The notes under the pieces were generated by a model that was not told where the DNA came from, did not search any database, and worked only from the letters and a program-made list of their open reading frames with translations. The translations under genes were made by a program, and so were the position numbers. From Bacillus sp. es.036 (lineage in GTDB: Bacteria > Bacillota > Bacilli > Bacillales > Guptibacillaceae), in contig NZ_PDIZ01000001.1 in the NCBI RefSeq assembly GCF_002563635.1, positions 3,534,001 through 3,598,000 of the forward strand: DNA of 64,000 nt, read 5' to 3'. This document shows positions 1-64,000 of this stretch, piece after piece. Within the stretch, counting starts at the first letter, position 1. The number at the start of each line of letters is the position of its first letter.

Positions 1-1
1 T

Positions 2-190
2 AAAAAAGTTGATATTCCTCTCTATACCGTTTCACAAGAAACAGACTTTCGCTCTGAAGCTCTCGCATCTAGGATTGCACAGCTAAGTCTCGTTGATGCG
101 CTTTATGTAAATATTATGATTGCGAGAAAAGAAAAATCAAAGCACTCACTGCAACTTATGCGTGAAGCCATCTCTTCAAAGCGAATTTAA
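2..190 (+). CDS. MurR/RpiR-family transcriptional regulator, C-terminal fragment
   Basis: Only the last 62 codons are inside the window; the gene enters from the left edge and stops at 188-190. The fragment contains the segment SRIAQLSLVDALYVNI, which is typical of the last helices of the SIS (sugar isomerase) domain in RpiR/MurR regulators, where a phosphosugar controls DNA binding. The N-terminal helix-turn-helix is outside the window, so the family call rests on the SIS tail only. It is followed by a strong hairpin terminator, so it is the end of its transcription unit. The regulated sugar pathway cannot be inferred. Confidence 0.7.
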   Translation, partial: KKVDIPLYTVSQETDFRSEALASRIAQLSLVDALYVNIMIARKEKSKHSLQLMREAISSKRI

Positions 191-201
191 CTTAAACGAC
201 T

Positions 202-226
202 ACCGCCGATCCTGGCGGTTTTTTTA
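202..226 (+). terminator. Rho-independent terminator of the RpiR-type gene
   Basis: ACCGCC (202-207) pairs with GGCGGT (214-219) around a 6-nt loop and is followed by a run of seven T. It lies 12 bp after the stop codon. Confidence 0.85.
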
Positions 227-340
227 TTTGAATGTTCCTTACTTCCAATAAAATCAAAGCACATCGTAAGACAAATTAAGAATCGTCGTGCTAAACTGTA
301 AGGGTTAGAATTACAGTACGTGTACAAAAGGAGGAACACA

Positions 341-1459
341 ATGACTTCAAATCGAAAAATGCTACAAACTTATACGCTACCTTCCGGGGTAGAATTAAAG
401 AACCGTGTCATGCTTGCTCCAATGACCAATTTCTTATCAAATGATGACGGCACTGTATCCGCACAGGAACTTGCTTATTATGAAAAGCGCTCTGGCGGTG
501 TAGGTGCAGTTATTACCGCTTGTGCTTATGTGCTTCCGCACGGAAAAGGCTTCGCTGGTGAAATTGGAGCGAACCGCGATGAACAGGTTCCAGGTCTCAA
601 AAAATTAGCAGACACCATTCACTCTGAAGGGGCAAAAGCCATTCTACAAATCTTCCATGGCGGAAGAATGTGCCCTCCAGAGCTCGTTCCAGATGAAGAA
701 ATCCTTAGCGCAAGTGCTGTCCCAGCTGAGCGTGAAGGTTCGAAAACACCTCGTGCTATGACAGAAGATGAAATTCAAGAAACCATTCAAGCTTTCGGTG
801 AAGCAACGCGAAGAGCTATTGAAGCGGGGTTTGATGGAGTAGAACTTCATGGTGCAAATACGTACCTTCTCCAACAGTTCTTTTCTCCTCATTCAAACCG
901 AAGAGAAGATGCATGGGGTGGAAGCCTTGAAAATCGCATGAAATTCCCATTAGCTGTCTTAGAATCTGTCCAAGAAGCAATTAAAAAACACGCTAGTGGT
1001 GCTTTCGTTCTTGGTTATCGCATCTCACCTGAAGAACGTGAAAATCCTGGCATCACAATGGACGATACCCTTCAGCTTGTAGATGTGCTTGCCACACGCA
1101 ATCTGGATTATGTTCACGTTTCACTATCCGATTTCTATCAAGGTTCGATGCGTGAGGAAGACCCTACACCACGCATGGAAATGATCAAAGAACGAATCGG
1201 TCACATTGTTCCTGTCATCGGTGTCGGCTCTCTTCATACTCCAGATGAAGTAGAAAAAGCACTTGATACAGGCGTACCTCTCATTGCCCTTGGTCGCGAA
1301 ATGATCATGGAACCGAACTGGGTAGAGAAAGTCCAAAACGGAGACGAAGAAAACATTCGTGTAACGTTACGGAAAGATGCACAGCAAGAACTCGTTTTAC
1401 CTGATCCGCTTTGGAACGCGATATTTAGCGTACCTGGCTGGTTCCCAATCGAAGAATAA
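341..1459 (+). CDS. NADH-dependent flavin oxidoreductase (old yellow enzyme family, YqiG-like)
   Basis: Predicted soluble FMN enzyme of the OYE/TIM-barrel family, which reduces activated alkenes or similar electrophiles with NAD(P)H; 372 residues, normal for the family. Visible signatures are the N-terminal LKNRVMLAPMTNF strand, the FDGVELHGANTYLLQQFFSP segment carrying the catalytic/FMN region, NRREDAWGGSLENR, and the C-terminal phosphate-binding VIGVGS...ALGREMI. The ATG at 341 was chosen because AAAGGAGG lies 6-8 nt upstream; an in-frame GTG at 320 would overlap that ribosome-binding site. It is monocistronic, ending in a bidirectional terminator shared with the convergent DUF1330 gene. 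The physiological substrate is not deducible. Confidence 0.88.
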   Translation: MTSNRKMLQTYTLPSGVELKNRVMLAPMTNFLSNDDGTVSAQELAYYEKRSGGVGAVITACAYVLPHGKGFAGEIGANRDEQVPGLKKLADTIHSEGAKAILQIFHGGRMCPPELVPDEEILSASAVPAEREGSKTPRAMTEDEIQETIQAFGEATRRAIEAGFDGVELHGANTYLLQQFFSPHSNRREDAWGGSLENRMKFPLAVLESVQEAIKKHASGAFVLGYRISPEERENPGITMDDTLQLVDVLATRNLDYVHVSLSDFYQGSMREEDPTPRMEMIKERIGHIVPVIGVGSLHTPDEVEKALDTGVPLIALGREMIMEPNWVEKVQNGDEENIRVTLRKDAQQELVLPDPLWNAIFSVPGWFPIEE

Positions 1460-1462
1460 AAT

Positions 1463-1500
1463 GAAGAAAGCCCCCACATTTTTTTGCGGGGGCTTTCTTC
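1463..1500. terminator. Bidirectional terminator between the OYE gene and the DUF1330 gene
   Basis: A 13-bp perfect stem (1463-1475 with 1488-1500; GAAGAAAGCCCCC) with a T-rich loop. A and T tracts on both sides let it serve the two convergent genes. Confidence 0.85.
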
Positions 1501-1816
1501 ATTTCAATACAGGGCGCAGATTTTCTAGCTTTTCAAACAAATGCCAAACAAAATCATCGACACCAAGCTCACGATGTGGATGCAAATCTTCAAGATGAGG
1601 ATCATTCACGTAGTTGTAAATGCCCTCTTTCGACTCCCATTCAACAAGCATCATCACCTGCCTCGGCGCAATGTCCCCTTCTGGAGAGGAATCGAGCTTC
1701 CCAATAGCCACAACTTTTCCACCATATTGACGCAGCGGTTCTTCTGCCCTTCTAGCATATTCAGCATATTCTTCCCCGTCTTTTACATTAAATAGATTCA
1801 GTGCGTACAGTGCCAT
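1499..1816 (-). CDS. DUF1330-like dimeric alpha/beta-barrel protein
   Basis: 105-residue cytoplasmic protein of the ferredoxin-like dimeric alpha-beta barrel type, most like DUF1330: MALYALNLFNVKD at the start, a YAEYARRAEEPL helix and the APRQVMMLVEWES strand. Family members are small and mostly uncharacterised. ATG at 1816 is preceded by GGGAGGGAG at good spacing; an upstream start at 1831 would overlap that site. The start lies 29 bp inside the 3' end of the molybdopterin oxidoreductase gene, so the two are almost certainly co-transcribed and translationally coupled, suggesting an accessory role in the same reaction. That role is inference. Confidence 0.75.
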   Translation of the reverse strand: MALYALNLFNVKDGEEYAEYARRAEEPLRQYGGKVVAIGKLDSSPEGDIAPRQVMMLVEWESKEGIYNYVNDPHLEDLHPHRELGVDDFVWHLFEKLENLRPVLK

Positions 1817-4055
1817 GCTTCTCCCTCCCACTCTTTGTTTTACTAACTGTTATTGGAATCCCATTTAAAACGGCGGTTCCGGAGACAGCATCACGTCTTT
1901 TTTCATCGCTTAATAGATTGGTATTCACGCCTTTGTTATCCTTTGCTACCGCCATTTTCACACCGCTAAGACCATGCCCATAGCCGTGGGGAATACTTCC
2001 TACTCCAGGCATAATGTCGGTTGTTAGCTCCACAATAACTTCAAGACGCCCTACTTCTGATTCCACAACAGCGACATCGCCATCTTGAATCTTAAGCCTC
2101 TCACCGTCTGATGGGTTAAGCCATAATGTACACCGATCTTTTCCTTTCATAAGCACAGGTAAGTTATGCATCCAAGAATTATTTGACCGCAAATTTCTTC
2201 GACCAATTAGGAGCATATCGGATCTGTTCGTCTCCTTCTTAAGTCTTGTTACGTCATCTACAATCAATTTAGGAGCGAGCTCGATCTTTCCTGTATGTGT
2301 GAGAAGTACTTCTGGAATCCGTGATTTTAACGCTCCCAAATCAATGCCATGCGGGTTCTCTTCAAGCTTCTTTAGACTTAAACCATCCTGCTTTTTAAAA
2401 TGGTCTCCGTAAGGCCCTGAACGGAGCATATAATCTAGCATTCGCTCTGGACCTGTTCGTCCTTCTAATGCTTCCGATATGTCCTTTGGGTTGCGACCAT
2501 AAATTGGTGAGCGATCATTATTAATATCTTTTTTGATAAGATATTGTATCGATGCATCATCTAATTTGTTTACGGCATCTTGATCTGGTTCTTCCTCTCC
2601 AACTAATGCTGCAAGCTTAAGAAGAATTTCCCACTCATCAAGCTGACCTTCATTCTTTTCAAAAACACGTGGCGAGTAGTGAGAAATATTACGAACCGAA
2701 AGTTGATAAAAGGAAAGGTCATAATGTGAGCGTTCAAGGGGTGTTGGTGCCGGAAAGATGACGTTTGCGTTTCTGGTCGTTTCATTTAAATAACAGTCAA
2801 CACTTACCATAAAATCAAGATCTTCCATCGCACTTTGTAACCGCTTACTATTTGGCGTTGATAAAACAGGGTTACCCGCAACCGTGACGAATGCACGAAT
2901 TTGCCCTTCACCAGGGGTATCCATTTCTTCTGCAAGACACGCAACAGGAAGTTCACCTAGTACTTCAGGCATACGACTAACTCTGCTTCTAAAACGATCA
3001 AAACGATAGCCTTTCTTAGACGTTTTTCCACCGGCAGCAGGCGTTGTGAACATGACGCCGCCTTCACGATCCAAATTACCTGTCACGTAATTTATCACGT
3101 CAATTAACCAGCTATTTACTGTTCCGAATGCCTGTGTACATGTCCCCATTCGTCCATACACAGCAGCGCACGTGGCAGAAGAAATGTCTCTTGCGATCGT
3201 ACGAATCGTTTCTGCATCAAGCCCGCATGCGGCTGCCATTTTTTCAGGCGGGAAATCTTTTGCCAATTTTTTCACTTCCGAAAGGCCGTTTACATGCTGA
3301 GCAAGATGCGCTTCCTTCGTTAACTCCTCATCAAATAAGGTGTGAAGGATACTAAATAAGAAATACCCATCTGTGCCAGGTTTAATAAAATGATGGTCAT
3401 TCGCCAGTTTAGCGGTAGCTGTACGAACTGGATCGACAACAACCAGACGTCCTCCTCTGTCCTGTAAAGCTTTCAGTCTCCCACGCATGTTAGGTCCCGT
3501 CATTAAGCTTCCATTTGAAACGATCGGGTTCGCGCCAATAACTAGAAAATACTGTGTCCGATCAATATCTGGGATCGGTATGCTAAAGTCGCTTCCGTAC
3601 ATAAACTCTGCTGCTAACTGTTTGGGAATTTGGTCAACTGTGCTGGCAGAGTATTGATTACGGCTTCCAAGCGCACGAAGAAACAGAGGCAAATAGAGCA
3701 TGCCTGATAGGTTGTGCACATTTGGATTTCCAAGATAGACGCCTACAGCATCCCGCCCGTGCTTTTCAATCACACCCCGAAGGCCTTTCCTTACTTCCTT
3801 AAAAGCTTCTTCATAACTCACTGTAAACCATTCCGCCCCTTTTCGAATCATCGGCTCTCTTATCCGGTCTGGATCGTGATGCAATTCCTTTAAACTAAAC
3901 CCTTTTGGACATAAATACCCTTTGCTAAAAGGATCTTGCTTATCTCCTTCAATATGCGTAACTTCTCCATTAACGGTGTGGATTTCTAACCCACACGTCG
4001 CTTCGCAAAGTGGACAGGTACGATAGTGAACGTTCTCCTTAACCGAATCCATCAT
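1788..4055 (-). CDS. Molybdopterin-dependent oxidoreductase (FdhF/BisC-like, 4Fe-4S)
   Basis: Large catalytic subunit of about 755 residues in the DMSO-reductase superfamily. The N-terminus has CPLCEATCGL followed by YLCPKG, the cysteine pattern of the [4Fe-4S] cluster (Cx2Cx3C...C); the central region has GANPIVSNG and GRMGTCTQAFGTVNSW typical of bis-MGD binding; the C-terminal molybdopterin-dinucleotide domain contains NNSWMHNLP and HGYGHGLSG. No twin-arginine signal is seen, so a cytoplasmic enzyme is expected. Start is ATGATG at 4055/4052 behind TAAAGGAGG; 4052 has the better spacing. No electron-transfer partner is encoded next to it, only the DUF1330 gene. A formate-dehydrogenase-like or nitrate-assimilatory role is possible; substrate unknown. 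Confidence 0.85.
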   Translation of the reverse strand: MMDSVKENVHYRTCPLCEATCGLEIHTVNGEVTHIEGDKQDPFSKGYLCPKGFSLKELHHDPDRIREPMIRKGAEWFTVSYEEAFKEVRKGLRGVIEKHGRDAVGVYLGNPNVHNLSGMLYLPLFLRALGSRNQYSASTVDQIPKQLAAEFMYGSDFSIPIPDIDRTQYFLVIGANPIVSNGSLMTGPNMRGRLKALQDRGGRLVVVDPVRTATAKLANDHHFIKPGTDGYFLFSILHTLFDEELTKEAHLAQHVNGLSEVKKLAKDFPPEKMAAACGLDAETIRTIARDISSATCAAVYGRMGTCTQAFGTVNSWLIDVINYVTGNLDREGGVMFTTPAAGGKTSKKGYRFDRFRSRVSRMPEVLGELPVACLAEEMDTPGEGQIRAFVTVAGNPVLSTPNSKRLQSAMEDLDFMVSVDCYLNETTRNANVIFPAPTPLERSHYDLSFYQLSVRNISHYSPRVFEKNEGQLDEWEILLKLAALVGEEEPDQDAVNKLDDASIQYLIKKDINNDRSPIYGRNPKDISEALEGRTGPERMLDYMLRSGPYGDHFKKQDGLSLKKLEENPHGIDLGALKSRIPEVLLTHTGKIELAPKLIVDDVTRLKKETNRSDMLLIGRRNLRSNNSWMHNLPVLMKGKDRCTLWLNPSDGERLKIQDGDVAVVESEVGRLEVIVELTTDIMPGVGSIPHGYGHGLSGVKMAVAKDNKGVNTNLLSDEKRRDAVSGTAVLNGIPITVSKTKSGREKHGTVRTESI

Positions 4056-4080
4056 AGTAACCTCCTTTATTCGATTTAAA

Positions 4081-4100
4081 AATACCAACTGGTCAGTATT
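4081..4100. promoter_or_regulatory. Palindromic operator-like site upstream of the molybdopterin oxidoreductase
   Basis: AATACCAACTGGTCAGTATT is an imperfect 20-bp palindrome (14 of 20 positions symmetric), 26 bp upstream of the start. Its form resembles TetR-family operators with an ACTGACC-type half site. No TetR gene is nearby, so the cognate regulator is unknown. Confidence 0.5.
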
Positions 4101-4157
4101 TTAAGTTTACTGAAAATTCTATCATTATTCAAGAAAAAGAAAAATCCTGATTAGCAG

Positions 4158-4853
4158 CTATAGAATCCATTTTTTTCGTAATGCGTTTGCAACCGCTTCT
4201 GCACGATGGTTCGCATTTACCTTTCGAATCGCTGAACTCATATAATCTCGAGCTGTAAAATCACTTATATTAAGATGCTGAGCCATTCCTTTCGTACTAT
4301 AACCATCAGCAGCATATTGAAGCACTTCGGTTTCACGTTTACTTAAAGGACTAGGGATTGTTGGAGTTGTTGGGAGCAAGTAAGCGAGTGCGTGTTGAAA
4401 ATACATCATCACTTCTTCAATAAGACCTTGATGAATCGTCACTCCTTCTTCTCTCTCGTCAAGAAGGACACAACCAATTGCAATACGTTCAATGCTTAGA
4501 GGAATAATTAAAACAGATGTTAAATCGTACGCTTCGATGTATTCTTCGGGGAAAAGCTGGTGATGCTGATCCATCATTAAAAAAGCCGGTTTGTTCATAA
4601 GAAGGGCACGTTGAATAGGCGGTATCCGCCTTACGTCTTCACGAATAGCATTCATAGAGAAGACGCCATGGCGATCCACGCGAAGGATTCCTTCTCCTAT
4701 ACTAGTAAAGTAGGAAAAAGTGAACATGCTCGCACGCATGAATGGAAAATGAGCAAGGCACTGCTGAATCATGACTTCACAACGGTGGATTGGATCTTTG
4801 ATCGAAAGCATTCGATGAAAAGAGCGCACCCACGCTTCCTCATGCATCGACAT
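4158..4853 (-). CDS. GAF-like sensor with C-terminal LuxR-type HTH regulator
   Basis: 231-residue transcription regulator. Residues about 20-160 look like a GAF-type small-molecule sensor domain; residues about 168-231 form a LuxR/GerE helix-turn-helix (PLSKRETEVLQYAADGYSTKGMA... followed by TARDYMSSAIRKVNANHRAEAVA). There is no receiver domain, so activation is probably by ligand rather than phosphorylation. ATG at 4853 follows a G-rich ribosome-binding site (GGGGGGGAT). It lies between the molybdopterin oxidoreductase (same strand, downstream) and the divergent R2lox operon, with which it shares an intergenic region, so it is a good candidate activator of one or both. That assignment is inference from position. 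Confidence 0.8.
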   Translation of the reverse strand: MSMHEEAWVRSFHRMLSIKDPIHRCEVMIQQCLAHFPFMRASMFTFSYFTSIGEGILRVDRHGVFSMNAIREDVRRIPPIQRALLMNKPAFLMMDQHHQLFPEEYIEAYDLTSVLIIPLSIERIAIGCVLLDEREEGVTIHQGLIEEVMMYFQHALAYLLPTTPTIPSPLSKRETEVLQYAADGYSTKGMAQHLNISDFTARDYMSSAIRKVNANHRAEAVANALRKKWIL

Positions 4854-4885
4854 AATCCCCCCCTATCTTTTCAGGAATATAACCT

Positions 4886-4914
4886 TTGGACATCATTCGT
4901 TACACTAGTTATGT
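4886..4914 (+). promoter_or_regulatory. Sigma-A promoter of the R2lox-ALDH-ADH operon
   Basis: -35 TTGGAC (4886-4891), 17-bp spacer, -10 TTATGT (4909-4914). The ATG of the first gene is about 70 bp downstream. Confidence 0.55.
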
Positions 4915-4926
4915 AAGCGCTTTCTA
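4911..4926 (+). promoter_or_regulatory. Catabolite-responsive element (cre) over the R2lox operon promoter
   Basis: ATGTAAGCGCTTTCTA matches the CcpA consensus WTGNAARCGNWWWCAW at 15 of 16 positions. It overlaps the -10 and the predicted transcription start, a position expected to give carbon catabolite repression. Confidence 0.65.
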
Positions 4927-4984
4927 TGATCGTTCTTTTATTATAGAAGGTGCTCATTGAAATCGCAAGGAAAGGCGGTCTATT

Positions 4985-5877
4985 ATGCGAAAGGAAATGA
5001 TCACAACGAGTGTGCGTGGGCTTAACGAAGATTCACTACCATTTAGACTCTATCAAAAAGCTAAGAAATTTGGCGGATGGGACCCAAGGGATATCGATTT
5101 TACTCAAGATGTGAAAGACTGGCAGTTTCTTACCGGTGATCAGCAGGAAGAAATTCTAAGACTCGTATCTCAATTTCAAGCTGGTGAAGAAGCCGTAACG
5201 CTTGATCTTCTTCCTTTAATCATGGTGATCGCAAAAGAAGGAAGATTGGAAGAAGAGATGTATTTAACAACCTTTCTGTACGAAGAGGCCAAACATACGG
5301 AATTTTTTCGATTGTTTCTAAATGAGATTGGTCAGACTGGCGACCTTTCACGTTTTCACTCTGACACCTATCGCACCATTTTTTACTCGATCTTGCCGGA
5401 TGCGATGGAAAAGCTACAGCACGATCATTCACCTGAAGCATTAGCGGAAGCCTCTACCGTCTACAACATGTTTGTGGAAGGTGTTCTTGCTGAAACCGGC
5501 TATTTCTCTTTCTATGAATCTCTTGCAAAAGCAAATGTGATGCCAGGATTAATGAAAGGCATCGGTTTACTTAAACGAGATGAATCGCGTCATATTGGCT
5601 ACGGAACATTCTTGCTACAGCGACTGATCGCTGAACATCCCCACCTCTCTTTGACCTTGTTCAGAACAAAATGAATCAACTCGCTCCTCTTGCCGCACAG
5701 CTTACACAAGAAGGAATCGGAGGAAGAACACATAGTGCATTCGGAAATACGCTTGATGCGACTATGGCTTTTTCGATGAAACAACTTTCTGTTCGTATGG
5801 ATATTCTGGCACGTGCAAAAGGAAAAAGTATGAACGAGATTTATCGCACTACTGAATCAGATGTTGGCGTTCTTTAA
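4985..5877 (+). pseudogene. R2-like ligand-binding oxidase (R2lox), interrupted by a frameshift
   Basis: Ferritin-like Mn/Fe oxidase resembling ribonucleotide reductase R2. All six metal ligands are visible in the first frame: E68, E101, H104, E165, E200 and H203, plus V71 and Y160, the pair that forms the Val-Tyr ether crosslink in characterised R2lox proteins. The first frame ends at 5674 after 229 codons; the remaining about 68 codons continue in another frame to 5877 (MNQLAPLAAQ...). Removing one CT from the CTCTCT tract at 5645-5650 restores the expected PHLFDLVQNKMNQLAP junction, giving a protein of about 296 residues. ATG at 4985, RBS AAAGGCGG. It heads an operon with aldehyde and alcohol dehydrogenases. 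Either a true inactivating mutation or a sequencing error. Confidence 0.8.
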
Positions 5878-5895
5878 TGTAAAGGAGGAAAAAAG

Positions 5896-7425
5896 ATGTC
5901 AGTTAACGTAGAAATCAAATCATTTCCCCTCTTCATCAATGGCGAATGGACTCCCTCGAAAGGAGGAACGCTGTTTGATGTGACGAACCCTGCAACAGGC
6001 GATGTGATTGCGAAAGTAACAGGTGGTACAGCTGAAGATGTAGATCAAGCTGTTGAAGCTGCTACTCAAGCTTTTGAAAGGGAAGAATGGCGGGAGATGC
6101 CCCCGAAAGAGCGGTCTAAATTGTTGTATACCATCGCTCAGAAAATCATGGAAAACGGAGAAGAGCTTGTCGCGTTAGAAGCACTTTCATCAGGCGGCAC
6201 AGTAAGAAGGCTTGCTTCAAATGACATTATTCAAATGGTCGACCTTTTCCAAACGCTCGGCAAATTCGTGCTCGACTATACGTATTCAGAAACCCTTCCT
6301 TCTCCACCGTTCCCTGGCCCGGCCCATAACTTTATTTGGCGCGAACCAATTGGCGTATGTGCGGCCATTACGCCCTGGAACATGCCGATGCTGATTGCAA
6401 CCTGGAAGATCGCTCCAGCACTGGCAATGGGAAACACCATTGTCATTAAGCCTGCTAGCTACACGCCGCTTACTACGCTCCGCCTTGCTGAGATCATTTC
6501 AGAAGTCGTCCCTAAAGGCGTCATTAATGTTGTAACTGGTAGCGGAAAAAACGTTGGTGAACCTCTTGCAACTCATCCTAAAGTTGACAAAATCGCATTC
6601 ACTGGGTCCACAGAAGTAGGGCGGCACATTATGAGCCTCGCTTCTAGCACGGTTAAAAACACAACCCTCGAACTCGGCGGGAAATCACCTTCCATTATTC
6701 TTGAAGATGCTGACCTTTCACTCGCTCTTCCTGGTAGCCTATTCGGCGTTTTTCTTCACTCAGGTCAGCTCTGTGAAAGCGGAACAAGGTTGTTTGTCCC
6801 AGATAAATTATATGATTACGTCATTGATGGCCTTAAAGAACTTTCAGAAAAGCTTGTGCTTGGTAACCCGATTGACCCAGCAACGGATATGGGACCCGTG
6901 GTTTCTGCCACACAAAAAGAAGCCATTTTATCGTATATCGAGAAAGGAAAGCAGGAAGGTGCTCGTCTCATTTGCGGTGGTCATGAGGTAAACGTGAAAG
7001 GCTGTGAGAAAGGACATTTTATCGCTCCGACGATTTTTGCTGATGTGACAAACGACATGACCATTGCTCGAGAAGAAATTTTCGGACCCGTGCTATCCAT
7101 CATTCGCTATAGTGACGTAGATGATGCGATTCAGATGGCGAATGATACAATTTACGGCCTTGCAGCGGGGGTTTGGACATCTGATGTGAATAAAGCCTAT
7201 AAAGTTGTTCGCAAACTGCGTGCAGGCGTTGTTTGGATTAATGACTGGCATATGCTAAGGAATGATGCGCCATTTGGAGGATACAAGCAAAGCGGGATTG
7301 GTAGAGAAATGGGCAAGCATTGCCTTGATGCGTATACGCAGGTAAAACATGTGCATACGTCTATGGTTCCAGAAGCTGAGCGGAGATCGTGGTACAGTCT
7401 TCTCTTTTCAAATCAAACTAAATAA
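5896..7425 (+). CDS. NAD(P)-dependent aldehyde dehydrogenase
   Basis: 509-residue ALDH-superfamily enzyme that oxidises an aldehyde to a carboxylate with NAD(P)+. Visible motifs are the PWNMPMLIATWKIAPALAMG Rossmann segment, the FTGSTEVG cofactor loop, the general-base glutamate in LELGGKSP, the nucleophilic cysteine in GQLCESGTR and EIFGPVLSI near the C-terminus. ATG at 5896 has AAAGGAGG 8 nt upstream. It begins 18 bp after R2lox and ends 15 bp before an Fe-alcohol dehydrogenase, so the three genes form one operon; the pairing suggests stepwise oxidation of an alcohol to an acid. The carbon source is not identifiable. Confidence 0.92.
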   Translation: MSVNVEIKSFPLFINGEWTPSKGGTLFDVTNPATGDVIAKVTGGTAEDVDQAVEAATQAFEREEWREMPPKERSKLLYTIAQKIMENGEELVALEALSSGGTVRRLASNDIIQMVDLFQTLGKFVLDYTYSETLPSPPFPGPAHNFIWREPIGVCAAITPWNMPMLIATWKIAPALAMGNTIVIKPASYTPLTTLRLAEIISEVVPKGVINVVTGSGKNVGEPLATHPKVDKIAFTGSTEVGRHIMSLASSTVKNTTLELGGKSPSIILEDADLSLALPGSLFGVFLHSGQLCESGTRLFVPDKLYDYVIDGLKELSEKLVLGNPIDPATDMGPVVSATQKEAILSYIEKGKQEGARLICGGHEVNVKGCEKGHFIAPTIFADVTNDMTIAREEIFGPVLSIIRYSDVDDAIQMANDTIYGLAAGVWTSDVNKAYKVVRKLRAGVVWINDWHMLRNDAPFGGYKQSGIGREMGKHCLDAYTQVKHVHTSMVPEAERRSWYSLLFSNQTK

Positions 7426-7440
7426 AGGAGGGCGAAACGT

Positions 7441-8655
7441 ATGTCTTTAACCTATTCACAATATATGCTTCGAACCGCCATTCATAGTGGCGCCGGCACT
7501 CGCGCACTCGTTCCAGACCTTTTCAGAGGACTTGAAGCGAAGCGAGTGGTTCTCTTTAGTGACCGTGGGCTTGAGCAGGCAGGAGTTGTTGAAAAGATCA
7601 AAGAAATTTTTGAGCTAACACCACATGGGACAGGTCCAGAACTTGCAGGAGTTTATCTTGATATTCATCAGGATGCAGGTAGCAATGATGTGAACGCTGC
7701 ACTTAAATTTGCTAGAGAAGTAAGTGCAGATGGGCTCCTCGCTGTTGGTGGCGGAAGCGTAATGGACACCGTAAAAGGAGTTAAATATGCCCTTCATCAC
7801 GGCTTAACCGATATTAAAGAAGCGATCCCAGGCGGACTGCTTTATTTATCATGGCCAGAAGCGACCTACATGCCAATCCCTCATATTTCCATTCCGACGA
7901 CAGCTGGGACAGGATCCGAAGTATCGCCCATTGCCGTAATCTATAACGAAGAAATAAAGATGAAGACAAATATCATTCACCCTTTCATTAATGCGGACAT
8001 GGCCATTTTAGATCCCGAACTAACAACCGGTTTACCGGCTAAAATCACTGCATTTACTGGATTTGACGCCTTAACTCATGCCATTGAAGCGCTGGCCTCA
8101 CCAACTGCTACTGCTCTAACAGATGCGTATGCACTACAGTCGATACGCCTCATCGAATCCCATCTTCCCACCGCAGTGAAACATGGAGAAAATCTTCATG
8201 CGCGCATGGAAATGTTGCAGGCGAGCATGATGGGAATTACGGCATTTAGCTTTGCCCTTAATGCTATTCCCGTGCACAATTTCGCACATGCATACGGTGC
8301 CCTATTTCGTATTCCGCATGGACTCGCCAATGCTGTTTTCTTACCCGTTGTGATGGAAGTACTTCCAGATCTTTACCTTCCGAAAAGTAAAGAGCTTGCT
8401 GAAGCTCTGCATTTAGAGACATCTGGGAAAGAGAAACAGACGCTATTAACAGCGGTAATTGAAAAAATCCGAAACATGCAGCAGGACATTGGACTCCCTG
8501 CTAATTTTAAGGACTATTCAATTCCACCTGAAGCATTAGAGACAACTGTTGTCGCCGTTAAAATGGATCCAGCCGCTCTCAACTATCCGCTTCCTCCAGA
8601 ATTGATTAAAGCAGTTGGAGAACGAGTCATTCATGCTAAAAAAGTAACAGTATAA
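7441..8655 (+). CDS. Iron-containing alcohol dehydrogenase
   Basis: 404-residue group III Fe-dependent alcohol dehydrogenase. It has GGGSVMDTVKG (NAD binding), PTTAGTGSEVSPIAVI, and the metal-ligand region spread over FDALTHAIEALASP (family signature), NAIPVHNFAHAYGA and IPHGLANAVFLP, supplying the usual Asp and three His ligands. ATG at 7441 follows AAAGGAGGGCG. It is the last gene of the R2lox operon and ends in a strong terminator. With the upstream ALDH it probably interconverts an alcohol and its aldehyde; the direction and substrate are not shown by sequence. Confidence 0.9.
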   Translation: MSLTYSQYMLRTAIHSGAGTRALVPDLFRGLEAKRVVLFSDRGLEQAGVVEKIKEIFELTPHGTGPELAGVYLDIHQDAGSNDVNAALKFAREVSADGLLAVGGGSVMDTVKGVKYALHHGLTDIKEAIPGGLLYLSWPEATYMPIPHISIPTTAGTGSEVSPIAVIYNEEIKMKTNIIHPFINADMAILDPELTTGLPAKITAFTGFDALTHAIEALASPTATALTDAYALQSIRLIESHLPTAVKHGENLHARMEMLQASMMGITAFSFALNAIPVHNFAHAYGALFRIPHGLANAVFLPVVMEVLPDLYLPKSKELAEALHLETSGKEKQTLLTAVIEKIRNMQQDIGLPANFKDYSIPPEALETTVVAVKMDPAALNYPLPPELIKAVGERVIHAKKVTV

Positions 8656-8658
8656 GCA

Positions 8659-8694
8659 AAAGCACCGTGAGGGTTTCCCTCACGGTGCTTTTTT
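8659..8694. terminator. Terminator of the R2lox-ALDH-ADH operon
   Basis: Near-perfect stem AAGCACCGTGAGGG / CCCTCACGGTGCTT with a 3-nt loop and a T tract; it probably also serves the convergent gene that ends at 8693. Confidence 0.9.
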
Positions 8695-9310
8695 AGTAAG
8701 CAAGCCCAATTGATTCTCGAATATAAAGATGATTGCTTACCGTTTGAAGCAGAAAAGAAGCCACATCTTCTCGTGATATTCGGCGTCCACCTTTTGGTAT
8801 TCCCGTTCGCGCCTTTCGGTATTCCCCCGTCAAGTCATCATTCGTAAGTCCCATCGGACGAGCGATTGTCCACTCTACTTCACTTGCACTAAGTAGATCA
8901 GCAGCTCTTCTGTGATCAGCCAAAACGTTTTGCAAAAGTTTACCTGCAATGAACCCTGTTACACCCGGAATTTCTTTGTTAATTCCTGCGGAAGCCATAT
9001 ACACAATGCGATTCACACCATGAATACTCATCGCATCGAGAATATTCGCGGTCATCGTCGAAAGTTCCGTTGTTTTTCCAAGTCCACTTGCCCCAAGGCA
9101 AGAAACAACCGCGTCGACATCAGAAGACATGGCTTGCTTCACATCAGCCGATTGCATCGCATCGCCAATTTCAACTAACAAATTCTTATGAGACGTTTCA
9201 AGCTTTGAAGGTGTTCGAACAAATGCTGTTACGGTATGCCCTGCCGCAATCGCCTGCTTGATAAATGCATTTCCAGTACCGCCAGTCGCTCCGAATACGA
9301 GTAGCTTCAT
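8693..9310 (-). CDS. NAD(P)H-binding protein, BVR-B/YwnB-like atypical SDR
   Basis: 205-residue Rossmann-fold protein. The N-terminus MKLLVFGATGGTGNAF carries the glycine-rich dinucleotide motif of the NmrA/biliverdin-reductase-B-like atypical short-chain dehydrogenases; DAVVSCLGASG and RIVYMASAGI follow as later strands. ATG at 9310 is 8 nt after GGGGAGAGG; an upstream start at 9334 is less well placed. It is a single gene, convergent with the alcohol dehydrogenase. Family members are reductases of flavin or quinone-like compounds, or NADPH sensors; no specific substrate can be assigned. Confidence 0.82.
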   Translation of the reverse strand: MKLLVFGATGGTGNAFIKQAIAAGHTVTAFVRTPSKLETSHKNLLVEIGDAMQSADVKQAMSSDVDAVVSCLGASGLGKTTELSTMTANILDAMSIHGVNRIVYMASAGINKEIPGVTGFIAGKLLQNVLADHRRAADLLSASEVEWTIARPMGLTNDDLTGEYRKARTGIPKGGRRISREDVASFLLQTVSNHLYIRESIGLAY

Positions 9311-9382
9311 TGTATTGACCTCTCCCCTTCTCATGCGTTATATCTCTTTCATCCCTTTTTGTAAGGAATGTGAAACACCGTG

Positions 9383-10579
9383 CTACTTTACTTTTTTAAT
9401 GAAAACGACTTTTAGATAATTTCCTTCTCTAAACTCTTTAATCGTTCGAAAATCTTCGGGAAGGGTAAATTCTTCTAGAAGCTGATAACGTCCATTCGTT
9501 TCTTTAAAGGCTTGATCAACGAATCCTTTAAATTTTTTCATATCGTAACCGCTATAGTTCGTTGAAGCGACGATTATCCCATTATCTTCTGTAATGGAAA
9601 TCGCATCTTTTAAAAGATCTTTATAGTCTTTTGCTGCGCTAAACGTATGTTTCTTAGAACGCGCAAAGCTTGGAGGATCAACAATCACCATATCAAACGA
9701 TAAATTCTTTTTTACAGCATATTTAAAGTACTTAAAGACATCCATGACAAGGATGTTCTGTTCTTCATAATCAATTCCATTCACGCTGAATTGCTCGATT
9801 GTTTTATTTAAGCTTCGATTGGCAAGGTCAACGCTTGTCGTATGAACGGCTCCACCTTCAACAGCAAAAACGGAGAAAGCGCCCGTATAAGAGAACGTAT
9901 TTAGTACCGTTTTTCCTTTCGCATATTTATCTCGAATTAATATACGAACCGGACGCTGATCAAGAAAAACGCCTACCATTGCTCCTTCATTTAGATACAC
10001 GGCAAAGTTCACACCGTTTTCTTTTACAATTAGTGGAAACTCCCCGCGTTCACCTGCGACAAAATCATCATCTTCCACATACTGCCCTTTAGCATCAAAC
10101 CGCTTTTTCTCATAAATGCCTTTATAATCTACAAGCTGCTTCAACGCTCCAATGACAGCGTGCTTAAATGAATAGACACCCTCACTATACCAGTTAATGA
10201 GGTAGTATCCATCAAAATAATCAATCGTTAAACCTCCAAGACCATCTCCTTCGCCATTCACAATGCGAAAAGCAGTGGTCGTCGGATCGTTAAAAAAGGA
10301 TTCGCGGTGTTGAAGCGCTGTTTGAATTTTTCTAACAAAAAAATCCAGATCGATTTTTTCGTTTTCGTTTTGCGATAGAACCCAGCCAAAACCTTTGTTT
10401 TGTCGTCCATAATAGCCTTTTGCAAGAAATTGGCCCTTCTCATCTTCTAGCCTAAGAATGACCCCTTCTTCTTTTAGGGTGTCTGCATTCACGATCGCTT
10501 CTTTAAAAATAAGGGGATAGCCTTTTTCGAATTTTTTCTGATGCTTTGCTTGCACCTGCACGCTTCGTTCGTTCCTCAT
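9383..10579 (-). CDS. Class I SAM-dependent rRNA methyltransferase, RlmI-like
   Basis: 398-residue protein with an N-terminal PUA-like RNA-binding domain (about 1-75), a central RlmI-type domain and a C-terminal Rossmann methyltransferase fold. NTFSYTGAFSVFA is the SAM-binding motif and DPPSFARSK the catalytic motif IV of the RlmI/RlmK m5C-type 23S rRNA methyltransferases. The predicted reaction is cytosine-5 methylation of 23S rRNA, but the exact position needs proof. ATG at 10579 has only a modest TTAGGATG ribosome-binding site. It is monocistronic. Confidence 0.82.
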   Translation of the reverse strand: MRNERSVQVQAKHQKKFEKGYPLIFKEAIVNADTLKEEGVILRLEDEKGQFLAKGYYGRQNKGFGWVLSQNENEKIDLDFFVRKIQTALQHRESFFNDPTTTAFRIVNGEGDGLGGLTIDYFDGYYLINWYSEGVYSFKHAVIGALKQLVDYKGIYEKKRFDAKGQYVEDDDFVAGERGEFPLIVKENGVNFAVYLNEGAMVGVFLDQRPVRILIRDKYAKGKTVLNTFSYTGAFSVFAVEGGAVHTTSVDLANRSLNKTIEQFSVNGIDYEEQNILVMDVFKYFKYAVKKNLSFDMVIVDPPSFARSKKHTFSAAKDYKDLLKDAISITEDNGIIVASTNYSGYDMKKFKGFVDQAFKETNGRYQLLEEFTLPEDFRTIKEFREGNYLKVVFIKKVK

Positions 10580-10717
10580 CGTGTCATCCTAACTTTTCAT
10601 GTTTTTTAATCTGCTTGCATTATATCACGTATTCTTTCTCCTCCATAAGTGAGTATTCTCAGGTGGATAAATCAATACATCCGTTCAAAAACTAAGAGTG
10701 AAAGGTGGTGAACCATC

Positions 10718-10846
10718 GTGAAAACAAAATCAGGAACAGATGTCGAGGAGGTAAAACGCCTTAACGCAAATTCCGGCCTCAGCTATAATCAAGTCAAAGA
10801 ACAGTTAGCTAAAAAAATGATGAAGAAAAACAATGAGCTTCATTGA
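10718..10846 (+). CDS. Small 42-residue protein, possibly gamma-SASP-like
   Basis: A GTG-started 42-codon gene behind AAAGGTGGTG with 7-nt spacing. The peptide is Lys- and Asn-rich; its segment TDVEEVKRLNANSG resembles the repeated VxEVKxxNAxSA element of gamma-type small acid-soluble spore proteins, followed by a basic helix (NQVKEQLAKKMMKK). The resemblance is short and the assignment tentative; it may simply be an unknown small basic protein. A small hairpin (AGACG/CGTCT) follows the stop. Confidence 0.5.
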   Translation: MKTKSGTDVEEVKRLNANSGLSYNQVKEQLAKKMMKKNNELH

Positions 10847-10923
10847 AACCTTGAAATGAGACGAATCGCGTCTTTATCGTTTACAATAAGCTGGTGCTTT
10901 ACTAACGCATCAGGAGGGTTTAA

Positions 10924-12252
10924 ATGAACGAAAAAACAACTTCAAGCTATTTCAAAACCATTCTTCTTTTAAGTGTGGCTGTCTGGCTTGTAGTCATGAA
11001 TACAACTATGTTTAATGTAGCACTACCTAACGTATTAACTGAGTTTAATCTCTCACCTGCTGATGGCGCCTGGATCGTATCAGGTTACTCGATCATCCTC
11101 GCGATTTTTACGATTACGTACACACGCTTATCGGATTACCTTCCGATCAGACGGCTGTTAATTGCAGGGATCGTCATATTTGGAATAGGATCTGTTCTTG
11201 GTTTCTTTGCTACAACATTCCCTCTTCTTCTTGCTGCACGCCTTTTACAAGCGACAGGTGCAGCAGCCATTCCAGGATTATCGATGGTATTCGCAGGACG
11301 GTTTATTCCATTTGCAAGACGTGGAAGAGCAATGGCGATGATTGCCTCTGCCTCATCACTTGGTTTCGGTCTTGGCCCGGTTGTAGGCGGAGTTGTGACG
11401 GAGTATCTTAATTGGAATTACTTATTTACCGTAACGTTATTTGTCGTTTTGCTTATTCCGATTCTCTTTCGTCGTCTTCCTGAAGAAGAAGTCCGAAAAG
11501 GAACCTTTGATATTGTAGGTGGAATCTTAACTGGAGCCACCGTCACAAGCTTCTTGCTCTATATTTCAACATTTAACTGGTTATTTTTGGCGATTGGTAT
11601 CATTGTAGGTGGACTGCTTTGGCTTCGAATCACTCGAACAAAGGCTCCTTTTATTCAGCCATCTCTTTTCAAAAACAAAGGATATCGAAAGCTTCTGTAT
11701 ATGAGCTACCTTGGCTTCACGACACACTTTGCTATCTTATTGCTAATGCCGCTCATGCTTCAGAACGTTTACGAGAAGGGTCCATCTGTTGTTGGGTATA
11801 TTATCTTCCCTGGAGCTATGCTTTCTGCTGTTGCTGCCATCTATGTTGGCAGACTGCTCGATCGCTATGGGAACATGAAAGTTATTTACCTTGCTCACGG
11901 ACTGCTTCTCATTTCAACCGTGCTTTTCTATTTCCTTTCTCCACTTAATGAGTACATGATTATGATTGGCTATATGTTCACAAGTTTCGGTTTCTCTAGT
12001 CTTTCTTCAAGTACGACAAATGAAGTATCACGCATTCTTCCTTCCGAAGAAATCGCGACTGGCATTGGCATGAAGCAACTCATTCAATTCGTCGGCAGCG
12101 CGTCGGGATCTGTAGCCGGAGGAATACTATTAGAGCTAAACGGATTAACCTACAGCACACAATCCTTTCAGCTCACGTATGCCTTCTTGTTCGTCTTAAT
12201 GGCTCTATCAGCAGTCATTATGATTGTTTATGCAAGAAAAGCGAAATCGTAA
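10924..12252 (+). CDS. MFS transporter, DHA2-type drug/metabolite exporter
   Basis: 442-residue integral membrane protein with about 14 hydrophobic segments, typical of the DHA2 (EmrB/QacA, TetA(L)-like) drug:H+ antiporters. The MNTTMFNVALPNV helix and GWIVSGYS-like TM2 (GAWIVSGYSIILA), the motif A region (RLSDYLPIRRLLIAG) and the antiporter motif C segment (SASSLGFGLGPVVGG) are visible. ATG at 10924 follows AGGAGGGTTTAA. It is a single gene with its own terminator. Substrate unknown; no adjacent MarR or TetR gene is seen. Confidence 0.85.
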   Translation: MNEKTTSSYFKTILLLSVAVWLVVMNTTMFNVALPNVLTEFNLSPADGAWIVSGYSIILAIFTITYTRLSDYLPIRRLLIAGIVIFGIGSVLGFFATTFPLLLAARLLQATGAAAIPGLSMVFAGRFIPFARRGRAMAMIASASSLGFGLGPVVGGVVTEYLNWNYLFTVTLFVVLLIPILFRRLPEEEVRKGTFDIVGGILTGATVTSFLLYISTFNWLFLAIGIIVGGLLWLRITRTKAPFIQPSLFKNKGYRKLLYMSYLGFTTHFAILLLMPLMLQNVYEKGPSVVGYIIFPGAMLSAVAAIYVGRLLDRYGNMKVIYLAHGLLLISTVLFYFLSPLNEYMIMIGYMFTSFGFSSLSSSTTNEVSRILPSEEIATGIGMKQLIQFVGSASGSVAGGILLELNGLTYSTQSFQLTYAFLFVLMALSAVIMIVYARKAKS

Positions 12253-12285
12253 ATTGGTATTTAAACAGAACACAATATGACCCAC

Positions 12286-12324
12286 ATGAAAACCCACCCT
12301 AAAACACTAGGGTGGGTTTTCATT
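12286..12324. terminator. Terminator after the MFS gene
   Basis: 15-bp stem: ATGAAAACCCACCCT (12286-12300) with its complement (12309-12323). It is symmetric enough to act also for the convergent ABC permease gene that ends at 12347. Confidence 0.85.
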
Positions 12325-12346
12325 CGACAAAAAGCGCGAGTGCCTG

Positions 12347-13969
12347 TCACCTCAAGCCCCTCTGCCATGTAACCGGAACAATAAACAGCAGAAGCACGAG
12401 ATAAATCCATATACCAAATGGAACATTTGTTACTACAAAATGTAGGCCTCCAAATACAGGAATTAAAAGCGCAAAAGGAATCGTCTTCCAGCCATCACTC
12501 TGCCCAGCAGACTCGAAAGGCTGTGAGAAAGGAAGCTTTCCTTTCAACATTCGAAAGCAAATGACGCTGTAAATCAAAGCGATTAAGAGTACGATAACCA
12601 AATCTGGTATGATCCGGATTCCAAATAAAAAACCATACAACATACTAATGACAACAAATACCGGAGCAAAGAGACGGATTAGGAAGGCTTTTAACGTACC
12701 TTTAATGATCACTGCGTCACTTTGCAGGGGTGTAACGTGATAAATCCACGAGCCTTTGCTCTTGCTGGAATACTGAAGCATAATCACAATCCCTGGAATC
12801 ATCATCATGCTTGCATAAATGGTTAAATACATTCGCCCAGAAGTGATACTATCTAAAGATCCACCAGCAGAGTATCCATTGTAAAGGAAAACAAAAGGAA
12901 AGATGATGGCAAAGCCTAACGAAGGATAGATTTTAAGCTTTAAATCACGCTCATTCTTCAACATTCTTTCTGCAAAATGATAAAAAGCATGCTCTTCTTT
13001 ACTTGTTGTTAGAAGAGAAGCTAGACGGTTCATACCTTTCGTCGTTTTCTTTTTCGACGGTCCTGCCTGATCCATTAATTTCAGTAGATTTTTTTCAAAT
13101 GTAGGTAATAACGAAAGGTAAATCCATAAGGCGATTAAAGGGACTAGAAGTGCTAAAGCCATAAAAACATAGTAATAAGCTCCGCTAGCACCATTTAAAA
13201 TAACGGCAAATGGCGCTCCAAACCAGACCGGCGGCAATAACACGTTCCACCATGCTGCTTCAAAGCTAGACTGTAATCCTTGAAACTCAAAGGCACGTGC
13301 AAGTACTTGGTAACCTATGACAATTGTAAAGGAAAGCCCTATTTGCACATAGTTAATGACGTCTCGCAAACGTTCTCCACCAAAAAATTTTAGAATCACA
13401 TAATAGAGTAACGCTGTGATGGCCACAATGAACAAGTCGCTAAACAAGACCGTTACACTAAATAGTAATGCAAAGATAACGCCAAACTGAACAATGCCAA
13501 CGACAAGAGGAACACTCACAATCGCTGCTGTTAAAAAGAACAAATAGACGGTCACATGAATCCCACGTGCAGCACTGATGGTCCTGTGATCAACTGGCCT
13601 TGTCCCTATTACCGTCTGATCACGAACGTCCAACAGTACAGATGAGAAATCGGAAATCATTGCCGTCATAATTAAAAACATTAACACTCCAAAAATCAAA
13701 CTCATCTTAAACATAAAATTGTCGCCAATAAACAAAATGGGGATTAACGTTAATCCAATGAAAGCATAAAACCAGAGCGATTTCAGAAACTGGTTTGAAT
13801 CCTGCTTTTTCTCCCCGCCCCTATTTTGACTCATAATCGTGGTAGGTCGCCTACCATCCATCGTCAGCTTTACCTGAAGAATACGCCTCATTGTCGGATA
13901 ATCAATTTCAAATCGCTCAAATACCACTCGAAACAAATCTAGTATTTTTAACGTAGTAAAATTCTTCAT
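12347..13969 (-). CDS. ABC transporter permease component
   Basis: 540-residue polytopic membrane protein with about 10-12 hydrophobic segments and a roughly 70-residue cytoplasmic N-terminus. No sequence-specific motif is recognised, but the gene overlaps the upstream ATPase gene by 4 bp (ATGA), so it is the cognate permease of that ABC system. The size and layout resemble the B. subtilis YthQ type. It has no ribosome-binding site of its own; translation is presumably coupled. The substrate and the direction (export is likely for this ATPase class) are unknown. Confidence 0.75.
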   Translation of the reverse strand: MKNFTTLKILDLFRVVFERFEIDYPTMRRILQVKLTMDGRRPTTIMSQNRGGEKKQDSNQFLKSLWFYAFIGLTLIPILFIGDNFMFKMSLIFGVLMFLIMTAMISDFSSVLLDVRDQTVIGTRPVDHRTISAARGIHVTVYLFFLTAAIVSVPLVVGIVQFGVIFALLFSVTVLFSDLFIVAITALLYYVILKFFGGERLRDVINYVQIGLSFTIVIGYQVLARAFEFQGLQSSFEAAWWNVLLPPVWFGAPFAVILNGASGAYYYVFMALALLVPLIALWIYLSLLPTFEKNLLKLMDQAGPSKKKTTKGMNRLASLLTTSKEEHAFYHFAERMLKNERDLKLKIYPSLGFAIIFPFVFLYNGYSAGGSLDSITSGRMYLTIYASMMMIPGIVIMLQYSSKSKGSWIYHVTPLQSDAVIIKGTLKAFLIRLFAPVFVVISMLYGFLFGIRIIPDLVIVLLIALIYSVICFRMLKGKLPFSQPFESAGQSDGWKTIPFALLIPVFGGLHFVVTNVPFGIWIYLVLLLFIVPVTWQRGLR

Positions 13970-14760
13970 CTATGATCACGCTGAACGATCTGTACAAAAT
14001 TCTCTGCAAGATTTTGGTGCTCATTAAATCCTGTCAGCTGATTGAAAATTTCCTCTAAAGACCCTTCTTTGTTTTTCTGACGAAGCTGTTCAAAGCTTCC
14101 ATCCGCTACGATTTTGCCATCGTTTAATAGAAGGATGCGACTGCTGATTTTTTGAACAACCTCCATAATGTGAGAAGAATAAAAAATCGTTTTCCCCTGT
14201 GATGAAAGTTGTGCAAGAATTTCCTTAAACACCATGACACTGTTCGCATCTAGCCCATTAATCGGTTCATCTAGGAACAGAATATCAGGATCATGCAGTA
14301 AGCTCGAAATCAATAAAACCTTCTGTTTCATTCCTTTTGAGTAAGAAGAAATGCGCGAATCATAAACATCTTCAAGGTTAAACACACCCATAAGTAATCG
14401 CGCTTTGTAATCGGCCGAATCCGCGGTTAAGCCATAAAGCTCTCCTGTAAACGTTAAATATTCTCTCGCAGTTAAATTATCATAAAGGTCCGCAGCTTCT
14501 GGTACGTACCCTATTCTTTTCTTGTATGCTACCCCACTTTCCTTAATGTTCTGGCCAAAAATTTCTACTTCTCCCGAATAAGACGCTTCTAGTCCAAGCA
14601 TGATTTTAACCGTCGTGCTTTTTCCTGCTCCATTCGGACCTATGTAACCAATGATCTGCCCCTCATATACGTCAAGATCAATATCATCGAGAACAAGTTT
14701 CTCACCATACCATTTTGTTAATCCTTTTAAAGAAAGTATCTTGCCCGGTCCGTGGTCCAT
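13966..14760 (-). CDS. ABC transporter ATP-binding protein
   Basis: 264-residue ABC ATPase. Walker A GPNGAGKST, signature YSKGMKQK and Walker B ILFLDEP are all present, followed by the switch histidine in SSHIMEV. It belongs to the CcmA/DrrA-like class that usually powers exporters. ATG at 14760 is preceded by GGAGGGGATTTC. It is the first gene of a two-gene operon with the 540-residue permease. A C-terminal extension of about 40 residues after the nucleotide-binding domain is of the kind seen in bacitracin/lantibiotic or YthP-type transporters. Confidence 0.88.
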   Translation of the reverse strand: MDHGPGKILSLKGLTKWYGEKLVLDDIDLDVYEGQIIGYIGPNGAGKSTTVKIMLGLEASYSGEVEIFGQNIKESGVAYKKRIGYVPEAADLYDNLTAREYLTFTGELYGLTADSADYKARLLMGVFNLEDVYDSRISSYSKGMKQKVLLISSLLHDPDILFLDEPINGLDANSVMVFKEILAQLSSQGKTIFYSSHIMEVVQKISSRILLLNDGKIVADGSFEQLRQKNKEGSLEEIFNQLTGFNEHQNLAENFVQIVQRDHR

Positions 14761-14846
14761 GAAATCCCCTCCGTGTGTAAGCTTCTACATCTTTCTACGA
14801 AACTTACAAAAAAAGGTTTCACTCTAAATTAGGAGCTTCAAAGAAA

Positions 14847-14870
14847 AGACGATGCATCATACATCGTCTA
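14847..14870 (-). terminator. Terminator of the 503-residue DNA-binding-like gene
   Basis: AGACGATG/CATCGTCT stem (14847-14854 with 14862-14869), followed on the minus strand by TTTTCTTT. Confidence 0.75.
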
Positions 14871-14878
14871 ACCTCTTC

Positions 14879-16390
14879 TTATTGGCTCTCTCTACCTAAT
14901 AACGAATTTGCCTTCTCTGTCAGCGCATAGCCTTTTGAAAGCTTTTCGAGCATGCCATCCTTCTCAATCAATTTGATTGCTTTCACAACGTGTTTTTCTT
15001 CCCAGTCGTTCAACAAACCATAGTTTTCATCCTCATGCAACCTTTGTATTCGCAGGGCATTTGTTGTTTGTCCAATTAATACTTTCGACATCACATGTAG
15101 CGGCTGATTCTCATGCATCGAAATGAACTGAAGTACACCTTTTAATTCCCCGAAAGTGAGCACATTTCCCTTTATCGTTACATACTGCTCCTCATTTCTT
15201 GGACTGTGCGTACTTAGCGAGATTAGGTTGTCTAAATAAGCACGTACACGCGTAAACTCCGTTTCATTCACAATAGGCAAAATCACTCTCGGTTTAAAAG
15301 GTTCAATGGTATCTGTAGAGATTTTTGAAAGCCATAGTAGCGGAGAACCTTCTCTCTCTTCAGGGAGACTTACCTTTCTTAACTGCTCATAAAAAGTCAC
15401 TGTATCCGGCGCCTCGTCTATTTCTAATCTACTTTTGAGGTCCAGCACATCGTTATAAAGGTCTACAACTGGTTCAAACGACGAGAGTGCTTTTGCTACC
15501 TCATCAATCTTTTCAACTAAGCGAGGTGTTTTTTCTACCATTTCATTAAATTGACGTTCAATTGTCGCAATACGTTTCTGCGCACGTTCCATATTGATCT
15601 CTTCTTTTAGACGCACCCGCTCTTCCGATACGTTATAATAAACCGAAAATCTACACGAATCACAACAATATTCAATCTCCGAGCTCGCAGCGTGAAAAAT
15701 CATTTGTTTTTCATGTGAGCAAATGCTTTCACCCCTCCATAACCACGCATCAGGAATTTCCCGATACGGTCGCATGACAATCTCTACACGGTGTCGCCAA
15801 AAAGAAAGATCTTCAGGAGAGTTTAACAAAGAAATTAACGGAGAATGATTGATTTTTTCTACTGCTTGAACAACTTCTTCCTTTTCTTTTGCTAGTTGAA
15901 TAAAAGGATGGCGTTGAAAACCATCGACAATTTGTTGTTCCAAATCATGTCGAGTCTGTTTTGCGACATCAGCACAAAATAAATAATCGCGAAGCACCTG
16001 ATCGAGATGTTGATCAAGTTCTTCCGTTGAAAGATTTATGTACGATTCACGATAGGTGGAAGAGCTATGAATTGGTATACCGTGCATCGGCGAAAAAGAT
16101 TGCCAGATTAATTGCTCAGGTTTAATCAAATGTGGGTATAATTCATCTTCTTTATTTAAAGGAATCGGTAATACAGCCTCGGTATCTTGTTCAAGAAATG
16201 CCTGCAATTTCATGCGTTCTTCCCTAGTAAAAGCATCCATTTTTCGTTTCACATGATCATGAAGGCGATGAAGCAATCCTTTTTGTACTTTTTGTCCAAC
16301 TGATCGAATTCGTTTGTTCTTCTTTCCCATTGGCACAAAAGCAAACATTGGATAAGCGTCAAAATGGTACGTATGTTGTTCCACAGACAT
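14879..16390 (-). CDS. RQC-minor-like winged-helix DNA-binding protein (function unknown)
   Basis: 503-residue soluble protein of no assigned function. Its C-terminal about 100 residues (TIKGNVLTFGELKGVLQF... to LEKLSKGYALTEKA) look like the winged-helix RQC module found at the end of RecQ helicases but without a helicase, which fits the RQC-minor family of Bacillaceae. The middle contains CSH...CCDSC, a possible zinc site around residues 220-245, then a charged coiled coil (about 262-325). The N-terminal region is basic and helical. ATG at 16390; RBS AGAAGG at 9-nt spacing. It is a single gene. DNA binding is inferred from the fold resemblance, and its role is not known. Confidence 0.6.
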   Translation of the reverse strand: MSVEQHTYHFDAYPMFAFVPMGKKNKRIRSVGQKVQKGLLHRLHDHVKRKMDAFTREERMKLQAFLEQDTEAVLPIPLNKEDELYPHLIKPEQLIWQSFSPMHGIPIHSSSTYRESYINLSTEELDQHLDQVLRDYLFCADVAKQTRHDLEQQIVDGFQRHPFIQLAKEKEEVVQAVEKINHSPLISLLNSPEDLSFWRHRVEIVMRPYREIPDAWLWRGESICSHEKQMIFHAASSEIEYCCDSCRFSVYYNVSEERVRLKEEINMERAQKRIATIERQFNEMVEKTPRLVEKIDEVAKALSSFEPVVDLYNDVLDLKSRLEIDEAPDTVTFYEQLRKVSLPEEREGSPLLWLSKISTDTIEPFKPRVILPIVNETEFTRVRAYLDNLISLSTHSPRNEEQYVTIKGNVLTFGELKGVLQFISMHENQPLHVMSKVLIGQTTNALRIQRLHEDENYGLLNDWEEKHVVKAIKLIEKDGMLEKLSKGYALTEKANSLLGRESQ

Positions 16391-16554
16391 TATGCAAAAC
16401 CTTCTTTCTACCTTCCAGTTGGTTATCCATCAGTATAAGCCTAAGCTCACATTTCAAACAACCATTCGACATGCAAAAAACACATTCAAAATTGGGATAT
16501 TTTTGTACGACATAGGGTATATAAAAAGAAAATCGAAGTTAGGGAGCAAGTCCT

Positions 16555-18003
16555 ATGAAGAAACGGTCATGGTACAGAAGAAAGCGTTGGATTTTATTTA
16601 GTATTGTTATTCTCATTTATATCTCCGTTATTACATATCATCGTTTTAAGCCTTTACCAGAAGGAGTTTCTTATGCAAGTAAGGTTCATGAATTAAGCAG
16701 TGATGAAATCGAATTCCTGTATGATTTAACGTACGATAAAGATAATGAAGAAGTGTATGACCATAGTATCTTTGACGAAGTCAACAAAACGATTAAAGAA
16801 GCGGATGAATTTCTCATTTTAGACCTCTTCTTATTTAATGGATATACAGATGGAAAACGTGATTATCCGAAAATTAGCGAGGAATTGTCAAAAGCTGTTG
16901 TTGAAACGATGGAAAAGAAACCTGACCTAAATGTGATTCTAATAAGTGATGAAGTGAATACAACGTACGGTTCTCATGAAGCAAAACAAATCAAGAAAAT
17001 TGAAGACATGGGGGCGGAAGTGATTTTTACAGATTTAGAACGACTTCGCGACCCTAGTTTGTTTTATTCAGGGGTATGGAGAATGGCGTTTTCCTGGTTC
17101 GGACAAGATGGAAAAGGATGGCTTCCAAATCCAATGGCTCCTTCTGCACCGAAAGTGACGGCACGGTCCTACCTGGAACTCTTAAATGTAAAAGCTAATC
17201 ATAGAAAAACGGTTATCACAGAAGATGCAGGAATGATCATGTCTGCCAATCCACATGATGCGAGTGGTTTTCATTCGAATATCGCTTTCAAGGTGAAAGG
17301 TACAATTTTAAATGAGCTCATCAAATCAGAGAAGGCTGTTGCCGCGTACTCAGGAGGGGATGTGTCAAAGTTTCCAGACAAACCAATCTCTAATGCAAAA
17401 GCGACAGAAGAAGTAAAAGCGCAAATCGTAACCGAAAGTAAAATTCAAGATAGCGTTGTAACCGCGATTGATGATGCTAAGGAAGATGATCTTATTTATA
17501 TCGGCATGTTCTACCTTGCTGATCGAGATATTATTGATGCTATCGTTGATGCGACGGAACGAGCAGTTGACGTAAGACTGATACTCGATCCTAACCAAAA
17601 TGCCTTCGGACAACAAAAAATAGGCTTACCTAATCTACCTATTACTGCAGAACTGACGAAACAGGGAAATAAGCACCTCTCTATCCGCTGGTATGATACG
17701 AACAAAGAACAGTTTCATACAAAACTCCTCTATGTAAAAGGAAAAGAAGAAAGCACGATCGTCGGTGGATCAGGAAACTATACCTCTCGAAACATGGATG
17801 ATTATAACATGGAAACAAATATCCATATAAAAGCATCAAACGATCAGAAAGTGATGGAAGACGTTGATCGCTATTTTGAAAGAATGTGGACGAATGAAGA
17901 TGGTACGTATACAGTCGATTACGAAAAATATCAAAATTCCTTATCATCTTATAAGTATGTCATGTACATTTTACAGAAATTATTCCAGGTAACAACCTAT
18001 TAA
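16555..18003 (+). CDS. Phospholipase D-like protein with N-terminal membrane anchor
   Basis: 482-residue protein with one N-terminal transmembrane helix (about 11-30) and two phospholipase-D HxK motifs: NHRKTVITEDAGMIMSANPHD near residue 220 and FHTKLLYVKGKEESTIVGGSGNYTSRN near residue 387. In the family the two motifs form one active site that cleaves or transfers phosphatidyl groups; the layout resembles cardiolipin-synthase-like proteins, but the second transmembrane helix of standard Cls is missing. The catalytic domains are predicted to face outward. ATG at 16555; RBS GGGAG. Its terminator has been split by an IS element (see 18013-19515). Confidence 0.82.
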   Translation: MKKRSWYRRKRWILFSIVILIYISVITYHRFKPLPEGVSYASKVHELSSDEIEFLYDLTYDKDNEEVYDHSIFDEVNKTIKEADEFLILDLFLFNGYTDGKRDYPKISEELSKAVVETMEKKPDLNVILISDEVNTTYGSHEAKQIKKIEDMGAEVIFTDLERLRDPSLFYSGVWRMAFSWFGQDGKGWLPNPMAPSAPKVTARSYLELLNVKANHRKTVITEDAGMIMSANPHDASGFHSNIAFKVKGTILNELIKSEKAVAAYSGGDVSKFPDKPISNAKATEEVKAQIVTESKIQDSVVTAIDDAKEDDLIYIGMFYLADRDIIDAIVDATERAVDVRLILDPNQNAFGQQKIGLPNLPITAELTKQGNKHLSIRWYDTNKEQFHTKLLYVKGKEESTIVGGSGNYTSRNMDDYNMETNIHIKASNDQKVMEDVDRYFERMWTNEDGTYTVDYEKYQNSLSSYKYVMYILQKLFQVTTY

Positions 18004-18012
18004 ACCTAACTA

Positions 18013-18023
18013 AAAAACCCCGG
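18013..18023 (+). terminator. Left arm of a terminator split by IS insertion
   Basis: AAAAACCCCGG at 18013-18023 is the exact complement of CCGGGGTTTTT at 19505-19515. With the IS and one copy of its duplicated GCG removed, the two form an 11-bp hairpin with loop GCGA, just after the phospholipase-D-like gene. Confidence 0.8.
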
Positions 18024-18026
18024 GCG
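18024..18026. repeat. Target-site duplication, left copy (GCG)
   Basis: GCG at 18024-18026 and 19501-19503 flank the IS. A 3-bp duplication is usual for IS150-group elements. Confidence 0.65.
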
Positions 18027-18034
18027 GGTGGTGC

Positions 18035-18078
18035 ACCCCGAAAGTTAGAGTTAAAAACTAACTTTCGGGGTGTTTTTG
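18035..18078 (+). terminator. Hairpin at the IS left end, upstream of orfA
   Basis: ACCCCGAAAGTTAG (18035-18048) pairs perfectly with 18058-18071, followed by GTTTTTG. It resembles an intrinsic terminator and holds CGGGGTG, the only candidate ribosome-binding site of orfA (ATG 18080), in its 3' arm. Such hairpins shield transposase genes from read-through transcription. Confidence 0.65.
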
Positions 18079-18079
18079 T

Positions 18080-18643
18080 ATGGCAAAGTATAGTGAAAAA
18101 TTTAAATTAGAAGTGGTAATGGAGTATCTCCAAGGATCTCTGGGATACACTTTATTAGCCAAAAAGTATGGAATGCCTCATAAATCTCCCATCATTGGTT
18201 GGGTTCGTGCTTATCAAACCTTTGGAGAAGAGGGATTGAAGAGAAAGCGTTCAAGACAAGTCTTCCCTGTCCAATTTAAGTTAAATGTATTAAACTTTAT
18301 GAAACAGACAGGCGCTTCTTATCGGGAGACTGCGATTGCCTTTAAAATGAACAATCCTTCGTTAATTGCGAATTGGTCTAGTACATTACGGAAGGAAGGA
18401 ATCGGAGGCCTCCAAGAAAAAGCGAAAGGACGGCCACCTATGCCAAAAAATCACAAACAACAATCATCGAAATCAGAAAAAGAGTTAACGCGTGAAGAAC
18501 AACTAGAACGCGAAAATGAGCTTCTGCGATTAGAGATTTCCTATCTAAAAAAGTTAAAAGCTTTTCAGGAGAACCCGAATGCCTATCTCGAAAAGCACAA
18601 GCAGCGCTGGTATTCGAACTCAAAAAAGAAGGATTCAAATTAA
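18080..18643 (+). CDS. IS3-family transposase OrfA
   Basis: 187-residue DNA-binding component. Two helix-turn-helix units are visible (about 8-58: SEKFKLEVVMEYL..., and about 64-115: VQFKLNVLNFMKQ...), then a leucine-zipper-like helix (about 138-160, REEQLERENELLRLEISYLKKL). The C-terminus (FQENPNAYLEKHKQRW) is characteristic of IS150-group OrfA. Two in-frame A AAA AAG heptamers occur at 18547-18553 and 18622-18628; the second, 15 nt before the stop codon, is the more likely -1 frameshift site for making OrfAB. Confidence 0.88.
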   Translation: MAKYSEKFKLEVVMEYLQGSLGYTLLAKKYGMPHKSPIIGWVRAYQTFGEEGLKRKRSRQVFPVQFKLNVLNFMKQTGASYRETAIAFKMNNPSLIANWSSTLRKEGIGGLQEKAKGRPPMPKNHKQQSSKSEKELTREEQLERENELLRLEISYLKKLKAFQENPNAYLEKHKQRWYSNSKKKDSN

Positions 18644-18651
18644 AGGACGCT

Positions 18652-19470
18652 TTGCGGAGAGTAGCCATTCCCGAGGCCACCTATCATTACCAGGTAACGC
18701 AATTAAAGAACGAAGATCCAAATAAAGAGTGGAAAGAAGTGATCAAGGAACTCTTCCATAAGCACGAGGGAAAATACGGATATCGCCGCATTTACTTAGC
18801 GCTTCGAAACCAGGGATATGTCATCAACCACAAAAAAGTGCAACGAATGATGAGTGAGTTGGGATTGAAGTGTGAAAAATTCACTCGGAAATCCCGGTAT
18901 AAATCGTACAAAGGTACGGTTGGAAAAGTGGCTCAAAACCGATTGAAACGCAGATTCAATACGTCCGTCCGTCTCCAAAAAATTGTCACAGATGTGACTG
19001 AATTTAAATGTAGAGGAAATGAAAAGCTTTATTTGAGCCCGATGATGGACTTATTTAATGGAGAAATTGTTTCTTTTGGGATTTCCAACCGACCCGCACT
19101 CAATCTTGTTTTAAAGCCTTTGACTGAAGCGTTAGAAACCATTCGAACGGAAGCCAAATATCGGACCACCATCCACTCAGATCAAGGCTGGCATTATCAG
19201 CACAACACGTGGGTGAAGACATTAAAGAAGAATCGAATCTTCCAGAGTATGTCCAGAAAAGCAACCTGTGCCGATAATGCGGCCATGGAGAACTTCTTCG
19301 GGATTCTCAAACAAGAAATGTATTATGGAGAAGAGCTTGTCTCTTATGAAGAACTGAAAAGAAAACTTGAGGTATACGTGGACTATTATAACCATGAACG
19401 CGTAAAAGCAAAATTGGCTGGTTTAAGCCCGATACAATATCGAACTCAAACCAGCCAAACAGCTGCATAA
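18652..19470 (+). CDS. IS3-family transposase OrfB (DDE catalytic domain)
   Basis: 272 residues counted from a TTG at 18652; the same frame stays open back to and past both slippery sites, and no ATG with a ribosome-binding site is present, so OrfB is probably made mainly as a 463-residue OrfAB frameshift product. The catalytic triad is visible as DVTEFK (first Asp), HSDQGWHYQ (second Asp) and NFFGILKQEM (Glu), within an rve integrase-core domain preceded by the HTH_21 segment (HKKVQRMMSELGL). The conserved Tyr-rich C-terminus VDYYNHERVKAKLAGLSP is intact. Confidence 0.88.
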   Translation: MRRVAIPEATYHYQVTQLKNEDPNKEWKEVIKELFHKHEGKYGYRRIYLALRNQGYVINHKKVQRMMSELGLKCEKFTRKSRYKSYKGTVGKVAQNRLKRRFNTSVRLQKIVTDVTEFKCRGNEKLYLSPMMDLFNGEIVSFGISNRPALNLVLKPLTEALETIRTEAKYRTTIHSDQGWHYQHNTWVKTLKKNRIFQSMSRKATCADNAAMENFFGILKQEMYYGEELVSYEELKRKLEVYVDYYNHERVKAKLAGLSPIQYRTQTSQTAA

Positions 19471-19500
19471 TAAAAACTCTAACTTTTAGGGGTCACTACC

Positions 19501-19503
19501 GCG
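19501..19503. repeat. Target-site duplication, right copy (GCG)
   Basis: Matches GCG at 18024-18026. It is followed by A and the right arm of the interrupted terminator. Confidence 0.65.
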
Positions 19504-19504
19504 A

Positions 19505-19515
19505 CCGGGGTTTTT
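19505..19515 (-). terminator. Right arm of the IS-split terminator
   Basis: CCGGGGTTTTT, complement of 18013-18023. Before insertion the hairpin was bidirectional, serving the phospholipase-D-like gene (+) and the 29-residue gene (-). Confidence 0.75.
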
Positions 19516-19517
19516 CT

Positions 19518-19607
19518 TTACCGTGTTCTTCGTTTATTTCGCATTTTTTTCACAATCGGATAAATAATCGGACCGTATTTCATCGCTTTTTTAATCAGGT
19601 TTCTCAT
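19518..19607 (-). CDS. 29-residue basic membrane-associated micro-protein
   Basis: ATG at 19607 behind a strong GAGGAGGG (9-nt spacing); the peptide starts MRNLIKKAMKYGPIIYPIVK and ends KKMRNKRRTR. A short hydrophobic stretch (YGPIIYPIV) lies between basic ends, as in small membrane-binding amphipathic peptides of Bacilli. It ends 3 bp from the former bidirectional terminator, which supports a real transcription unit. Function unknown. The IS now separates it from its terminator partner, so read-through into the IS in antisense is possible. Confidence 0.65.
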   Translation of the reverse strand: MRNLIKKAMKYGPIIYPIVKKMRNKRRTR

Positions 19608-19673
19608 AAAAAGATACCCTCCTCTGTTACTTAGGACTATTCCCGTTTTCCTATGACATAAACGAAAAAAATT

Positions 19674-19738
19674 AAAGGGATTTCATCTTATGAAGTAGAA
19701 ATAGCAACTAAGCTTAAAACTAGGAGGAAAATCCCTTT
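19674..19738 (+). promoter_or_regulatory. Inverted repeat around the ribosome-binding region of the VOC gene
   Basis: AAAGGGATTT (19674-19683) and AAATCCCTTT (19729-19738) are perfect 10-bp complements 45 nt apart. The right arm sits between the AGGAGG (19722-19727) and the ATG at 19740, giving an unusually long 12-nt spacing. Pairing could affect translation initiation. Confidence 0.4.
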
Positions 19739-19739
19739 T

Positions 19740-20108
19740 ATGATCAAACAAGTGAGCCAGATTGCGATTCCCGTGAAAAAAATGGAACGAGCTGTCCAGT
19801 TTTACAAGGAAATTCTGGAGCTACAGTTATTATTTGAAACTGATCAAATGGCCTTTTTTGATTGTAACGGACTGCGTCTTCTTCTTAGCCTCCCGGATAA
19901 AGAAAAATTTGCTCACGCTAGCTCTATTGTTTATTTTGAAGTAAAAAACATTGAAAAAAGCTATGAGCGATTAAAAAAAGATGGCGTGCTATTTAATAGT
20001 AAGCCTCATTTGGTTGCGAAAATGGATTATACCGAAACCTGGATGGCTTTTTTCGAGGATAGTGAGCAAAATACGCATGCCATTATGAGTGAAATTTCTA
20101 CGAAGTAA
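19740..20108 (+). CDS. VOC-family protein (glyoxalase/bleomycin-resistance fold)
   Basis: 122-residue vicinal-oxygen-chelate superfamily protein: VSQIAIPVKKMERAVQFYKEILELQL is the first beta-alpha-beta-beta module and SSIVYFEVKNIEKSYERLKKDGV the second, ending WMAFFEDSEQNTHAIMSE. The usual first metal ligand (His in QIAI/HxxI) is replaced by Gln, but the C-terminal E in FFEDSEQN is kept, so metal chemistry is uncertain. It is a single gene with a bidirectional terminator. Function unknown. Confidence 0.8.
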   Translation: MIKQVSQIAIPVKKMERAVQFYKEILELQLLFETDQMAFFDCNGLRLLLSLPDKEKFAHASSIVYFEVKNIEKSYERLKKDGVLFNSKPHLVAKMDYTETWMAFFEDSEQNTHAIMSEISTK

Positions 20109-20140
20109 AGAAAGGATGCCAACTGGCATCCTTTCTTTAC
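20105..20140. terminator. Bidirectional terminator between the VOC gene and the HTH gene
   Basis: 16-bp perfect stem (20105-20120 with 20125-20140; core AAAGGATGCC/GGCATCCTTT), loop AACT. Confidence 0.85.
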
Positions 20141-20145
20141 TGTCA

Positions 20146-20376
20146 TTAATCTTCATCTTTTACATCAGGATCTTCTGGAATTGGCTCATTCGCTTCCTCT
20201 TCTAATCTTAGCTTCATTTTTTCAAGCTGTTCAAAGTGAGTGTTAAACTGCTCTTTATATAACAAATGCTGCTCACCATCAAAAATGGTACGAACGCGGT
20301 TTTCACGAATGAGCGTTTCAATATAAGATTCAGGTAGAGATAAATATTCTGCAGTCTCTTTAATTGTGAGGTACAT
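20146..20376 (-). CDS. Excisionase-family helix-turn-helix protein
   Basis: 76-residue protein. MYLTIKETAEYLSLPESYIETLIRENRVRTIFDGEQHLLYKEQF is the MerR-like winged helix of the excisionase/HTH_17 family; the C-terminal about 25 residues form an acidic tail (EEEANEPIPEDPDVKDED). ATG at 20376 follows GGAGGCCACGGT. There is no integrase or phage gene nearby, so it is more likely a host regulator than a true excisionase. Its target is unknown. Confidence 0.75.
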   Translation of the reverse strand: MYLTIKETAEYLSLPESYIETLIRENRVRTIFDGEQHLLYKEQFNTHFEQLEKMKLRLEEEANEPIPEDPDVKDED

Positions 20377-20497
20377 ACCGTGGCCTCCAATGCCATTATT
20401 TACGTCTTAAGTCTTAGTTCATTTACTGCTCTAGTTTCTACTTTAATGATCTCAACTACTATAAGATTACCATAGAGAATATACGGGAGGGAACGAC

Positions 20498-21349
20498 ATG
20501 AGAAGTGGATTTTATGTCATTGTTGGTTTGCTAGCTGTTGGAGCAGTACTATTAATTCTATATGAAAACACCTCACTTTTTGCAGGAGGAAGCGATGAGA
20601 ATAGCATAAAAGTGACGGAGCGAACGGAGGAAATTAACATAATCACACACAGTAGTGATATGAAAATCGTCCCTGAAGCTCGAAATGATGTAAAAGCAGC
20701 ATTGAATGGGAATGGAGAGTTATCTTTACGTAACCGAGGGGATAAGATTGAAGTAGAAGTGAAGCAGAAATGGTATCAATTTTTCAACTTTAATGGAGAA
20801 TCAGATGTTACTGTCTACTTACCCGCAGACTTTAATCAAAACCTTAAGCTTGAAGTGGGTTCAGGAAATGTTGAATTAAAAGGAGCTAGTTCTCTCGTTT
20901 TAAATGAGGTCGATATTGAGATGAGCTCTGGAGATGTTGAACTTTCTAACTTGCAAACGAAAAGCTTTAAACATGATGGATCATCAGGACGACTGATCAT
21001 TGATCAGCTCTCAACCGAAAAAGGAAGCTTTGATATTAGTTCTGGTGACGTGATCCTAACGAAATATTCTGGACCACTAAAAGGAGAAATGTCATCCGGT
21101 GAAATGAAGGTTCAAATGGACCAGTTATCTGGAGATGTATCGTTTGATTTAAGTTCAGGCGATGTAGAATTAGACCTTCCCGATGATGCTAATTTCACAC
21201 TCGATACAGAAGCAAGCAGTGGTGATATCTCTACAACTTTCACGTTAAAAGACCAAACGATAACTAACAATCAAATTTCTGGTGTCCATGGTAGTGGAGA
21301 ACACCAGGTAAATGTTTCTCTTTCAAGCGGAAACGCTCGCGTGTATTAA
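20498..21349 (+). CDS. LiaG-like membrane-anchored DUF4097 protein
   Basis: 283 residues: an N-terminal transmembrane anchor (about 5-23, GFYVIVGLLAVGAVLLILY), a linker, then a beta-helix/adhesin-like DUF4097 domain with repeated SSGDV/SSGxV turns at about residues 148, 182, 201, 220 and 242, and a final SLSSGNARVY. The domain is expected to face outward. B. subtilis LiaG, in the lia cell-envelope-stress operon, has the same build, but here no liaFSR genes are adjacent. ATG at 20498; RBS GGGAGG. The function of this class is poorly known. Confidence 0.8.
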   Translation: MRSGFYVIVGLLAVGAVLLILYENTSLFAGGSDENSIKVTERTEEINIITHSSDMKIVPEARNDVKAALNGNGELSLRNRGDKIEVEVKQKWYQFFNFNGESDVTVYLPADFNQNLKLEVGSGNVELKGASSLVLNEVDIEMSSGDVELSNLQTKSFKHDGSSGRLIIDQLSTEKGSFDISSGDVILTKYSGPLKGEMSSGEMKVQMDQLSGDVSFDLSSGDVELDLPDDANFTLDTEASSGDISTTFTLKDQTITNNQISGVHGSGEHQVNVSLSSGNARVY

Positions 21350-21444
21350 ATCGAAAGGATATTTTACTAACGAAATCTCTTCCATTATTCCCGGGGGAAT
21401 GATTGGTAGAAGAATGCGTGAAACCAAGTAATACGGCTCTCACT

Positions 21445-21474
21445 AAAAAAGCTCTCCACGACGGAGAGCTTTTT
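21445..21474. terminator. Bidirectional terminator between the LiaG-like and UPF0309 genes
   Basis: AAAAAAGCTCTCC / GGAGAGCTTTT stem with loop ACGAC between the convergent genes. Confidence 0.85.
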
Positions 21475-21476
21475 AA

Positions 21477-22226
21477 CTAGGAGTGAGGTTTACTTTCAAG
21501 TAAAGGTATGCGTGATTTGTATTTCTTAATTAATGTTTGATTCCACTCATCTGATCCATCTACATTCCCACTTTTAAATACAGGAGGATGAATTCCTCGT
21601 TCAATTAACTGCTGAATGGCTTCTACTGTAATACCGTTCATAACGGCCATCCCGAGTATTGTTGAAGTCGAACCAAATGAGATTTGATTCTTCTCATTAT
21701 GCATCGTCGCATCGCCTGATGGAACTTGATGATCAATCACCAGATCAACCATTTCATACAAATACTTTCCTGAATGATGTCTGGAAGTTTGCCCAATTGA
21801 AGCTTTTCGAGAAGTCACTCCAATTACGTATGCTCCTCTTTCTTTGCTAAGAAGAGCTACATCAATTGGAACTGGATTACGCCCTGACGTGGATACAACA
21901 ATAACGACGTCTCCTCGTTGGATATCTTGATGAGCCATAAACTCTTTGGCCAGGTCATTGGTTCTTTCTAACGCAGAAGAACGCAACCCCCCCCTATGAA
22001 GCATTAGGTCTTCAATTAAAATTGGACGAATTGGAGCAAGTCCTCCTGCACGATAGAAAACTTCTTCTGCCATCATATGCGAGTGACCACAGCCAAAAAC
22101 ATGGACGATTTGTCCGTTTTCGATACTCGTTGCGACAGCAGAACTAGCTCGCTTTATGGCGCTTACTTCTTGTTCTTCAATGACTTGAAGTGCTTGATTA
22201 ATGTGATTGAAGTATTCGCTAAACAA
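21477..22226 (-). CDS. SIS-domain protein, UPF0309 family
   Basis: 249-residue phosphosugar-binding protein. IVHVFGCGHSHMMAEEVFYRAGG and VVIVVSTSGRNPVPIDVALLSKERGAYVIGVTS are the two sugar-phosphate loops of a SIS isomerase domain as in the UPF0309 family. TTG start at 22226, placed by GGAGG with 7-nt spacing. It lies 13 bp downstream of nagR in the nag operon, so it probably handles an amino-sugar phosphate, but no activity has been assigned to the family with certainty. Confidence 0.82.
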   Translation of the reverse strand: MFSEYFNHINQALQVIEEQEVSAIKRASSAVATSIENGQIVHVFGCGHSHMMAEEVFYRAGGLAPIRPILIEDLMLHRGGLRSSALERTNDLAKEFMAHQDIQRGDVVIVVSTSGRNPVPIDVALLSKERGAYVIGVTSRKASIGQTSRHHSGKYLYEMVDLVIDHQVPSGDATMHNEKNQISFGSTSTILGMAVMNGITVEAIQQLIERGIHPPVFKSGNVDGSDEWNQTLIKKYKSRIPLLESKPHS

Positions 22227-22239
22227 GCGGCATCCTCCT

Positions 22240-22962
22240 TTAACGTTTCAGTGTAATCATAAATTTATAACGATCCGCTCGATACGAAGACTTTACAACT
22301 TCTAGTGGTGTTTCGTCAGCAAGTTTCGTATTCCGCTGAATGAGCAGGATTGGTGCACCCTTTTGGATATTGAGGTACTCGGCCTCTTGCTGTGTCGCTA
22401 CAGACGACTCCAGCACCTGAGTAGCCTCTTCGATCTTGATAGCGAGCTGATTTTCAATGTGATGATACAAGGAATGTTGAACAGTTTCTTCTGTTAGTCC
22501 TTTGACGAGGTTCGCTGAAATGTACGTCTTCTCGAGAGCCATCGGAATGCCATCTGCAAGTCTAATCCGTTTTATTTCGTATACTGGCGCGTGTTCTTGT
22601 ATTTTTAACTGCTGCGAAATGTAAGAAGGAGCTGGTACGATTTCAAATCCAACAAGTTTACTGCTAGGCTCCATTCCTCGAGATTTCATATCTTCAGTAA
22701 AACTGGTTAACCCCATCAACTGCTGCTCAATTTTTTTCTCGGCTACAAAAGTTCCAACGCCTTTTTGGCGATAAAGGTACCCGCCGTTCACAAGCTCTGT
22801 AATCGCCTGTCTTACCGTCATACGACTAATGCTAAATCGTTCAGCATATTCTCGCTCTGAGGGCAATGAATCACCTGGCTTTAATTCGCCACGTTCAATT
22901 AGCCCTTTTATCCACTCCACTAACTGATAATAAATCGGTAATGGGGAAGTCTTATCAATCAT
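22240..22962 (-). CDS. nagR: GntR/HutC-type transcriptional regulator of GlcNAc utilisation, NagR
   Basis: 240 residues: N-terminal GntR winged helix (about 10-75, PLPIYYQLVEWIKGLIERGELKPG...SISRMTVRQAITELV) and C-terminal UTRA effector domain (about 90-235). In B. subtilis NagR (YvoA) represses nagAB and nagP, and binding is relieved by glucosamine-6-P or GlcNAc-6-P. ATG at 22962; RBS GAAAGGAG. It directly follows nagB in the same order as in B. subtilis. Two mirror-image operators at 24955-24968 and 25003-25016 are its probable targets. Confidence 0.92.
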   Translation of the reverse strand: MIDKTSPLPIYYQLVEWIKGLIERGELKPGDSLPSEREYAERFSISRMTVRQAITELVNGGYLYRQKGVGTFVAEKKIEQQLMGLTSFTEDMKSRGMEPSSKLVGFEIVPAPSYISQQLKIQEHAPVYEIKRIRLADGIPMALEKTYISANLVKGLTEETVQHSLYHHIENQLAIKIEEATQVLESSVATQQEAEYLNIQKGAPILLIQRNTKLADETPLEVVKSSYRADRYKFMITLKR

Positions 22963-22976
22963 CGAACAAACTCCTT

Positions 22977-23711
22977 TCAGCGCACACTTACGCCAGACAA
23001 CGCTTCTTTATCAGCAATAATTGTAACATGAGAATGCTTGTTTAATATCGATGCAGGAAAAGACTCGTCGACTTCACCTTCCATTAATTTTTTCATCGCA
23101 TCGTTTTTCGATTCACCCGATACAAGTAGTAAAATTTCTTTGCTTTTCATAATCGTTGCAATCCCCATCGTAATGGCCTGATATGGCACTTCCTTTATAT
23201 CATCAAAAAATCGTGCGTTGGCTTCTCTTGTTGATTGCGCCAGTTCAACAATTTGCGTCGTTGCTTGAAAGGATGTTCCCGGCTCATTAAAGCCAATGTG
23301 ACCATTACTCCCCATGCCAAGAAGCTGTACATCTATCCCACCCGCTTCCTCAATACGCTCTTCATAGCCTTTACATTCTTCTACGAGATCAATAGCGGTT
23401 CCGCTCGGGAGGTGAACATTTGTCGTAGGAATGTCGACTTTTTCAAATAAATTGTCGTACATAAAGGCGTGGTAACTATTTGGGTTTTCTGACGAAAAAC
23501 CTACATATTCATCAAGGTTGTATGTTGTCACCTTTTTATAGGACGTGCCGTTTTGTTCATGGTCTTTGATCAGTCGCTTATATGTCCCAAGTGGCGTTCC
23601 TCCAGTCGCAAGGCCGAGTACAATCGCTGGGTTTGTTTGAACCTTCTCTATTAGGTAATTTGCTGCAAGTTCACTCATGTGTTCGTAATCATTCGCTTGA
23701 ATAATTCTCAT
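22977..23711 (-). CDS. nagB: Glucosamine-6-phosphate deaminase NagB
   Basis: Converts glucosamine-6-phosphate to fructose-6-phosphate and ammonia in the cytoplasm. 244 residues, standard for the Bacillus enzyme. Visible: GLATGGTPLGTYK (phosphate loop), NLDEYVG (catalytic Asp region) and GMGSNGHIGFNEPG (catalytic His/Glu loop). ATG at 23711 was chosen from AAGGAG at 8-nt spacing and homology to MRIIQ-type starts; an upstream start at 23741 would lie within nagA. It overlaps the end of nagA by 23 bp, so the two are coupled. Confidence 0.95.
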   Translation of the reverse strand: MRIIQANDYEHMSELAANYLIEKVQTNPAIVLGLATGGTPLGTYKRLIKDHEQNGTSYKKVTTYNLDEYVGFSSENPNSYHAFMYDNLFEKVDIPTTNVHLPSGTAIDLVEECKGYEERIEEAGGIDVQLLGMGSNGHIGFNEPGTSFQATTQIVELAQSTREANARFFDDIKEVPYQAITMGIATIMKSKEILLLVSGESKNDAMKKLMEGEVDESFPASILNKHSHVTIIADKEALSGVSVR

Positions 23712-24903
23712 TCTCCTCACTCCTTCCATTCGAATATCCAATATGCCCTTTACAGAAAGTCATCATCACTTCCCCGTCTTCAGATCGTACGAAAAGATCT
23801 GCCTCTTTTCCTACAGCCAGACTGCCTTTACGATCAAAAACTCCGAGCTGTTTGGCAGGGTTTTCTGATGCCATTTTAATCGCACTTTCAAGGGAGCATC
23901 TTGTATACTCTTGAATATTAGTAAGGGCCTCTTTCATTTTTAATACACTGCCCGCTAACGTGCCGTTTTCTAATAGCGCCTTACCATCTTTCACATCTAC
24001 TTCCTGTCCACCTAAATCATAACGACCATTTTTAAGACATTTCGCTCGCATTGCATCCGTTATTAAAATCACGCCTGCATCCGTTTTTTGCTGATAAGCT
24101 AATTGAATCATTTCCGGTCGAACATGATAACCGTCTGCAATCACTTCTGTTTTTAATTGTTCATTCAATAATGCAGCTCCTACAACACCTGGCTCTCGAT
24201 GATGTAGTCCTTTCATTCCGTTATAAAGATGCGTAATATGCGTAGCACCACATTTTACTGCTTCCACCACTTGCTGATAAGTGGCATCAGAATGACCTAT
24301 TGATGCGATTACACCTCGATCAGTCAAATAACGAATAAGCTCCAGACCGCCTTCTTTTTCAGGAGCAAGCGTCACGAGTTTAATCTTGCTTTTTGCAAGC
24401 TTATTCCAAGCTTCAAAAACTCGAACGTCCGGTCGCTGCATCGCATGCAGTGGCTGCGCACCTGCTCTCTCACTATTTAAAAATGGTCCTTCTAAATGAA
24501 TGCCAAGCACTTCAGCACGACCTGGCTTTTGGTTCTTCTCCACATACTCTCCTGCATTCTTCACAGCACGCTCGATTGCTTTTGCTTCCTGAGTAATGGT
24601 CGTTGCTAGAAAGCTTGTGGTACCTTCTGCAGGGAGTGCTTTAGTGATTGTATCTAAGGCTTCCGTCGTTGCATCCATCGTATCCGCTCCATTCACCCCG
24701 TGAATATGAACGTCAATCATACCTGGAAGCAAAGATACTTTCTCATGGAACGTATATACTTTTTCACCATCACTTTTATTACGTTGGTTTGCCTGTCCAA
24801 TTTCAGTAATGATGCCATTCTCAACTTTAATGTAACCATTCTCAATCGTTTCTCGTTCGCTAAACACTGTTACCTGATCGATAACGAAACTTGTCTCAGT
24901 CAA
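23689..24903 (-). CDS. nagA: N-acetylglucosamine-6-phosphate deacetylase NagA
   Basis: Removes acetate from GlcNAc-6-phosphate to feed NagB. About 404 residues of the amidohydrolase superfamily: DVHIHG (metal motif), HLEGPF (Glu ligand), ASIGHSDA and HLYNGM (His ligands) and ITDAM (catalytic Asp). The best start is TTG at 24903, 8 nt after AGGAG; a GTG at 24912 is only 1 nt from that site. It is the first gene of nagA-nagB-nagR-UPF0309, transcribed from a promoter with -35 TAGACA and -10 TAACAT that overlaps a NagR operator. Confidence 0.94.
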   Translation of the reverse strand: MTETSFVIDQVTVFSERETIENGYIKVENGIITEIGQANQRNKSDGEKVYTFHEKVSLLPGMIDVHIHGVNGADTMDATTEALDTITKALPAEGTTSFLATTITQEAKAIERAVKNAGEYVEKNQKPGRAEVLGIHLEGPFLNSERAGAQPLHAMQRPDVRVFEAWNKLAKSKIKLVTLAPEKEGGLELIRYLTDRGVIASIGHSDATYQQVVEAVKCGATHITHLYNGMKGLHHREPGVVGAALLNEQLKTEVIADGYHVRPEMIQLAYQQKTDAGVILITDAMRAKCLKNGRYDLGGQEVDVKDGKALLENGTLAGSVLKMKEALTNIQEYTRCSLESAIKMASENPAKQLGVFDRKGSLAVGKEADLFVRSEDGEVMMTFCKGHIGYSNGRSEENENYSSE

Positions 24904-24954
24904 ACCAAACACTCCTCGCAGTTCTGTTAAATGAATGTTACCACCATTAAGTAC

Positions 24955-24968
24955 AGTTGTCTATACCA
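24955..24968 (-). promoter_or_regulatory. NagR operator (dre) of the nagA promoter
   Basis: AGTTGTCTATACCA; its reverse complement TGGTATAGACAACT recurs exactly at 25003-25016. It covers the -35 hexamer TAGACA (24958-24963) of the nagA promoter, whose -10 TAACAT lies at 24935-24940 after a 17-bp spacer. Confidence 0.8.
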
Positions 24969-25002
24969 GTAATCAACCCGACGTTAGATTGAACTACATA
25001 AT

Positions 25003-25016
25003 TGGTATAGACAACT
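25003..25016 (+). promoter_or_regulatory. NagR operator (dre) of the PTS gene promoter
   Basis: TGGTATAGACAACT, overlapping -35 TAGACA (25008-25013); -10 TATGAT at 25031-25036 after 17 bp. It is the mirror image of the site at 24955-24968, with centres 48 bp apart. Confidence 0.8.
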
Positions 25017-25045
25017 ATATTTAGTGCTGTTATGATGAACAGGAT

Positions 25046-25061
25046 AATAAAACGTTTTCAA
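25046..25061 (+). promoter_or_regulatory. Possible cre site downstream of the PTS promoter
   Basis: AATAAAACGTTTTCAA agrees with the CcpA consensus at 14 of 16 positions and lies just after the predicted transcription start, a road-block position. Confidence 0.5.
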
Positions 25062-25084
25062 ATTTTGAAAGGGGTTGAACGTTT

Positions 25085-26944
25085 ATGCTCGGAGCTTTAC
25101 AACGCATTGGTAAGTCATTGATGCTTCCGATTGCCGTACTTCCGGCTGCAGCCTTGCTACTAAGGTTGGGACATCCTGATTTTTTTGACTTACCCTTCGT
25201 AGCTGCAGCAGGAAAAGCGATATTTGATAACCTTGCCCTTATCTTTGCAATCGGGGTTGCAATCGGGTTTTCAAAAGATAGTAATGGTGCTGCTGGTTTA
25301 GCTGGTGCTATCGGCTATCTGGTGCTTACACAAGGAACACTTGCGATTGATGAAAACATTAATATGGCTATTTTAGGAGGGATTCTCTCAGGTGTAGTGG
25401 CCGGATTACTTTATAACCGGTTCCATGATATCAAACTACCAACATGGCTTGGATTTTTTGGTGGAAGGCGCTTTGTGCCAATCGTAACAGCTACTGCTAT
25501 GATCCTGTTAGCTGGTATTTTCGGTTTTGTGTGGCCACCTATTCAAGATGCAATCAACGCCCTTGGAGAATGGATTATCGGTGCAGGAGCATTAGGTGTC
25601 GGTGTATTTGGGTTCTTAAATAGACTTCTCATTCCATTTGGCTTACATCACGTTTTAAATAGTTTTCTATGGTTTGTTTTCGGTGAGTATAATGGCGCAA
25701 CAGGAGATCTGAATCGATTCTTTGCAGAGGATCCTTCTGCCGGAATTTTCATGGCTGGCTTCTTCCCGATCATGATGTTCGGGCTACCTGCAGCGTGTTT
25801 TGCGATGATTGCTGCGGCTAAAAAAGACAGAAGAGCTGAAGTAAGCGGAATGTTAATCGGTATTGCGTTTGCATCGTTCTTAACAGGTATTACTGAACCG
25901 ATTGAATTCGCCTTCATGTTCTTATCACCTTTATTATATGGGATTCACGCTCTTTTAACAGCTAGCTCAATGGTCCTCGCTTACGTTCTAGACATCCACC
26001 ATGGATTTGGCTTCTCTGCCGGCGCAATTGACTTTTTCCTTAACTATGGACTAGCACAGAAAGCAGGACTATTACTTGTTATTGGTTTGATTTACGGAGT
26101 CATTTACTTTGTGGTCTTCTACTTCTTAATAAAAAAATTAAACTTAAAAACACCTGGTCGAGAAGACGAAGATATGTCCATAGAAGCGCCTTCTCCTTCT
26201 GAAGGTGACAAATACGATGTGATGGCTGGACATTTTATTCGCAGCATTGGCGGCATCGATAACATTTCATCCATCGATAACTGCACAACAAGACTTCGTT
26301 TACAAATGAATGATATGTCAAAAGTAGATGAAGCAGAATTAAAGCGTTATGGGGCTCGAGGCGTCGTCAAAGTGAATAATCGTAACCTACAAATTATCGT
26401 CGGAACAGATGTTGAATTTGTGGCGGATGCAATGCGGGGCACACGCTCAACTCCTTCTAAAGAGACTACTAACGCTAGAACATTAACAAAAACGATAGCA
26501 GATCAAGCGTTTATTATGCCAGTTAAAGGAAAGATTATTCCATTGAAAGAAGTTCCAGATGAAGTCTTTTCTGCAGGAATGATGGGGGATGGTTTCGCCA
26601 TTCTTCCTGAAGACGGCCATTTTGTTTCGCCTGTTGACGGCGAAGTAATAAGCGTATTCCCTACAAAGCATGCAGTCGGTATCAAATCTGAAAGTGGAGT
26701 CGAAATATTGATACATGTCGGCATCGATACGGTCAATTTAAAAGGCGAAGGGTTTACGACTCATGTAAATGAAGGAGACACAATCAAGAGAGGGGATAAT
26801 CTAATGACTGTTGATTTAAGTAGCCTCAGACGTACTGTACCATCTCTTGCCACTCCAGTCATTTTCACAAACTTACAAACGTTAAAAATTAAAAAGACAG
26901 GAAACATTCCTCAAGGCGATAGCGGGATCATTTCAATTGATTAA
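25085..26944 (+). CDS. nagE: N-acetylglucosamine-specific PTS enzyme IICBA
   Basis: 619-residue fused phosphotransferase transporter that imports and phosphorylates N-acetylglucosamine. Domains in order: EIIC (about 1-360, some 10 membrane segments, glucose/GlcNAc type with the ITEPIEFAFMFLSP motif), EIIB (about 380-455, phosphocysteine C400 in NCTTRLRL) and EIIA (about 475-619, phosphohistidine H544 in EILIHVGIDTV). The IICBA order matches E. coli NagE, whereas B. subtilis NagP lacks EIIA. Specificity for GlcNAc rests on the divergent nagAB-nagR operon and shared NagR sites. ATG at 25085; RBS AAAGGGG. Confidence 0.92.
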   Translation: MLGALQRIGKSLMLPIAVLPAAALLLRLGHPDFFDLPFVAAAGKAIFDNLALIFAIGVAIGFSKDSNGAAGLAGAIGYLVLTQGTLAIDENINMAILGGILSGVVAGLLYNRFHDIKLPTWLGFFGGRRFVPIVTATAMILLAGIFGFVWPPIQDAINALGEWIIGAGALGVGVFGFLNRLLIPFGLHHVLNSFLWFVFGEYNGATGDLNRFFAEDPSAGIFMAGFFPIMMFGLPAACFAMIAAAKKDRRAEVSGMLIGIAFASFLTGITEPIEFAFMFLSPLLYGIHALLTASSMVLAYVLDIHHGFGFSAGAIDFFLNYGLAQKAGLLLVIGLIYGVIYFVVFYFLIKKLNLKTPGREDEDMSIEAPSPSEGDKYDVMAGHFIRSIGGIDNISSIDNCTTRLRLQMNDMSKVDEAELKRYGARGVVKVNNRNLQIIVGTDVEFVADAMRGTRSTPSKETTNARTLTKTIADQAFIMPVKGKIIPLKEVPDEVFSAGMMGDGFAILPEDGHFVSPVDGEVISVFPTKHAVGIKSESGVEILIHVGIDTVNLKGEGFTTHVNEGDTIKRGDNLMTVDLSSLRRTVPSLATPVIFTNLQTLKIKKTGNIPQGDSGIISID

Positions 26945-26959
26945 TCGCTAGAAAATGAA

Positions 26960-26990
26960 GAAAGGCAGCGGATATTCCGCTGCCTTTCGT
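26960..26990. terminator. Bidirectional terminator between the PTS gene and the ParR-like gene
   Basis: 13-bp perfect stem GAAAGGCAGCGGA/TCCGCTGCCTTTC with loop TAT, between the convergent genes. Confidence 0.9.
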
Positions 26991-26991
26991 T

Positions 26992-27552
26992 TTATTTATT
27001 CATTTTATCAAGAAATCCGCCGAGCAAATCATCTACGCTCTCTTCTTCCTCTTCTTCAACCGCGGAGCTTTGCTCTTGTTTTGCCTGATCCCAATCAAAA
27101 TTCATTAGATCATCATCAGACATCTGTGGTAAAGCCTCAACAGGTTCTGGTGCTTCTCTCTGGACTGCTCTTTCTTCCTGCAAATAAAGTGCCTGATCAA
27201 TATCAATCGAGTTACTGTTAAATGATGCAAGAAGAGATGCAGCGCGTACAGGATCTGATAAAATTTGGTAAACGATGTTTCCAAGAAGCGCTTCTGAATG
27301 CTCATGTTTTAACCAATCCCTTTGGGCTTTGCTTAATCCCTTGGGCAAAGGTACAGTAATCGCATCATTATCGCGTCTGATCGTTTGCGTGACACCATCT
27401 AAAACATACTCCGCAATGCGGCTTGAGAAGTTCCGTTTTTCTTCCTCTTTTAACTTCTGCAGCTGCTTTAGAATATGATCAGGTGTATCAGAAGGAAGGC
27501 GAAAAGTGATCGCCTGTCCTCTCTGTAACCCCGTCATCCCCGCCTTTTTCAT
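26992..27552 (-). CDS. ParR-like DNA-binding adaptor of an actin-type partition system
   Basis: 186-residue protein directly after a ParM-like actin gene (12-bp gap). The N-terminal half (GQAITFRLPSDTPDHILKQLQKLKEEEKRNFSSRIAEYVLDGV) resembles a ribbon-helix-helix DNA-binding domain, RLPSDTP being the beta strand; the C-terminal half is acidic and unstructured-looking (EEEEEESVDDLLGGFLDKMNK), with a terminal amphipathic segment as in ParR tails that contact the filament. The call rests on gene order, RHH-like start and acidic tail rather than on strong sequence identity. ATG at 27552 follows AGGG at 7 nt; TTG at 27555 is an alternative. Confidence 0.72.
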   Translation of the reverse strand: MKKAGMTGLQRGQAITFRLPSDTPDHILKQLQKLKEEEKRNFSSRIAEYVLDGVTQTIRRDNDAITVPLPKGLSKAQRDWLKHEHSEALLGNIVYQILSDPVRAASLLASFNSNSIDIDQALYLQEERAVQREAPEPVEALPQMSDDDLMNFDWDQAKQEQSSAVEEEEEESVDDLLGGFLDKMNK

Positions 27553-27564
27553 CAAATCACCCTA

Positions 27565-28752
27565 CTAGTTTTTGACCTTGTTCTTTTCTTCTTTCTTATC
27601 TTGGTGCTGAGGCTTGCTATTTTTACGAGTGAAGTCAGAGATGAGCTTGTAGTAAGCATTCGACATCATCCAGATGCTTTCTTTCTCATCTTCAAAGAAA
27701 TCAATGTTGTACCCATCAAGGTTATTGTTCAACGTTTTAAGGTAATCTTTCAATACAATTGAACCGCCGCCAACGAAATAGCAGATTTCAGATTGAGAGT
27801 TCTTCTGCCATACGTTACGAAGGTGACGATATTGTTTCTTTGCAAGCTCCAAGAGAATACGATCTGTAATATCATGAACGCTTGTACGACTTCCGCGGAC
27901 CATAATGTGATTACGATCGTTCTTCTTCGTAATAATATCTACAACATCACGACGGCTATCGAGTTCTACTCCGTGCTTCGAGCGAATTTCTTCACGAATG
28001 GCTTCAAGCGACTCAGCGACGCCAAGGTTAAAGCCCTGTGCCTTATCATCGTCGACATTACGGTTTTTAATAACCGCGATATCGGTAGAAAGACCACCAA
28101 TGTCTTGAATTAAAATTCGCTTGTCGATCAAATCTTTATTAATGATATTTAAGTCGCTATCCATAACAAGGTTAATGTAAGCTGCAAATCCTTCAGGATA
28201 AACTTTCACTTCATCAAATTTAATATTTACTTTCTTACCTTGATATTTCGGTGTTACAAGAAACTCTACCTGGTGCACAGATCCAAGAAGTCTTGAACGA
28301 TAACCAACGTCTTTTCCTTCTTTTACTTCACGAAGCGGAAGACCTGTACCAAGCGTGTAATTGGCATCAATCACGCCGTTTTGGTTTTTGAAATTCGCTG
28401 AGTTCTTTGGATCAACTGCATCTAAAGCTAGAGAAGCAAACAGCATGACTAGTGTTTGGTCTTCTTCTGACTTTGCACTTCCAGGATCTAATTCAGTCGG
28501 GTTGTCACTCTTTGTTGCTAGATTACCAACTCGGTAGATCGCATTGTTATCCTTCAAAGCAGGGGAGTGAACGCGAATGTGAATACCGTCAAGCGGATCT
28601 TTCGTATCCAATTCTTCAATTCCAATAACCGGGCGATCTTCTATATCTCTTGCAATCACATTTGGTATGTATAGGTCAGATTCGATTTTTCCATAGATTC
28701 CTTTTAGTGAGTCGTTACCTACATCGACTGCTGCAATTCTTGAATTACTCAT
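27565..28752 (-). CDS. ParM/Alp-type actin-like ATPase
   Basis: 395-residue actin-fold ATPase. MSNSRIAAVDVGNDSLKGIYG is the phosphate-1 loop, RILIQDIGGLSTDIAVIKN the phosphate-2 loop, and ICYFVGGGSIVLKDYL the adenosine loop of actin/Hsp70-like ATPases. These proteins form filaments that push plasmid copies apart when capped by ParR bound to a centromere. ATG at 28752 follows AAGGATGG; an upstream ATG at 28773 overlaps that site. The downstream gene is ParR-like, and the upstream region is rich in GTNTAC repeats. It lies between nag and mqo genes, so the cassette is chromosomal. It is not MreB, whose sequence is quite different. Confidence 0.85.
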   Translation of the reverse strand: MSNSRIAAVDVGNDSLKGIYGKIESDLYIPNVIARDIEDRPVIGIEELDTKDPLDGIHIRVHSPALKDNNAIYRVGNLATKSDNPTELDPGSAKSEEDQTLVMLFASLALDAVDPKNSANFKNQNGVIDANYTLGTGLPLREVKEGKDVGYRSRLLGSVHQVEFLVTPKYQGKKVNIKFDEVKVYPEGFAAYINLVMDSDLNIINKDLIDKRILIQDIGGLSTDIAVIKNRNVDDDKAQGFNLGVAESLEAIREEIRSKHGVELDSRRDVVDIITKKNDRNHIMVRGSRTSVHDITDRILLELAKKQYRHLRNVWQKNSQSEICYFVGGGSIVLKDYLKTLNNNLDGYNIDFFEDEKESIWMMSNAYYKLISDFTRKNSKPQHQDKKEEKNKVKN

Positions 28753-28808
28753 AAAAATAATCCATCCTTTCATATTTAAAATCTAGTATTTCTACTATTA
28801 CATTAAAA

Positions 28809-28835
28809 TTTATAGAATTTTTCAACCGAAGTCAA
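28809..28835 (-). promoter_or_regulatory. Candidate promoter of the actin-partition operon
   Basis: On the minus strand, TTGACT (28835-28830), a 15-bp spacer and TATAAA (28814-28809), placed between the iteron region and the actin-like gene. The spacer is short, so the strength is uncertain. Confidence 0.4.
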
Positions 28836-28850
28836 TGAGCCATTCTATCT

Positions 28851-29035
28851 AGTTTACAATTATGTTTACAAGTACACAAAAACGTGTACACGTAAACATA
28901 AATTGTATACATGTACACGTTTTTGTACGCATATTGATATAAAGGCATGTGTACGTATTTGTATACTTGTGTACATAAAAAGTTTACAAGTATACAAAAA
29001 TGTATTCTTGTAAACAAAATTCGTACACATACATT
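28851..29035. repeat. Iteron region, candidate centromere (parC-like) of the actin-partition cassette
   Basis: About 185 bp with roughly 15 copies of a GTNTAC/GTAYAC/GTAAAC hexamer in both orientations. Two longer direct copies at 28864-28886 and 28982-29004 share 20 of 23 bases (core GTTTACAAGTA, then ACAAAAA). It lies immediately upstream of the actin-like gene, the position of parC in parMRC systems. A minus-strand reading frame across it is a by-product of the repeats. Confidence 0.75.
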
Positions 29036-29163
29036 TTTTCTATTCAGATTTTGTTTTAGCTACTTCCTTACATTCTTACTCTTACTCTCTTGTTAACAAA
29101 GATAGTTAAAAGGATGGACCAATTAGAATAACTAGTTTATTAATTTGAAATCTATTGATAAGA

Positions 29164-29192
29164 AAAAGACTACACGAGAGGTAGTCTTTTTA
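29164..29192. terminator. Hairpin with flanking A/T tracts
   Basis: AAAAAGACTAC / GTAGTCTTTTT with a 7-nt loop. On the minus strand it is a good terminator for the DUF4190 gene. Confidence 0.75.
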
Positions 29193-29274
29193 AGAAGTTT
29201 ATATAAAAGGGGGTACATGAAAAAAACGACTCCTGCCCAAAACCATATTTTCAAACCTAACGTAACAAAGCCTG

Positions 29275-29475
29275 TTACACTGCTATAGCAAATCCTTTCT
29301 TAACCGGGTTTTTCTTGCCGATTACCCCAAAAATGATGGCCAGAATAGCCAATGGATAAGGAATTAGAGGAATTAAAAAGAGGACAAGGCCGATAATGCC
29401 CAATACCATTGAGGATACAGCTAGACCATTACTGCTACTCTCTGGTTGAGGTGCTGTATTTACGTTACCTTCCAT
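29275..29475 (-). pseudogene. DUF4190-like small membrane protein, probably truncated by a frameshift
   Basis: 66-residue frame starting at ATG 29475 (RBS AAAGGGGGAATT). It has a polar N-terminus and one long hydrophobic segment (GLAVSSMVLGIIGLVLFLIP...ILAIIFGVIG), then KKNPVKKGFAIAV and a stop. DUF4190 proteins usually continue with a second transmembrane helix after the KGxAIAG turn. Here the next frame continues as SVTGFVTLGLKIWFWAGV (about 29230-29285 on the minus strand); adding one G at about 29287 would join the two and restore AIAGVTGF. So the gene looks like a one-base deletion, either real or a sequencing error. Confidence 0.55.
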
Positions 29476-29613
29476 ATCAAATTCCCCCTTTTGAACCTGT
29501 TTTATTTTCATAATTGAATGTATTTGAATAATGAGCAGTTTATTACAAAAAAGAAGCATGTAGCAGTTTCTTTACGCCACACGCTCCCATTTTTTTCTAT
29601 ATCTTCGCAGTGA

Positions 29614-31113
29614 TCAGCTATAAACAGGCTCGCCTTCATTAAGGCCAAGGGTCTGTGCAATTAAGTGATTAATTTCCTTGAATAGATCTGGATTCTCTTC
29701 TAAAGCATATCCATGTGATGGGATCATTTCTTTAATTTTAGGCTCCCATTCTTGTAGGTATTCAGGGAAACATCTTTCAAAAACCTCTAACATCACATGT
29801 ACAGCAGTGGATGCACCTGGTGATGCACCAAGTAGCGCTGCAATTGAGCCATCTGAAGCCGTAACCACCTCTGTACCGAATTGAAGCGTTCCTTTGCCCT
29901 GTTTTTCCGTATCCTTTATAACTTGTACACGCTGTCCAGCTACAACAATATCCCAGTCTTCCTTTTGGGCTGTCGGAATAAATTCACGCAATTCTTCTAT
30001 GCGCTTATCCTCGGATAACATTACTTGTTGGACAAGGTATTTCGTTAATCCCATTTCCTTAACGCCAGCAGCCATCATCGTTAATACATTATTAGGCTTT
30101 ACAGAACTAATTAAATCCATATTTGAACCAGTTTTAAGAAATTTAGGTGAAAATCCTGCAAATGGACCAAATAATAGGCTCTTTTTATTATCAATGAACC
30201 TTGTATCAAGATGAGGAACAGACATTGGAGGCGCTCCCACTTTCGCTTTGCCATAAACCTTACCATGATGCTTTTCAATCACTTCAGGATTATTGCAGAC
30301 CATGAACAGTCCACTTACTGGAAAGCCGCCAATTTGTTTTGATTCGGGTATACCGGTTTTTTGGAGCAATGGAAGGCTACCGCCCCCTCCTCCAATAAAG
30401 ACAAAGTCTGCGGTATGGAATTCTAAATTATCGTTAGCCATATCTTTTACTTTTACTTCCCACATGCCTTCTTTCGTACGTTTAATATCCTCTACGCTAC
30501 TCTTATAGTGAATGTCTACATTCTCGCGTTCTAAGTGCTCAAACATGAGACGGGTTAATGCCCCGAAATTCACATCTGTACCAGAATCGATTTTTGTCGC
30601 AGCCATCGGTTCATCCGACGGACGACCTTCCATAATAAGTGGAATCCATTCCTTAAGTTTTTCAGGGTCCTCAGAAAGTTCCATGCCCTGAAACAGAGGA
30701 TTTTCTGACAACGCTTCCAAACGCTTTTTCAAAAACTTTACGTTATCTTCTCCAAAAACCAGACTCATATGGGGTAATGGTCTAATGAATTGTTGTGGAT
30801 TGTGGATTAAGCCTTTGTTAACGAAATAAGACCAGAACTGTTTAGAGAGCTGGAACTGCTCGTTAATCTTGACCGCCTTGCTAATATCAATTGATCCGTC
30901 CGCTTTTTCAGACGTATAGTTTAGTTCGCATAGAGCAGAATGACCTGTCCCTGCATTATTCCATTCGTTCGAGCTTTCTTCTCCTGCACTTCCAAGTTTC
31001 TCAAAGACTTTAACATTCCATTCAGGTGCTAATTCTTTTAATAAAGATCCCAAAGTTGCACTCATGACTCCAGCACCAATTAAGATAATATCTTTTGTTT
31101 GATTCTTGCTCAT
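29614..31113 (-). CDS. mqo: Malate:quinone oxidoreductase
   Basis: FAD-dependent peripheral membrane enzyme that oxidises malate to oxaloacetate and passes electrons to quinone. 499 residues, as usual. [18 protein letters not shown] is the N-terminal FAD motif; EEKLGS-type and [16 protein letters not shown] segments, [15 protein letters not shown] and the C-terminal [16 protein letters not shown] are characteristic of Mqo. ATG at 31113 follows AAGGAAGGG; an upstream frame start at 31203 has no site. It is monocistronic. It complements or replaces NAD-malate dehydrogenase in the TCA cycle. Confidence 0.95.
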
Positions 31114-31595
31114 GATACCCTTCCTTGTCTCATTTATTTGTAATAAAAAGAATAGGCGCTCATGCTCAGATGTCATAAAAAGCAAGGCGACACTTAGGTA
31201 CACAACATGTTCTATCCTAATTATACCTTATCATAGACAATTGTTATAATTGTAGAAAAAATAACAGATAATCTGATGCATTCTTACTAATTTTTACACA
31301 TTATTAACTAGTAAAATGGTGAAAATAAAGATGGATAAGAAACCAAAGTAGAAATCAGACCAGTTAAATAGGACATTTTAGTATGCTTCCCCATCCACCT
31401 AGTGTACAGACACTTTTGTTTCGATATGAGGCTCTATTAACATAAATCGACTCGTTCTCTTGCACTTTTCGTATAATACTATTAAAGTATATATCGGTTG
31501 AAACCGAGTCTAACTTGCGATAGATCAGACGGAAACTTTTTTACTTTTTAATTTTGGGAATTGTTTTTCCCTTAAGGAAAGGGTTTAGATATAAA
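31114..31595. other. 482-bp divergent intergenic region between mqo and dus
   Basis: No open frame with a ribosome-binding site and no stable long hairpin were seen. A TATAAT at 31472-31477 (plus strand) and the reverse of TATAAT at 31220-31225 (minus strand) are likely -10 elements of dus and mqo; neither has a good -35. The sequence is AT-rich otherwise. Confidence 0.5.
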
Positions 31596-32594
31596 ATGAA
31601 AGAGAATTTTTGGAAAGAGTTGCCACGGCCGTTTTTTGTTCTGGCTCCAATGGAAGCTGTGACAGATGTCGTTTTTAGACATGTCGTGAGCGAAGCAGCA
31701 AGACCTGACGTATTTTTTACAGAGTTTACAAATTCGGAAAGCTACTGCCATCCGAGAGGAAAAGACAGCTTACGAGGAAGACTGACGTTTACGGAAGATG
31801 AACAACCAATCGTCGCTCATATTTGGGGAGACAAGCCTGAATACTTCCGTGAAATGAGTATTGGTATGGCAGAAATGGGGTATCGTGGAGTTGATATTAA
31901 CATGGGCTGTCCTGCTCCTAATGTTGCACCAAAAGGAAAAGGATGCGGACTGATTCGTCGTCCTGATGTTGCAGCAGAAATCATCCAGGCAGCAAAAGCA
32001 GGAGGGCTACCCGTGAGTGTAAAGACTCGTCTCGGTTACACAGAAGTAGAAGAATGGCGCCACTGGCTGAGGCACCTTCTGGAACAGGATATTGTGAATC
32101 TTTCCATCCATCTCCGTACGAAGAAAGAAATGAGCGATGTTGATGCTCACTGGGAGCTCATTCCAGAGATTAAGAAACTTCGTGACGAAGTTGCCCCTGA
32201 TACGCTGCTGACGATCAACGGAGATATTCCAGACCGTCAAAAGGGACTTGAACTTGTAGAGAAATACGGAGTAGACGGAGTTATGATCGGACGAGGAATC
32301 TTCCATAACCCGTTTGCTTTTGAAAAAAAGAAAAAAGAGCATACGAGTGAGGAATTGCTTGATCTGCTGAGACTTCAGCTCGACCTTCATGATAAATATG
32401 ATAAAGAACTCGAGCCACGCATCTACAAAGCGCTTCCCCGTTTCTTTAAAATTTACGTTCGCGGCTTTCGCGGAGCAAGTGAATTGAGAAATCAACTGAT
32501 GAATACAAAATCTACAGATGAAGCACGTGCTCTTCTCGATGAGTTTATAGAGAACAATGGTTTAAAGGGCCAGAATGGTTTTACGGTTTCTTGA
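31596..32594 (+). CDS. dus: tRNA-dihydrouridine synthase family protein
   Basis: 332-residue FMN-dependent TIM-barrel enzyme that reduces uridine in the tRNA D-loop. [13 protein letters not shown] is the FMN-binding start, [21 protein letters not shown] carries the catalytic cysteine (C of GKGCGL), [15 protein letters not shown] and the phosphate-binding [15 protein letters not shown] follow. ATG at 31596 is preferred because homologues begin here, although its AAGGAAAGGG is 12 nt away; TTG at 31554 is an alternative. It is a single gene, distinct from the Dus near the ribosomal-protein/ctsR region of other Bacilli. Confidence 0.9.
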
Positions 32595-32628
32595 GTTAAA
32601 TTGGTTCGTAAAAATTTAGGTTCTTTAA

Positions 32629-32668
32629 AAGAGAGAAAGGCCAATCGCGCTTTTCTCTCTTTTTTTAT
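32629..32668 (+). terminator. Terminator of the dus gene
   Basis: AAAGAGAGAAA ... TTTTCTCTCTTT stem with loop GGCCAATCGCGC, followed by T7. Confidence 0.75.
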
Positions 32669-32681
32669 CGTTATTTAAGCA

Positions 32682-32724
32682 AAAAAGCATTGGTAAACAA
32701 TTAAGCTTCCAAATGCTTTTATTA
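32682..32724 (-). terminator. Terminator of the YiaAB gene
   Basis: On the minus strand, AAAAGCATTTGG pairs with CCAATGCTTTTTT with one mismatch; the T run follows. It ends about 20 bp after the gene. Confidence 0.6.
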
Positions 32725-32742
32725 TTTTAGCTCTACTGACTA

Positions 32743-33207
32743 TTAATCTCTATCTCTAGCCACTTGAGTATCTCGAATATTTTTTTGAATCGTGATGGCC
32801 GCAAATAGACTAAGAACAAATGACATACCATAGAATCCTTTTTCACTTAAAATAATACTTCCAGCGTTATAAAGTCCGATTGCCATCAAGCCAATGGCTA
32901 CAATAACCGCTAACCAACTAAGGCCATAATAAATGCCCGAAACAGGGATATCCTCTTCCTTATCTCTCACGGCTTTTTGCAGGGACACAGCTGCATACAG
33001 GCCGAATACCAATACGGCGAAGTAATACCCCTTCTCATTAAGTTCCATGGCGGCATTAAACAGGCCAATAAGATAAGCAGAAACACCGATCACCAAAGCG
33101 GTCCAACTTGCCCCTTTAAACGCAGCAGTCGGTTCACCTTCTTTCCTTTCCACCTTGATCTTTTTTTCATTCGACTCCATTAACGGATTTTCATTCATAT
33201 CAGGCAT
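32743..33207 (-). CDS. YiaA/YiaB-family inner membrane protein
   Basis: 154-residue membrane protein with two tandem YiaAB two-helix units (about 35-80 and 93-148); the units share the pattern WTALVIGVSAYLIGLFNAAMELNEKGYYF and WLAVIVAIGLMAIGLYNAGSIILSEKGFY. The N-terminus is a charged cytoplasmic tail. ATG at 33207; RBS GAAGGAGG. The function of the family is unknown; this is a duplicated-domain member as in E. coli YiaA. Confidence 0.85.
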   Translation of the reverse strand: MPDMNENPLMESNEKKIKVERKEGEPTAAFKGASWTALVIGVSAYLIGLFNAAMELNEKGYYFAVLVFGLYAAVSLQKAVRDKEEDIPVSGIYYGLSWLAVIVAIGLMAIGLYNAGSIILSEKGFYGMSFVLSLFAAITIQKNIRDTQVARDRD

Positions 33208-33375
33208 TAGACGCCTCCTTCTACTTTATTCAATTTATAAGTTTCCTATAAAAACCATTATAGCAATTTCCCACAAATTGTCTTTATTAAAATTGAAGGA
33301 TTGATGTATTGATTAACCATATGATCATACTGAAGAACACCAACTCATCCATCACAGCTTTAAAATAAGAGAGAA

Positions 33376-33412
33376 AAGGGCCCAGATCATGGTTGTGATC
33401 CGGGCCCTTTAG
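33376..33412 (-). terminator. Terminator downstream of rlmH
   Basis: Long GC-rich stem AAAGGGCCC.GATCA / TGATC.GGGCCCTTT, 15 bp with one mismatch, with T-rich tails on the minus strand (CTTTTCTCTC). Confidence 0.8.
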
Positions 33413-33471
33413 AATTAAATAAAAGTTTCCTAGTCTACTGTTTCATATGTGATATCTATTTCATACCGCAT

Positions 33472-33951
33472 TTACTTATGATACGGTTCCCCTCGATTAA
33501 TCTTAAACGCTCGATACACCTGCTCCACCAAAATAAGCCGCATTAGCTGATGAGGAAATGTCATTTTGGAAAAAGAAAGCGTATCGTTTGCTCGTTGGAG
33601 AACCTCATTACTTAATCCAAGTGATCCACCAATGACGAAGGCAATTTTGCTTTTCCCGTATGTCGCTAACTGATCAAGCTCTCGAGCAAGTTGCTCAGAT
33701 GTTTTCATTTTTCCGTTTATGGCAAGAGCAATGACGTGTGCATCCGATGGAATCTTAGATAAAATTCGATCCCCTTCTGCTTTTTTCACCTGGATCATTT
33801 CCGTCTCACTTAAATTTTCTGGTGCTTTTTCATCAGGAACTTCAATCACGTCGACTTTAGCGAAAGGCCCTAATCGCTTTGTGTATTCTTCAATTCCCTG
33901 TTTCAAATATTTCTCTTTCAGCTTTCCTACCGTTACAATACTAATATTCAA
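33472..33951 (-). CDS. rlmH: 23S rRNA (pseudouridine-1915-N3)-methyltransferase RlmH
   Basis: 159-residue SPOUT methyltransferase acting on helix 69 of 23S rRNA in assembled ribosomes. [53 protein letters not shown] (SAM knot) and [30 protein letters not shown] (C-terminal active site) are the family hallmarks. The start is TTG at 33951, 7 nt after AGGTGGGG. It lies downstream of htrC and the CxxH/CxxC gene as in other Bacilli. Confidence 0.95.
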
Positions 33952-33954
33952 AAG

Positions 33955-34045
33955 TTATCCCCACCTGTGTATCATTTTGTAAGTCCACAGCAAATAAACA
34001 GGTTATCCACAGATTCTATCCACATATACACATTTTTCATCCACA
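33955..34045 (+). promoter_or_regulatory. DnaA-box cluster between rlmH and the CxxH/CxxC gene
   Basis: One perfect DnaA box TTATCCACA (34003-34011) and three with one mismatch: TTATCCCCA (33955-33963), CTATCCACA (34016-34024) and TCATCCACA (34037-34045), all in the same orientation within 91 bp. A fifth, inverted TGTGGACAA lies at 34109-34117. Confidence 0.65.
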
Positions 34046-34060
34046 TATCGTGACCGAATA

Positions 34061-34225
34061 TTAGTTCGACACCATATATGTTGCGTTATTTTTACAATAC
34101 TCACATTCTGTGGACAACTTTTCTGTGTCATTTTCCACTTTCTCTAGTACAGGAAACTGTCCTGTTTCATCTACAGCCACATCAAGAGCCAGCTCTACAT
34201 GTTCTTCACAACAATAAATTTTCAT
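34061..34225 (-). CDS. CxxH/CxxC micro-protein (BA_5709 family)
   Basis: 54-residue protein starting MKIYCCEEHVELALD and ending with CEYCKNNATYMVSN; CxxH (C6, H9) and CxxC (C41, C44) could bind one zinc ion. Small CxxH/CxxC proteins of the BA_5709 family are encoded between htrC and rlmH in many Bacilli, which supports this call. ATG at 34225 has AAAGGAG with 7-nt spacing. Function unknown. Confidence 0.82.
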   Translation of the reverse strand: MKIYCCEEHVELALDVAVDETGQFPVLEKVENDTEKLSTECEYCKNNATYMVSN

Positions 34226-34275
34226 ACAATCGCTCCTTTCTAATTATGTCGTTTCTAAGGTGTTTTTCCAAAAGG

Positions 34276-34301
34276 AAACAGGAGAGTTTCCTCCCCTGTT
34301 A
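34276..34301 (-). terminator. Terminator of htrC
   Basis: AACAGGRGAG/CTCYCCTGTT hairpin (34277-34286 with 34291-34300, one wobble pair), followed on the minus strand by TCCTTTT. Confidence 0.6.
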
Positions 34302-34304
34302 TGG

Positions 34305-35516
34305 TCACGAATGTTGCTGCTCAGCTAGCGTAACTTCAACCTCTTGCTTTGTTCCTTCACGATAGATCGTTAATTTCACGCGATCGCCAATTTCTTTTTT
34401 TGTGTAAAGAAACTTACGTAGATCAATGGAGTTCTTAATCTTATTCCCATCCATCGCTGTAATCACATCTAACTCTTTTAGCCCCGCAATTTCTCCAGAT
34501 GATGTTGGAAACACGCTCATTACCACAACCCCATAATCGACCTTATCAGGCAGCTTGAGAGACTCGCTCCAATGATAAGTTGGAATTTCAGATAGTGATT
34601 TTGTTCCAATTCCAATCTCTGGTCTTCTTACTTCACCGTACGATTCAAGATCGTTGATAATTGGTTCAGCAATATTGATTGGGATTGAAAACCCAATTCC
34701 TTCTACGCTTGATTGAGCAATCTTCATAGAGTTAATTCCTACAAGTTGACCTGAAATATTGATTAACGCTCCACCACTATTTCCGGGATTAATCGATGCA
34801 TCTGTTTGAATAACATCTGCATTCCAATCAATCGTCCCGTTTTGATCTGTATCTACTGGAAAGGATCGCTCCGGATTACTGATTATCCCCTGCGTTACCG
34901 TTCCTTCTAAGAAGCCTAAAGGGTTACCGATCGCAATAGCTGGCTCACCTGGCTTTAACGTATCAGAATCGCCGAACTCTGCAACCATTGTAACCGCCTC
35001 AGAAGGGATTTTAAGCACCGCCAGGTCCATTAGAGGGTCAGTGCCTATAAGCTCTGCTGAAACGCGCTTCTCGGCGTTTAAACTCACCTCAAGCTGACCC
35101 GCACCTTCTACCACGTGATTATTCGTTACAACAAAAGCATCTTTACCCTCTTTTTTGTATATAACACCTGATCCCGCTCCAGCTTCTCCGTAATCTTCTG
35201 CCCAAAAATCGGTTTTCTGCAGATTAATAACACCTACTACCGCTTCCCCTACATTCTGTACCGCTGACGTAATATCATTTGTTACATCAATGCTAAGGTT
35301 CTTCGTAATCGGTTGCTGTTCAACTTGTGATTCCGCTTCTTCTTCTTGAGGAGGAGCGATATCAGGTAGCACCCCTACGTCTGATAGAGCAGGAACCGTA
35401 AATAGAATGAGCAGTGCACCGAGGATCGCACCAACTAATCCCGCCATAAATGCTCCGCCGCGGTTCCCTTTCTGCCGCATTGGTCGGTTGTTTTCATCGC
35501 CATCATAATAGCCCAA
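34305..35516 (-). CDS. htrC: HtrA-like serine protease HtrC (YyxA)
   Basis: About 403-residue membrane-anchored trypsin-like protease with a C-terminal PDZ domain, for extracytoplasmic protein quality control. One transmembrane helix (about 22-45) precedes the protease domain; catalytic triad H134 (TNNHVVEG), D164 (DPLMDLAVLKI) and S247 (PGNSGGALIN). The PDZ domain begins near residue 300 (YGVVVMSVFPTSSGEIAGLKELDVI). Start: TTG at 35516 giving MGYYDGDEN, typical of YyxA proteins; GTG at 35525 and TTG at 35537 are alternatives. It follows walJ, as in B. subtilis. Confidence 0.92.
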   Translation of the reverse strand: MGYYDGDENNRPMRQKGNRGGAFMAGLVGAILGALLILFTVPALSDVGVLPDIAPPQEEEAESQVEQQPITKNLSIDVTNDITSAVQNVGEAVVGVINLQKTDFWAEDYGEAGAGSGVIYKKEGKDAFVVTNNHVVEGAGQLEVSLNAEKRVSAELIGTDPLMDLAVLKIPSEAVTMVAEFGDSDTLKPGEPAIAIGNPLGFLEGTVTQGIISNPERSFPVDTDQNGTIDWNADVIQTDASINPGNSGGALINISGQLVGINSMKIAQSSVEGIGFSIPINIAEPIINDLESYGEVRRPEIGIGTKSLSEIPTYHWSESLKLPDKVDYGVVVMSVFPTSSGEIAGLKELDVITAMDGNKIKNSIDLRKFLYTKKEIGDRVKLTIYREGTKQEVEVTLAEQQHS

Positions 35517-35593
35517 AGTATTCACCAATCCTTTCAATTAAAAAAGGAGACCTTTAAGACCAATTTCGTTCACCAAAACTCTTCTCTACGAAT

Positions 35594-36388
35594 TTATAAT
35601 TTTGTTAGAACGGTAGGGGAAGCAGGATCTGTATCATATAACGCAACCTGCTCTCCTACTGCAAAACCATTTTGTTCAAGAGTTTGTTGGACAGAAAGTC
35701 TTGCCAGGTCTTTCATGTTATTATCTTTACTTAAATGGGCTAAATAAATACGCTTTGTTTGATCACCAATAATGTCCGATAAGGCTACCGCAGCATCTTC
35801 ATTTGAAACGTGTCCCATATCGCCTAGAATACGTCTCTTCACGTTCCATGGATAGCGCCCCATCATTAACATGTTAATGTCATGATTTGACTCAAACACA
35901 AGCATATCTGAATTACGAATCGTTCCTTTAATCCGATCACTTACGTATCCAAGATCAGTTGCGATACTCAACTTCTTGCCTTCGTGATGAAAGGCATAAA
36001 ACATTGGCTCAGCTGCATCATGCGACACACCAAATGATTCAACATCCAGATCATCGAAAGTTTTGATTGTATCCATATCAAAATGAAACTTTTGCTCCAC
36101 GGGTATTTCACCAATTAATCCTGACATTGCATCCCACGTTTTTGCATTGGCATAAATGGGAAGCTTGTAGCGTCTAGCAAAAATACCAAGTCCTTTAATA
36201 TGATCACTATGCTCGTGCGTCACAAGCAACCCATCCAGATCCTTTGGATCGAGATGGGCTTTCGCGAAAAGTTCTTCAAGTTTTTTTCCACTTAATCCGG
36301 CATCGACTAGAAGCTTGTGCTTCTCTGTACCAACATAAATGGCATTACCTGTGCTTCCACTTGCAAGCACACTAAATTCAAGAGACAT
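35594..36388 (-). CDS. walJ: Metallo-beta-lactamase-fold exonuclease WalJ (YycJ)
   Basis: 264-residue MBL-fold protein: [15 protein letters not shown] start, [15 protein letters not shown] (HxHxDH zinc motif), and [11 protein letters not shown] and LAHLSKDNN later in the fold. Family members are 5'-3' DNA exonucleases linked to mismatch repair and to coordination of cell division with wall metabolism. ATG at 36388; RBS GAGAGGAAC. It is the last gene of walRKHIJ before htrC, with 14 bp to walI. Confidence 0.93.
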
Positions 36389-36402
36389 ACAACGTTCCTC
36401 TC

Positions 36403-37296
36403 CTACTCATCGCTTGTAACCGTCTTCGGCTTTGAAGGATCAGGCTGATCGCTCGATTCCTTCTCCTCCTGTTCACTTTCAATACTTTCTTCCGTATCAC
36501 TAAACACTGTTTTTTCAATCGCATTAACGTAATAATTTTTTTCTGGATCATCGTTCTTTTTATTCGAAACAACAACTTGCCACGTTGGAACAAAAACAAA
36601 TGTATCTCGCTCATCTTCGTTTGCGACAGTTGTATAATAACCAATCGACATATTTTCAACTTCATCATTTAAACCAATATCTTGTTGGTTTAGTAAAAGC
36701 CCAATCGTTTCAGAAGCAGGATCAATTTTACGTTCTTTGCCTATTTTCTGAAGGCTTAAATAGGTTTGTGTATAAGAAACAACTTTATCGTCCTCAAGTG
36801 TTACAATCAACATGCCTGATTCTTGACTATATATCGGGCGATCCTCAAACGTTTCTACGAAATACTTAATGTTTGGGTTGTTTTCAGCAGGACCGTAATA
36901 TTGATACTTGCCACCTTCGTAAACATACGTTTCTAGAAAGATCGAAAAAGCAGAAGGCTCTTTTGGATCACTTATAGGAAAAGGCTTCTTAAGCGTTGAA
37001 ACTAGTTTTTCTCCATCAAGTGTAATATCCTGACTCGTTCCTTCTTCTAGCGTTTTCTCTTCTTCCTCTGTAAATTCATGAACATCTCCGCTAATAAAAG
37101 ACATTTTCTCTGATTGCACAGGAAGGTTGTTTTCATAAGTTACGTTTAGATTTTTTAGCTGATCTTCAATCGTAACCTGTTTCTGTTGTTCAATTTCACT
37201 TAATTCCGTTTGCTTTTTAAATAAATCACTTGCCAGAAAGATATTAAACACTAGGAAGGTTAAGATTAATATCGTTTTCGTTCTATTCCAATCCAA
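36403..37296 (-). CDS. walI: WalK regulatory membrane protein WalI (YycI)
   Basis: 297 residues: N-terminal transmembrane anchor (about 6-24, [17 protein letters not shown]), then an extracytoplasmic domain and a charged C-terminus. YycI works with YycH to restrain or tune the WalK kinase. The start is TTG at 37296 giving MDWNRTKT, 6 nt after GGGAGGGG; a longer reading from 37350 would lie inside walH. It overlaps the end of walH by 14 bp. Confidence 0.92.
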
Positions 37297-38674
37297 CTTC
37301 TTCCCCTCCCAGTGCATTGCTAGTAGATTGCAGCGGTGTCCAGGTACCATTCAATTTCACAAACCATTGGGGTATGAGCGAAAAGTCATATGGCTGATTT
37401 GCTGAACGATCAATTGTATAACCAACTGTCATGTTTTGTATCTCACTTGTTTTAAAGCTTCCTTCTTCAAGTAGGGCTTCAACATCTTCATAACCTGGCA
37501 GCTGACGTTCACTAATTTCCTTTGTGTATTGAATAATTTTCAACATCCGCTTGTACGTACTAACGTCATTATTTTCTAATGTCACGTTAACCTCATCTAA
37601 ATCTTCTGTAGAAGAACTATAAACGGGATAACCTTCTGTATAAAGACGGAAAGTGATTTGATCTGTATTTTCCTGAGAAGATGTAACCCATTCGCTCAGT
37701 ACATACTTATCATCATTTAAATCAGTTACACGAAAGCCAAAATGCTTGTTAATAAAGCCATACGCATCAAGAATAGGTGATTCATTTGCGTCAAATTGAC
37801 TTGACGTTGATGGTGGATTTTTAAAGACCATGTATTCATTGTCGTAATTAAACGTTAAATCTCGGCTTCCATCTGTATAAAGATCTGAAATGTTATTAAA
37901 GGTGTTCTTTTCAACCGTATCTTGTTCAGGGAAAAGCGCTTCTTTAAAATCTTCTTCATTTGCTAGTTCGTCTGTACTTCCTCCAAATGAAGCAATCGAC
38001 TGACCTTGAATCGGTAAATAAAAAACGGGAGATTTATCAGAAACTTGAAGTTCTTTAGCTCGAGCCATCTCCATTTCTTCTGCTTCATTACTAGTAATAT
38101 CGAAGGAAGAGAAGACATTTGCATACCATTCTTTCATTTTACTAGAAGCCTCAATCGTGGCACGCATGCCAACTTGACTCGATGTGTTGAGAAGAATGAT
38201 CTCATTGTTTTTACCAGACGCAATCGAAGGAATAATAATACGATCAAACGTCGAAAGAGGAATATCGTCTTTTGATATGCTCACTAATTTTTTTAACACA
38301 TCATTTGAAAGCAATGTAGGGAAAATAAGCTCAACGCTATCCCCTCTTCCCTCTAAATCTTCCATATCATTTTCCACCGTAAAAGATTTAATTTTAATTC
38401 CAGAAATAAATTCATTGTAAAATTCATTAATGGCGTTGAAATTAAAGGAAGTAAAGTGCTGATTATCAATATGATAAACGAGCTGATTTGGCTTTACTAC
38501 ATCACTAATATTCACTTCCTGAATACCAACAGGACTCGCTTCTGTTGGCGCTGCTTCTTTCTCATACTCAGGTTCGAACGTCCAGATCTGCCAGGTGAGA
38601 AATAAACTTGTTAGAACAAGGACGTTCAATAAGATTGTTTTAAAATTCTCAAACTGCTTCTTTGTCATTCTCAC
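37283..38674 (-). CDS. walH: WalK regulatory membrane protein WalH (YycH)
   Basis: 463 residues: one transmembrane helix (about 10-31, FKTILLNVLVLTSLFLTWQIW) and a large extracytoplasmic part with two similar halves. YycH binds WalK and YycI at the division septum. The start GTG at 38674 overlaps the walK stop as GTGA; ATG at 38668 is an alternative with GAGG 10 nt upstream. It is the third gene of the wal operon. Confidence 0.92.
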   Translation of the reverse strand: MRMTKKQFENFKTILLNVLVLTSLFLTWQIWTFEPEYEKEAAPTEASPVGIQEVNISDVVKPNQLVYHIDNQHFTSFNFNAINEFYNEFISGIKIKSFTVENDMEDLEGRGDSVELIFPTLLSNDVLKKLVSISKDDIPLSTFDRIIIPSIASGKNNEIILLNTSSQVGMRATIEASSKMKEWYANVFSSFDITSNEAEEMEMARAKELQVSDKSPVFYLPIQGQSIASFGGSTDELANEEDFKEALFPEQDTVEKNTFNNISDLYTDGSRDLTFNYDNEYMVFKNPPSTSSQFDANESPILDAYGFINKHFGFRVTDLNDDKYVLSEWVTSSQENTDQITFRLYTEGYPVYSSSTEDLDEVNVTLENNDVSTYKRMLKIIQYTKEISERQLPGYEDVEALLEEGSFKTSEIQNMTVGYTIDRSANQPYDFSLIPQWFVKLNGTWTPLQSTSNALGGEEVGLE

Positions 38675-40473
38675 TTGTCCTCAACCTCCCTTATTCGTTT
38701 ATAAGGGAGAGTAAAGTAGATCGTTGTTCCTTGTCCCCACTTACTCTCTGCCCAGATGTCCCCATGGTGTGCATGGATCATTTCCTTGGCAATAGCCAAA
38801 CCAAGCCCAGTTCCCCCGATCTGCCTAGAACGGGCTTTATCGACGCGGTAGAACCGATCAAAAATTTTCGAAAGATTATTCTTTGGAATACCTACACCTT
38901 CATCACTAATGCTAATCCGAATCTTCTTACCAATCGTCCAGCATCGCGCCGTGATCGTACCGCCGTCAGGTGAATACTTAATCGCATTGGATAGGATGTT
39001 ATCCAACACTTGTGTCATTTTATCTTGATCGACTTTTGTATAAATTGCGACGCGAGGAAGCTGTCTGACGATGTTAATATTATCTCGCTTTGACATTTCA
39101 AATCGGTCAAGGACATGATCAAACATTTCGACAAAATCAACTTCCGTGAACTCTAGACGATATTCCTTTTTATCCATTTTAGATAGTTGCAGAAGATCAT
39201 TCACTAATCGAATCATTCGTTCCGTTTCATTTTGCGTCACACTTAAAAAGCGAGGTGCAATTTCAGGATCCTGGAGCGCCCCTTCTTGAAGAGCTTCGAG
39301 ATAACTTCTCATCGTAGTAAGTGGCGTGCGTAGCTCATGTGACACATTGACAACGAACTCACGTCGCTCCTGTTCAAGCTGCTCTTGTTCAGTAATATCA
39401 TGGAGAACCGCAATCAACCCGTTAATAGGGCCATCTTCTTTATGGATAATTGAAAAATTAACACGTAAGATAAACGTTTGATGGTCATCACTTAAATCAA
39501 GTATCATTGAATCTGGTCCGTTATAGACATCATCCCACGTTTTCTCTTCTGAAAACTGGAGAATTTTATTCAACGATGTTCCAAGGACCGTTTCACGTGA
39601 AACGCTCATCATTTCTTCTGCACGATCATTCATTAAAATAATCATACCTTCTCGATCTGTAGCAATAACGCCATCTGTCATATAAGCAAGAACAGATGTA
39701 AGCTTCCGACGCTCACCCTCCGTTATGGCATTAGCCTCTTGAAGTCTACGTGTTAAATCATTGAAAGCCAGAGCAAGTTGTCCGATCTCATCTTCGCCAT
39801 ATACTTTTACTTTTCGGGTAAAATCTCCACGTGCCATGACAAGCGCTTGTCTTCGCATATCCGAAATTGGCCTTGTAATTGTACGAGAAATAATAATGCC
39901 AAGTAGCCCAGTTAACACTAACGCGATGAGAGCGGATTGAGCCAATAAGCTATTCACTTCATCTGCCTGTTCAAAGACTTGATTCATATTTGCTTGAATA
40001 TAGACTGCGCCGACAGTTGTATTGGTTTCGCCCTTTATAGGATAACTATAAGCAAAAAAACGTTCTCCTTCACTGTCGATCAAAATGTTTTCCTTTGAGA
40101 CGCCATTTAAAGCACTAGTCACATAATCGTTCGTTGCGCGTGTTCCTTCAAGACCGTCATCATTAAGCGTCCCGACTACCTGCCCTAATGAATTAACAAC
40201 GAGAATTTGGCGAATTTCATTTTGCCTAAAATTTCTTATCAAGCTAGTGATCGTATTTTCTTCTTCATCACTCTTACTATTCACCTGATCAGACACATTA
40301 TCAGCCAGGAGCTCAGCACGGTCTCGAATTGAACTCATATAGTTCTGCTGAAACTGATCTTCTAATTTGTCATTAAAATAAACAGAGATAAACTGAATCG
40401 CAACTAAAATGAGGAGAACATATACAATTGCAAACTTAAAATGGATGGACTTAAAAAAACCGACCTTTCCCAT
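38671..40473 (-). CDS. walK: Sensor histidine kinase WalK (YycG)
   Basis: 600-residue essential kinase controlling cell-wall hydrolases. Order: TM1 (about 13-31), extracytoplasmic sensor (about 33-180), TM2 (about 181-200), HAMP (about 201-253), PAS (about 262-365), HisKA with phospho-acceptor H379 in VSHELRTPL, and HATPase_c with N box DNILSNAIKYSPDG, G1 ISDEGVGIPKNNL and G2 GGTGLGLAIAKE. ATG at 40473. A parS-like palindrome lies within codons 290-295. It starts 7 bp after walR. Confidence 0.97.
   Translation of the reverse strand: MGKVGFFKSIHFKFAIVYVLLILVAIQFISVYFNDKLEDQFQQNYMSSIRDRAELLADNVSDQVNSKSDEEENTITSLIRNFRQNEIRQILVVNSLGQVVGTLNDDGLEGTRATNDYVTSALNGVSKENILIDSEGERFFAYSYPIKGETNTTVGAVYIQANMNQVFEQADEVNSLLAQSALIALVLTGLLGIIISRTITRPISDMRRQALVMARGDFTRKVKVYGEDEIGQLALAFNDLTRRLQEANAITEGERRKLTSVLAYMTDGVIATDREGMIILMNDRAEEMMSVSRETVLGTSLNKILQFSEEKTWDDVYNGPDSMILDLSDDHQTFILRVNFSIIHKEDGPINGLIAVLHDITEQEQLEQERREFVVNVSHELRTPLTTMRSYLEALQEGALQDPEIAPRFLSVTQNETERMIRLVNDLLQLSKMDKKEYRLEFTEVDFVEMFDHVLDRFEMSKRDNINIVRQLPRVAIYTKVDQDKMTQVLDNILSNAIKYSPDGGTITARCWTIGKKIRISISDEGVGIPKNNLSKIFDRFYRVDKARSRQIGGTGLGLAIAKEMIHAHHGDIWAESKWGQGTTIYFTLPYKRIREVEDK
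39589..39604. promoter_or_regulatory. parS site inside walK
   Basis: CGTTTCACGTGAAACG is a perfect palindrome; it matches the parS consensus TGTTNCACGTGAAACA at 14 of 16 positions. B. subtilis also has a parS in yycG (walK), so the location is conserved. Confidence 0.85.
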
Positions 40474-40480
40474 CTAAAGT

Positions 40481-41188
40481 TTACTGCTCCTGTTCCGGTT
40501 CACGCATATAGTACCCCACACCACGTCTTGTAATAATCCATGTCGGGTGGCTTGGATTATCTTCTACTTTCTCACGCAAACGACGTACCGTTACGTCTAC
40601 TGTTCTTACATCACCAAAATAATCATAACCCCATACGGTCTGTAATAAGTGTTCACGCGTCATCACTTGTCCGATATGCTTCGATAAATAATGCAGCAGT
40701 TCAAACTCTCGGTGCGTCAGTTCAATCGATTCCTCGCGCTTTGTGACAAGATAAGCATCTGGATGAATCGTTAGCGCCCCTACTTTAATAAGAGAATTTG
40801 GAGAAGACTCTTTCTCAGGCTCCTGCTGACGACGACGCAAATTCGCCTTCACTCGAGCAATCAGTTCTCTTGTGCTAAAAGGCTTCGTCACATAGTCATC
40901 CGCGCCTAGTTCAAGTCCTAACACCTTATCAATTTCGGAATCCTTTGCTGTTAGCATAATAATCGGCATTTCATATTTTTTACGAACTTCTCGGCAAACT
41001 TCCATGCCGTCACGCTGAGGCAACATAATATCCAAAAGAATCATATCAGGATTCTCTTCCTCAACTTTAGCAATGGCCTCATCACCATCGTAAGCGCAAA
41101 CAACTGTAAAGCCTTCCTTCTCAAGGTTAAATTGCAGAATATCCGCAATTGGTTTTTCATCATCTACAACAAGAATTTTCTTGTCCAT
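40481..41188 (-). CDS. walR: Response regulator WalR (YycF)
   Basis: 235-residue OmpR/PhoB-type response regulator. Receiver domain: D9-D10, phospho-acceptor D53 ([12 protein letters not shown]) and K102-region YVTKPFS; DNA-binding winged helix at about 135-230 ([54 protein letters not shown]). Partner of WalK; essential in Bacillota, it controls autolysin and teichoic acid genes. ATG at 41188; RBS AAGGAGCG. First gene of the walRKHIJ-htrC operon. Confidence 0.97.
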
Positions 41189-41204
41189 TATGAACGCTCC
41201 TTCT

Positions 41205-41238
41205 TTGATATGACACTATCAATTTACCGTTGATATGA
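41205..41238. repeat. TTGATATGA repeats in the walR leader
   Basis: TTGATATGACACTATCAA (41205-41222) is an inverted repeat with 6-bp arms, and TTGATATGA recurs at 41230-41238. It lies 17-50 bp upstream of the walR start. Confidence 0.4.
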
Positions 41239-41369
41239 AACATGCATACTTTCGTCTATTTTATCATATTATGTAGGTTTTATTACGATCTTCCCTACAG
41301 CTCTTCCCTTAACTTCTTTCAGAGAAACGCTTCGCCTTTTATAGATCGCTCAAAAACACTAGCTTACCT

Positions 41370-41410
41370 ATAAAAAAGAAACCTCCAGCTCTCACTGAAG
41401 GCTCATCTTT
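41370..41410 (-). terminator. Probable terminator of the M23 peptidase gene
   Basis: On the minus strand, AGCCTTCAG pairs with CTGGAGGTT with a bulge, followed by TTCTTTTTT. The stem is imperfect. Confidence 0.5.
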
Positions 41411-42817
41411 TTATTTTTTTAAGTAATTCATTGGATTTTCTAACTCACCATTTTTATAAACTTCAAAATGAAGATGGATTCCGGTCGATTTCCCCGTTGT
41501 CCCCATTACACCAATTTTATCACCTTTTTGAACCGTATCACCTTTTGAGACAGAGATTGATGCTAAATGAGAATAGGTTGTCTTCATTCCGTTATTATGA
41601 CTAACCGTTACCTGATTTCCATAACCACTTCTCGTACCTGCGGCTGTAACCTTTCCATTATCAACGGTTCGAATGGTTTTATCTGTAACACCAGCAATAT
41701 CGATTCCTTTATGATAAGAACCCCAGCGTTCTCCCTGTTTACTAGTAATTGTACCTCCGACAGCTGGCCACCCAAATGTACCGGTTCCTTTAGAGGAAAT
41801 TTCTTTCGTTCCAATCACTATTTCTTTAGAAATAGGTTCTTTCGTTACATCCTCTTTCACAACATCTTTGTCGACTACCTGTCCATTCTCATATTCCTTG
41901 GAATATGTAACAAGCTTCTTTCCTTTTTCTCCATCTTGCTTTACTTTCTCTTCACCTTTAAGAAGTTTACTACTTTTTTGCTTAATCACTTCAAAATCGA
42001 TTTCTTCTGATTTTTCGACTTCGATCGTTTCCAAAACAGTCGCAAACTCTTTTTCCTGAAGAACCTTCAGTTGATCACCTTTCTTAATTTCATCATTATT
42101 CGAAAGATTATTTCGATCCATCAGTTCTTCTTTCTTCATTTTAAACTCTTCCGCAATTTCGTTAAGAGATTGATTTTTTTCTACTTTGTATTCCGTCTCT
42201 TCCTTATAGCCATTAGCCAAGAGCGAAACACCTTTTTCTTTAGACACAATGTCATTCGGATGAATTTCTACCTTTTCAATTTCAAAAGGACTAGAGAAGT
42301 CTACCGCTTCAACAGGATGAAACCCTTCATCTGAATCTTCCATGCTTTTAACCGTCTTCTCAATTTGTTTTACTTTTTCTTCAGAAAGAAAAGATTTAGC
42401 ATAGCTCCAAAGAGCATCCATGGCTTCTTTTTCACTCGAAAAGCTTCCAACCTGTTCGTCATTAAACGAAAGGGAGTAGCCTTCACCAATAAACGTGATT
42501 TCCTCTTCTAGTTGTTCAAGAGCTTCCTTGTTATCATAAGGCGGTTTAAAAAGTCGTTCGGTTACGACTTCAACATCATTCTCAACTGAAAGCTCAATAC
42601 CATCGATATCTTTTTCATCCTTCAGTTCTTCTATGTTTTTGTCTAATACCGCTCGACTATCAACCGTTCCGATATTTTCTCCATCTATATAAACATGATA
42701 AACGGGTTTCATTAAATTATGAACAGACGCTCCGACTGGTTCGATCCAAAGAAGCGAACTGAAACTTGTAACAATAATGGAAAGTTGTAAGAAACGACGT
42801 ACATTCATTCTTTTCAT
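41411..42817 (-). CDS. M23 peptidoglycan DD-metallopeptidase with LysM and G5 domains
   Basis: 468-residue predicted secreted or membrane-anchored wall hydrolase. N-terminal hydrophobic segment (about 8-25, FLQLSIIVTSFSSLLWIEPVGA) may be a signal peptide. LysM at about 210-255 (YKVEKNQSLNEIAEEFKMKKEELMDRNNL), G5-like domain at about 258-335, and M23 domain at about 350-465 with zinc motifs HKGIDIAG and HLHFEVYKNG. It could cleave peptide cross-bridges in peptidoglycan. ATG at 42817; RBS GGAGGAAG. It is divergent from nothing but lies beside walR and behind a WalR-like box, suggesting it belongs to the WalR regulon. Confidence 0.88.
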   Translation of the reverse strand: MKRMNVRRFLQLSIIVTSFSSLLWIEPVGASVHNLMKPVYHVYIDGENIGTVDSRAVLDKNIEELKDEKDIDGIELSVENDVEVVTERLFKPPYDNKEALEQLEEEITFIGEGYSLSFNDEQVGSFSSEKEAMDALWSYAKSFLSEEKVKQIEKTVKSMEDSDEGFHPVEAVDFSSPFEIEKVEIHPNDIVSKEKGVSLLANGYKEETEYKVEKNQSLNEIAEEFKMKKEELMDRNNLSNNDEIKKGDQLKVLQEKEFATVLETIEVEKSEEIDFEVIKQKSSKLLKGEEKVKQDGEKGKKLVTYSKEYENGQVVDKDVVKEDVTKEPISKEIVIGTKEISSKGTGTFGWPAVGGTITSKQGERWGSYHKGIDIAGVTDKTIRTVDNGKVTAAGTRSGYGNQVTVSHNNGMKTTYSHLASISVSKGDTVQKGDKIGVMGTTGKSTGIHLHFEVYKNGELENPMNYLKK

Positions 42818-42872
42818 GCGACTTCCTCCTGCAATAGCTGAAACTATCTTTTTTACTCACGTTTCGCACTTT

Positions 42873-42901
42873 ATCATAATTAGGAAGTCACATGGGTACA
42901 A
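42873..42901 (-). promoter_or_regulatory. Sigma-A promoter of the M23 peptidase gene
   Basis: On the minus strand, -35 TTGTAC (42901-42896), 17-bp spacer, -10 TATGAT (42878-42873). Confidence 0.6.
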
Positions 42902-42911
42902 GTACTCAACT

Positions 42912-42928
42912 TGTAATCAAAATGTAGT
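42912..42928 (+). promoter_or_regulatory. WalR-box-like direct repeat
   Basis: TGTAAT-N5-TGTAGT matches the WalR consensus TGTWAH-N5-TGTWAH at 11 of 12 defined positions, 11 bp upstream of the -35 of the M23 gene. It is on the strand opposite to the gene. Confidence 0.5.
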
Positions 42929-43030
42929 CTTTTCGTCACGATCGTGGCAAGTGATGGTAAGAATCTGGAAGGTTCTTCATGAGTTACCACCCGAATTGAT
43001 CAAGAGAGCACACTACAAAATTTCCTCAAC

Positions 43031-43065
43031 AAAAAACGCATACCCCTCAAAGAGAGATATGCGAT
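43031..43065 (-). terminator. Terminator of the tRNA operon
   Basis: CGCATA/TATGCG stem with inner CTCTC/GAGG pairs, followed on the minus strand by TTTTTTG; 27 bp after tRNA-Phe. Confidence 0.7.
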
Positions 43066-43091
43066 ATATGTACGTTGTTAATTGAGAACTA

Positions 43092-43167
43092 TGGTGGCTC
43101 CGGACGGAATCGAACCGCCGACACGTGGATTTTCAGTCCACTGCTCTACCGACTGAGCTACAGAGCC
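43092..43167 (-). tRNA. tRNA-Phe (GAA)
   Basis: 76 nt with encoded CCA. Acceptor GGCTCTG/CGGAGCC (one G-T pair), anticodon loop CTGAAAA with GAA, T-loop GGTTCGATTCC. Last of four co-oriented tRNAs. Confidence 0.97.
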
Positions 43168-43216
43168 ATTTAAATGATGTCTAGTAACGTTTACTATTTC
43201 CATTTAATAGATTAAA

Positions 43217-43292
43217 TGGCGGTCTCGACGGGAATCGAACCCGCGATCTCCTGCGTGACAGGCAGGCATGTTAACCGCTACACCACGAGACC
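43217..43292 (-). tRNA. tRNA-Asp (GTC)
   Basis: 76 nt with encoded CCA. Acceptor GGTCTCG/CGAGACC, anticodon GTC in loop CTGTCAC, T-arm CGGGTTCGATTCCCG. Confidence 0.97.
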
Positions 43293-43401
43293 AAGTTATG
43301 ATTGTGTTTAGCTCACTTATGTTAGAAAGAAGTTATATCTAGCTGTGAGTTTAGGATGTCCCAAAAACGTAGAAGTAAATTCGACGTAGTCAGAATTTAG
43401 T

Positions 43402-43480
<79 letters not shown>

Positions 43481-43571
43481 ACGGTATGAGTGTAAATATG
43501 CTGCACATGCTTCATTATGCTGTGCACTGTTTCTTCCTCTATATGGATCAATTCCATCTAAAGAAAGAAAA

Positions 43572-43647
43572 TGGTGAGCCATGAAGGACTCGAACCTTCG
43601 ACCCTCTGATTAAAAGTCAGATGCTCTACCAACTGAGCTAATGGCTC
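43572..43647 (-). tRNA. tRNA-Lys (TTT)
   Basis: 76 nt with encoded CCA. Acceptor GAGCCAT/ATGGCTC, anticodon TTT in loop ACTTTTAA. First tRNA of the operon. Confidence 0.97.
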
Positions 43648-43679
43648 GTCATAAATATCTTGTAACGACGACAAGATTT

Positions 43680-43708
43680 ATCATATCATTGGAATTCATA
43701 AAAAGCAA
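43680..43708 (-). promoter_or_regulatory. Promoter of the Lys-fMet-Asp-Phe tRNA operon
   Basis: On the minus strand, -35 TTGCTT (43708-43703), 17-bp spacer, -10 TATGAT (43685-43680), about 33 bp upstream of tRNA-Lys. Confidence 0.75.
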
Positions 43709-43765
43709 GCGATCTTCGAAAGAAAATAAAAAAACAGTCATGGAGTAAGTTGATTTCATCTTACT

Positions 43766-44203
43766 TTACCCCTTTGCCTGTTTATTTAATCGCTCTTTCA
43801 TCATTTCACGGATTTCTTGTTTGCGACGATGACGTTTAATCGCAAAACGATTAACCTCTTGGAAAATCAAAGATGACTCCTTTTCCGTTTTGAGATAAAA
43901 TTTCACACCGAAGAAGTTACTTGCTCTCGTATTAGGGTCATTAGGGTCGTTAGGTTTCCCCCATACAACTTCACCTCTAATTCGGAATGGTTCATCGTTT
44001 AATTTGATGGAGAACTCCATATCCGTATGCATTGGTACTTCCAGATCTACTGAAAAACCAATACCTTCGAGTCCAATATCATGGATATAAATTTTATGAT
44101 TAAATTCTGGAGTGACAGGTGATTCTTTTTCAATAACTCTCATTCTTGCGGCAAATGGAACGTCAAGTTGCTGACGAAAAACCTGCCTTTTATTACGACT
44201 CAT
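43766..44203 (-). CDS. PilZ-domain protein (c-di-GMP receptor candidate)
   Basis: 145-residue protein with a PilZ domain. The N-terminal RNKRQVFRQQLDVPF contains the RxxxR arginine motif (R-QVF-R) and IYIHDIGLEGIGF is the DxSxxG-like second motif, here with Gly-Leu in place of Ser, so c-di-GMP binding may be weak or altered. The C-terminus is basic (FAIKRHRRKQEIREMMKERLNKQAKG). ATG at 44203, 7 nt after GAGG; GTG at 44209 is less likely. It is a single gene between tRNAs and purA. Role unknown. Confidence 0.8.
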   Translation of the reverse strand: MSRNKRQVFRQQLDVPFAARMRVIEKESPVTPEFNHKIYIHDIGLEGIGFSVDLEVPMHTDMEFSIKLNDEPFRIRGEVVWGKPNDPNDPNTRASNFFGVKFYLKTEKESSLIFQEVNRFAIKRHRRKQEIREMMKERLNKQAKG

Positions 44204-44302
44204 ATGCACACCTCATCAAAGCTCACCGATTTTAATAGTTTAAGTTTACCATAAAATTTGTTTTTCTGCAGAATTTTCCAACATCTAAACCCTATTAAAA
44301 AA

Positions 44303-44328
44303 AGCTGACAGTTTTAAGCTGTCAGCTC
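44303..44328 (-). terminator. Terminator of purA
   Basis: AGCTGACAG/CTGTCAGCT stem, followed on the minus strand by T7. It is 8 bp beyond the purA stop. Confidence 0.9.
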
Positions 44329-44334
44329 TGTTCA

Positions 44335-45621
44335 TTAAGCAAAAACGCCACGAATCATATTTGTTTGATTGCGATCAGGTCCAACGGAGAAGATCGACAA
44401 TGGAATGCCAGTAAGTTGTGATACGCGCTCAATATAATGACGTGCATTAGGAGGTAGCTCTCCTAAGTTTTTAACACCCGTAATATCTTCTGTCCAGCCA
44501 GGCATTTCTTCATAAACTGGCTCGCATTCAGCCAATACTTTAAGGCTGGCAGGAAATTCTTCAATAATTTCGCCTTTGTACTTATAAGCTGTACAAATTT
44601 TAAGCGTATCAATTCCAGTTAATACGTCAATTGAGTTCAGAGAAAGGTCCGTAATGCCACTCACGCGACGCGCATGACGAACAACAACGCTATCGAACCA
44701 ACCAACACGACGAGGACGTCCCGTTGTTGTTCCATATTCATTTCCTACTTCACGAATTTGATCGCCAACTTCGTCATGAAGCTCAGTAGGGAAAGGGCCA
44801 TCTCCAACTCTTGTTGTATAGGCTTTTGAAACACCTACAACATGATTGATTTTGCTCGGTCCTACTCCAGATCCAATCGTAACGCCACCAGCAATTGGGT
44901 TAGATGATGTAACAAACGGATAAGTACCCTGATCAATATCGAGCATAACGCCCTGAGCGCCTTCGAAAAGAACACGACGTCCTTCATCAATTGCATCATT
45001 AAGAACGACTGAAGTATCTACAACATATTTTGCGATCTGTTGACCATACTCATAGTATTCTTCTAGAATATCCTCTTTTTTGAAACCTTCTACTTCATAC
45101 ATTTTTTCAAGAAGGCGGTTTTTATCTGTAAGGTTACGTTCTAATTTTTCTTCAAAAACTTCACGATCAAGTAAATCACAAATACGGATACCAACTCTTG
45201 CTGCTTTATCCATATATGCTGGACCGATTCCTTTTTTCGTCGTTCCTATTTTATTAGCACCTTTGTATTCTTCCTCAACGACATCAAGTTTTAAGTGATA
45301 AGGAAGAATAACATGTGCGCGATTGCTTATACGCAAATTATCTGTATTGATATTACGTTCATGTAAGTATGAGAGTTCTTCTAGAACGGCTTTTGGATCT
45401 ACAACCATTCCATTTCCAATAACACAAATCTTATCATCATAAAAAATTCCTGATGGAATCAAGTGAAGTTTGTACTTCGTATCATTAAATACAATGGTAT
45501 GTCCAGCATTGTTTCCACCCTGATAGCGAGCGACAACCTCTGCATTTTCCGAAAGGTAATCCGTAATCTTTCCTTTACCTTCATCGCCCCACTGTGTACC
45601 TACCACAACTACTGATGGCAT
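44335..45621 (-). CDS. purA: Adenylosuccinate synthetase
   Basis: 428-residue enzyme joining IMP and aspartate with GTP to give adenylosuccinate, the first step from IMP to [21 protein letters not shown] is the N-terminal P-loop with the catalytic Asp, GNNAGHTI the His site, [26 protein letters not shown] and [13 protein letters not shown] the substrate loops. ATG at 45621; RBS GGAGGTGC. Upstream lie a sigma-A promoter and a pair of PurBox motifs. Confidence 0.97.
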
Positions 45622-45691
45622 TTGAGCACCTCCAGATGCTTCCTAGAATTATTTGTCAGAAGCATACTACTTTTTTAAAAAACCCAGGCTA

Positions 45692-45720
45692 AGTGTATCA
45701 ATTTGATCCTGATAAGTCAA
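45692..45720 (-). promoter_or_regulatory. Promoter of purA
   Basis: On the minus strand, -35 TTGACT (45720-45715), 17-bp spacer, -10 TACACT (45697-45692). Confidence 0.7.
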
Positions 45721-45721
45721 C

Positions 45722-45765
45722 AAACCCGAACAATTATATAAACAAAACTAAATACGTTCGTTATT
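45722..45765. promoter_or_regulatory. Paired PurBoxes (PurR operator) upstream of purA
   Basis: AAACCCGAACAAT (45722-45734) matches the PurBox AWWWCCGAACWWT at 12 of 13 positions. An inverted box at 45753-45765 with core GTTCG matches at 10 of 13. The 18-bp gap and position just upstream of -35 resemble B. subtilis PurR operators. Confidence 0.65.
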
Positions 45766-45870
45766 CAGTTTTACTTCCCATTATCATAAACCAATCACGC
45801 CCCCTATTATTATGCACAAGATTGGTCATCGAATAAAAGGTCGCCGCGCTAACACAATCTTCCAATAAAT

Positions 45871-45898
45871 AAAAAAGCCTCAAAAATGAGGCTTTTTT
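45871..45898 (-). terminator. Terminator of dnaB
   Basis: AAAAAAGCCTCA/TGAGGCTTTTTT stem, loop AAAA; the stop codon of dnaB overlaps its edge. Confidence 0.9.
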
Positions 45899-47258
45899 AA
45901 GCACCTGGTGGCATGTCACCTTCATCGTGACGCCTCTCCAGATTAACGAACTTATTATATTCTTTCACAAATGCTAGCTCGACTGTTCCAACAGGACCAT
46001 TTCGCTGCTTTGCAATAATAATTTCAATGATGTTTTTATTCTCTGATTCCTTATCATAATAATCATCTCGATAAAGGAAGGCAACGATATCCGCATCCTG
46101 CTCAATACTTCCAGATTCACGAATATCCGACATCATCGGTCTTTTATCCTGTCTCGATTCAACGCCACGTGAAAGCTGTGACAGCGAAATGAGAGGGACT
46201 TCAAGCTCACGTGCAATACCTTTTAGAGATCGCGATATTTCAGAAACTTCCTGCTGTCTGTTTTCACCAGACCCATTTCCACGTATCAGCTGCATATAGT
46301 CAATCAGAATCATACCCAGACCTTTTTCTTGCTTCAATCGCCTGCATTTGGCACGAATGTCACCAACACGAATACCTGGTGTATCATCGATATAGATTCC
46401 CGCATTCGAAAGACTTCCCATTGCCATCGTGAGCTTTTGCCAGTCATCACCTGTTAACCCACCTGTACGAAGACGCTGAGCATCTATATTACCTTCCGCA
46501 CAAAGCATACGCATCACAAGCTGTTCCGCACCCATCTCAAGGCTAAAGATCGCGACATTCTCATCGGTTTTCGTTGCAACGTTTTGAGCAATGTTAAGCG
46601 CGAATGCTGTTTTACCTACAGAAGGACGTGCAGCTACAATGATTAAATCGTTTCGCTGGAAACCTGCCGTCATACGATCAAGCTCAGAGAACCCTGTAGG
46701 GATCCCTGTGATGTCTTCTGTATTGTTCTGAAGGGTTTCAATATTATCATAAGCAGTGACAAGAACATCTTTAATCGAGATAAAGGCTCCTGTATTCTTA
46801 CGCTGAGAAACTTCCATAATTGACTTCTCAGCTTCCGAAAGAAGGTTTTCAATTTCATTCTCTTTCGCATATCCATCAGATGCTATATCTGTTGCTGCGC
46901 GAATTAATCTTCTTAAGATCGACTTCTCTTCAACAATTTTTGAATAATACTCAACGTTTGCAGCAGTTGGAACTGAATTAGCTAGATCACTTAAATAAGA
47001 GACTCCGCCAATTTCCTCAAGAATCTTAAGATCCTGAAGCTCCGAAGTTACCGTGACAAGATCGACAGGCTCTCCTTTTTCAGAGAGATCGATCATCACA
47101 GAGAAAATCTTCTGATGTGCCGCTCGGTAAAAATCTTCCGGCTGCAGTACCTCTGTTGCTGTTGTGAGTGCATCGATTTCCAAGAAAACAGCACCGATTA
47201 CCGCTTGTTCAGCTTCAATATTTTGAGGTGGCGTACGATCAGCAAATAAATCACTCAT
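45897..47258 (-). CDS. dnaB: Replicative DNA helicase DnaB (DnaC in B. subtilis)
   Basis: 453-residue hexameric replicative helicase. N-terminal primase-interacting domain (about 10-110, PPQNIEAEQAVIGAVFLE), linker, then RecA-like C-terminal domain with Walker A ARPSVGKTAFALN, ILIDYMQLIRG (Walker B region) and SQLSRGVESR (arginine-finger region). ATG at 47258; RBS AGGGGG. It follows rplI in the conserved gdpP-rplI-dnaB order. Confidence 0.97.
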   Translation of the reverse strand: MSDLFADRTPPQNIEAEQAVIGAVFLEIDALTTATEVLQPEDFYRAAHQKIFSVMIDLSEKGEPVDLVTVTSELQDLKILEEIGGVSYLSDLANSVPTAANVEYYSKIVEEKSILRRLIRAATDIASDGYAKENEIENLLSEAEKSIMEVSQRKNTGAFISIKDVLVTAYDNIETLQNNTEDITGIPTGFSELDRMTAGFQRNDLIIVAARPSVGKTAFALNIAQNVATKTDENVAIFSLEMGAEQLVMRMLCAEGNIDAQRLRTGGLTGDDWQKLTMAMGSLSNAGIYIDDTPGIRVGDIRAKCRRLKQEKGLGMILIDYMQLIRGNGSGENRQQEVSEISRSLKGIARELEVPLISLSQLSRGVESRQDKRPMMSDIRESGSIEQDADIVAFLYRDDYYDKESENKNIIEIIIAKQRNGPVGTVELAFVKEYNKFVNLERRHDEGDMPPGA

Positions 47259-47306
47259 GTTGTTTTCCCCCTGAGCAGTTCGCTATTTTCCACCCGTAAT
47301 CACCTA

Positions 47307-47750
47307 CTATTGCTCTACCACATGTACTTTAACAGTTGCTGTTACATCATGGTGCAATTTAAGGGGTACATTCGTGTAACCCAGGGAACGGATTGGTTCA
47401 TCTAGTTCAATTTTGCGCTTATCAACTTTAATGTTGTGCTTTTTCAGTTCTTCAGCAATATTTTTGCTTGTAATGGAACCGAACAAACGGCCACCTTCAC
47501 CAGATTTTGTTTCTACTTCAACCTCAAGGCTTTCGATCTTTTCCTTCAACGCTTTCGCTTCATCAAGCTCTTCTTGCGCTTTCTTATCGTCGCTACGTTG
47601 TTTCGCCTTTAGGGTTTTCATATTTGCATTATTCGCTTCTAGAGCAAGATTATTCTTAAGCAGATGGTTACGAGCATATCCATCTGCTACGTTTTTAACT
47701 TCACCTTTTTTACCTTTACCTTTTACATCTTCTAAGAAAATCACTTTCAT
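47307..47750 (-). CDS. rplI: 50S ribosomal protein L9
   Basis: 147 residues: N-terminal domain with [33 protein letters not shown], long connecting helix, and C-terminal RNA-binding domain ([17 protein letters not shown]). The start overlaps the gdpP stop by 4 bp and its ribosome-binding site is in gdpP, so translation is coupled. Confidence 0.97.
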
Positions 47751-49723
47751 GATTCATCTTCGCTCCCTTCCAAATAGTTATCGATTGTTTCCTTAAGCAT
47801 TTCCTCTGCTTCTTCAATTGACCCTGAGTCAATCTGCGTCGCAGCGTTCGTTAAATGTCCACCGCCATTAAGGCCTTCCATAATAATCTGGACATTCACT
47901 TCCCCTAGCGATCTAGCACTAATGCTAATTTTACCATCATTTCGTTTTGAAATAACGAAAGAAGCAATCACGCCGCTCATTGATAAAAGCGTATCTGCCG
48001 CTTGAGCAATTAATACTTGATCATAGGTCTGATCCTTTTCACCTAGTGCGATCGCAATCCCACTCCGATAAATGTGTGACTTCTCTATGATTTTGGCTCT
48101 TCTAATATACTGCGCAATGTCTTCACGAAGGAACTCTTGAACAAGCACAGTATCAGCACCATGCGCCCTCAAATAAGAAGCAGCGTCAAATGTTCTAGAA
48201 CCGGTCCTAAGCGTAAAGCTTTTCGTATCCACAATAATACCGGCTAGAAGTGCAGTTGCCTCCATGATGTCCATTTTAAGCCGTTTTGGCTGGTATTCAA
48301 AGAGTTCCGTAACAAGCTCCGCTGTGGAAGAAGCATAGGGCTCCATGTAGACAAGAACGGGATCTTCAATAAACTCTTCTCCACGTCTATGGTGATCAAT
48401 AACAACGACATGATCGAGCTTTTGCAAAAGACGCTCTTCCATAACAAGTGAAGGTTTATGCGTATCGACGACAACTAAAAGCGTGTTAGGCGTACAATTC
48501 TCAAGCGCATCTTCAGGATCGATAAAACGTGCCCAAAGTTGCTCATTCCCTTCAATCTCTTCGATTAATCTTGAGACACCGCTAGTCCGTTGATTTTGAT
48601 CAAAAACGATTGAACCTTCTTTTCCATTTGCCTGGGCTACTTTAAGAATACCAATGGAAGCACCAATGGAATCCATATCAGGGTTTTTATGCCCCATGAT
48701 AATCACTTGGTCACTATCAAGGACAAGCTCCCGTAATGCATGGGAAATGACTCGTGCTCTTACCCTCGTTCGCTTTTCAATAGGGTTTGTCTTTCCACCA
48801 TAAAATTTCACTTTTCCTGTCGTCTGCTTAATAGCAACTTGATCACCACCGCGTCCAAGCGCAAGATCAAGGCTAGATTGAGCCAACTGACCAAGTTCGG
48901 TAAGCGTACTATGTCCGCTACCAACTCCAATACTTAATGTAATCGAAACATTTTCCTTAGAAGTCGCTTCACGAACTTCATCAAGAATCGAAAACTTATT
49001 TTTTTCTAAGTCTTGAAGAATTTTTTGATTTAAAACAGCAAAGAATTTCTCAGAAGAACTTCGCTTCAAGAAGATTCCCTGTTCATCTGCCCAGTTATTT
49101 AGAATCGATGTGACGGAGCTATTTAAGTTACTGCGCACTTGGTCACCAAGACCCTGGGTGACCTCTTCATAGTTATCAAGATAAATAATCCCAACAACTG
49201 TTTTTTCTTCATTATAAAGACGCTGAATTTCTACTTTTTCACTCACATCAAAGAAATAGAGCAATCTTTCTTCTTGCTTAAAATACGTTTTGTATTTTCG
49301 ATCATGAATCGTTAAAATCTCTTCATTCGCCTCTGATTTTAGAAAGGGAATAATTTGTTCGGAAATATCATTCAAAGAAAGTCCTATCAATTGCTCTTTC
49401 TCCATCATGATAGGCAAATAAGGATTCGTCCATTCGATGTGATATTCCTCATCATACAGCAAGATTCCAAATGGCATTTCCATTAGAGCCTCGTCTCCTA
49501 CCTTCTTCACGCGGTGAGACAGAGTCGAAACGTAGTCTCTGAGAGCAGCTTGGAATAAAGACTCAGCTCGAATCGCTGTATAAACAAGAAGCGTCATTAC
49601 GATTACGCTCCCAATTCCTAATATCCAGTTGTAATAGGTGATGATGCCGATAAACAGGATGGAAATGACGAACAAGGCTACCACATGATAACCATGCCAC
49701 CGTTTCGTTAAAAACTTTGGCAT
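47747..49723 (-). CDS. gdpP: Cyclic-di-AMP phosphodiesterase GdpP (YybT)
   Basis: 658-residue membrane phosphodiesterase that degrades c-di-AMP. Two transmembrane helices (about 13-52), a PAS-like heme/sensory domain (about 85-150), a degenerate GGDEF domain (about 170-300) and a DHH-DHHA1 phosphodiesterase: [30 protein letters not shown] and a [11 protein letters not shown] tail. ATG at 49723; RBS GTAGGAGC. Part of yybS-gdpP-rplI-dnaB. Confidence 0.96.
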
Positions 49724-49738
49724 ACTTTCAGCTCCTAC

Positions 49739-50665
49739 CTATGATTTCATTCTCCTTCGCAATTCGAAACCAAGATCAATGATTCCAATAATAACAACAA
49801 ATGATGTTAGTGCGAAGCCAAGAAACGTTAACAGAATTGGCACGACGATGGGCCATCCCTTTCGATGGCTAAAAAAGTAAATGACAGCAAGACCCTGAAC
49901 AAATATCAGAGCATTGAGTATAGAGTACACATTAATGGCTGCCACAAATACAGCCGATCCTTCTTCTAATCCTACCATCATAACAATAGTAACAACTAAA
50001 TAATACCATAAAAAACTCTTCGGAAATGCCCATTCTCTGATTGGCTGAAAGACGGGTGGCTGAAAGTTGCCTACCCTCCTTAAAATTGGAATGGAAAGTA
50101 GCTGTGAAATCAGTGCAATCACAACACCCATGAGCACTAAACCTGTCGGAATTAAATAGCGCAATAAACTAATTTGCTCTTTAAGTTGATTAAACTGGCT
50201 AGTGTCCAAACCTAACGAATCATATATCGATTCTGCTTGTTGAAAGGATTGATTCATCATTTCCACAACAAGATCAGCTGGATTTTGACCGATCACTAGA
50301 ATACTCGATACAAAAGCAAGCACAAGGCCGACTACATACGCTAACCCGCTTCCTACCAATACAGCAAGTGCAGACTTACGAATTGCGTATAAATACCCAG
50401 CAGTTATCCCTCCAAGCCCTACCGTAAACGTCATAACGAGAGAAGGAAGACCTGCCGTTAACACCCCAAGCACTATCGTCACAGCCCACATCACTAGCCC
50501 ACTCTTCATACCATTGCGCACAACCATCAGTATAAACGGGATAGGAAGAGCCCAGAGCGTAAGAGAGCCTAAAAGTGGTACATAAATCGTAATCAGAAAC
50601 AATACAGCAAACACGGCCGCAAGTGCAGCCCCTTCAACTAACTGCCTAACACCTTGATTCTTCAA
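49739..50665 (-). CDS. yybS: YybS-family DUF2232 membrane protein
   Basis: 308-residue integral membrane protein with about 8 hydrophobic segments, DUF2232 family, occupying the yybS position before gdpP. The start is TTG at 50665, 7 nt after AGGAG. Members resemble S components of ECF transporters in topology, but their function is unproven. The structured repeat array at 50684-50945 lies directly upstream. Confidence 0.88.
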   Translation of the reverse strand: MKNQGVRQLVEGAALAAVFAVLFLITIYVPLLGSLTLWALPIPFILMVVRNGMKSGLVMWAVTIVLGVLTAGLPSLVMTFTVGLGGITAGYLYAIRKSALAVLVGSGLAYVVGLVLAFVSSILVIGQNPADLVVEMMNQSFQQAESIYDSLGLDTSQFNQLKEQISLLRYLIPTGLVLMGVVIALISQLLSIPILRRVGNFQPPVFQPIREWAFPKSFLWYYLVVTIVMMVGLEEGSAVFVAAINVYSILNALIFVQGLAVIYFFSHRKGWPIVVPILLTFLGFALTSFVVIIGIIDLGFELRRRMKS

Positions 50666-51124
50666 TAGTCTTCTCCTTTTCAGTAAAGCGGAAGTGACCG
50701 TTTAGGCTCGACAAGCACTGGAACCTTTACATTTGAACACGGTCTTTGTGTTCAGAGGTAAAGGTGAAGTGATCGAGAGACTGGTCACTGCAGCTAGATC
50801 ATGTAAAGCGGAAGTGGGCGGTAAGGTCCGACAAGCGCTGGAAGCCTTTCATCTGAACACGTCCTTTGTGTTCAGATGAAAGGGTGAAGCGATGCGAGGA
50901 CCTGCCCACTGCAGCTGGATCGTGTAAAGCGGAAGTGACCGTTAAAACACAATAATCAACCGAAGCCTTTCAGTCACTTAAATCCTATCCATACAGTATA
51001 TTTATTCATTTTATCAACCCGCTTAGTTGAAATACAAAAAACGGGTCGAAATCCCCTTACTACATTGTAAGAATTTCTGCCCGTTTCAGCAAATGTTTCA
51101 TTAATTTGAATAGTGAGCATTAAG
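50666..51124. other. 459-bp region between yybS and the HPr-like gene
   Basis: It contains no gene. It holds two tandem 120-bp structured elements and a partial third (50684-50945), and a further hairpin at about 51042-51090 (AACGGG..GAAAT..CTTAC with its imperfect complement). No clear promoter of yybS was recognised. Confidence 0.6.
50684..50945. repeat. Two tandem 120-bp palindromic elements plus a partial third
   Basis: Unit 1 is 50684-50803, unit 2 is 50804-50924, and a partial unit starts at 50925; each begins TAAAGCGGAAGTG. Each unit folds into a long hairpin: GTGACC...GGTCAC in unit 1 against GTGGGC...GCCCAC in unit 2; GCACT...AGTG against GCGCT...AGCG; and a central CCTTTAC/CCTTTCA arm leading to TGAACAC...GTGTTCA. 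The differences are compensatory, so structure has been preserved while sequence changed. Confidence 0.85.
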
Positions 51125-51151
51125 AAAAGGCTGTATCGTTAACAGCCTTTT
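51125..51151 (-). terminator. Terminator of the HPr-like gene
   Basis: AAAAGGCTGT (51125-51134) pairs with ACAGCCTTTT (51142-51151), loop ATCGTTA. T-rich ends on both strands. Confidence 0.8.
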
Positions 51152-51156
51152 GTGTA

Positions 51157-51453
51157 CTACATAAGAGATAGTGTCTCTTCCTTCGCACCATCCATCTCTT
51201 TTTGAAGCCACTCGACTAATTGCACAGATGCTGTTTGCGCATCTTCGCCGTCAGCAATAAGTAGAATCGAATCGCTTTCTTTCACGGAGAGATTAAACGT
51301 AATAACGCTCGTTAAATTCTTTCCGTTAATGCTATGCCCATTTCGATAGAGAGATACGTGACTATCAAACGTTTTCGCTTTTTTGACGAATGCCATAAGA
51401 GAATTCATACTAAGCGGTGCGGTAAGTGTTACTGTTGAAGTTTCAACGTTCAT
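51157..51453 (-). CDS. HPr-like protein without the phosphorylatable histidine
   Basis: 98 residues with an HPr-type fold pattern: TVTLTAPLSMNSLMAFVKKAKTFDSHVSLYRNGHSINGKNLTSVITFNLSVKESDSILLIADGEDAQTA. HPr proteins normally carry His15 in LHARPA; here the equivalent is LSMNSL, with no histidine, and the Ser46 region (NAKSIMGV) reads NGKNLTSV, so both the PTS phosphorylation site and the HPrK site are missing. ATG at 51453; RBS TAAGGAGG. It lies between rpsR and yybS. It may be a regulatory HPr paralogue that does not transfer phosphate; function unknown. Confidence 0.72.
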   Translation of the reverse strand: MNVETSTVTLTAPLSMNSLMAFVKKAKTFDSHVSLYRNGHSINGKNLTSVITFNLSVKESDSILLIADGEDAQTASVQLVEWLQKEMDGAKEETLSLM

Positions 51454-51567
51454 TATTGTGGTTCCTCCTTACAGGATTCTTGTAAGGGTTGTATTCCCTC
51501 ATCTTGCAGGAGTGTAAACCACTTATTCCAAAATCGCGTTATCATCTTAGAATAACGTTGTATAGAA

Positions 51568-51600
51568 AAAAGCAGTAGGACATCATCCTACTGCTTTTCA
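51568..51600 (-). terminator. Terminator of the rpsF-ssb-rpsR operon
   Basis: 13-bp perfect stem AAAAGCAGTAGGA/TCCTACTGCTTTT, loop CATCA; minus-strand T tract. Confidence 0.9.
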
Positions 51601-51603
51601 TCC

Positions 51604-51840
51604 TTACTCACCAAGTACGTATGGTAGTAAAGCCATTTGACGAGCACGTTTAACTGCGCGAGTCAATTGACGTTGGTATTTAGCGCTAGTACCTGTTACA
51701 CGACGTGGAAGAATTTTTCCACGCTCAGATACGAAGCGTTTAAGAAGATCTACATCTTTATAGTCGATGTAAGTGATTTTGTTTACTGTGAAGAAACAAA
51801 CCTTTTTACGACGACCTCTGCGTCCACCTGGTCTTGCCAT
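51604..51840 (-). CDS. rpsR: 30S ribosomal protein S18
   Basis: 78 residues: [75 protein letters not shown] is the complete S18 sequence. Binds 16S rRNA together with S6. Last gene of rpsF-ssb-rpsR; RBS AAAGGAGG. Confidence 0.98.
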
Positions 51841-51903
51841 GGGTAGTTACCTCCTTTGCATTTAAAATTCGTTCTCTGTTTTCACCGCTCGAAACAAAGA
51901 GTA

Positions 51904-52416
51904 TTAGAACGGCAAGTCATCATCTGAAATGTCGATCGGCTTGCCATCGCTCGCAAACGGGTCATCTCCAAAATTGGAGTGATCACGGTTGTTATCACGA
52001 TTTTGGTTCTGATTCCCGTAACCGCCGGTTTCTCTGTTTTGGTTGCCGCCACCGTAGTTACTACTGTTGCCGCTTCCGCCACCGCCTTGGTTAGAACCTT
52101 TAGGCTCGAGAAATTGGACGCTTTCAGCCATCACTTCTGTCACAAACACACGCTGTCCCTGGCTATTATCATAAGAGCGAGTCTGAACTCGTCCATCTAC
52201 ACCAGCAAGGCTGCCTTTTTTCAAGAAATTGGCTGCATTTTCTGCCTGTCTGCGCCATACAACAATGTTGATAAAATCAGCTTCGCGGTCTCCCTGCTGA
52301 TTCGTAAACGGGCGATTCACAGCAAGTGTGAAGTTCGCAACCGCTACGCCACTAGGGGTATAACGCAATTCAGGGTCTTTTGTTAAACGTCCAACTAATA
52401 CGACGCGATTCAGCAT
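51904..52416 (-). CDS. ssb: Single-stranded DNA-binding protein
   Basis: 170 residues: OB-fold at 1-105 ([35 protein letters not shown]), a Gly/Asn/Gln-rich flexible linker (about 112-155), and the acidic protein-interaction tip [10 protein letters not shown]. Coats single-stranded DNA in replication and repair. ATG at 52416; RBS GGAGGGGTT. Middle gene of the operon. Confidence 0.98.
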
Positions 52417-52442
52417 CAGAACCCCTCCTATTTATAAAACAA

Positions 52443-52739
52443 TTACTTTTTAGCTTCTTCTAGGTTGATCGTCATGAAACGAAGAACATCGTCGTTGATT
52501 TTCATCAAACGGCTGAATTCATCAATCGCTTCAGTGTTACTGTTAATGTTAAGAAGCATGTAGATCCCGCTGTTGAAATTCTCGATTTCATAAGCAAGAC
52601 GCTTCTTACCCATTTCTTTAGTTTCATTAATTTCCGCACCATTGTCAGTAAGGATTCCGTTGAAACGCTCGACAAGAGCTTTCTGTGCATCCTCTTCAAT
52701 GTTTGGACGGATAATGTACATAATTTCGTAGTTACGCAT
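52443..52739 (-). CDS. rpsF: 30S ribosomal protein S6
   Basis: 98 residues: [26 protein letters not shown] start, [24 protein letters not shown] and final [15 protein letters not shown] are typical of S6. The ATG at 52739 has AAAGGAGG at 8-nt spacing; a start at 52748 would be inside that site. First gene of rpsF-ssb-rpsR, with an S6:S18-type leader. Confidence 0.97.
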
Positions 52740-52763
52740 TCCGTTCACCTCCTTTTGGTCTAA

Positions 52764-52787
52764 CGGCTCTTAACTGGAATTAAGAGC
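52764..52787 (-). promoter_or_regulatory. Candidate S6:S18 autoregulatory leader hairpin of rpsF
   Basis: On the minus strand, GCTCTTAA pairs with TTAAGAGC, followed directly by CGTTAGACC; the junction supplies a GCCG near the CCG element bound by the S6:S18 complex in Bacillota rpsF leaders. It lies about 25 nt before the start. Confidence 0.55.
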
Positions 52788-52826
52788 AAGGAGTAAGTAT
52801 ACAAAGATAATTACTCACAGCTTTAG

Positions 52827-52855
52827 ATTATACCAAATTAATTCTTTATTAGCAA
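52827..52855 (-). promoter_or_regulatory. Sigma-A promoter of rpsF-ssb-rpsR
   Basis: On the minus strand, -35 TTGCTA (52855-52850), 17-bp spacer, perfect -10 TATAAT (52832-52827). Confidence 0.8.
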
Positions 52856-52879
52856 GTCCCGTAGAAATTGAATCTATAG

Positions 52880-52953
52880 GCTGGTTGATTTCCGCTCCAG
52901 GATGCTCGCTTTCCGCGGGGCGGGCGGTGAGCCTCCTTCCGCTCCAATCAGCT
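52880..52953. repeat. Dispersed GC-rich Bacillaceae repeat, partial copy
   Basis: 74-bp segment with TTGATTTCCGCTCCAGG at one end and CCGCTCCAATCAGC at the other, and TTTCCGCGGGGCGG with CGGTGAGCCTCCT in the middle. The ends are imperfect inverted repeats. Similar sequences are common between genes in Bacillaceae genomes; the usual longer middle seems to be missing. Confidence 0.65.
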
Positions 52954-53015
52954 AAATGTGGACTTTTTTAAGAAAATCCGTTCAAATACAAAAATCTATT
53001 ACAAAAGATCCTATC

Positions 53016-54116
53016 TTATACGTTAAAACGGAAATGGATCACGTCTCCGTCTTTTACAATGTACTCTTTTCCTTCAAGACGAACTTTTCCTTTTTCTTTC
53101 GCGATCGCCATTGTCCCAGCTTCAACCAAGTCATCATAAGCGACAATTTCAGCGCGAATAAAGCCACGTTCAAAGTCGGTATGGATAATACCTGCTGCCT
53201 GAGGAGCTTTCATACCAAGACGGAATGTCCACGCACGAACTTCTTGCTCACCCGCAGTGAAATACGTTGCTAATCCAAGAAGGTCGTAAGAAGCGCGAAT
53301 TAATTTGTTCAAACCAGGCTCAGAAATACCAATATCTTCAAGGAAAGCATCTTTCTCTTCCCCATCAAGCTCAGCAAGTTCAGACTCGATTTTCGCACAA
53401 ACAACAATAACTTCAGCGCCTTCTTTTGAAGCATATTCACGAACTTTAGCAACATATTCGTTATCTGAAGGATCTAGAAGATCATCTTCATCAACGTTTG
53501 CTACATAAAGAACAGGCTTTTTCGTTAGTAGGTGATAACCATATACGATTTTCTCTTCTTCTTCTGTTAGTTCTACACTTCGAGCAGGCTGCTCTTCTTC
53601 AAACGCTTCTTTCAACTTTGTAAGAACGTTAAACTCAGCCAATGCTTCTTTGTCTTTTTGTTTCGCCATTTTTTGAACGCGCGCAATCCGCTTATCAACT
53701 GATTCAAGATCGGCAAGAATAAGCTCAAGGTTAATCGTTTCAATATCTGAAATTGGATCTACTTTACCAGACACATGCGTAATGTTCTCATCATCAAAAC
53801 AACGAACAACCTGAGAGATTGCGTCTACTTGGCGAATATGAGAAAGAAACTTGTTTCCTAGTCCTTCTCCTTTACTTGCCCCTTTTACAATTCCTGCAAT
53901 GTCGGTAAATTCAAATGCTGTTGGGATGGTTTTCTTTGGCTTTACTAGTTCAGTAAGCTTTTGAAGGCGCTCATCAGGAACCTCTACAATCCCAACGTTC
54001 GGATCGATTGTACAGAACGGATAGTTCGCTGACTCTGCTCCAGCCTGTGTAATTGCATTAAATAACGTTGACTTCCCAACATTCGGAAGCCCTACTATAC
54101 CGGTGGTTAATGCCAT
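53016..54116 (-). CDS. ychF: Redox-regulated ATPase/GTPase YchF
   Basis: 366-residue OBG-family P-loop NTPase that binds ribosomes and prefers ATP. MALTTGIVGLPNVGKSTLFNAIT is the G1 motif, DIAGIVKGASKGEGLGN the G3 region, then a coiled-coil insertion (about 130-200), and a C-terminal TGS domain (FTAGEQEVRAWTFRLG... to VIHFRFNV). ATG at 54116 follows AAAGGAG; the frame start at 54182 is unlikely. Same position as yyaF in B. subtilis. Confidence 0.97.
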   Translation of the reverse strand: MALTTGIVGLPNVGKSTLFNAITQAGAESANYPFCTIDPNVGIVEVPDERLQKLTELVKPKKTIPTAFEFTDIAGIVKGASKGEGLGNKFLSHIRQVDAISQVVRCFDDENITHVSGKVDPISDIETINLELILADLESVDKRIARVQKMAKQKDKEALAEFNVLTKLKEAFEEEQPARSVELTEEEEKIVYGYHLLTKKPVLYVANVDEDDLLDPSDNEYVAKVREYASKEGAEVIVVCAKIESELAELDGEEKDAFLEDIGISEPGLNKLIRASYDLLGLATYFTAGEQEVRAWTFRLGMKAPQAAGIIHTDFERGFIRAEIVAYDDLVEAGTMAIAKEKGKVRLEGKEYIVKDGDVIHFRFNV

Positions 54117-54288
54117 CTCGGTCACTCCTTTAAAGTATCTGCCTAAACAGGCGATTTTTATAAAATAAAGATGGCTAAACAAGCCATTTCTAGACTATTT
54201 CTTCAATTTGGTACACAAACGACATACCTTACTAATTATAGAGATGAGAACGTAAAAAAACAAGCGTCCTCCATTTCTGTGTAAGTAA

Positions 54289-54313
54289 AATGACCGCCCA
54301 AAATGGACGGTCA
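54289..54313 (-). terminator. Terminator of the DUF951 gene
   Basis: TGACCGCCCA/TGGACGGTCA stem (one G-T pair), loop AAA; the minus-strand T run (ATTTTACTT) follows. Confidence 0.7.
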
Positions 54314-54508
54314 AGATTCTGCATGCTCGAGGACTTTCTTCAGCTTTTTAGAAAACTCTTTTCTTGGAAGCATTACACTGTGGTCACAACCAAGACATTT
54401 AATTCGAATATCCGCTCCCATTCGAATCACTTTCCATCGGTTCTCCCCACACGGATGAGCTTTCTTCATTTCAACAACGTCATTTAAGCCAAATTCTTTA
54501 TCGGACAT
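54311..54508 (-). CDS. DUF951-family small protein
   Basis: 65 residues: FGLNDVVEMKKAHPCGENRWKVIRMGADIRIKCLGCDHSVMLPRKEF is the complete DUF951 domain, a small beta-barrel with conserved HPCG and CLGC cysteines that could bind zinc. ATG at 54508; RBS AAAGGGGG. It sits between the MscS gene and ychF, as in other Bacilli. Function unknown. Confidence 0.9.
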   Translation of the reverse strand: MSDKEFGLNDVVEMKKAHPCGENRWKVIRMGADIRIKCLGCDHSVMLPRKEFSKKLKKVLEHAES

Positions 54509-54521
54509 AAGGATTCCCCCT

Positions 54522-55406
54522 TTATGCTTTTTCCTTCACTTCACCCTGTTCATCACGTTGATACATCACAACACGCGGAAGAGCAATTTCAATTCCTATT
54601 TCATCAAAACGTTGCTTAACCGCTTTTCTAATTTCTCGACCAATGACCCAGTGCTCCATTGGTTGCACTTCCGAGATGATTCTGAGAACCACTTCTGAAG
54701 GCCCTAAATTCTGCACGCCAAGATATTCTGGTTTTACAATCATAGCATCGAACTGTTCATATAGCTCGTCCAATAAGTGAATGATCACTTTTTCAGCTTC
54801 TAGTATATGTTCTTCATACGCAATGTTCACATCCACTACAGCAATACTATTATGAATGGAGTAATTCGTCACTTGATTTATGTTACCATTCGGCAGAATA
54901 TGAAGCTCACCTGTCCAACTTTTAATTTTTGTAACACGTAATCCTATTTCTTCGACAAAACCTTCCACTCCAGAAATTCGTACATAATCTCCGACGGAAA
55001 ACTGTTTCTCAAAAATAATAAAAAAGCCTGTAATGACGTCGCGAACGAGGTTCTGAGCACCGAAACCAACTGCCAAACCAACGACACCAGCTCCGGCGAT
55101 AAGCGTTCGTACATCGATCTCAAACTCGCTCAAGATCATGACAAGCGCAATAAAATAGGTGACGTAGGTTAAAATATTTTCAATTAAGCGGATAAGCGTC
55201 GCTTCTCTTCGTTCTGATAATCGAAGCGGGCTTTTCAATCGGATCGCGAAAATTTGCGCTAGGGCCGATTTTGCGATCCGAAGAAAAATCCACGTTCCAA
55301 TGATAATTGCAAGAATCGTAAACCCTCTTTTGACTAAATTTCCCCAAAGATCACGATTGGATAAATAATCGTACGCAGAATTCCACATTGGCTCGAACCA
55401 ATCCAA
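54522..55406 (-). CDS. Small-conductance mechanosensitive channel (MscS family)
   Basis: 294-residue membrane channel that relieves turgor during osmotic downshift. Three transmembrane segments (about 27-45, 70-92 and 96-125), the pore helix with AGAGVVGLAVGFGAQNLVRDVITGFFIIFE, and the cytoplasmic MscS beta domain (GDYVRISGVEGFVEEIGLRVTKIKSWTGE). The start is TTG at 55406, 8 nt after GGGAGG. It is 13 bp upstream of the DUF951 gene, so co-transcribed. YkuT-like in B. subtilis. Confidence 0.93.
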   Translation of the reverse strand: MDWFEPMWNSAYDYLSNRDLWGNLVKRGFTILAIIIGTWIFLRIAKSALAQIFAIRLKSPLRLSERREATLIRLIENILTYVTYFIALVMILSEFEIDVRTLIAGAGVVGLAVGFGAQNLVRDVITGFFIIFEKQFSVGDYVRISGVEGFVEEIGLRVTKIKSWTGELHILPNGNINQVTNYSIHNSIAVVDVNIAYEEHILEAEKVIIHLLDELYEQFDAMIVKPEYLGVQNLGPSEVVLRIISEVQPMEHWVIGREIRKAVKQRFDEIGIEIALPRVVMYQRDEQGEVKEKA

Positions 55407-55431
55407 GCATCATCCCTCCCAGTTTTTTGTA

Positions 55432-56454
55432 CTATGATAACAAATCATACCGTTTTAGAACTGGGAAAATCAAGATAGATGCCAAAATATAGAGATTGAG
55501 CACACCATAGAGAGGGTATAAAAAAGCAACTAGTGTGGAAAAACCAAACGAAGTAAAAGGAATCATCGTCAACACAATGAGAAAGGCAACGAACCATAAA
55601 GGAAGTCCTAATACACCGCGGAATCGTGACGTAAGACCAAACACACCGCTAACTGCAGTCGTGTAAATGGCTAACCATAGTAAGACAGACATAATCAAGA
55701 TCATATAGTATGGGTAACTTTTCAAAATCGCAAACAGTGGGATTTCATATACAAGTAAGTCATGAGCAACTTGGATTAACGATTGATTGTATAGAAATGA
55801 AACACCACCCAAAATAACCCCGCTTCCAACGCTCGCAATCCAAATCTCTCCCCGATGCTTAATTTGATGGCCAACAGCCGAAAGAACAGCAACGAGCGGT
55901 AAAATATTAAGTGCAGTAAAGGTGAATGCGGCGGGCCAATTTGACTGCTTTGTCCAATTAAACAACATTGTTGATGGATTAGCATTAATAAACAATGTAA
56001 GAACAGAAAGTAGTAGAATAATAAGAAGAGGAAGAATAATAGCATTCATCGATAACATGCCATTAATATCCCAAAAGAATAAAATAACAACGAGCACTGC
56101 GAGAATACCAATACCTAACGCATAAGGAAGATGAACAACTTCCATCGTTGCCCCGCCACCTGCCAACATCACAATCGTCGTCGTAAACAAATACAGGATA
56201 ATTAACAAATCATAAATACCTGTCAACTTTTTCCCAACAAGTCGCTCTAAAATAGGAATATAGTGCGTTGATTTCGTTTCATAACTAATTTTCATAACCA
56301 CATAACAACAAATTGAGAACATGATCGTAAACAACACAATGGCAAGTACACTTTCATGACCAAAAAACTGCCACAGTTCACGGCCAGAAGCGTAACCAGC
56401 GCCAATCATCGTACCTAATATAAGAAACAGCCATTTCAATCCACCGCTTAACAT
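55432..56454 (-). CDS. YkvI-family membrane protein (LeuT-fold-like)
   Basis: 340-residue integral membrane protein with about 10 hydrophobic segments. LKWLFLILGTMIGAGYASGRELWQFFG is the broken-helix GAGxASGRE motif of YkvI proteins, related to the APC/LeuT-fold transporters. ATG at 56454; RBS AGGAGG. It is followed by the MscS gene after 25 bp, so possibly one operon. Substrate unknown. Confidence 0.85.
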   Translation of the reverse strand: MLSGGLKWLFLILGTMIGAGYASGRELWQFFGHESVLAIVLFTIMFSICCYVVMKISYETKSTHYIPILERLVGKKLTGIYDLLIILYLFTTTIVMLAGGGATMEVVHLPYALGIGILAVLVVILFFWDINGMLSMNAIILPLLIILLLSVLTLFINANPSTMLFNWTKQSNWPAAFTFTALNILPLVAVLSAVGHQIKHRGEIWIASVGSGVILGGVSFLYNQSLIQVAHDLLVYEIPLFAILKSYPYYMILIMSVLLWLAIYTTAVSGVFGLTSRFRGVLGLPLWFVAFLIVLTMIPFTSFGFSTLVAFLYPLYGVLNLYILASILIFPVLKRYDLLS

Positions 56455-56521
56455 GGCATTCCCTCCTTAGACTTCTCGTTATACGATCGAAGTGAAATAC
56501 ATTGTAAAAATCATCTTATAT

Positions 56522-56551
56522 GTATAGATCACGTCAGATTTCCGTATACTG
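56522..56551 (+). promoter_or_regulatory. Sigma-F/G-type forespore promoter of yyaC
   Basis: GTATA (56522-56526), 15-bp spacer and CCGTATACTG (56542-56551) against the consensus GYATA-N15-GGNNANAHTR; only the GG pair differs. It lies 28 bp before the start. Confidence 0.55.
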
Positions 56552-56579
56552 TTACTACTATTACAAAGGAGAGAATCCT

Positions 56580-57206
56580 ATGAATCTTCGAGACAAGTTT
56601 TTTCAAAAAAAGCCTGCTGCGTATCGAATCCATCATGAGGATACTCTTGCTAGTAAAACGCTTAGTGAGAGGCTTGCCTTACTTTTACCAGCACGAAGAA
56701 CGGATTCAATCGTAATTGTTTGTATTGGCACTGACCGCTCAACAGGAGATGCACTCGGTCCGCTTGTTGGCACCAAACTGCAACAATTAAAGCCTAAAGC
56801 TACAATATACGGAACACTTGAATCACCTGTGCATGCTGTCAATTTAAATGAGGTTATGGAATCAATCGCAGAGCGGCATCCTCGTCCATTTATTATTGGA
56901 ATTGATGCTTGTCTTGGTCGACTTCACTCAGTCGGTATTATTACTGCTGGAGAAGGACCAGTTAAGCCAGGAGCAGGCGTGAAAAAGGAGCTTCCCGAAG
57001 TAGGAGATATTCACTTAACTGGTATTGTAAATGTAAGTGGGTTTATGGAATACTTTGTCTTGCAAAATACGAGGTTAAATCTTGTGATGAAAATGGCTGA
57101 TGTGATGGCAATCAGTCTTCACGAATCGATTGAAGCATATGGAAGAGACGTTCCAATTGAAAAACACAAAGCAAATTGGGGAGATGACCTGATTCAACTT
57201 CCATAG
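56580..57206 (+). CDS. yyaC: Spore protease YyaC
   Basis: 208-residue protein of the GPR-like DUF1256 family; IVIVCIGTDRSTGDALGPLVGTKL and IGIDACLGRLHSVGIITAGEGPVKPGAGVKKELP are diagnostic. It is made in the forespore in B. subtilis. ATG at 56580 follows AAAGGAGAGAATCCT; the frame start at 56520 lies in the promoter. It is alone on the plus strand in this region and ends in a bidirectional terminator. Confidence 0.93.
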   Translation: MNLRDKFFQKKPAAYRIHHEDTLASKTLSERLALLLPARRTDSIVIVCIGTDRSTGDALGPLVGTKLQQLKPKATIYGTLESPVHAVNLNEVMESIAERHPRPFIIGIDACLGRLHSVGIITAGEGPVKPGAGVKKELPEVGDIHLTGIVNVSGFMEYFVLQNTRLNLVMKMADVMAISLHESIEAYGRDVPIEKHKANWGDDLIQLP

Positions 57207-57208
57207 CA

Positions 57209-57254
57209 AAAAGCTCATGCTTCGGCTACAAAGCCAAAACATGAGCTTTTTTAA
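57209..57254. terminator. Terminator between yyaC and the DUF554 gene
   Basis: AAAAGCTCATG ... CATGAGCTTTTTT stem with an inner GGCT/AGCC hairpin; T run on the plus strand. Confidence 0.8.
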
Positions 57255-57260
57255 ATCTAC

Positions 57261-57977
57261 TTAATTAAAAAAAAGCGGGAAAAGATACAAGGACGTTACA
57301 AGAATCGCAGCAACTAATAAAGCAGGAAGAAAATTAGCCACACGAATTTTTATGATACCAAGCAAGTTTAGGCCAATCGCCATTATCATTATGCCTCCAG
57401 CTGATGTCACTTCTGCAATAAAAGCATCAAGGAGGAACTGAGGGACGACTTGATTAATTTGAGAAGCAAACAAAGCGATTAATCCTTGATAAATCATAAC
57501 CGGAATAGCTGAAAATAACACCCCATAACCAAGCGTGGCGGTAAACATAATTGCGGTAAAACCATCAATTAGTGACTTCGTAAATAAAATCGAATGATCA
57601 TTTCGCAGTCCGCTATCAAGGGCCCCAAGAATCGCCATCGCACCAACTACATAAACGAGAGTAGCTGTGACAAAAGCCTGGGCAACGCTACCCTCAGAAG
57701 TAGCGCCTGTTTTCTTTTCAATCCAGTTACCCAATGTTGCAAGTTTCCCTTCAAGATCCCAGTACTCTCCTAGCATCCCACCAATAACAAGACTGCCAAT
57801 CACAATGAGGAATTGCTCGCTTTTCATAGCCATTTGAAGGCCAATCACCGTAATAACGAGAGCAAGCCCTTGCATGATGGTCGTTTTCATTCTGTCTGGA
57901 ATTCGACTGCTAACTGTTCCGATTAAAGCACCAACCATAATGGCTAATCCGTTTACAACCGTACCTAAAAACACCAT
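57261..57977 (-). CDS. DUF554 membrane protein
   Basis: 238-residue integral membrane protein with about 7 hydrophobic segments: FLGTVVNGLAIMVGALIG, GSLVIGGMLGEYWDLEGKL and IMFTATLGYGVLFSAIPVMIYQG are DUF554 (YdfK/YqgA-like) hallmarks. ATG at 57977; RBS GAGGAGATG. It begins 13 bp after the class-V aminotransferase gene, so the two share an operon. No proven function. Confidence 0.88.
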   Translation of the reverse strand: MVFLGTVVNGLAIMVGALIGTVSSRIPDRMKTTIMQGLALVITVIGLQMAMKSEQFLIVIGSLVIGGMLGEYWDLEGKLATLGNWIEKKTGATSEGSVAQAFVTATLVYVVGAMAILGALDSGLRNDHSILFTKSLIDGFTAIMFTATLGYGVLFSAIPVMIYQGLIALFASQINQVVPQFLLDAFIAEVTSAGGIMIMAIGLNLLGIIKIRVANFLPALLVAAILVTSLYLFPLFFN

Positions 57978-57990
57978 TCCCTACATCTCC

Positions 57991-59136
57991 TCAGCCGAAG
58001 TACCCCTCAACAATTTCTTCTACTGCTTCAATTACTTTATAAACCTCATCTTCCGTATTATAAGGCCCTACACTTAAACGAACAGTTCCCGTTCTGCTCG
58101 TACCAATCGTCTCATGACCGAGCGGAGTACAATGCAACCCAGCTCTCACCGCTATTTCATAATGCTGATCTAGGATAATTGCAATCTCCTGGGCATCTAT
58201 TCCTTCAATTGTAAATGGAATAACGGCAAGTCGTTGTTCTGGTCCGTAAACGTGAACGTAATCGATTTGATTCAACCGATTAACGAGAATCTCTGTTAGC
58301 TTCTGTTCATGCTTTCTTATTTCAGGAAGACCCATCTTTTTTACCGCGTTTAATCCAGCTAGTAACCCTGCAATTCCAGGCGTATTTAGTGTACCGCTCT
58401 CAAGACGCTCCGGCAGTTGATTGGGTTGATCAATTAATTCTGAGCTACCACCTGTTCCCCCGTGATAAAGAGGATTTAGTTCGATTCCTTCACTAACCAT
58501 GAGCACACCAGTCCCTTGAGGGCCTAACAAGCCTTTATGACCAGGAAAGGCTAATAGATCAATACTCATATCACTCATATGGATAGGGACGATACCAGCG
58601 GTTTGAGAGGCATCTACTAAAAAGGTGATTTCTTTTTCTCTTGCAATCTCACCTACAACATCAATTGGAACAATGTTACCGGTTAAATTCGATCCATGTG
58701 AAACGATAATCATTTTTGTATTTGGTTGAATCGCTTGGCGAAATGCATCGCTATCAAATTCATTGAATTCCCCTATGTTAACGTAATCGACTTCAATTCC
58801 AACAGTTTTTTTCATGTATTCAAGAGGACGGCGAACAGAGTTATGCTCATATGAGGTCGTTAGAACATGGTCTCCTTCAAGAAAATGAAAACCTTTAATC
58901 GCTTGATTTAGAGCCGCAGTTGCATTAGCTGTAAAACAAACGCGTTCCGAATGGTTAAAACCAAAAAAATCCGCCAGTTGTTCACGTGCACGAATAACCG
59001 TATCATTAGCACGTCTAGATAAGGCGTGTCCACCTCGGCCTGGATTTGCTGCATACTCTGTCATCACCTCTGTCATAGCTTGGACAACTTCCGGCGGTTT
59101 AGGAAAAGATGTAGCCGCTTGATCGAAATATATCAC
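57991..59136 (-). CDS. Cysteine desulfurase/class-V aminotransferase family protein
   Basis: 381-residue PLP enzyme. MIYFDQAATSFPKPPEVV start, ANATAALNQAIKG, SHGSNLTGNIVPI, LVDASQTAGIVPI and PLP lysine in AFPGHKGLLGPQGTG; a cysteine in RAGLHCTPLGH is at the place of the desulfurase active site. The sequence fits the EF2568-type subfamily whose sulfur acceptor is unknown. GTG start at 59136; RBS GAGGTGG. It is the gene next to spo0J. Confidence 0.9.
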   Translation of the reverse strand: MIYFDQAATSFPKPPEVVQAMTEVMTEYAANPGRGGHALSRRANDTVIRAREQLADFFGFNHSERVCFTANATAALNQAIKGFHFLEGDHVLTTSYEHNSVRRPLEYMKKTVGIEVDYVNIGEFNEFDSDAFRQAIQPNTKMIIVSHGSNLTGNIVPIDVVGEIAREKEITFLVDASQTAGIVPIHMSDMSIDLLAFPGHKGLLGPQGTGVLMVSEGIELNPLYHGGTGGSSELIDQPNQLPERLESGTLNTPGIAGLLAGLNAVKKMGLPEIRKHEQKLTEILVNRLNQIDYVHVYGPEQRLAVIPFTIEGIDAQEIAIILDQHYEIAVRAGLHCTPLGHETIGTSRTGTVRLSVGPYNTEDEVYKVIEAVEEIVEGYFG

Positions 59137-59161
59137 GTTACCACCTCATCATTTTCGTTAG

Positions 59162-59194
59162 AATAAGAGCATGAACTAAGCTCATGCTCTTATT
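59162..59194. terminator. Terminator of the soj-spo0J operon
   Basis: AATAAGAGCATGA/TCATGCTCTTATT perfect 13-bp stem; the spo0J stop codon lies within its arm. Confidence 0.85.
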
Positions 59195-60035
59195 CGGTAC
59201 CTTCTTCTAAAACTTCTAAAATACGATTAAGATCTTCCTCTGAAAAGAATTCAATTTCTATTTTACCTTTTTTCTTTGACCGTTTAATTGAAACAGATGT
59301 TCCGAACTTCTCACGAAGGGAACTTTCTTTTTCCTTCAAAAACGGGTCAGACTTCTCACCTTTCTTTGTTTCACGTGAAACGCTCTGATTCAATTGCGTA
59401 ATTAACTTTTCAAGCTGCCGAACGTTTAATTTTTCTTCCAATGCTCGATCAGCTAACGTTTTTCGAGCTTCTTTCTTCTTTAATCCAAGTATCGCTCTTC
59501 CGTGTCCCATTGAAAGTTTCCCATCAGAAATATACTCCTGTACCTCAGGTGGTAATTGCAGTAAACGTAAAAAGTTAGCCAAATGCGGCCTGCTTTTTCC
59601 CAGGCGCTTTGACAACTCTTCTTGGGTAACGTCTGTTTCTTTCATCAACTTCTGATAAGCAAGAGCTTCTTCAATTGGATTTAAATTTTCGCGCTGTAGA
59701 TTTTCAATTAATGCGATTTCCATCATTTTTCGATCCGTTAACTTTTTCACAACAGCAGGAATTGTTGTAAGACCTGCTTCTTTTGAAGCGCGATATCTTC
59801 GTTCCCCTACAACAATTTCATAACCCTTAATACTTTGTCGAACGATTAATGGTTGAAGAACACCGAAAGATTCGATCGAAGCGCGCAATTCTTCAATTGC
59901 TTCATCACTAAACTTCTTTCTTGGTTGATAGGGGTTAGGACGCAGTTCATTGAGCGGTATTTCTTTCACAACCTCGTCCTCTTTTTGAGAAGGAAATAAA
60001 GCGTTGATTCCCTTTCCCAAACCACGATTAGCCAT
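59190..60035 (-). CDS. spo0J: Chromosome-partitioning protein ParB (Spo0J)
   Basis: 281-residue CTPase clamp that loads at parS and spreads, organising the origin and loading SMC. ParB/Srx domain at about 22-115 with the GERRYRA CTP motif, HTH at about 120-190 (TQEELSKRLGKSRPHLANFLRLLQLPPEV) and a C-terminal dimerisation domain. Its own gene contains a parS site. ATG at 60035 overlaps the end of soj by 8 bp. Confidence 0.97.
   Translation of the reverse strand: MANRGLGKGINALFPSQKEDEVVKEIPLNELRPNPYQPRKKFSDEAIEELRASIESFGVLQPLIVRQSIKGYEIVVGERRYRASKEAGLTTIPAVVKKLTDRKMMEIALIENLQRENLNPIEEALAYQKLMKETDVTQEELSKRLGKSRPHLANFLRLLQLPPEVQEYISDGKLSMGHGRAILGLKKKEARKTLADRALEEKLNVRQLEKLITQLNQSVSRETKKGEKSDPFLKEKESSLREKFGTSVSIKRSKKKGKIEIEFFSEEDLNRILEVLEEGTE
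59367..59382. promoter_or_regulatory. parS site inside spo0J
   Basis: TGTTTCACGTGAAACG matches TGTTNCACGTGAAACA at 15 of 16 positions. B. subtilis also has a parS in spo0J. Confidence 0.93.
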
Positions 60036-60789
60036 TGTCTAACACTTCCTTCGCAAGTTCTAAATAAGTTTCAGCTCCTCGAGATTTTGGATCATATACA
60101 ATGACTGGCTTACCATGACTTGGCGCTTCACTCAAACGTACATTCCTTGGAATAATTACTCGATACACTTTTTCTTGAAAATATTTCTTCACCTCTTCAA
60201 TGACTTGAATACCAAGATTTGTTCTGGCATCGAGCATTGTTAAGAGCACTCCTTCAATTTCTAATTCTGTATTTAAATGCTTTTGAACAAGTCGCACTGT
60301 GTTCAATAACTGACTTAACCCTTCTAATGCATAGTACTCACACTGCACAGGGATAAGCACTGCATTCGCAGCGGTTAGAGCGTTTATTGTTAATAATCCT
60401 AATGATGGAGGACAATCTATTATAATATAATCATACTTTTTTTCAACTTTATTGAGAGCCCTTTTCAATCTTACTTCCCGGGAAATGGTTGGAACTAGTT
60501 CAATTTCTGCACCTGCAAGCTGAATAGTCGAAGGAATCACATCCAAGTTCTCGACGATTGTCTGCTGGATAACCTCTTCCGCTTCCACATCATCGACAAG
60601 AACATTATACACACAAGTTTCGATATCCCCTTTTTCAATTCCCACACCGCTGGTTGCGTTGCCTTGAGGATCAATATCTACAAGTAGAACTTTCTTTCCA
60701 AGATAAGCAAGACATGCACTCATGTTAACTGAAGTCGTCGTCTTTCCAACTCCACCTTTTTGATTTGTAATCGCTACAATATTCGCCAA
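60028..60789 (-). CDS. soj: Chromosome-partitioning ATPase ParA (Soj)
   Basis: 253-residue deviant-Walker ATPase. MANIVAITNQKGGVGKTTTSVNMSACLA contains the KGGVGKTT motif; LLVDIDPQGNATSG and IIIDCPPSLGLLT are further motifs. It regulates DnaA and origin segregation together with Spo0J. TTG start at 60789, 4 nt after GGTGG. A Noc-binding-like site occurs inside it. Confidence 0.97.
   Translation of the reverse strand: MANIVAITNQKGGVGKTTTSVNMSACLAYLGKKVLLVDIDPQGNATSGVGIEKGDIETCVYNVLVDDVEAEEVIQQTIVENLDVIPSTIQLAGAEIELVPTISREVRLKRALNKVEKKYDYIIIDCPPSLGLLTINALTAANAVLIPVQCEYYALEGLSQLLNTVRLVQKHLNTELEIEGVLLTMLDARTNLGIQVIEEVKKYFQEKVYRVIIPRNVRLSEAPSHGKPVIVYDPKSRGAETYLELAKEVLDNG
60473..60486. promoter_or_regulatory. 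Noc-binding site (NBS) inside soj
   Basis: ACTTCCCGGGAAAT matches the Noc consensus ATTTCCCGGGAAAT at 13 of 14 positions. Confidence 0.8.
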
Positions 60790-60916
60790 GATGCCACCCC
60801 ACTCCCATTCCCAACTTTACTGTCTTTAGTTTATCATGTTTCCAATTTTCCGGACCTCTTTTTCATTTCCTATCAAGTTCCCACCTTCACATGGGCAGGG
60901 ATTTTTGATAAGAAAA

Positions 60917-60940
60917 AAACTCATCCGCCTGGATGAGTTT
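60917..60940 (-). terminator. Terminator of noc
   Basis: AAACTCATCC/GGATGAGTTT stem, loop GCCT; the noc stop overlaps; minus-strand T run. Confidence 0.85.
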
Positions 60941-61778
60941 ACTTCTTTTTTGGTATTCGAATGGTAAATTGATAGTATTCGTCGTGGTCTTCTTCATCTG
61001 TGTCAATCATTAAACCAGTCTCTGTAACCATATCAAGCGATTGGCGGATGGTATTTACTGCCAATCTCATATCCTTACTAACCGATTTTTTCCTCGGCTT
61101 CGGTTTTTGGATCGTGCCTTCTAACATACGAGCCACACGTTCTTCCGTCTGCTTTACATTCCACTGTCGTTCAAGAACTTCACTCAGAACTTTCACCTGA
61201 TTCTCAGGATTCTTAAGTGGAATTAACGCTCGGGCGTGCCTCTCCGTAATTTTCTTCTGTAAAAGAGCTTGTTGAACAGGTTCAGGCAACTTCAATAACC
61301 TTAGTTTATTCGCTATGGTAGATTGCCCTTTGCCAAGCCGCTGAGCAAGACTCTCCTGTGTTAAATCATGTAGCTCGATTAATTGAGCGTAAGCCATTGC
61401 TTCTTCGACAGCAGTTAATTCTTCACGCTGCAAATTTTCAATAAGAGCTATTGAGGCTGTTTGAGAATCATTAAATTCCTTAACAATCGCAGGAATTCGT
61501 TCCCAACCAAGCTTCTTTACTGCTCTCCATCGTCTTTCCCCGGCAATAATTTCATACTTGCCTTCACGTTCTCTAACCACGATCGGCTGAATAACTCCAT
61601 GAGTCTTTATCGTTTGAGATAGTTCAGTAATTCTCTCATCTATAAAAATTGTTCGAGGCTGGAAGCGGTTCGGAATAATATCCTCAACAAGAAGTTGCTT
61701 CACTTCCTCTTGTTCTACTTCCATCGTCTCGCTTTTTTCATCGTTCAAACCGAAAAGACGTGAAAACGTATGCTTCAT
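60939..61778 (-). CDS. noc: Nucleoid occlusion protein Noc
   Basis: 279-residue ParB-paralogous CTPase that binds NBS sites and the membrane and blocks FtsZ assembly over the nucleoid. The N-terminal [15 protein letters not shown] is the membrane-targeting amphipathic helix; ParB domain at about 28-120 (GERRWRA motif) and HTH ([46 protein letters not shown]). ATG at 61778; RBS AAAGGTGG. It is the gene between soj and rsmG, as in B. subtilis. Confidence 0.97.
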
Positions 61779-61850
61779 CGCCTAACACCACCTTTAATCG
61801 ACTCCTTAACTGATTCGCTGCCTAAAAACAAATTCCTTCCATAGGAGCAG

Positions 61851-61866
61851 CGTTCCATGTGAAACA
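61851..61866. promoter_or_regulatory. parS-like site upstream of noc
   Basis: CGTTCCATGTGAAACA matches TGTTNCACGTGAAACA at 14 of 16 positions, in the 117 bp between noc and rsmG. The central CACGTG is broken to CATGTG, so affinity may be reduced. Confidence 0.6.
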
Positions 61867-61895
61867 CTTAACCGTTCATATGCAGTCTATCTTCA

Positions 61896-62609
61896 TTATA
61901 AAGGATTTTTATTTGGCGTGCCTGGCTTTCTTGGATATTTTTTAGGAGTCGTTTTGATTTTTTTAATCGTTACGATATTTCGCTCACTTTTTTCAGCTGG
62001 TAGTGTTAGCGTATCTCGCTTAACGACTTCCCCACCAAGAAGCTTAATTGCTTGCTTTCCTGTATCCAGCTCATCCTCTACATTTGGACCTTTCAACGCC
62101 ACAAAGTAACCGTTAGTTTTAACGAGAGGTAGACATAATTCACCAAGAACAGACAGTCGCGCAACAGCTCTTGCCGTAACAACATCATACTTTTCGCGAT
62201 GATCTTTGTTTTTACCAAATAGTTCTGCCCGATCATGATAAAAAGAGACATTTTCTAATTGAAGTTTAGAAGAAAGATGCTCCAGGAAACCAATTCGTTT
62301 GTTAAGTGAATCGACAATCGTGATGTTTAAATGAGGAAAACAAATTTTAATAGGCAAACTTGGAAAGCCAGCTCCTGCTCCCACATCACAAATATGGTAG
62401 TCAGAAGAAAAGTCAAATGAGAATGCGGCCATGATTGAATCAAAGAAGTGCTTTTCGTACACCTCTTCCTTATCAGTAATAGCCGTCAGATTCATTTTCT
62501 CATTCCATTCAACAAGAACCTCATAGTAGGTTTGAAATTGTTGAAGTTGCTTAGAAGAAAGAGTAATTCCTTTCTCCTCTAACAACTCCTGAAACTGTTG
62601 CTCGTTCAT
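61896..62609 (-). CDS. rsmG: 16S rRNA (guanine-527-N7)-methyltransferase RsmG (GidB)
   Basis: 237-residue SAM-dependent methyltransferase. [20 protein letters not shown] is the SAM motif, [13 protein letters not shown] the acidic loop and [12 protein letters not shown] the family signature. It methylates G527 of 16S rRNA; loss gives low-level streptomycin resistance. ATG at 62609; RBS GTGGAGGGG. It is 18 bp after mnmG. Confidence 0.97.
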
Positions 62610-62627
62610 AGCCCCTCCACTTGTACG

Positions 62628-64000
62628 TTATTTTGCAATTTTAGCGATTTTACCTTGTTCAATATACACAAGTAAGATCGATACATCAGCTGGATTAACT
62701 CCTGAAACGCGGGAAGCTTGACCAATTGATAGAGGACGAACTTCGTCAAGTTTCTGCTTCGCTTCCGTCGCAAGGCCACCAATCGCATAATAATCAATAC
62801 CATCAGGAATTTTCTTCTCATCCATCTTCTTCATGCGCTCAACCTGTTGCAGACTTTTATTAATATAACCGCTGTATTTCACTTGGATTTCAACTTGTTC
62901 TGCAACATCCTCGGGAATATCATAATCAGCTGGAGCAAGTTGATGAATCTCTTGATACGTTACTTCTGGTCGCTTCAATAGATTAGCGGCATGCATGGCT
63001 TCTTTTAATTCCGTACTTTTCTCTGGAAGCACTGCATTCACTTGTTCGCTCGGCTTAATGACAACTTTCTCAAGACGCTTCATTTCTTGCTCAATCATTT
63101 CTTTCTTAGCCATAAACCGGTCATAGCGTTCTTTCGGAATCATACCAATCTCATATCCAAGCTCTGTTAATCTTAAGTCAGCATTATCATGACGAAGAAG
63201 AAGTCGATATTCCGCACGTGAAGTTAACAGGCGATACGGCTCGTTCGTTCCTTTTGTCACAAGATCATCGATCATAACCCCAATGTATCCTTGTGAGCGA
63301 TCCAAAATCACCGCTTCACGCTCCTGTGCATTCCTTGCAGCATTAATACCAGACATAATCCCTTGCCCTGCAGCCTCTTCATAACCTGAAGTTCCGTTTA
63401 ACTGTCCTGCAGTAAAGAGATTTTTAACTGTCTTCGTTTCAAGTGAAGGCCATAATTGTGTTGGAACAACTACATCATATTCAATAGCATAGCCTGCACG
63501 CATCATTTCAACATTCTCGAGTCCAGGTACGGTTTTAAGAATTTTCTGCTGCAAGTCTTCTGGAAGACTTGTGGATAGACCCTGCACATAAACTTCTTTT
63601 GTGTTGCGTCCTTCTGGTTCAAGGAAGATCTGGTGTCGCGGTTTATCATTAAAGCGAACAATTTTATCTTCAATCGATGGACAGTAGCGTGGTCCTGTTC
63701 CTTCAATCATACCTGAGTACATTGGAGAACGATGAAGGTTATCGTTGATCAGCTTATGCGTCTCTTCTCCTGTATACGTTAACCAACACGGTAGCTGGTC
63801 TGTAATAAATTCAGTCGTTTCATATGAAAAAGCACGAGGTTTTTCATCTCCAGGCTGAATTTCAGTTTTACTATAATCAATTGATTTATTATTAACACGC
63901 GGCGGAGTTCCTGTCTTAAAACGAACCATTTCAAAGCCTAACTCTTCTAAATGGTGAGACAAGTTAACGGATGGCTGCATGTTATTTGGCCCACTTTCAT
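62628..64000 (-). CDS. mnmG: tRNA uridine-5-carboxymethylaminomethyl modification enzyme MnmG (GidA), C-terminal part
   Basis: Partial gene: about 457 codons are present and the N-terminal FAD-binding part lies beyond the right edge (an ATG at 63980 is the internal Met of GPNNMQPS). With MnmE it installs the cmnm5 group at U34 of certain tRNAs. Visible: [52 protein letters not shown] and the C-terminal [37 protein letters not shown]. Downstream is rsmG, in the conserved origin-proximal order. Confidence 0.97.

Follow-up and report, generated by a model that had tools for sequence, protein, structure and literature searches.

Introduction

Does a chromosome that already encodes ParABS also carry an actin-driven partition machine? 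The question is raised by a locus in a stretch of 64,000 nucleotides of Bacillus sp. es.036 (the window), in which an original prediction made from the letters alone had recognized an actin gene, a downstream adaptor gene and an upstream array of hexamers. At a probability of about 0.6 we favor the reading that this is an origin-linked chromosomal cassette of the ParMRC type that works next to ParABS in moving the origin region or setting its position.

Results

Anatomy of the cassette

The two genes and the array were found with the anatomy and coordinates predicted (Table 1). The actin gene, whose ATG at 28752 is preceded by AAAGGATGG (read by eye), is followed after 12 bp by the adaptor gene on the same strand, and a terminator-like stem-loop lies between the adaptor gene and the convergent PTS gene. 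The plasmid-like parC-parM-parR order that had been claimed recurs in 80 of 80 loci, the adaptor gene standing immediately 3' of the actin gene with a gap of 5-19 bp. The surroundings required correction. The cassette had been placed between nag and mqo genes, but the PTS gene separates it from nag and a small gene intervenes between the array and mqo. The ParAB/Noc genes had been put 35 kb away and are nearer than that, although the coexistence with ParABS that they implied is borne out below. Sequence, rather than a family search, is the basis for the names PTS, nag, mqo, Soj and Noc. A transposase-like pair is found about 7.5 kb from the cassette.

Table 1 Features of the cassette and its surroundings in the window
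Feature	Position	Strand	Remarks
Actin-fold ATPase gene, Alp7A/ParM type	27565..28752	-	395 aa, predicted; begins MSNSRIAAVDVGNDS...
ParR-like adaptor gene	26992..27552	-	186 aa from ATG 27552; TTG 27555 is a possible start
Centromere-like (parC-like) array	28852..29028	.	15 GTNTAC/GTANAC hexamers, upstream of actin gene
Spacer between sub-arrays	28919..28948	.	TTGATxTAxAxGGATGTxTACA-type core, conserved in part of the loci
Probable promoter	28807..28835	-	TTGACT plus TATAAA or TAAATT, in the gap separating the array from the start codon
Terminator-like stem-loop	26960..26988	.	13-pair stem, 8 GC pairs; both strands scored
PTS transporter gene	25085-26944		Adjoins adaptor gene; nag genes farther out
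Small gene	Between array and mqo		Sub-threshold DUF4190 match
ParAB/Noc genes	59.2-61.8 kb		About 30 kb from cassette

The actin and its adaptor

A profile search for ParM, AlfA and Alp7A had been proposed as a check on the actin, and the protein matched Alp7A_like_C (1.1e-37), MreB-like_C (3.6e-12) and ALP_N (4.2e-9). It exceeded the curated Pfam cut-offs of PF22128, PF21522 and PF17989, scored 129.6 bits against PF22128 (Alp7A-like actins; cut-off 22), which places it in that family, and matched phrog_691 'partition protein' (1.4e-39). The nucleotide-binding motifs DVGND, DIGGLSTD and GGG are conserved. Judged by these profiles and motifs, the protein is a predicted actin-fold ATPase of the ParM/Alp class; its AF2 model was poor (mean pLDDT 52.4) and was left unused. 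A profile built from the actin and its plasmid kin found 4xhp as the best solved structure (4.2e-33), followed by 4xe8 (1.2e-17) and pCBH ParM (1.5e-12). We take 4xhp and 4xe8 to be BtParM of plasmid pBMBt1. BtParM and pCBH ParM are thus the nearest solved structures by profile, yet both are plasmid-borne and distant.

The actin is under strong purifying selection, as seven of eight pairs show a dN of 0.07-0.13 and changes at 56-70% of four-fold sites; the remaining pair, within the genus, gave a dN of 0.02. Outside the genus the actin is better conserved (76-88% identity) than ParB (Spo0J, 57-68%).

The adaptor comprises a candidate RHH-type N-terminus, a helical middle, an acidic linker and a conserved C-terminal helix, DDLLGGFLxxMNK. 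The RHH strand was assigned by pattern and helices 25-37 and 42-52 by modelling; matches to Arc/RHH profiles were weak (E 0.009-0.09), and the model, of moderate confidence (pLDDT 65.4, pTM 0.25), has helices at the expected RHH places and no strand. A Foldseek search of the PDB with this model gave no match at E 0.001. Together, pattern, profiles and model weakly suggest an RHH fold. Homologous adaptors occurred in 17 plasmid records (E up to 1), the best at 8e-19, and by sequence the protein is a homologue of the adaptors of plasmid operons.

A candidate centromere of palindromic hexamers

The original prediction had counted about 15 GTNTAC-type hexamers and two 23-bp direct copies; there are exactly 15 hexamers, and the copies lie at 28864 and 28982 with 20 of 23 positions identical. 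The array consists of two sub-arrays (28852-28918 and 28949-29028) in which hexamer starts mostly alternate at 8 and 12-13 bp, a period of about 20-21 bp. Shuffling its 200 bp 5000 times gave a mean of 0.29 hexamers and a maximum of 4, and the density elsewhere in the window is 0.24 per 200 bp. A scan of 633,573 of the 4,342,857 bases of the genome (271,868 around the origin and the remainder elsewhere) found no further array, the next best 220-bp cluster having 4 hexamers.

Absence of the repeats from orthologous loci had been named as evidence against the proposal. With at least 5 hexamers as the threshold, an array was present upstream in all 80 named loci, with 5-16 hexamers per 220 bp (8-16 in 74 of them). 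A position weight matrix requiring 6 or more sites per 220 bp recovered 78 of these 80 primary arrays within the offset window, the misses being L058, which fell below threshold, and L106, where the array starts at -462. The spacer core, in a loose form, was found in 33 of 80 loci versus 0.1% in shuffles. As far as sequence can tell, the locus has the repeat array of a ParMRC system, a putative centromere made of palindromic hexamers and not of simple direct repeats.

Promoter-like sites between array and start codon were not above chance in number, and none of the 80 loci had a promoter with a 16-19 bp spacer; the conserved element is spaced shorter. ATTGA is present in this stretch in 72 of 80 loci (31% in shuffles), and in 43 of 80 it stands at one fixed spacing from a -10-like element, versus 1.7% in shuffles (seven spacings were tried, giving 43, 16, 5, 5, 0, 0 and 0 loci). 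The hexamers could all be operator sites. The actin might be a domesticated filament with another job (sporulation origin anchoring, cell shape or other cargo) and the array mainly an autoregulatory operator, as its adjoining a promoter-like element and the position of the palindromic sites of plasmid relatives close to the start codon would allow. However, 5-16 hexamers in 220 bp, ending upstream at a median of 31-33 bp from the -35-like element, exceed the needs of an operator.

A second array to which no intact gene is attached was found in 9 of 80 loci by the hexamer threshold, and the matrix found six second arrays. In six second-array loci there is no detectable actin relic beside the second array, which also argues against an operator. 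Second arrays that lack an intact gene fit a cis-acting centromere. The GT..AC positions of second arrays were identical at 230 of 248 positions versus 924 of 1272 in the linkers, a comparison biased by ascertainment as the loci were picked for having hexamers. In three Peribacillus-group loci the relic coding sequences are 94-96% identical and the arrays 80-82%, and this second copy looks young. A tenth candidate, L102, was dropped, having 4 hexamers that lie downstream with irregular spacing.

Distribution, origin linkage and coexistence with ParB

Presence and synteny in relatives had been proposed as a further check. Of 101 relatives, 51 have an actin orthologue (76-100% identity), as do 201 of 397 genomes sampled across the order. 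The best match per genome was bimodal, either at E 1e-204 or better (76-100% identity where listed) or far weaker and at most 46% identical, with nothing between the two classes in three surveys. The chromosomal actins form one clade, separate from eight plasmid ParMs. The cassette is missing from the B. subtilis control and from half of the genomes sampled in the order, so chromosome segregation in general can do without it.

Wherever cassette and dnaA shared a contig (72 genomes, 36 + 29 + 7, of which 5 are outside the order), the cassette was left of the origin, in the same orientation and roughly 32-319 kb from dnaA; in 20 further genomes, outside this count, actin and dnaA were on different contigs. 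Flanking genes turn over, and each neighbour family occurs in at most 18 of 80 loci. As a positional control we scored genes on the left arm within 350 kb in genomes outside the genus having the gene and dnaA on one contig: the actin was there in 24 of 24 (a set chosen by that condition), mqo in 14 of 16, and nagA in 2 of 9, the two positives being at 347 and 349 kb.

This control bears on a distinctly unlikely alternative, a real partition module whose origin position is merely ancestral and kept by chance, with no special origin role. Constancy of arm and orientation is what a locus that never moved would show, and as mqo is retained near the origin at a similar rate, the linkage may be an inherited ancestral position. 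Against chance retention, nagA is equally near the origin in this genome and is within 350 kb of it in only 2 of 9 same-contig cases, and the neighbours turn over.

The 47 genomes examined for ParB (Spo0J), 36 that carry the cassette and 11 that do not, all have it. That Spo0J is already there in all of these genomes, and that the cassette is missing from half of the sampled order, would suit a filament with another job. We also considered whether the cassette stands in for the polar anchor RacA. Among the same 101 genomes, 35 of the 51 that have the cassette and 33 of the 50 that lack it gave a RacA match (NF009646, E 1e-3); at 1e-10 the numbers were 31 and 24. None of the 101 genomes, nor the B. 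subtilis control, reached the cut-off set for this family. RacA being alike with and without the cassette, its replacement was rejected. The lack of an inverse relation to RacA and the linkage to the origin both speak against another job for the filament, which together with the array evidence leaves that explanation unlikely.

The original prediction had also offered a fixed plasmid or phage remnant. The shared gene order with plasmid systems and weak matches in a phage collection (3 records, partial, 25-26% identity) lend this some color. However, the tight orthologue group, the single clade and the constant position by the origin already contradict it, and the frame is intact and under purifying selection. 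Neither adjoining mobile-element genes nor a sporadic distribution was seen, no recognized replication or integration gene directly adjoins the cassette, and no close phage relative was found; two scans of viral contigs, each limited in reach to two peptide patterns, produced 42 and 47 pattern matches, but a viral relative was confirmed in no case. A leftover of an integrated element is thus next to negligible, and the domesticated chromosomal system named as the other option is what the data fit.

Comparison with known systems

Alp7A is the actin of the B. subtilis plasmid pLS20. Like Alp7A and the ParM/StbA proteins of Bacillaceae plasmids (e.g., pBM69), the present actin combines Alp7A_like_C with ALP_N and is encoded directly upstream of its adaptor. 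Eight plasmid loci gave actin identities of 41-43% and adaptor identities of 28-37% in seven and 20% in the eighth. Their adaptors have 134-151 residues versus 186 here and end, in seven of eight, near an acidic FAxxTFLxFDDDD-type tail that differs from the tail here. The 500 bp upstream hold 0-5 GTNTAC-type hexamers in contrast to the array of about 180 bp; inspection by eye showed other palindromes close to the start codon. Several of the plasmid relatives sit beside replication, primase or ParA genes.

Homologous plasmid systems occur within the same species, as on a plasmid of P. hwajinpoensis. The chromosomal module might act on plasmids, aiding their segregation in trans or competing with incoming plasmids of the same family, an action that PMC12270681 allows for its chromosomal ParMs. 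We consider this very unlikely given the sparse hexamers and different adaptor tail of the eight plasmid loci and an origin linkage that it would not explain.

The preferred reading, a chromosomal module acting on the origin region, has its closest published counterpart in the ParMs encoded on the chromosomes of Desulfitobacterium hafniense and Clostridium botulinum (cParM; PMC12270681, J Biol Chem 2025). That paper lists Bt-cParM cassettes of Bacillus tropicus and describes binding of Cb-cParR to a chromosomal parC, although the Figure 4 legend states that a conserved cparC was not identified among Clostridium strains. The strings 'dnaA' and 'origin of replication' have 0 occurrences each in its text. 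As there, a ParM-fold actin and a ParR-like gene are chromosomal, conserved within a genus and coexistent with ParABS, and by the definition of a cParM (ParM plus ParR on a chromosome, conserved between species) the cassette is, judged from sequence, such a system. However, its actin profile matches the solved Dh-cParM1 (8x1i) only weakly (5.3e-5).

The order parC-parM-parR is shared with ParMRC of R1, pB171 and pSK41, and the adaptor may likewise be of their RHH type. According to PMC9426499 and PMC5016525, their centromeres resemble this array in being split in two (R1) or in having 20-bp repeats (pSK41). Unlike R1, the promoter-like element is beside the sub-arrays rather than between them, and in contrast to all three plasmids the cassette is chromosomal, with palindromic hexamers in both orientations and a different core between the sub-arrays.

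Discussion

In the mechanism that we propose, adaptor dimers would use an RHH fold to bind pairs of GTNTAC hexamers, and the 180-bp array would be wrapped up as a segrosome. The C-terminal DDLLGGFLxxMNK helices would then keep hold of actin-like filaments, in their ATP-bound state, at the growing end. Once this origin-proximal site has been replicated, filaments spanning the pair of sister arrays would drive the origin regions apart or keep them in place, acting alongside ParABS/SMC and not as a substitute. The cassette itself has probably descended vertically.

Whether some half of the genomes sampled from the order possess a second, actin-driven chromosome machine beside ParABS is to us an evenly balanced proposition. 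Such a machine would combine a bipolar filament and an adaptor with a true centromere made of a single array or two, would be fixed near oriC and would apparently predate the genera in which it occurs. If the proposition is true, the absence of the cassette from B. subtilis would explain why such a machine was missed in the model organism. Given its occurrence in 201 of 397 sampled species, its origin-proximal position, its visible array and the natural gain of second arrays, the question is directly testable. These findings suggest that the chromosomes of many Bacillus relatives may be moved by a second, unrecognized motor, and that ParABS plus SMC, the picture drawn from B. subtilis, may not be complete in half of the relatives of that species.

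The cassette is an actin-adaptor gene pair below a hexamer array

The locus is a conserved chromosomal ParMRC-type cassette, not an artefact. Hexamer steps in the window array are mostly 8 and 12-13 bp in turn, and hence the repeat is 20-21 bp; a 36-bp step separates two sub-arrays. Shuffled array DNA (200 bp, 5000 trials) gave a mean of 0.29 hexamers and a maximum of 4. The original prediction of about 15 hexamers agrees with our count, and the two 23-bp direct copies it reported are identical at 20 of 23 positions. A terminator-like stem-loop lies between the actin/adaptor operon and the PTS gene. A small gene between the array and mqo (29275-29478) has a sub-threshold DUF4190 match (5.7e-6) and is present in just 2 of 80 loci (the best 80 of 430 relatives). 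About 7.5 kb from the cassette, at 18080-19470, two adjoining plus-strand ORFs resemble, as read from the sequence, an IS3-type transposase pair.

Features of the cassette in the window, and related loci (L numbers) that carry a second array
Feature	Position	Strand	Remarks
Actin gene	27565-28752	minus	
Adaptor gene	26992-27552	minus	12 bp downstream of actin gene
Hexamer array	28852-29028		upstream of actin gene; A+T-rich; 15 GTNTAC/GTANAC hexamers
Second array, Cytobacillus group			L043, L045, L046, L066
Second array, Peribacillus group			L050, L051, L074
Second array, Metabacillus group			L064, L089

Protein identities

The actin-fold assignment was confirmed by Pfam, in which Alp7A_like_C scored far over its cut-off and ALP_N and MreB-like_C also matched, and by profile matches to solved ParMs. 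A profile built from 9 chromosomal and 8 plasmid sequences found 4xhp (4.2e-33), 4xe8 (1.2e-17) and pCBH ParM (1.5e-12), and it matched the chromosomal Dh-cParM1 at 5.3e-5. The protein also matches the PHROG annotated 'partition protein'.

The adaptor had been called RHH-like, which is probable. Plasmid operons have homologues at the corresponding position (tblastn with E up to 1 found them in 17 plasmid records, at 8e-19 to 4e-3), and the N-terminus reads as strand-helix-helix, with which weak Arc-like matches agree. In Pfam, NCBIfam and PHROGs the window protein matched nothing at E 1e-3, and scans with alignments of 38 and 20 relatives gave only scattered weak matches (best 0.0027). In the adaptor model, residues 25-37, 42-52 and, C-terminally, 173-185 are helical, the last of these being the region of a conserved DDLLGGFLxxMNK. 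Known ParRs use their C-terminal tail to bind the end of the ParM filament (PMC5016525); our ParR/parC comparison is drawn from that paper and from PMC9426499. As a fold search with the model gave no match, an RHH fold is likely rather than proven. The adaptor evolves faster than the actin (dN 0.29-0.38 versus 0.07-0.13 in the same 7 pairs), its ends being fixed and its linker free to vary.

Conservation of the array

We studied the best 80 of 430 relatives found in named genomes, a set that leans to near kin because only these were kept. In this best 80 of 430, actin and adaptor genes always adjoin (gap 5-19 bp), and at least 5 hexamers lie in the 220 bp upstream of the actin gene in 80/80 loci, with 8-16 in 74, the background density being 0.23 per 220 bp. 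Spacings of 8, 12, 20, 21 and 42 recur. The original prediction was to be refuted if repeats were missing at orthologous loci; because the array occurs in all of these best 80 of 430, this check does not refute it.

Between array and start codon a promoter-like element is conserved: ATTGA occurs in 72/80 loci (shuffles 31%), with one fixed spacing, of seven tried, in 43/80 (shuffles 1.7%). Where the element is found, the closest upstream hexamer is a median of 31-33 bp off (minimum 11). A core separates the sub-arrays in 33/80 loci (shuffles 0.1%). The window spacer 28919-28948 and its counterparts at other loci hold this conserved asymmetric core.

A second array lies 1.27-1.51 kb upstream of the actin start in 9 of the best 80 of 430 loci. 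In the Peribacillus group a degraded copy of actin's first third follows it. At these three loci the array and that first third are tandemly duplicated about 0.75-1.38 kb upstream of actin; the gene copy has decayed and the array retains 7-9 hexamers. Relic and gene are 94-96% identical and the arrays 80-82%; the Peribacillus copy therefore looks young or partly converted and gives weak evidence of a retained site. The other six loci have no actin or adaptor relic (tblastn at 1e-3) and no intervening ORF longer than 116 aa, which suggests that the DNA site itself was retained, as expected of a centromere. Between the two arrays of one locus, GT..AC positions agree at 230/248 and linkers at 924/1272, figures biased upward because the loci were picked for having hexamers.

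Position relative to the origin

In 72/72 genomes with both genes on one contig (36/36, 29/29 and 7/7 over three sets), the cassette is found on the left arm, upstream of dnaA and on the opposite strand, and is thus co-directional with the left fork; being related, these genomes are not 72 independent events. A further 20 genomes (15 + 5) with actin and dnaA on separate contigs fall outside this count. Distances to dnaA span about 32 to 319 kb; 18 of them cross the record start and were computed with rounded genome sizes. Among the named complete records, one (L101) has its cassette at 1.32 of 4.42 Mb, counted along the record rather than from the origin.

The place near the origin may be an old position simply retained. 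As controls we used 24 genomes outside the genus, picked for actin and dnaA on one contig. Spo0J gave 24/24; mqo lay on the left arm within 350 kb in 14/16 same-contig cases (6 on other contigs, 2 absent), and nagA in 2/9 (347 and 349 kb; it was on another contig in 12 genomes and missing from 3). Every cassette-flanking family is confined to 18 or fewer of the best 80 of 430 loci. From these controls and the non-conserved flanks, a positional constraint on the cassette is likely.

Distribution, descent and plasmid relatives

Among 101 relatives, 54 had an actin match (51 orthologues at 76-100% identity and 3 weak). In a table of 397 genomes from the order, counted by the best match per genome, 221 matched: 201 at E 1e-204 or better and 20 weakly (1e-20 or worse), with none between. 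In 398 genomes of the class, 24 reached the 1e-204 level, 8 of these outside the order, and the next best was 1.1e-86 (46% identity). PF22128 matched none of 14 named control genomes, B. subtilis among them.

In the actin tree, whose root is uncertain owing to long plasmid branches, 81 chromosomal rows form one clade separate from 8 plasmid rows (100/100). Members of a named genus often group together; split genera are Metabacillus, Pontibacillus, Pseudalkalibacillus and Alkalihalobacillus. We infer vertical descent. Four loci inside Cytobacillus or Metabacillus are perhaps mislabelled records: L043 (Pseudomonas sp. ISL-84), L048 (Sporosarcina globispora), L056 (Peribacillus frigoritolerans F-D2) and L090 (Paenibacillus sp. 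FSL R5-0490). The plasmid or phage remnant offered in the original prediction is very unlikely, the locus being instead a conserved chromosomal cassette.

From 86 plasmid records with an actin match we examined 8 loci. All have ParM with a short adaptor immediately downstream, and replication, primase or ParA genes are found close to several of them. Unlike the chromosomal cassette, they lack the long upstream array, having 0-5 GTNTAC-type hexamers in 500 bp; some GCATAC-type palindromes were seen by eye near the start. Thus, the chromosomal form resembles a plasmid-type system in which the site has expanded to a separate array and the adaptor has acquired a long tail. A plasmid of a sister strain, P. 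hwajinpoensis NZ_CP156675.1 (L116), has its own ParM/adaptor pair (actin identity 42-43%), preceded at about 1.1 kb by a ParA gene and a small gene; like the chromosome, it carries two partition types on one replicon.

Coexistence with ParB

PMC12270681 describes ParMs encoded on the chromosomes of Desulfitobacterium and C. botulinum and lists B. tropicus cassettes, said to be conserved in several Bacillus species; we found no origin analysis in the sections examined. Bt-cParM, from those B. tropicus cassettes, and this orthologue group may overlap. A search that covered subscription journals thinly found no published account of this group's origin linkage or arrays.

Outside the genus, actin identity is 76-88% among the matches listed, Spo0J 57-68% and Mqo 66-79%. 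All 47 genomes tested have Spo0J, whether they carry the cassette (36) or lack it (11), and therefore the cassette does not replace ParB. The best-supported mechanism, to which we assign a probability of roughly 60%, is that the cassette segregates or positions the origin region.
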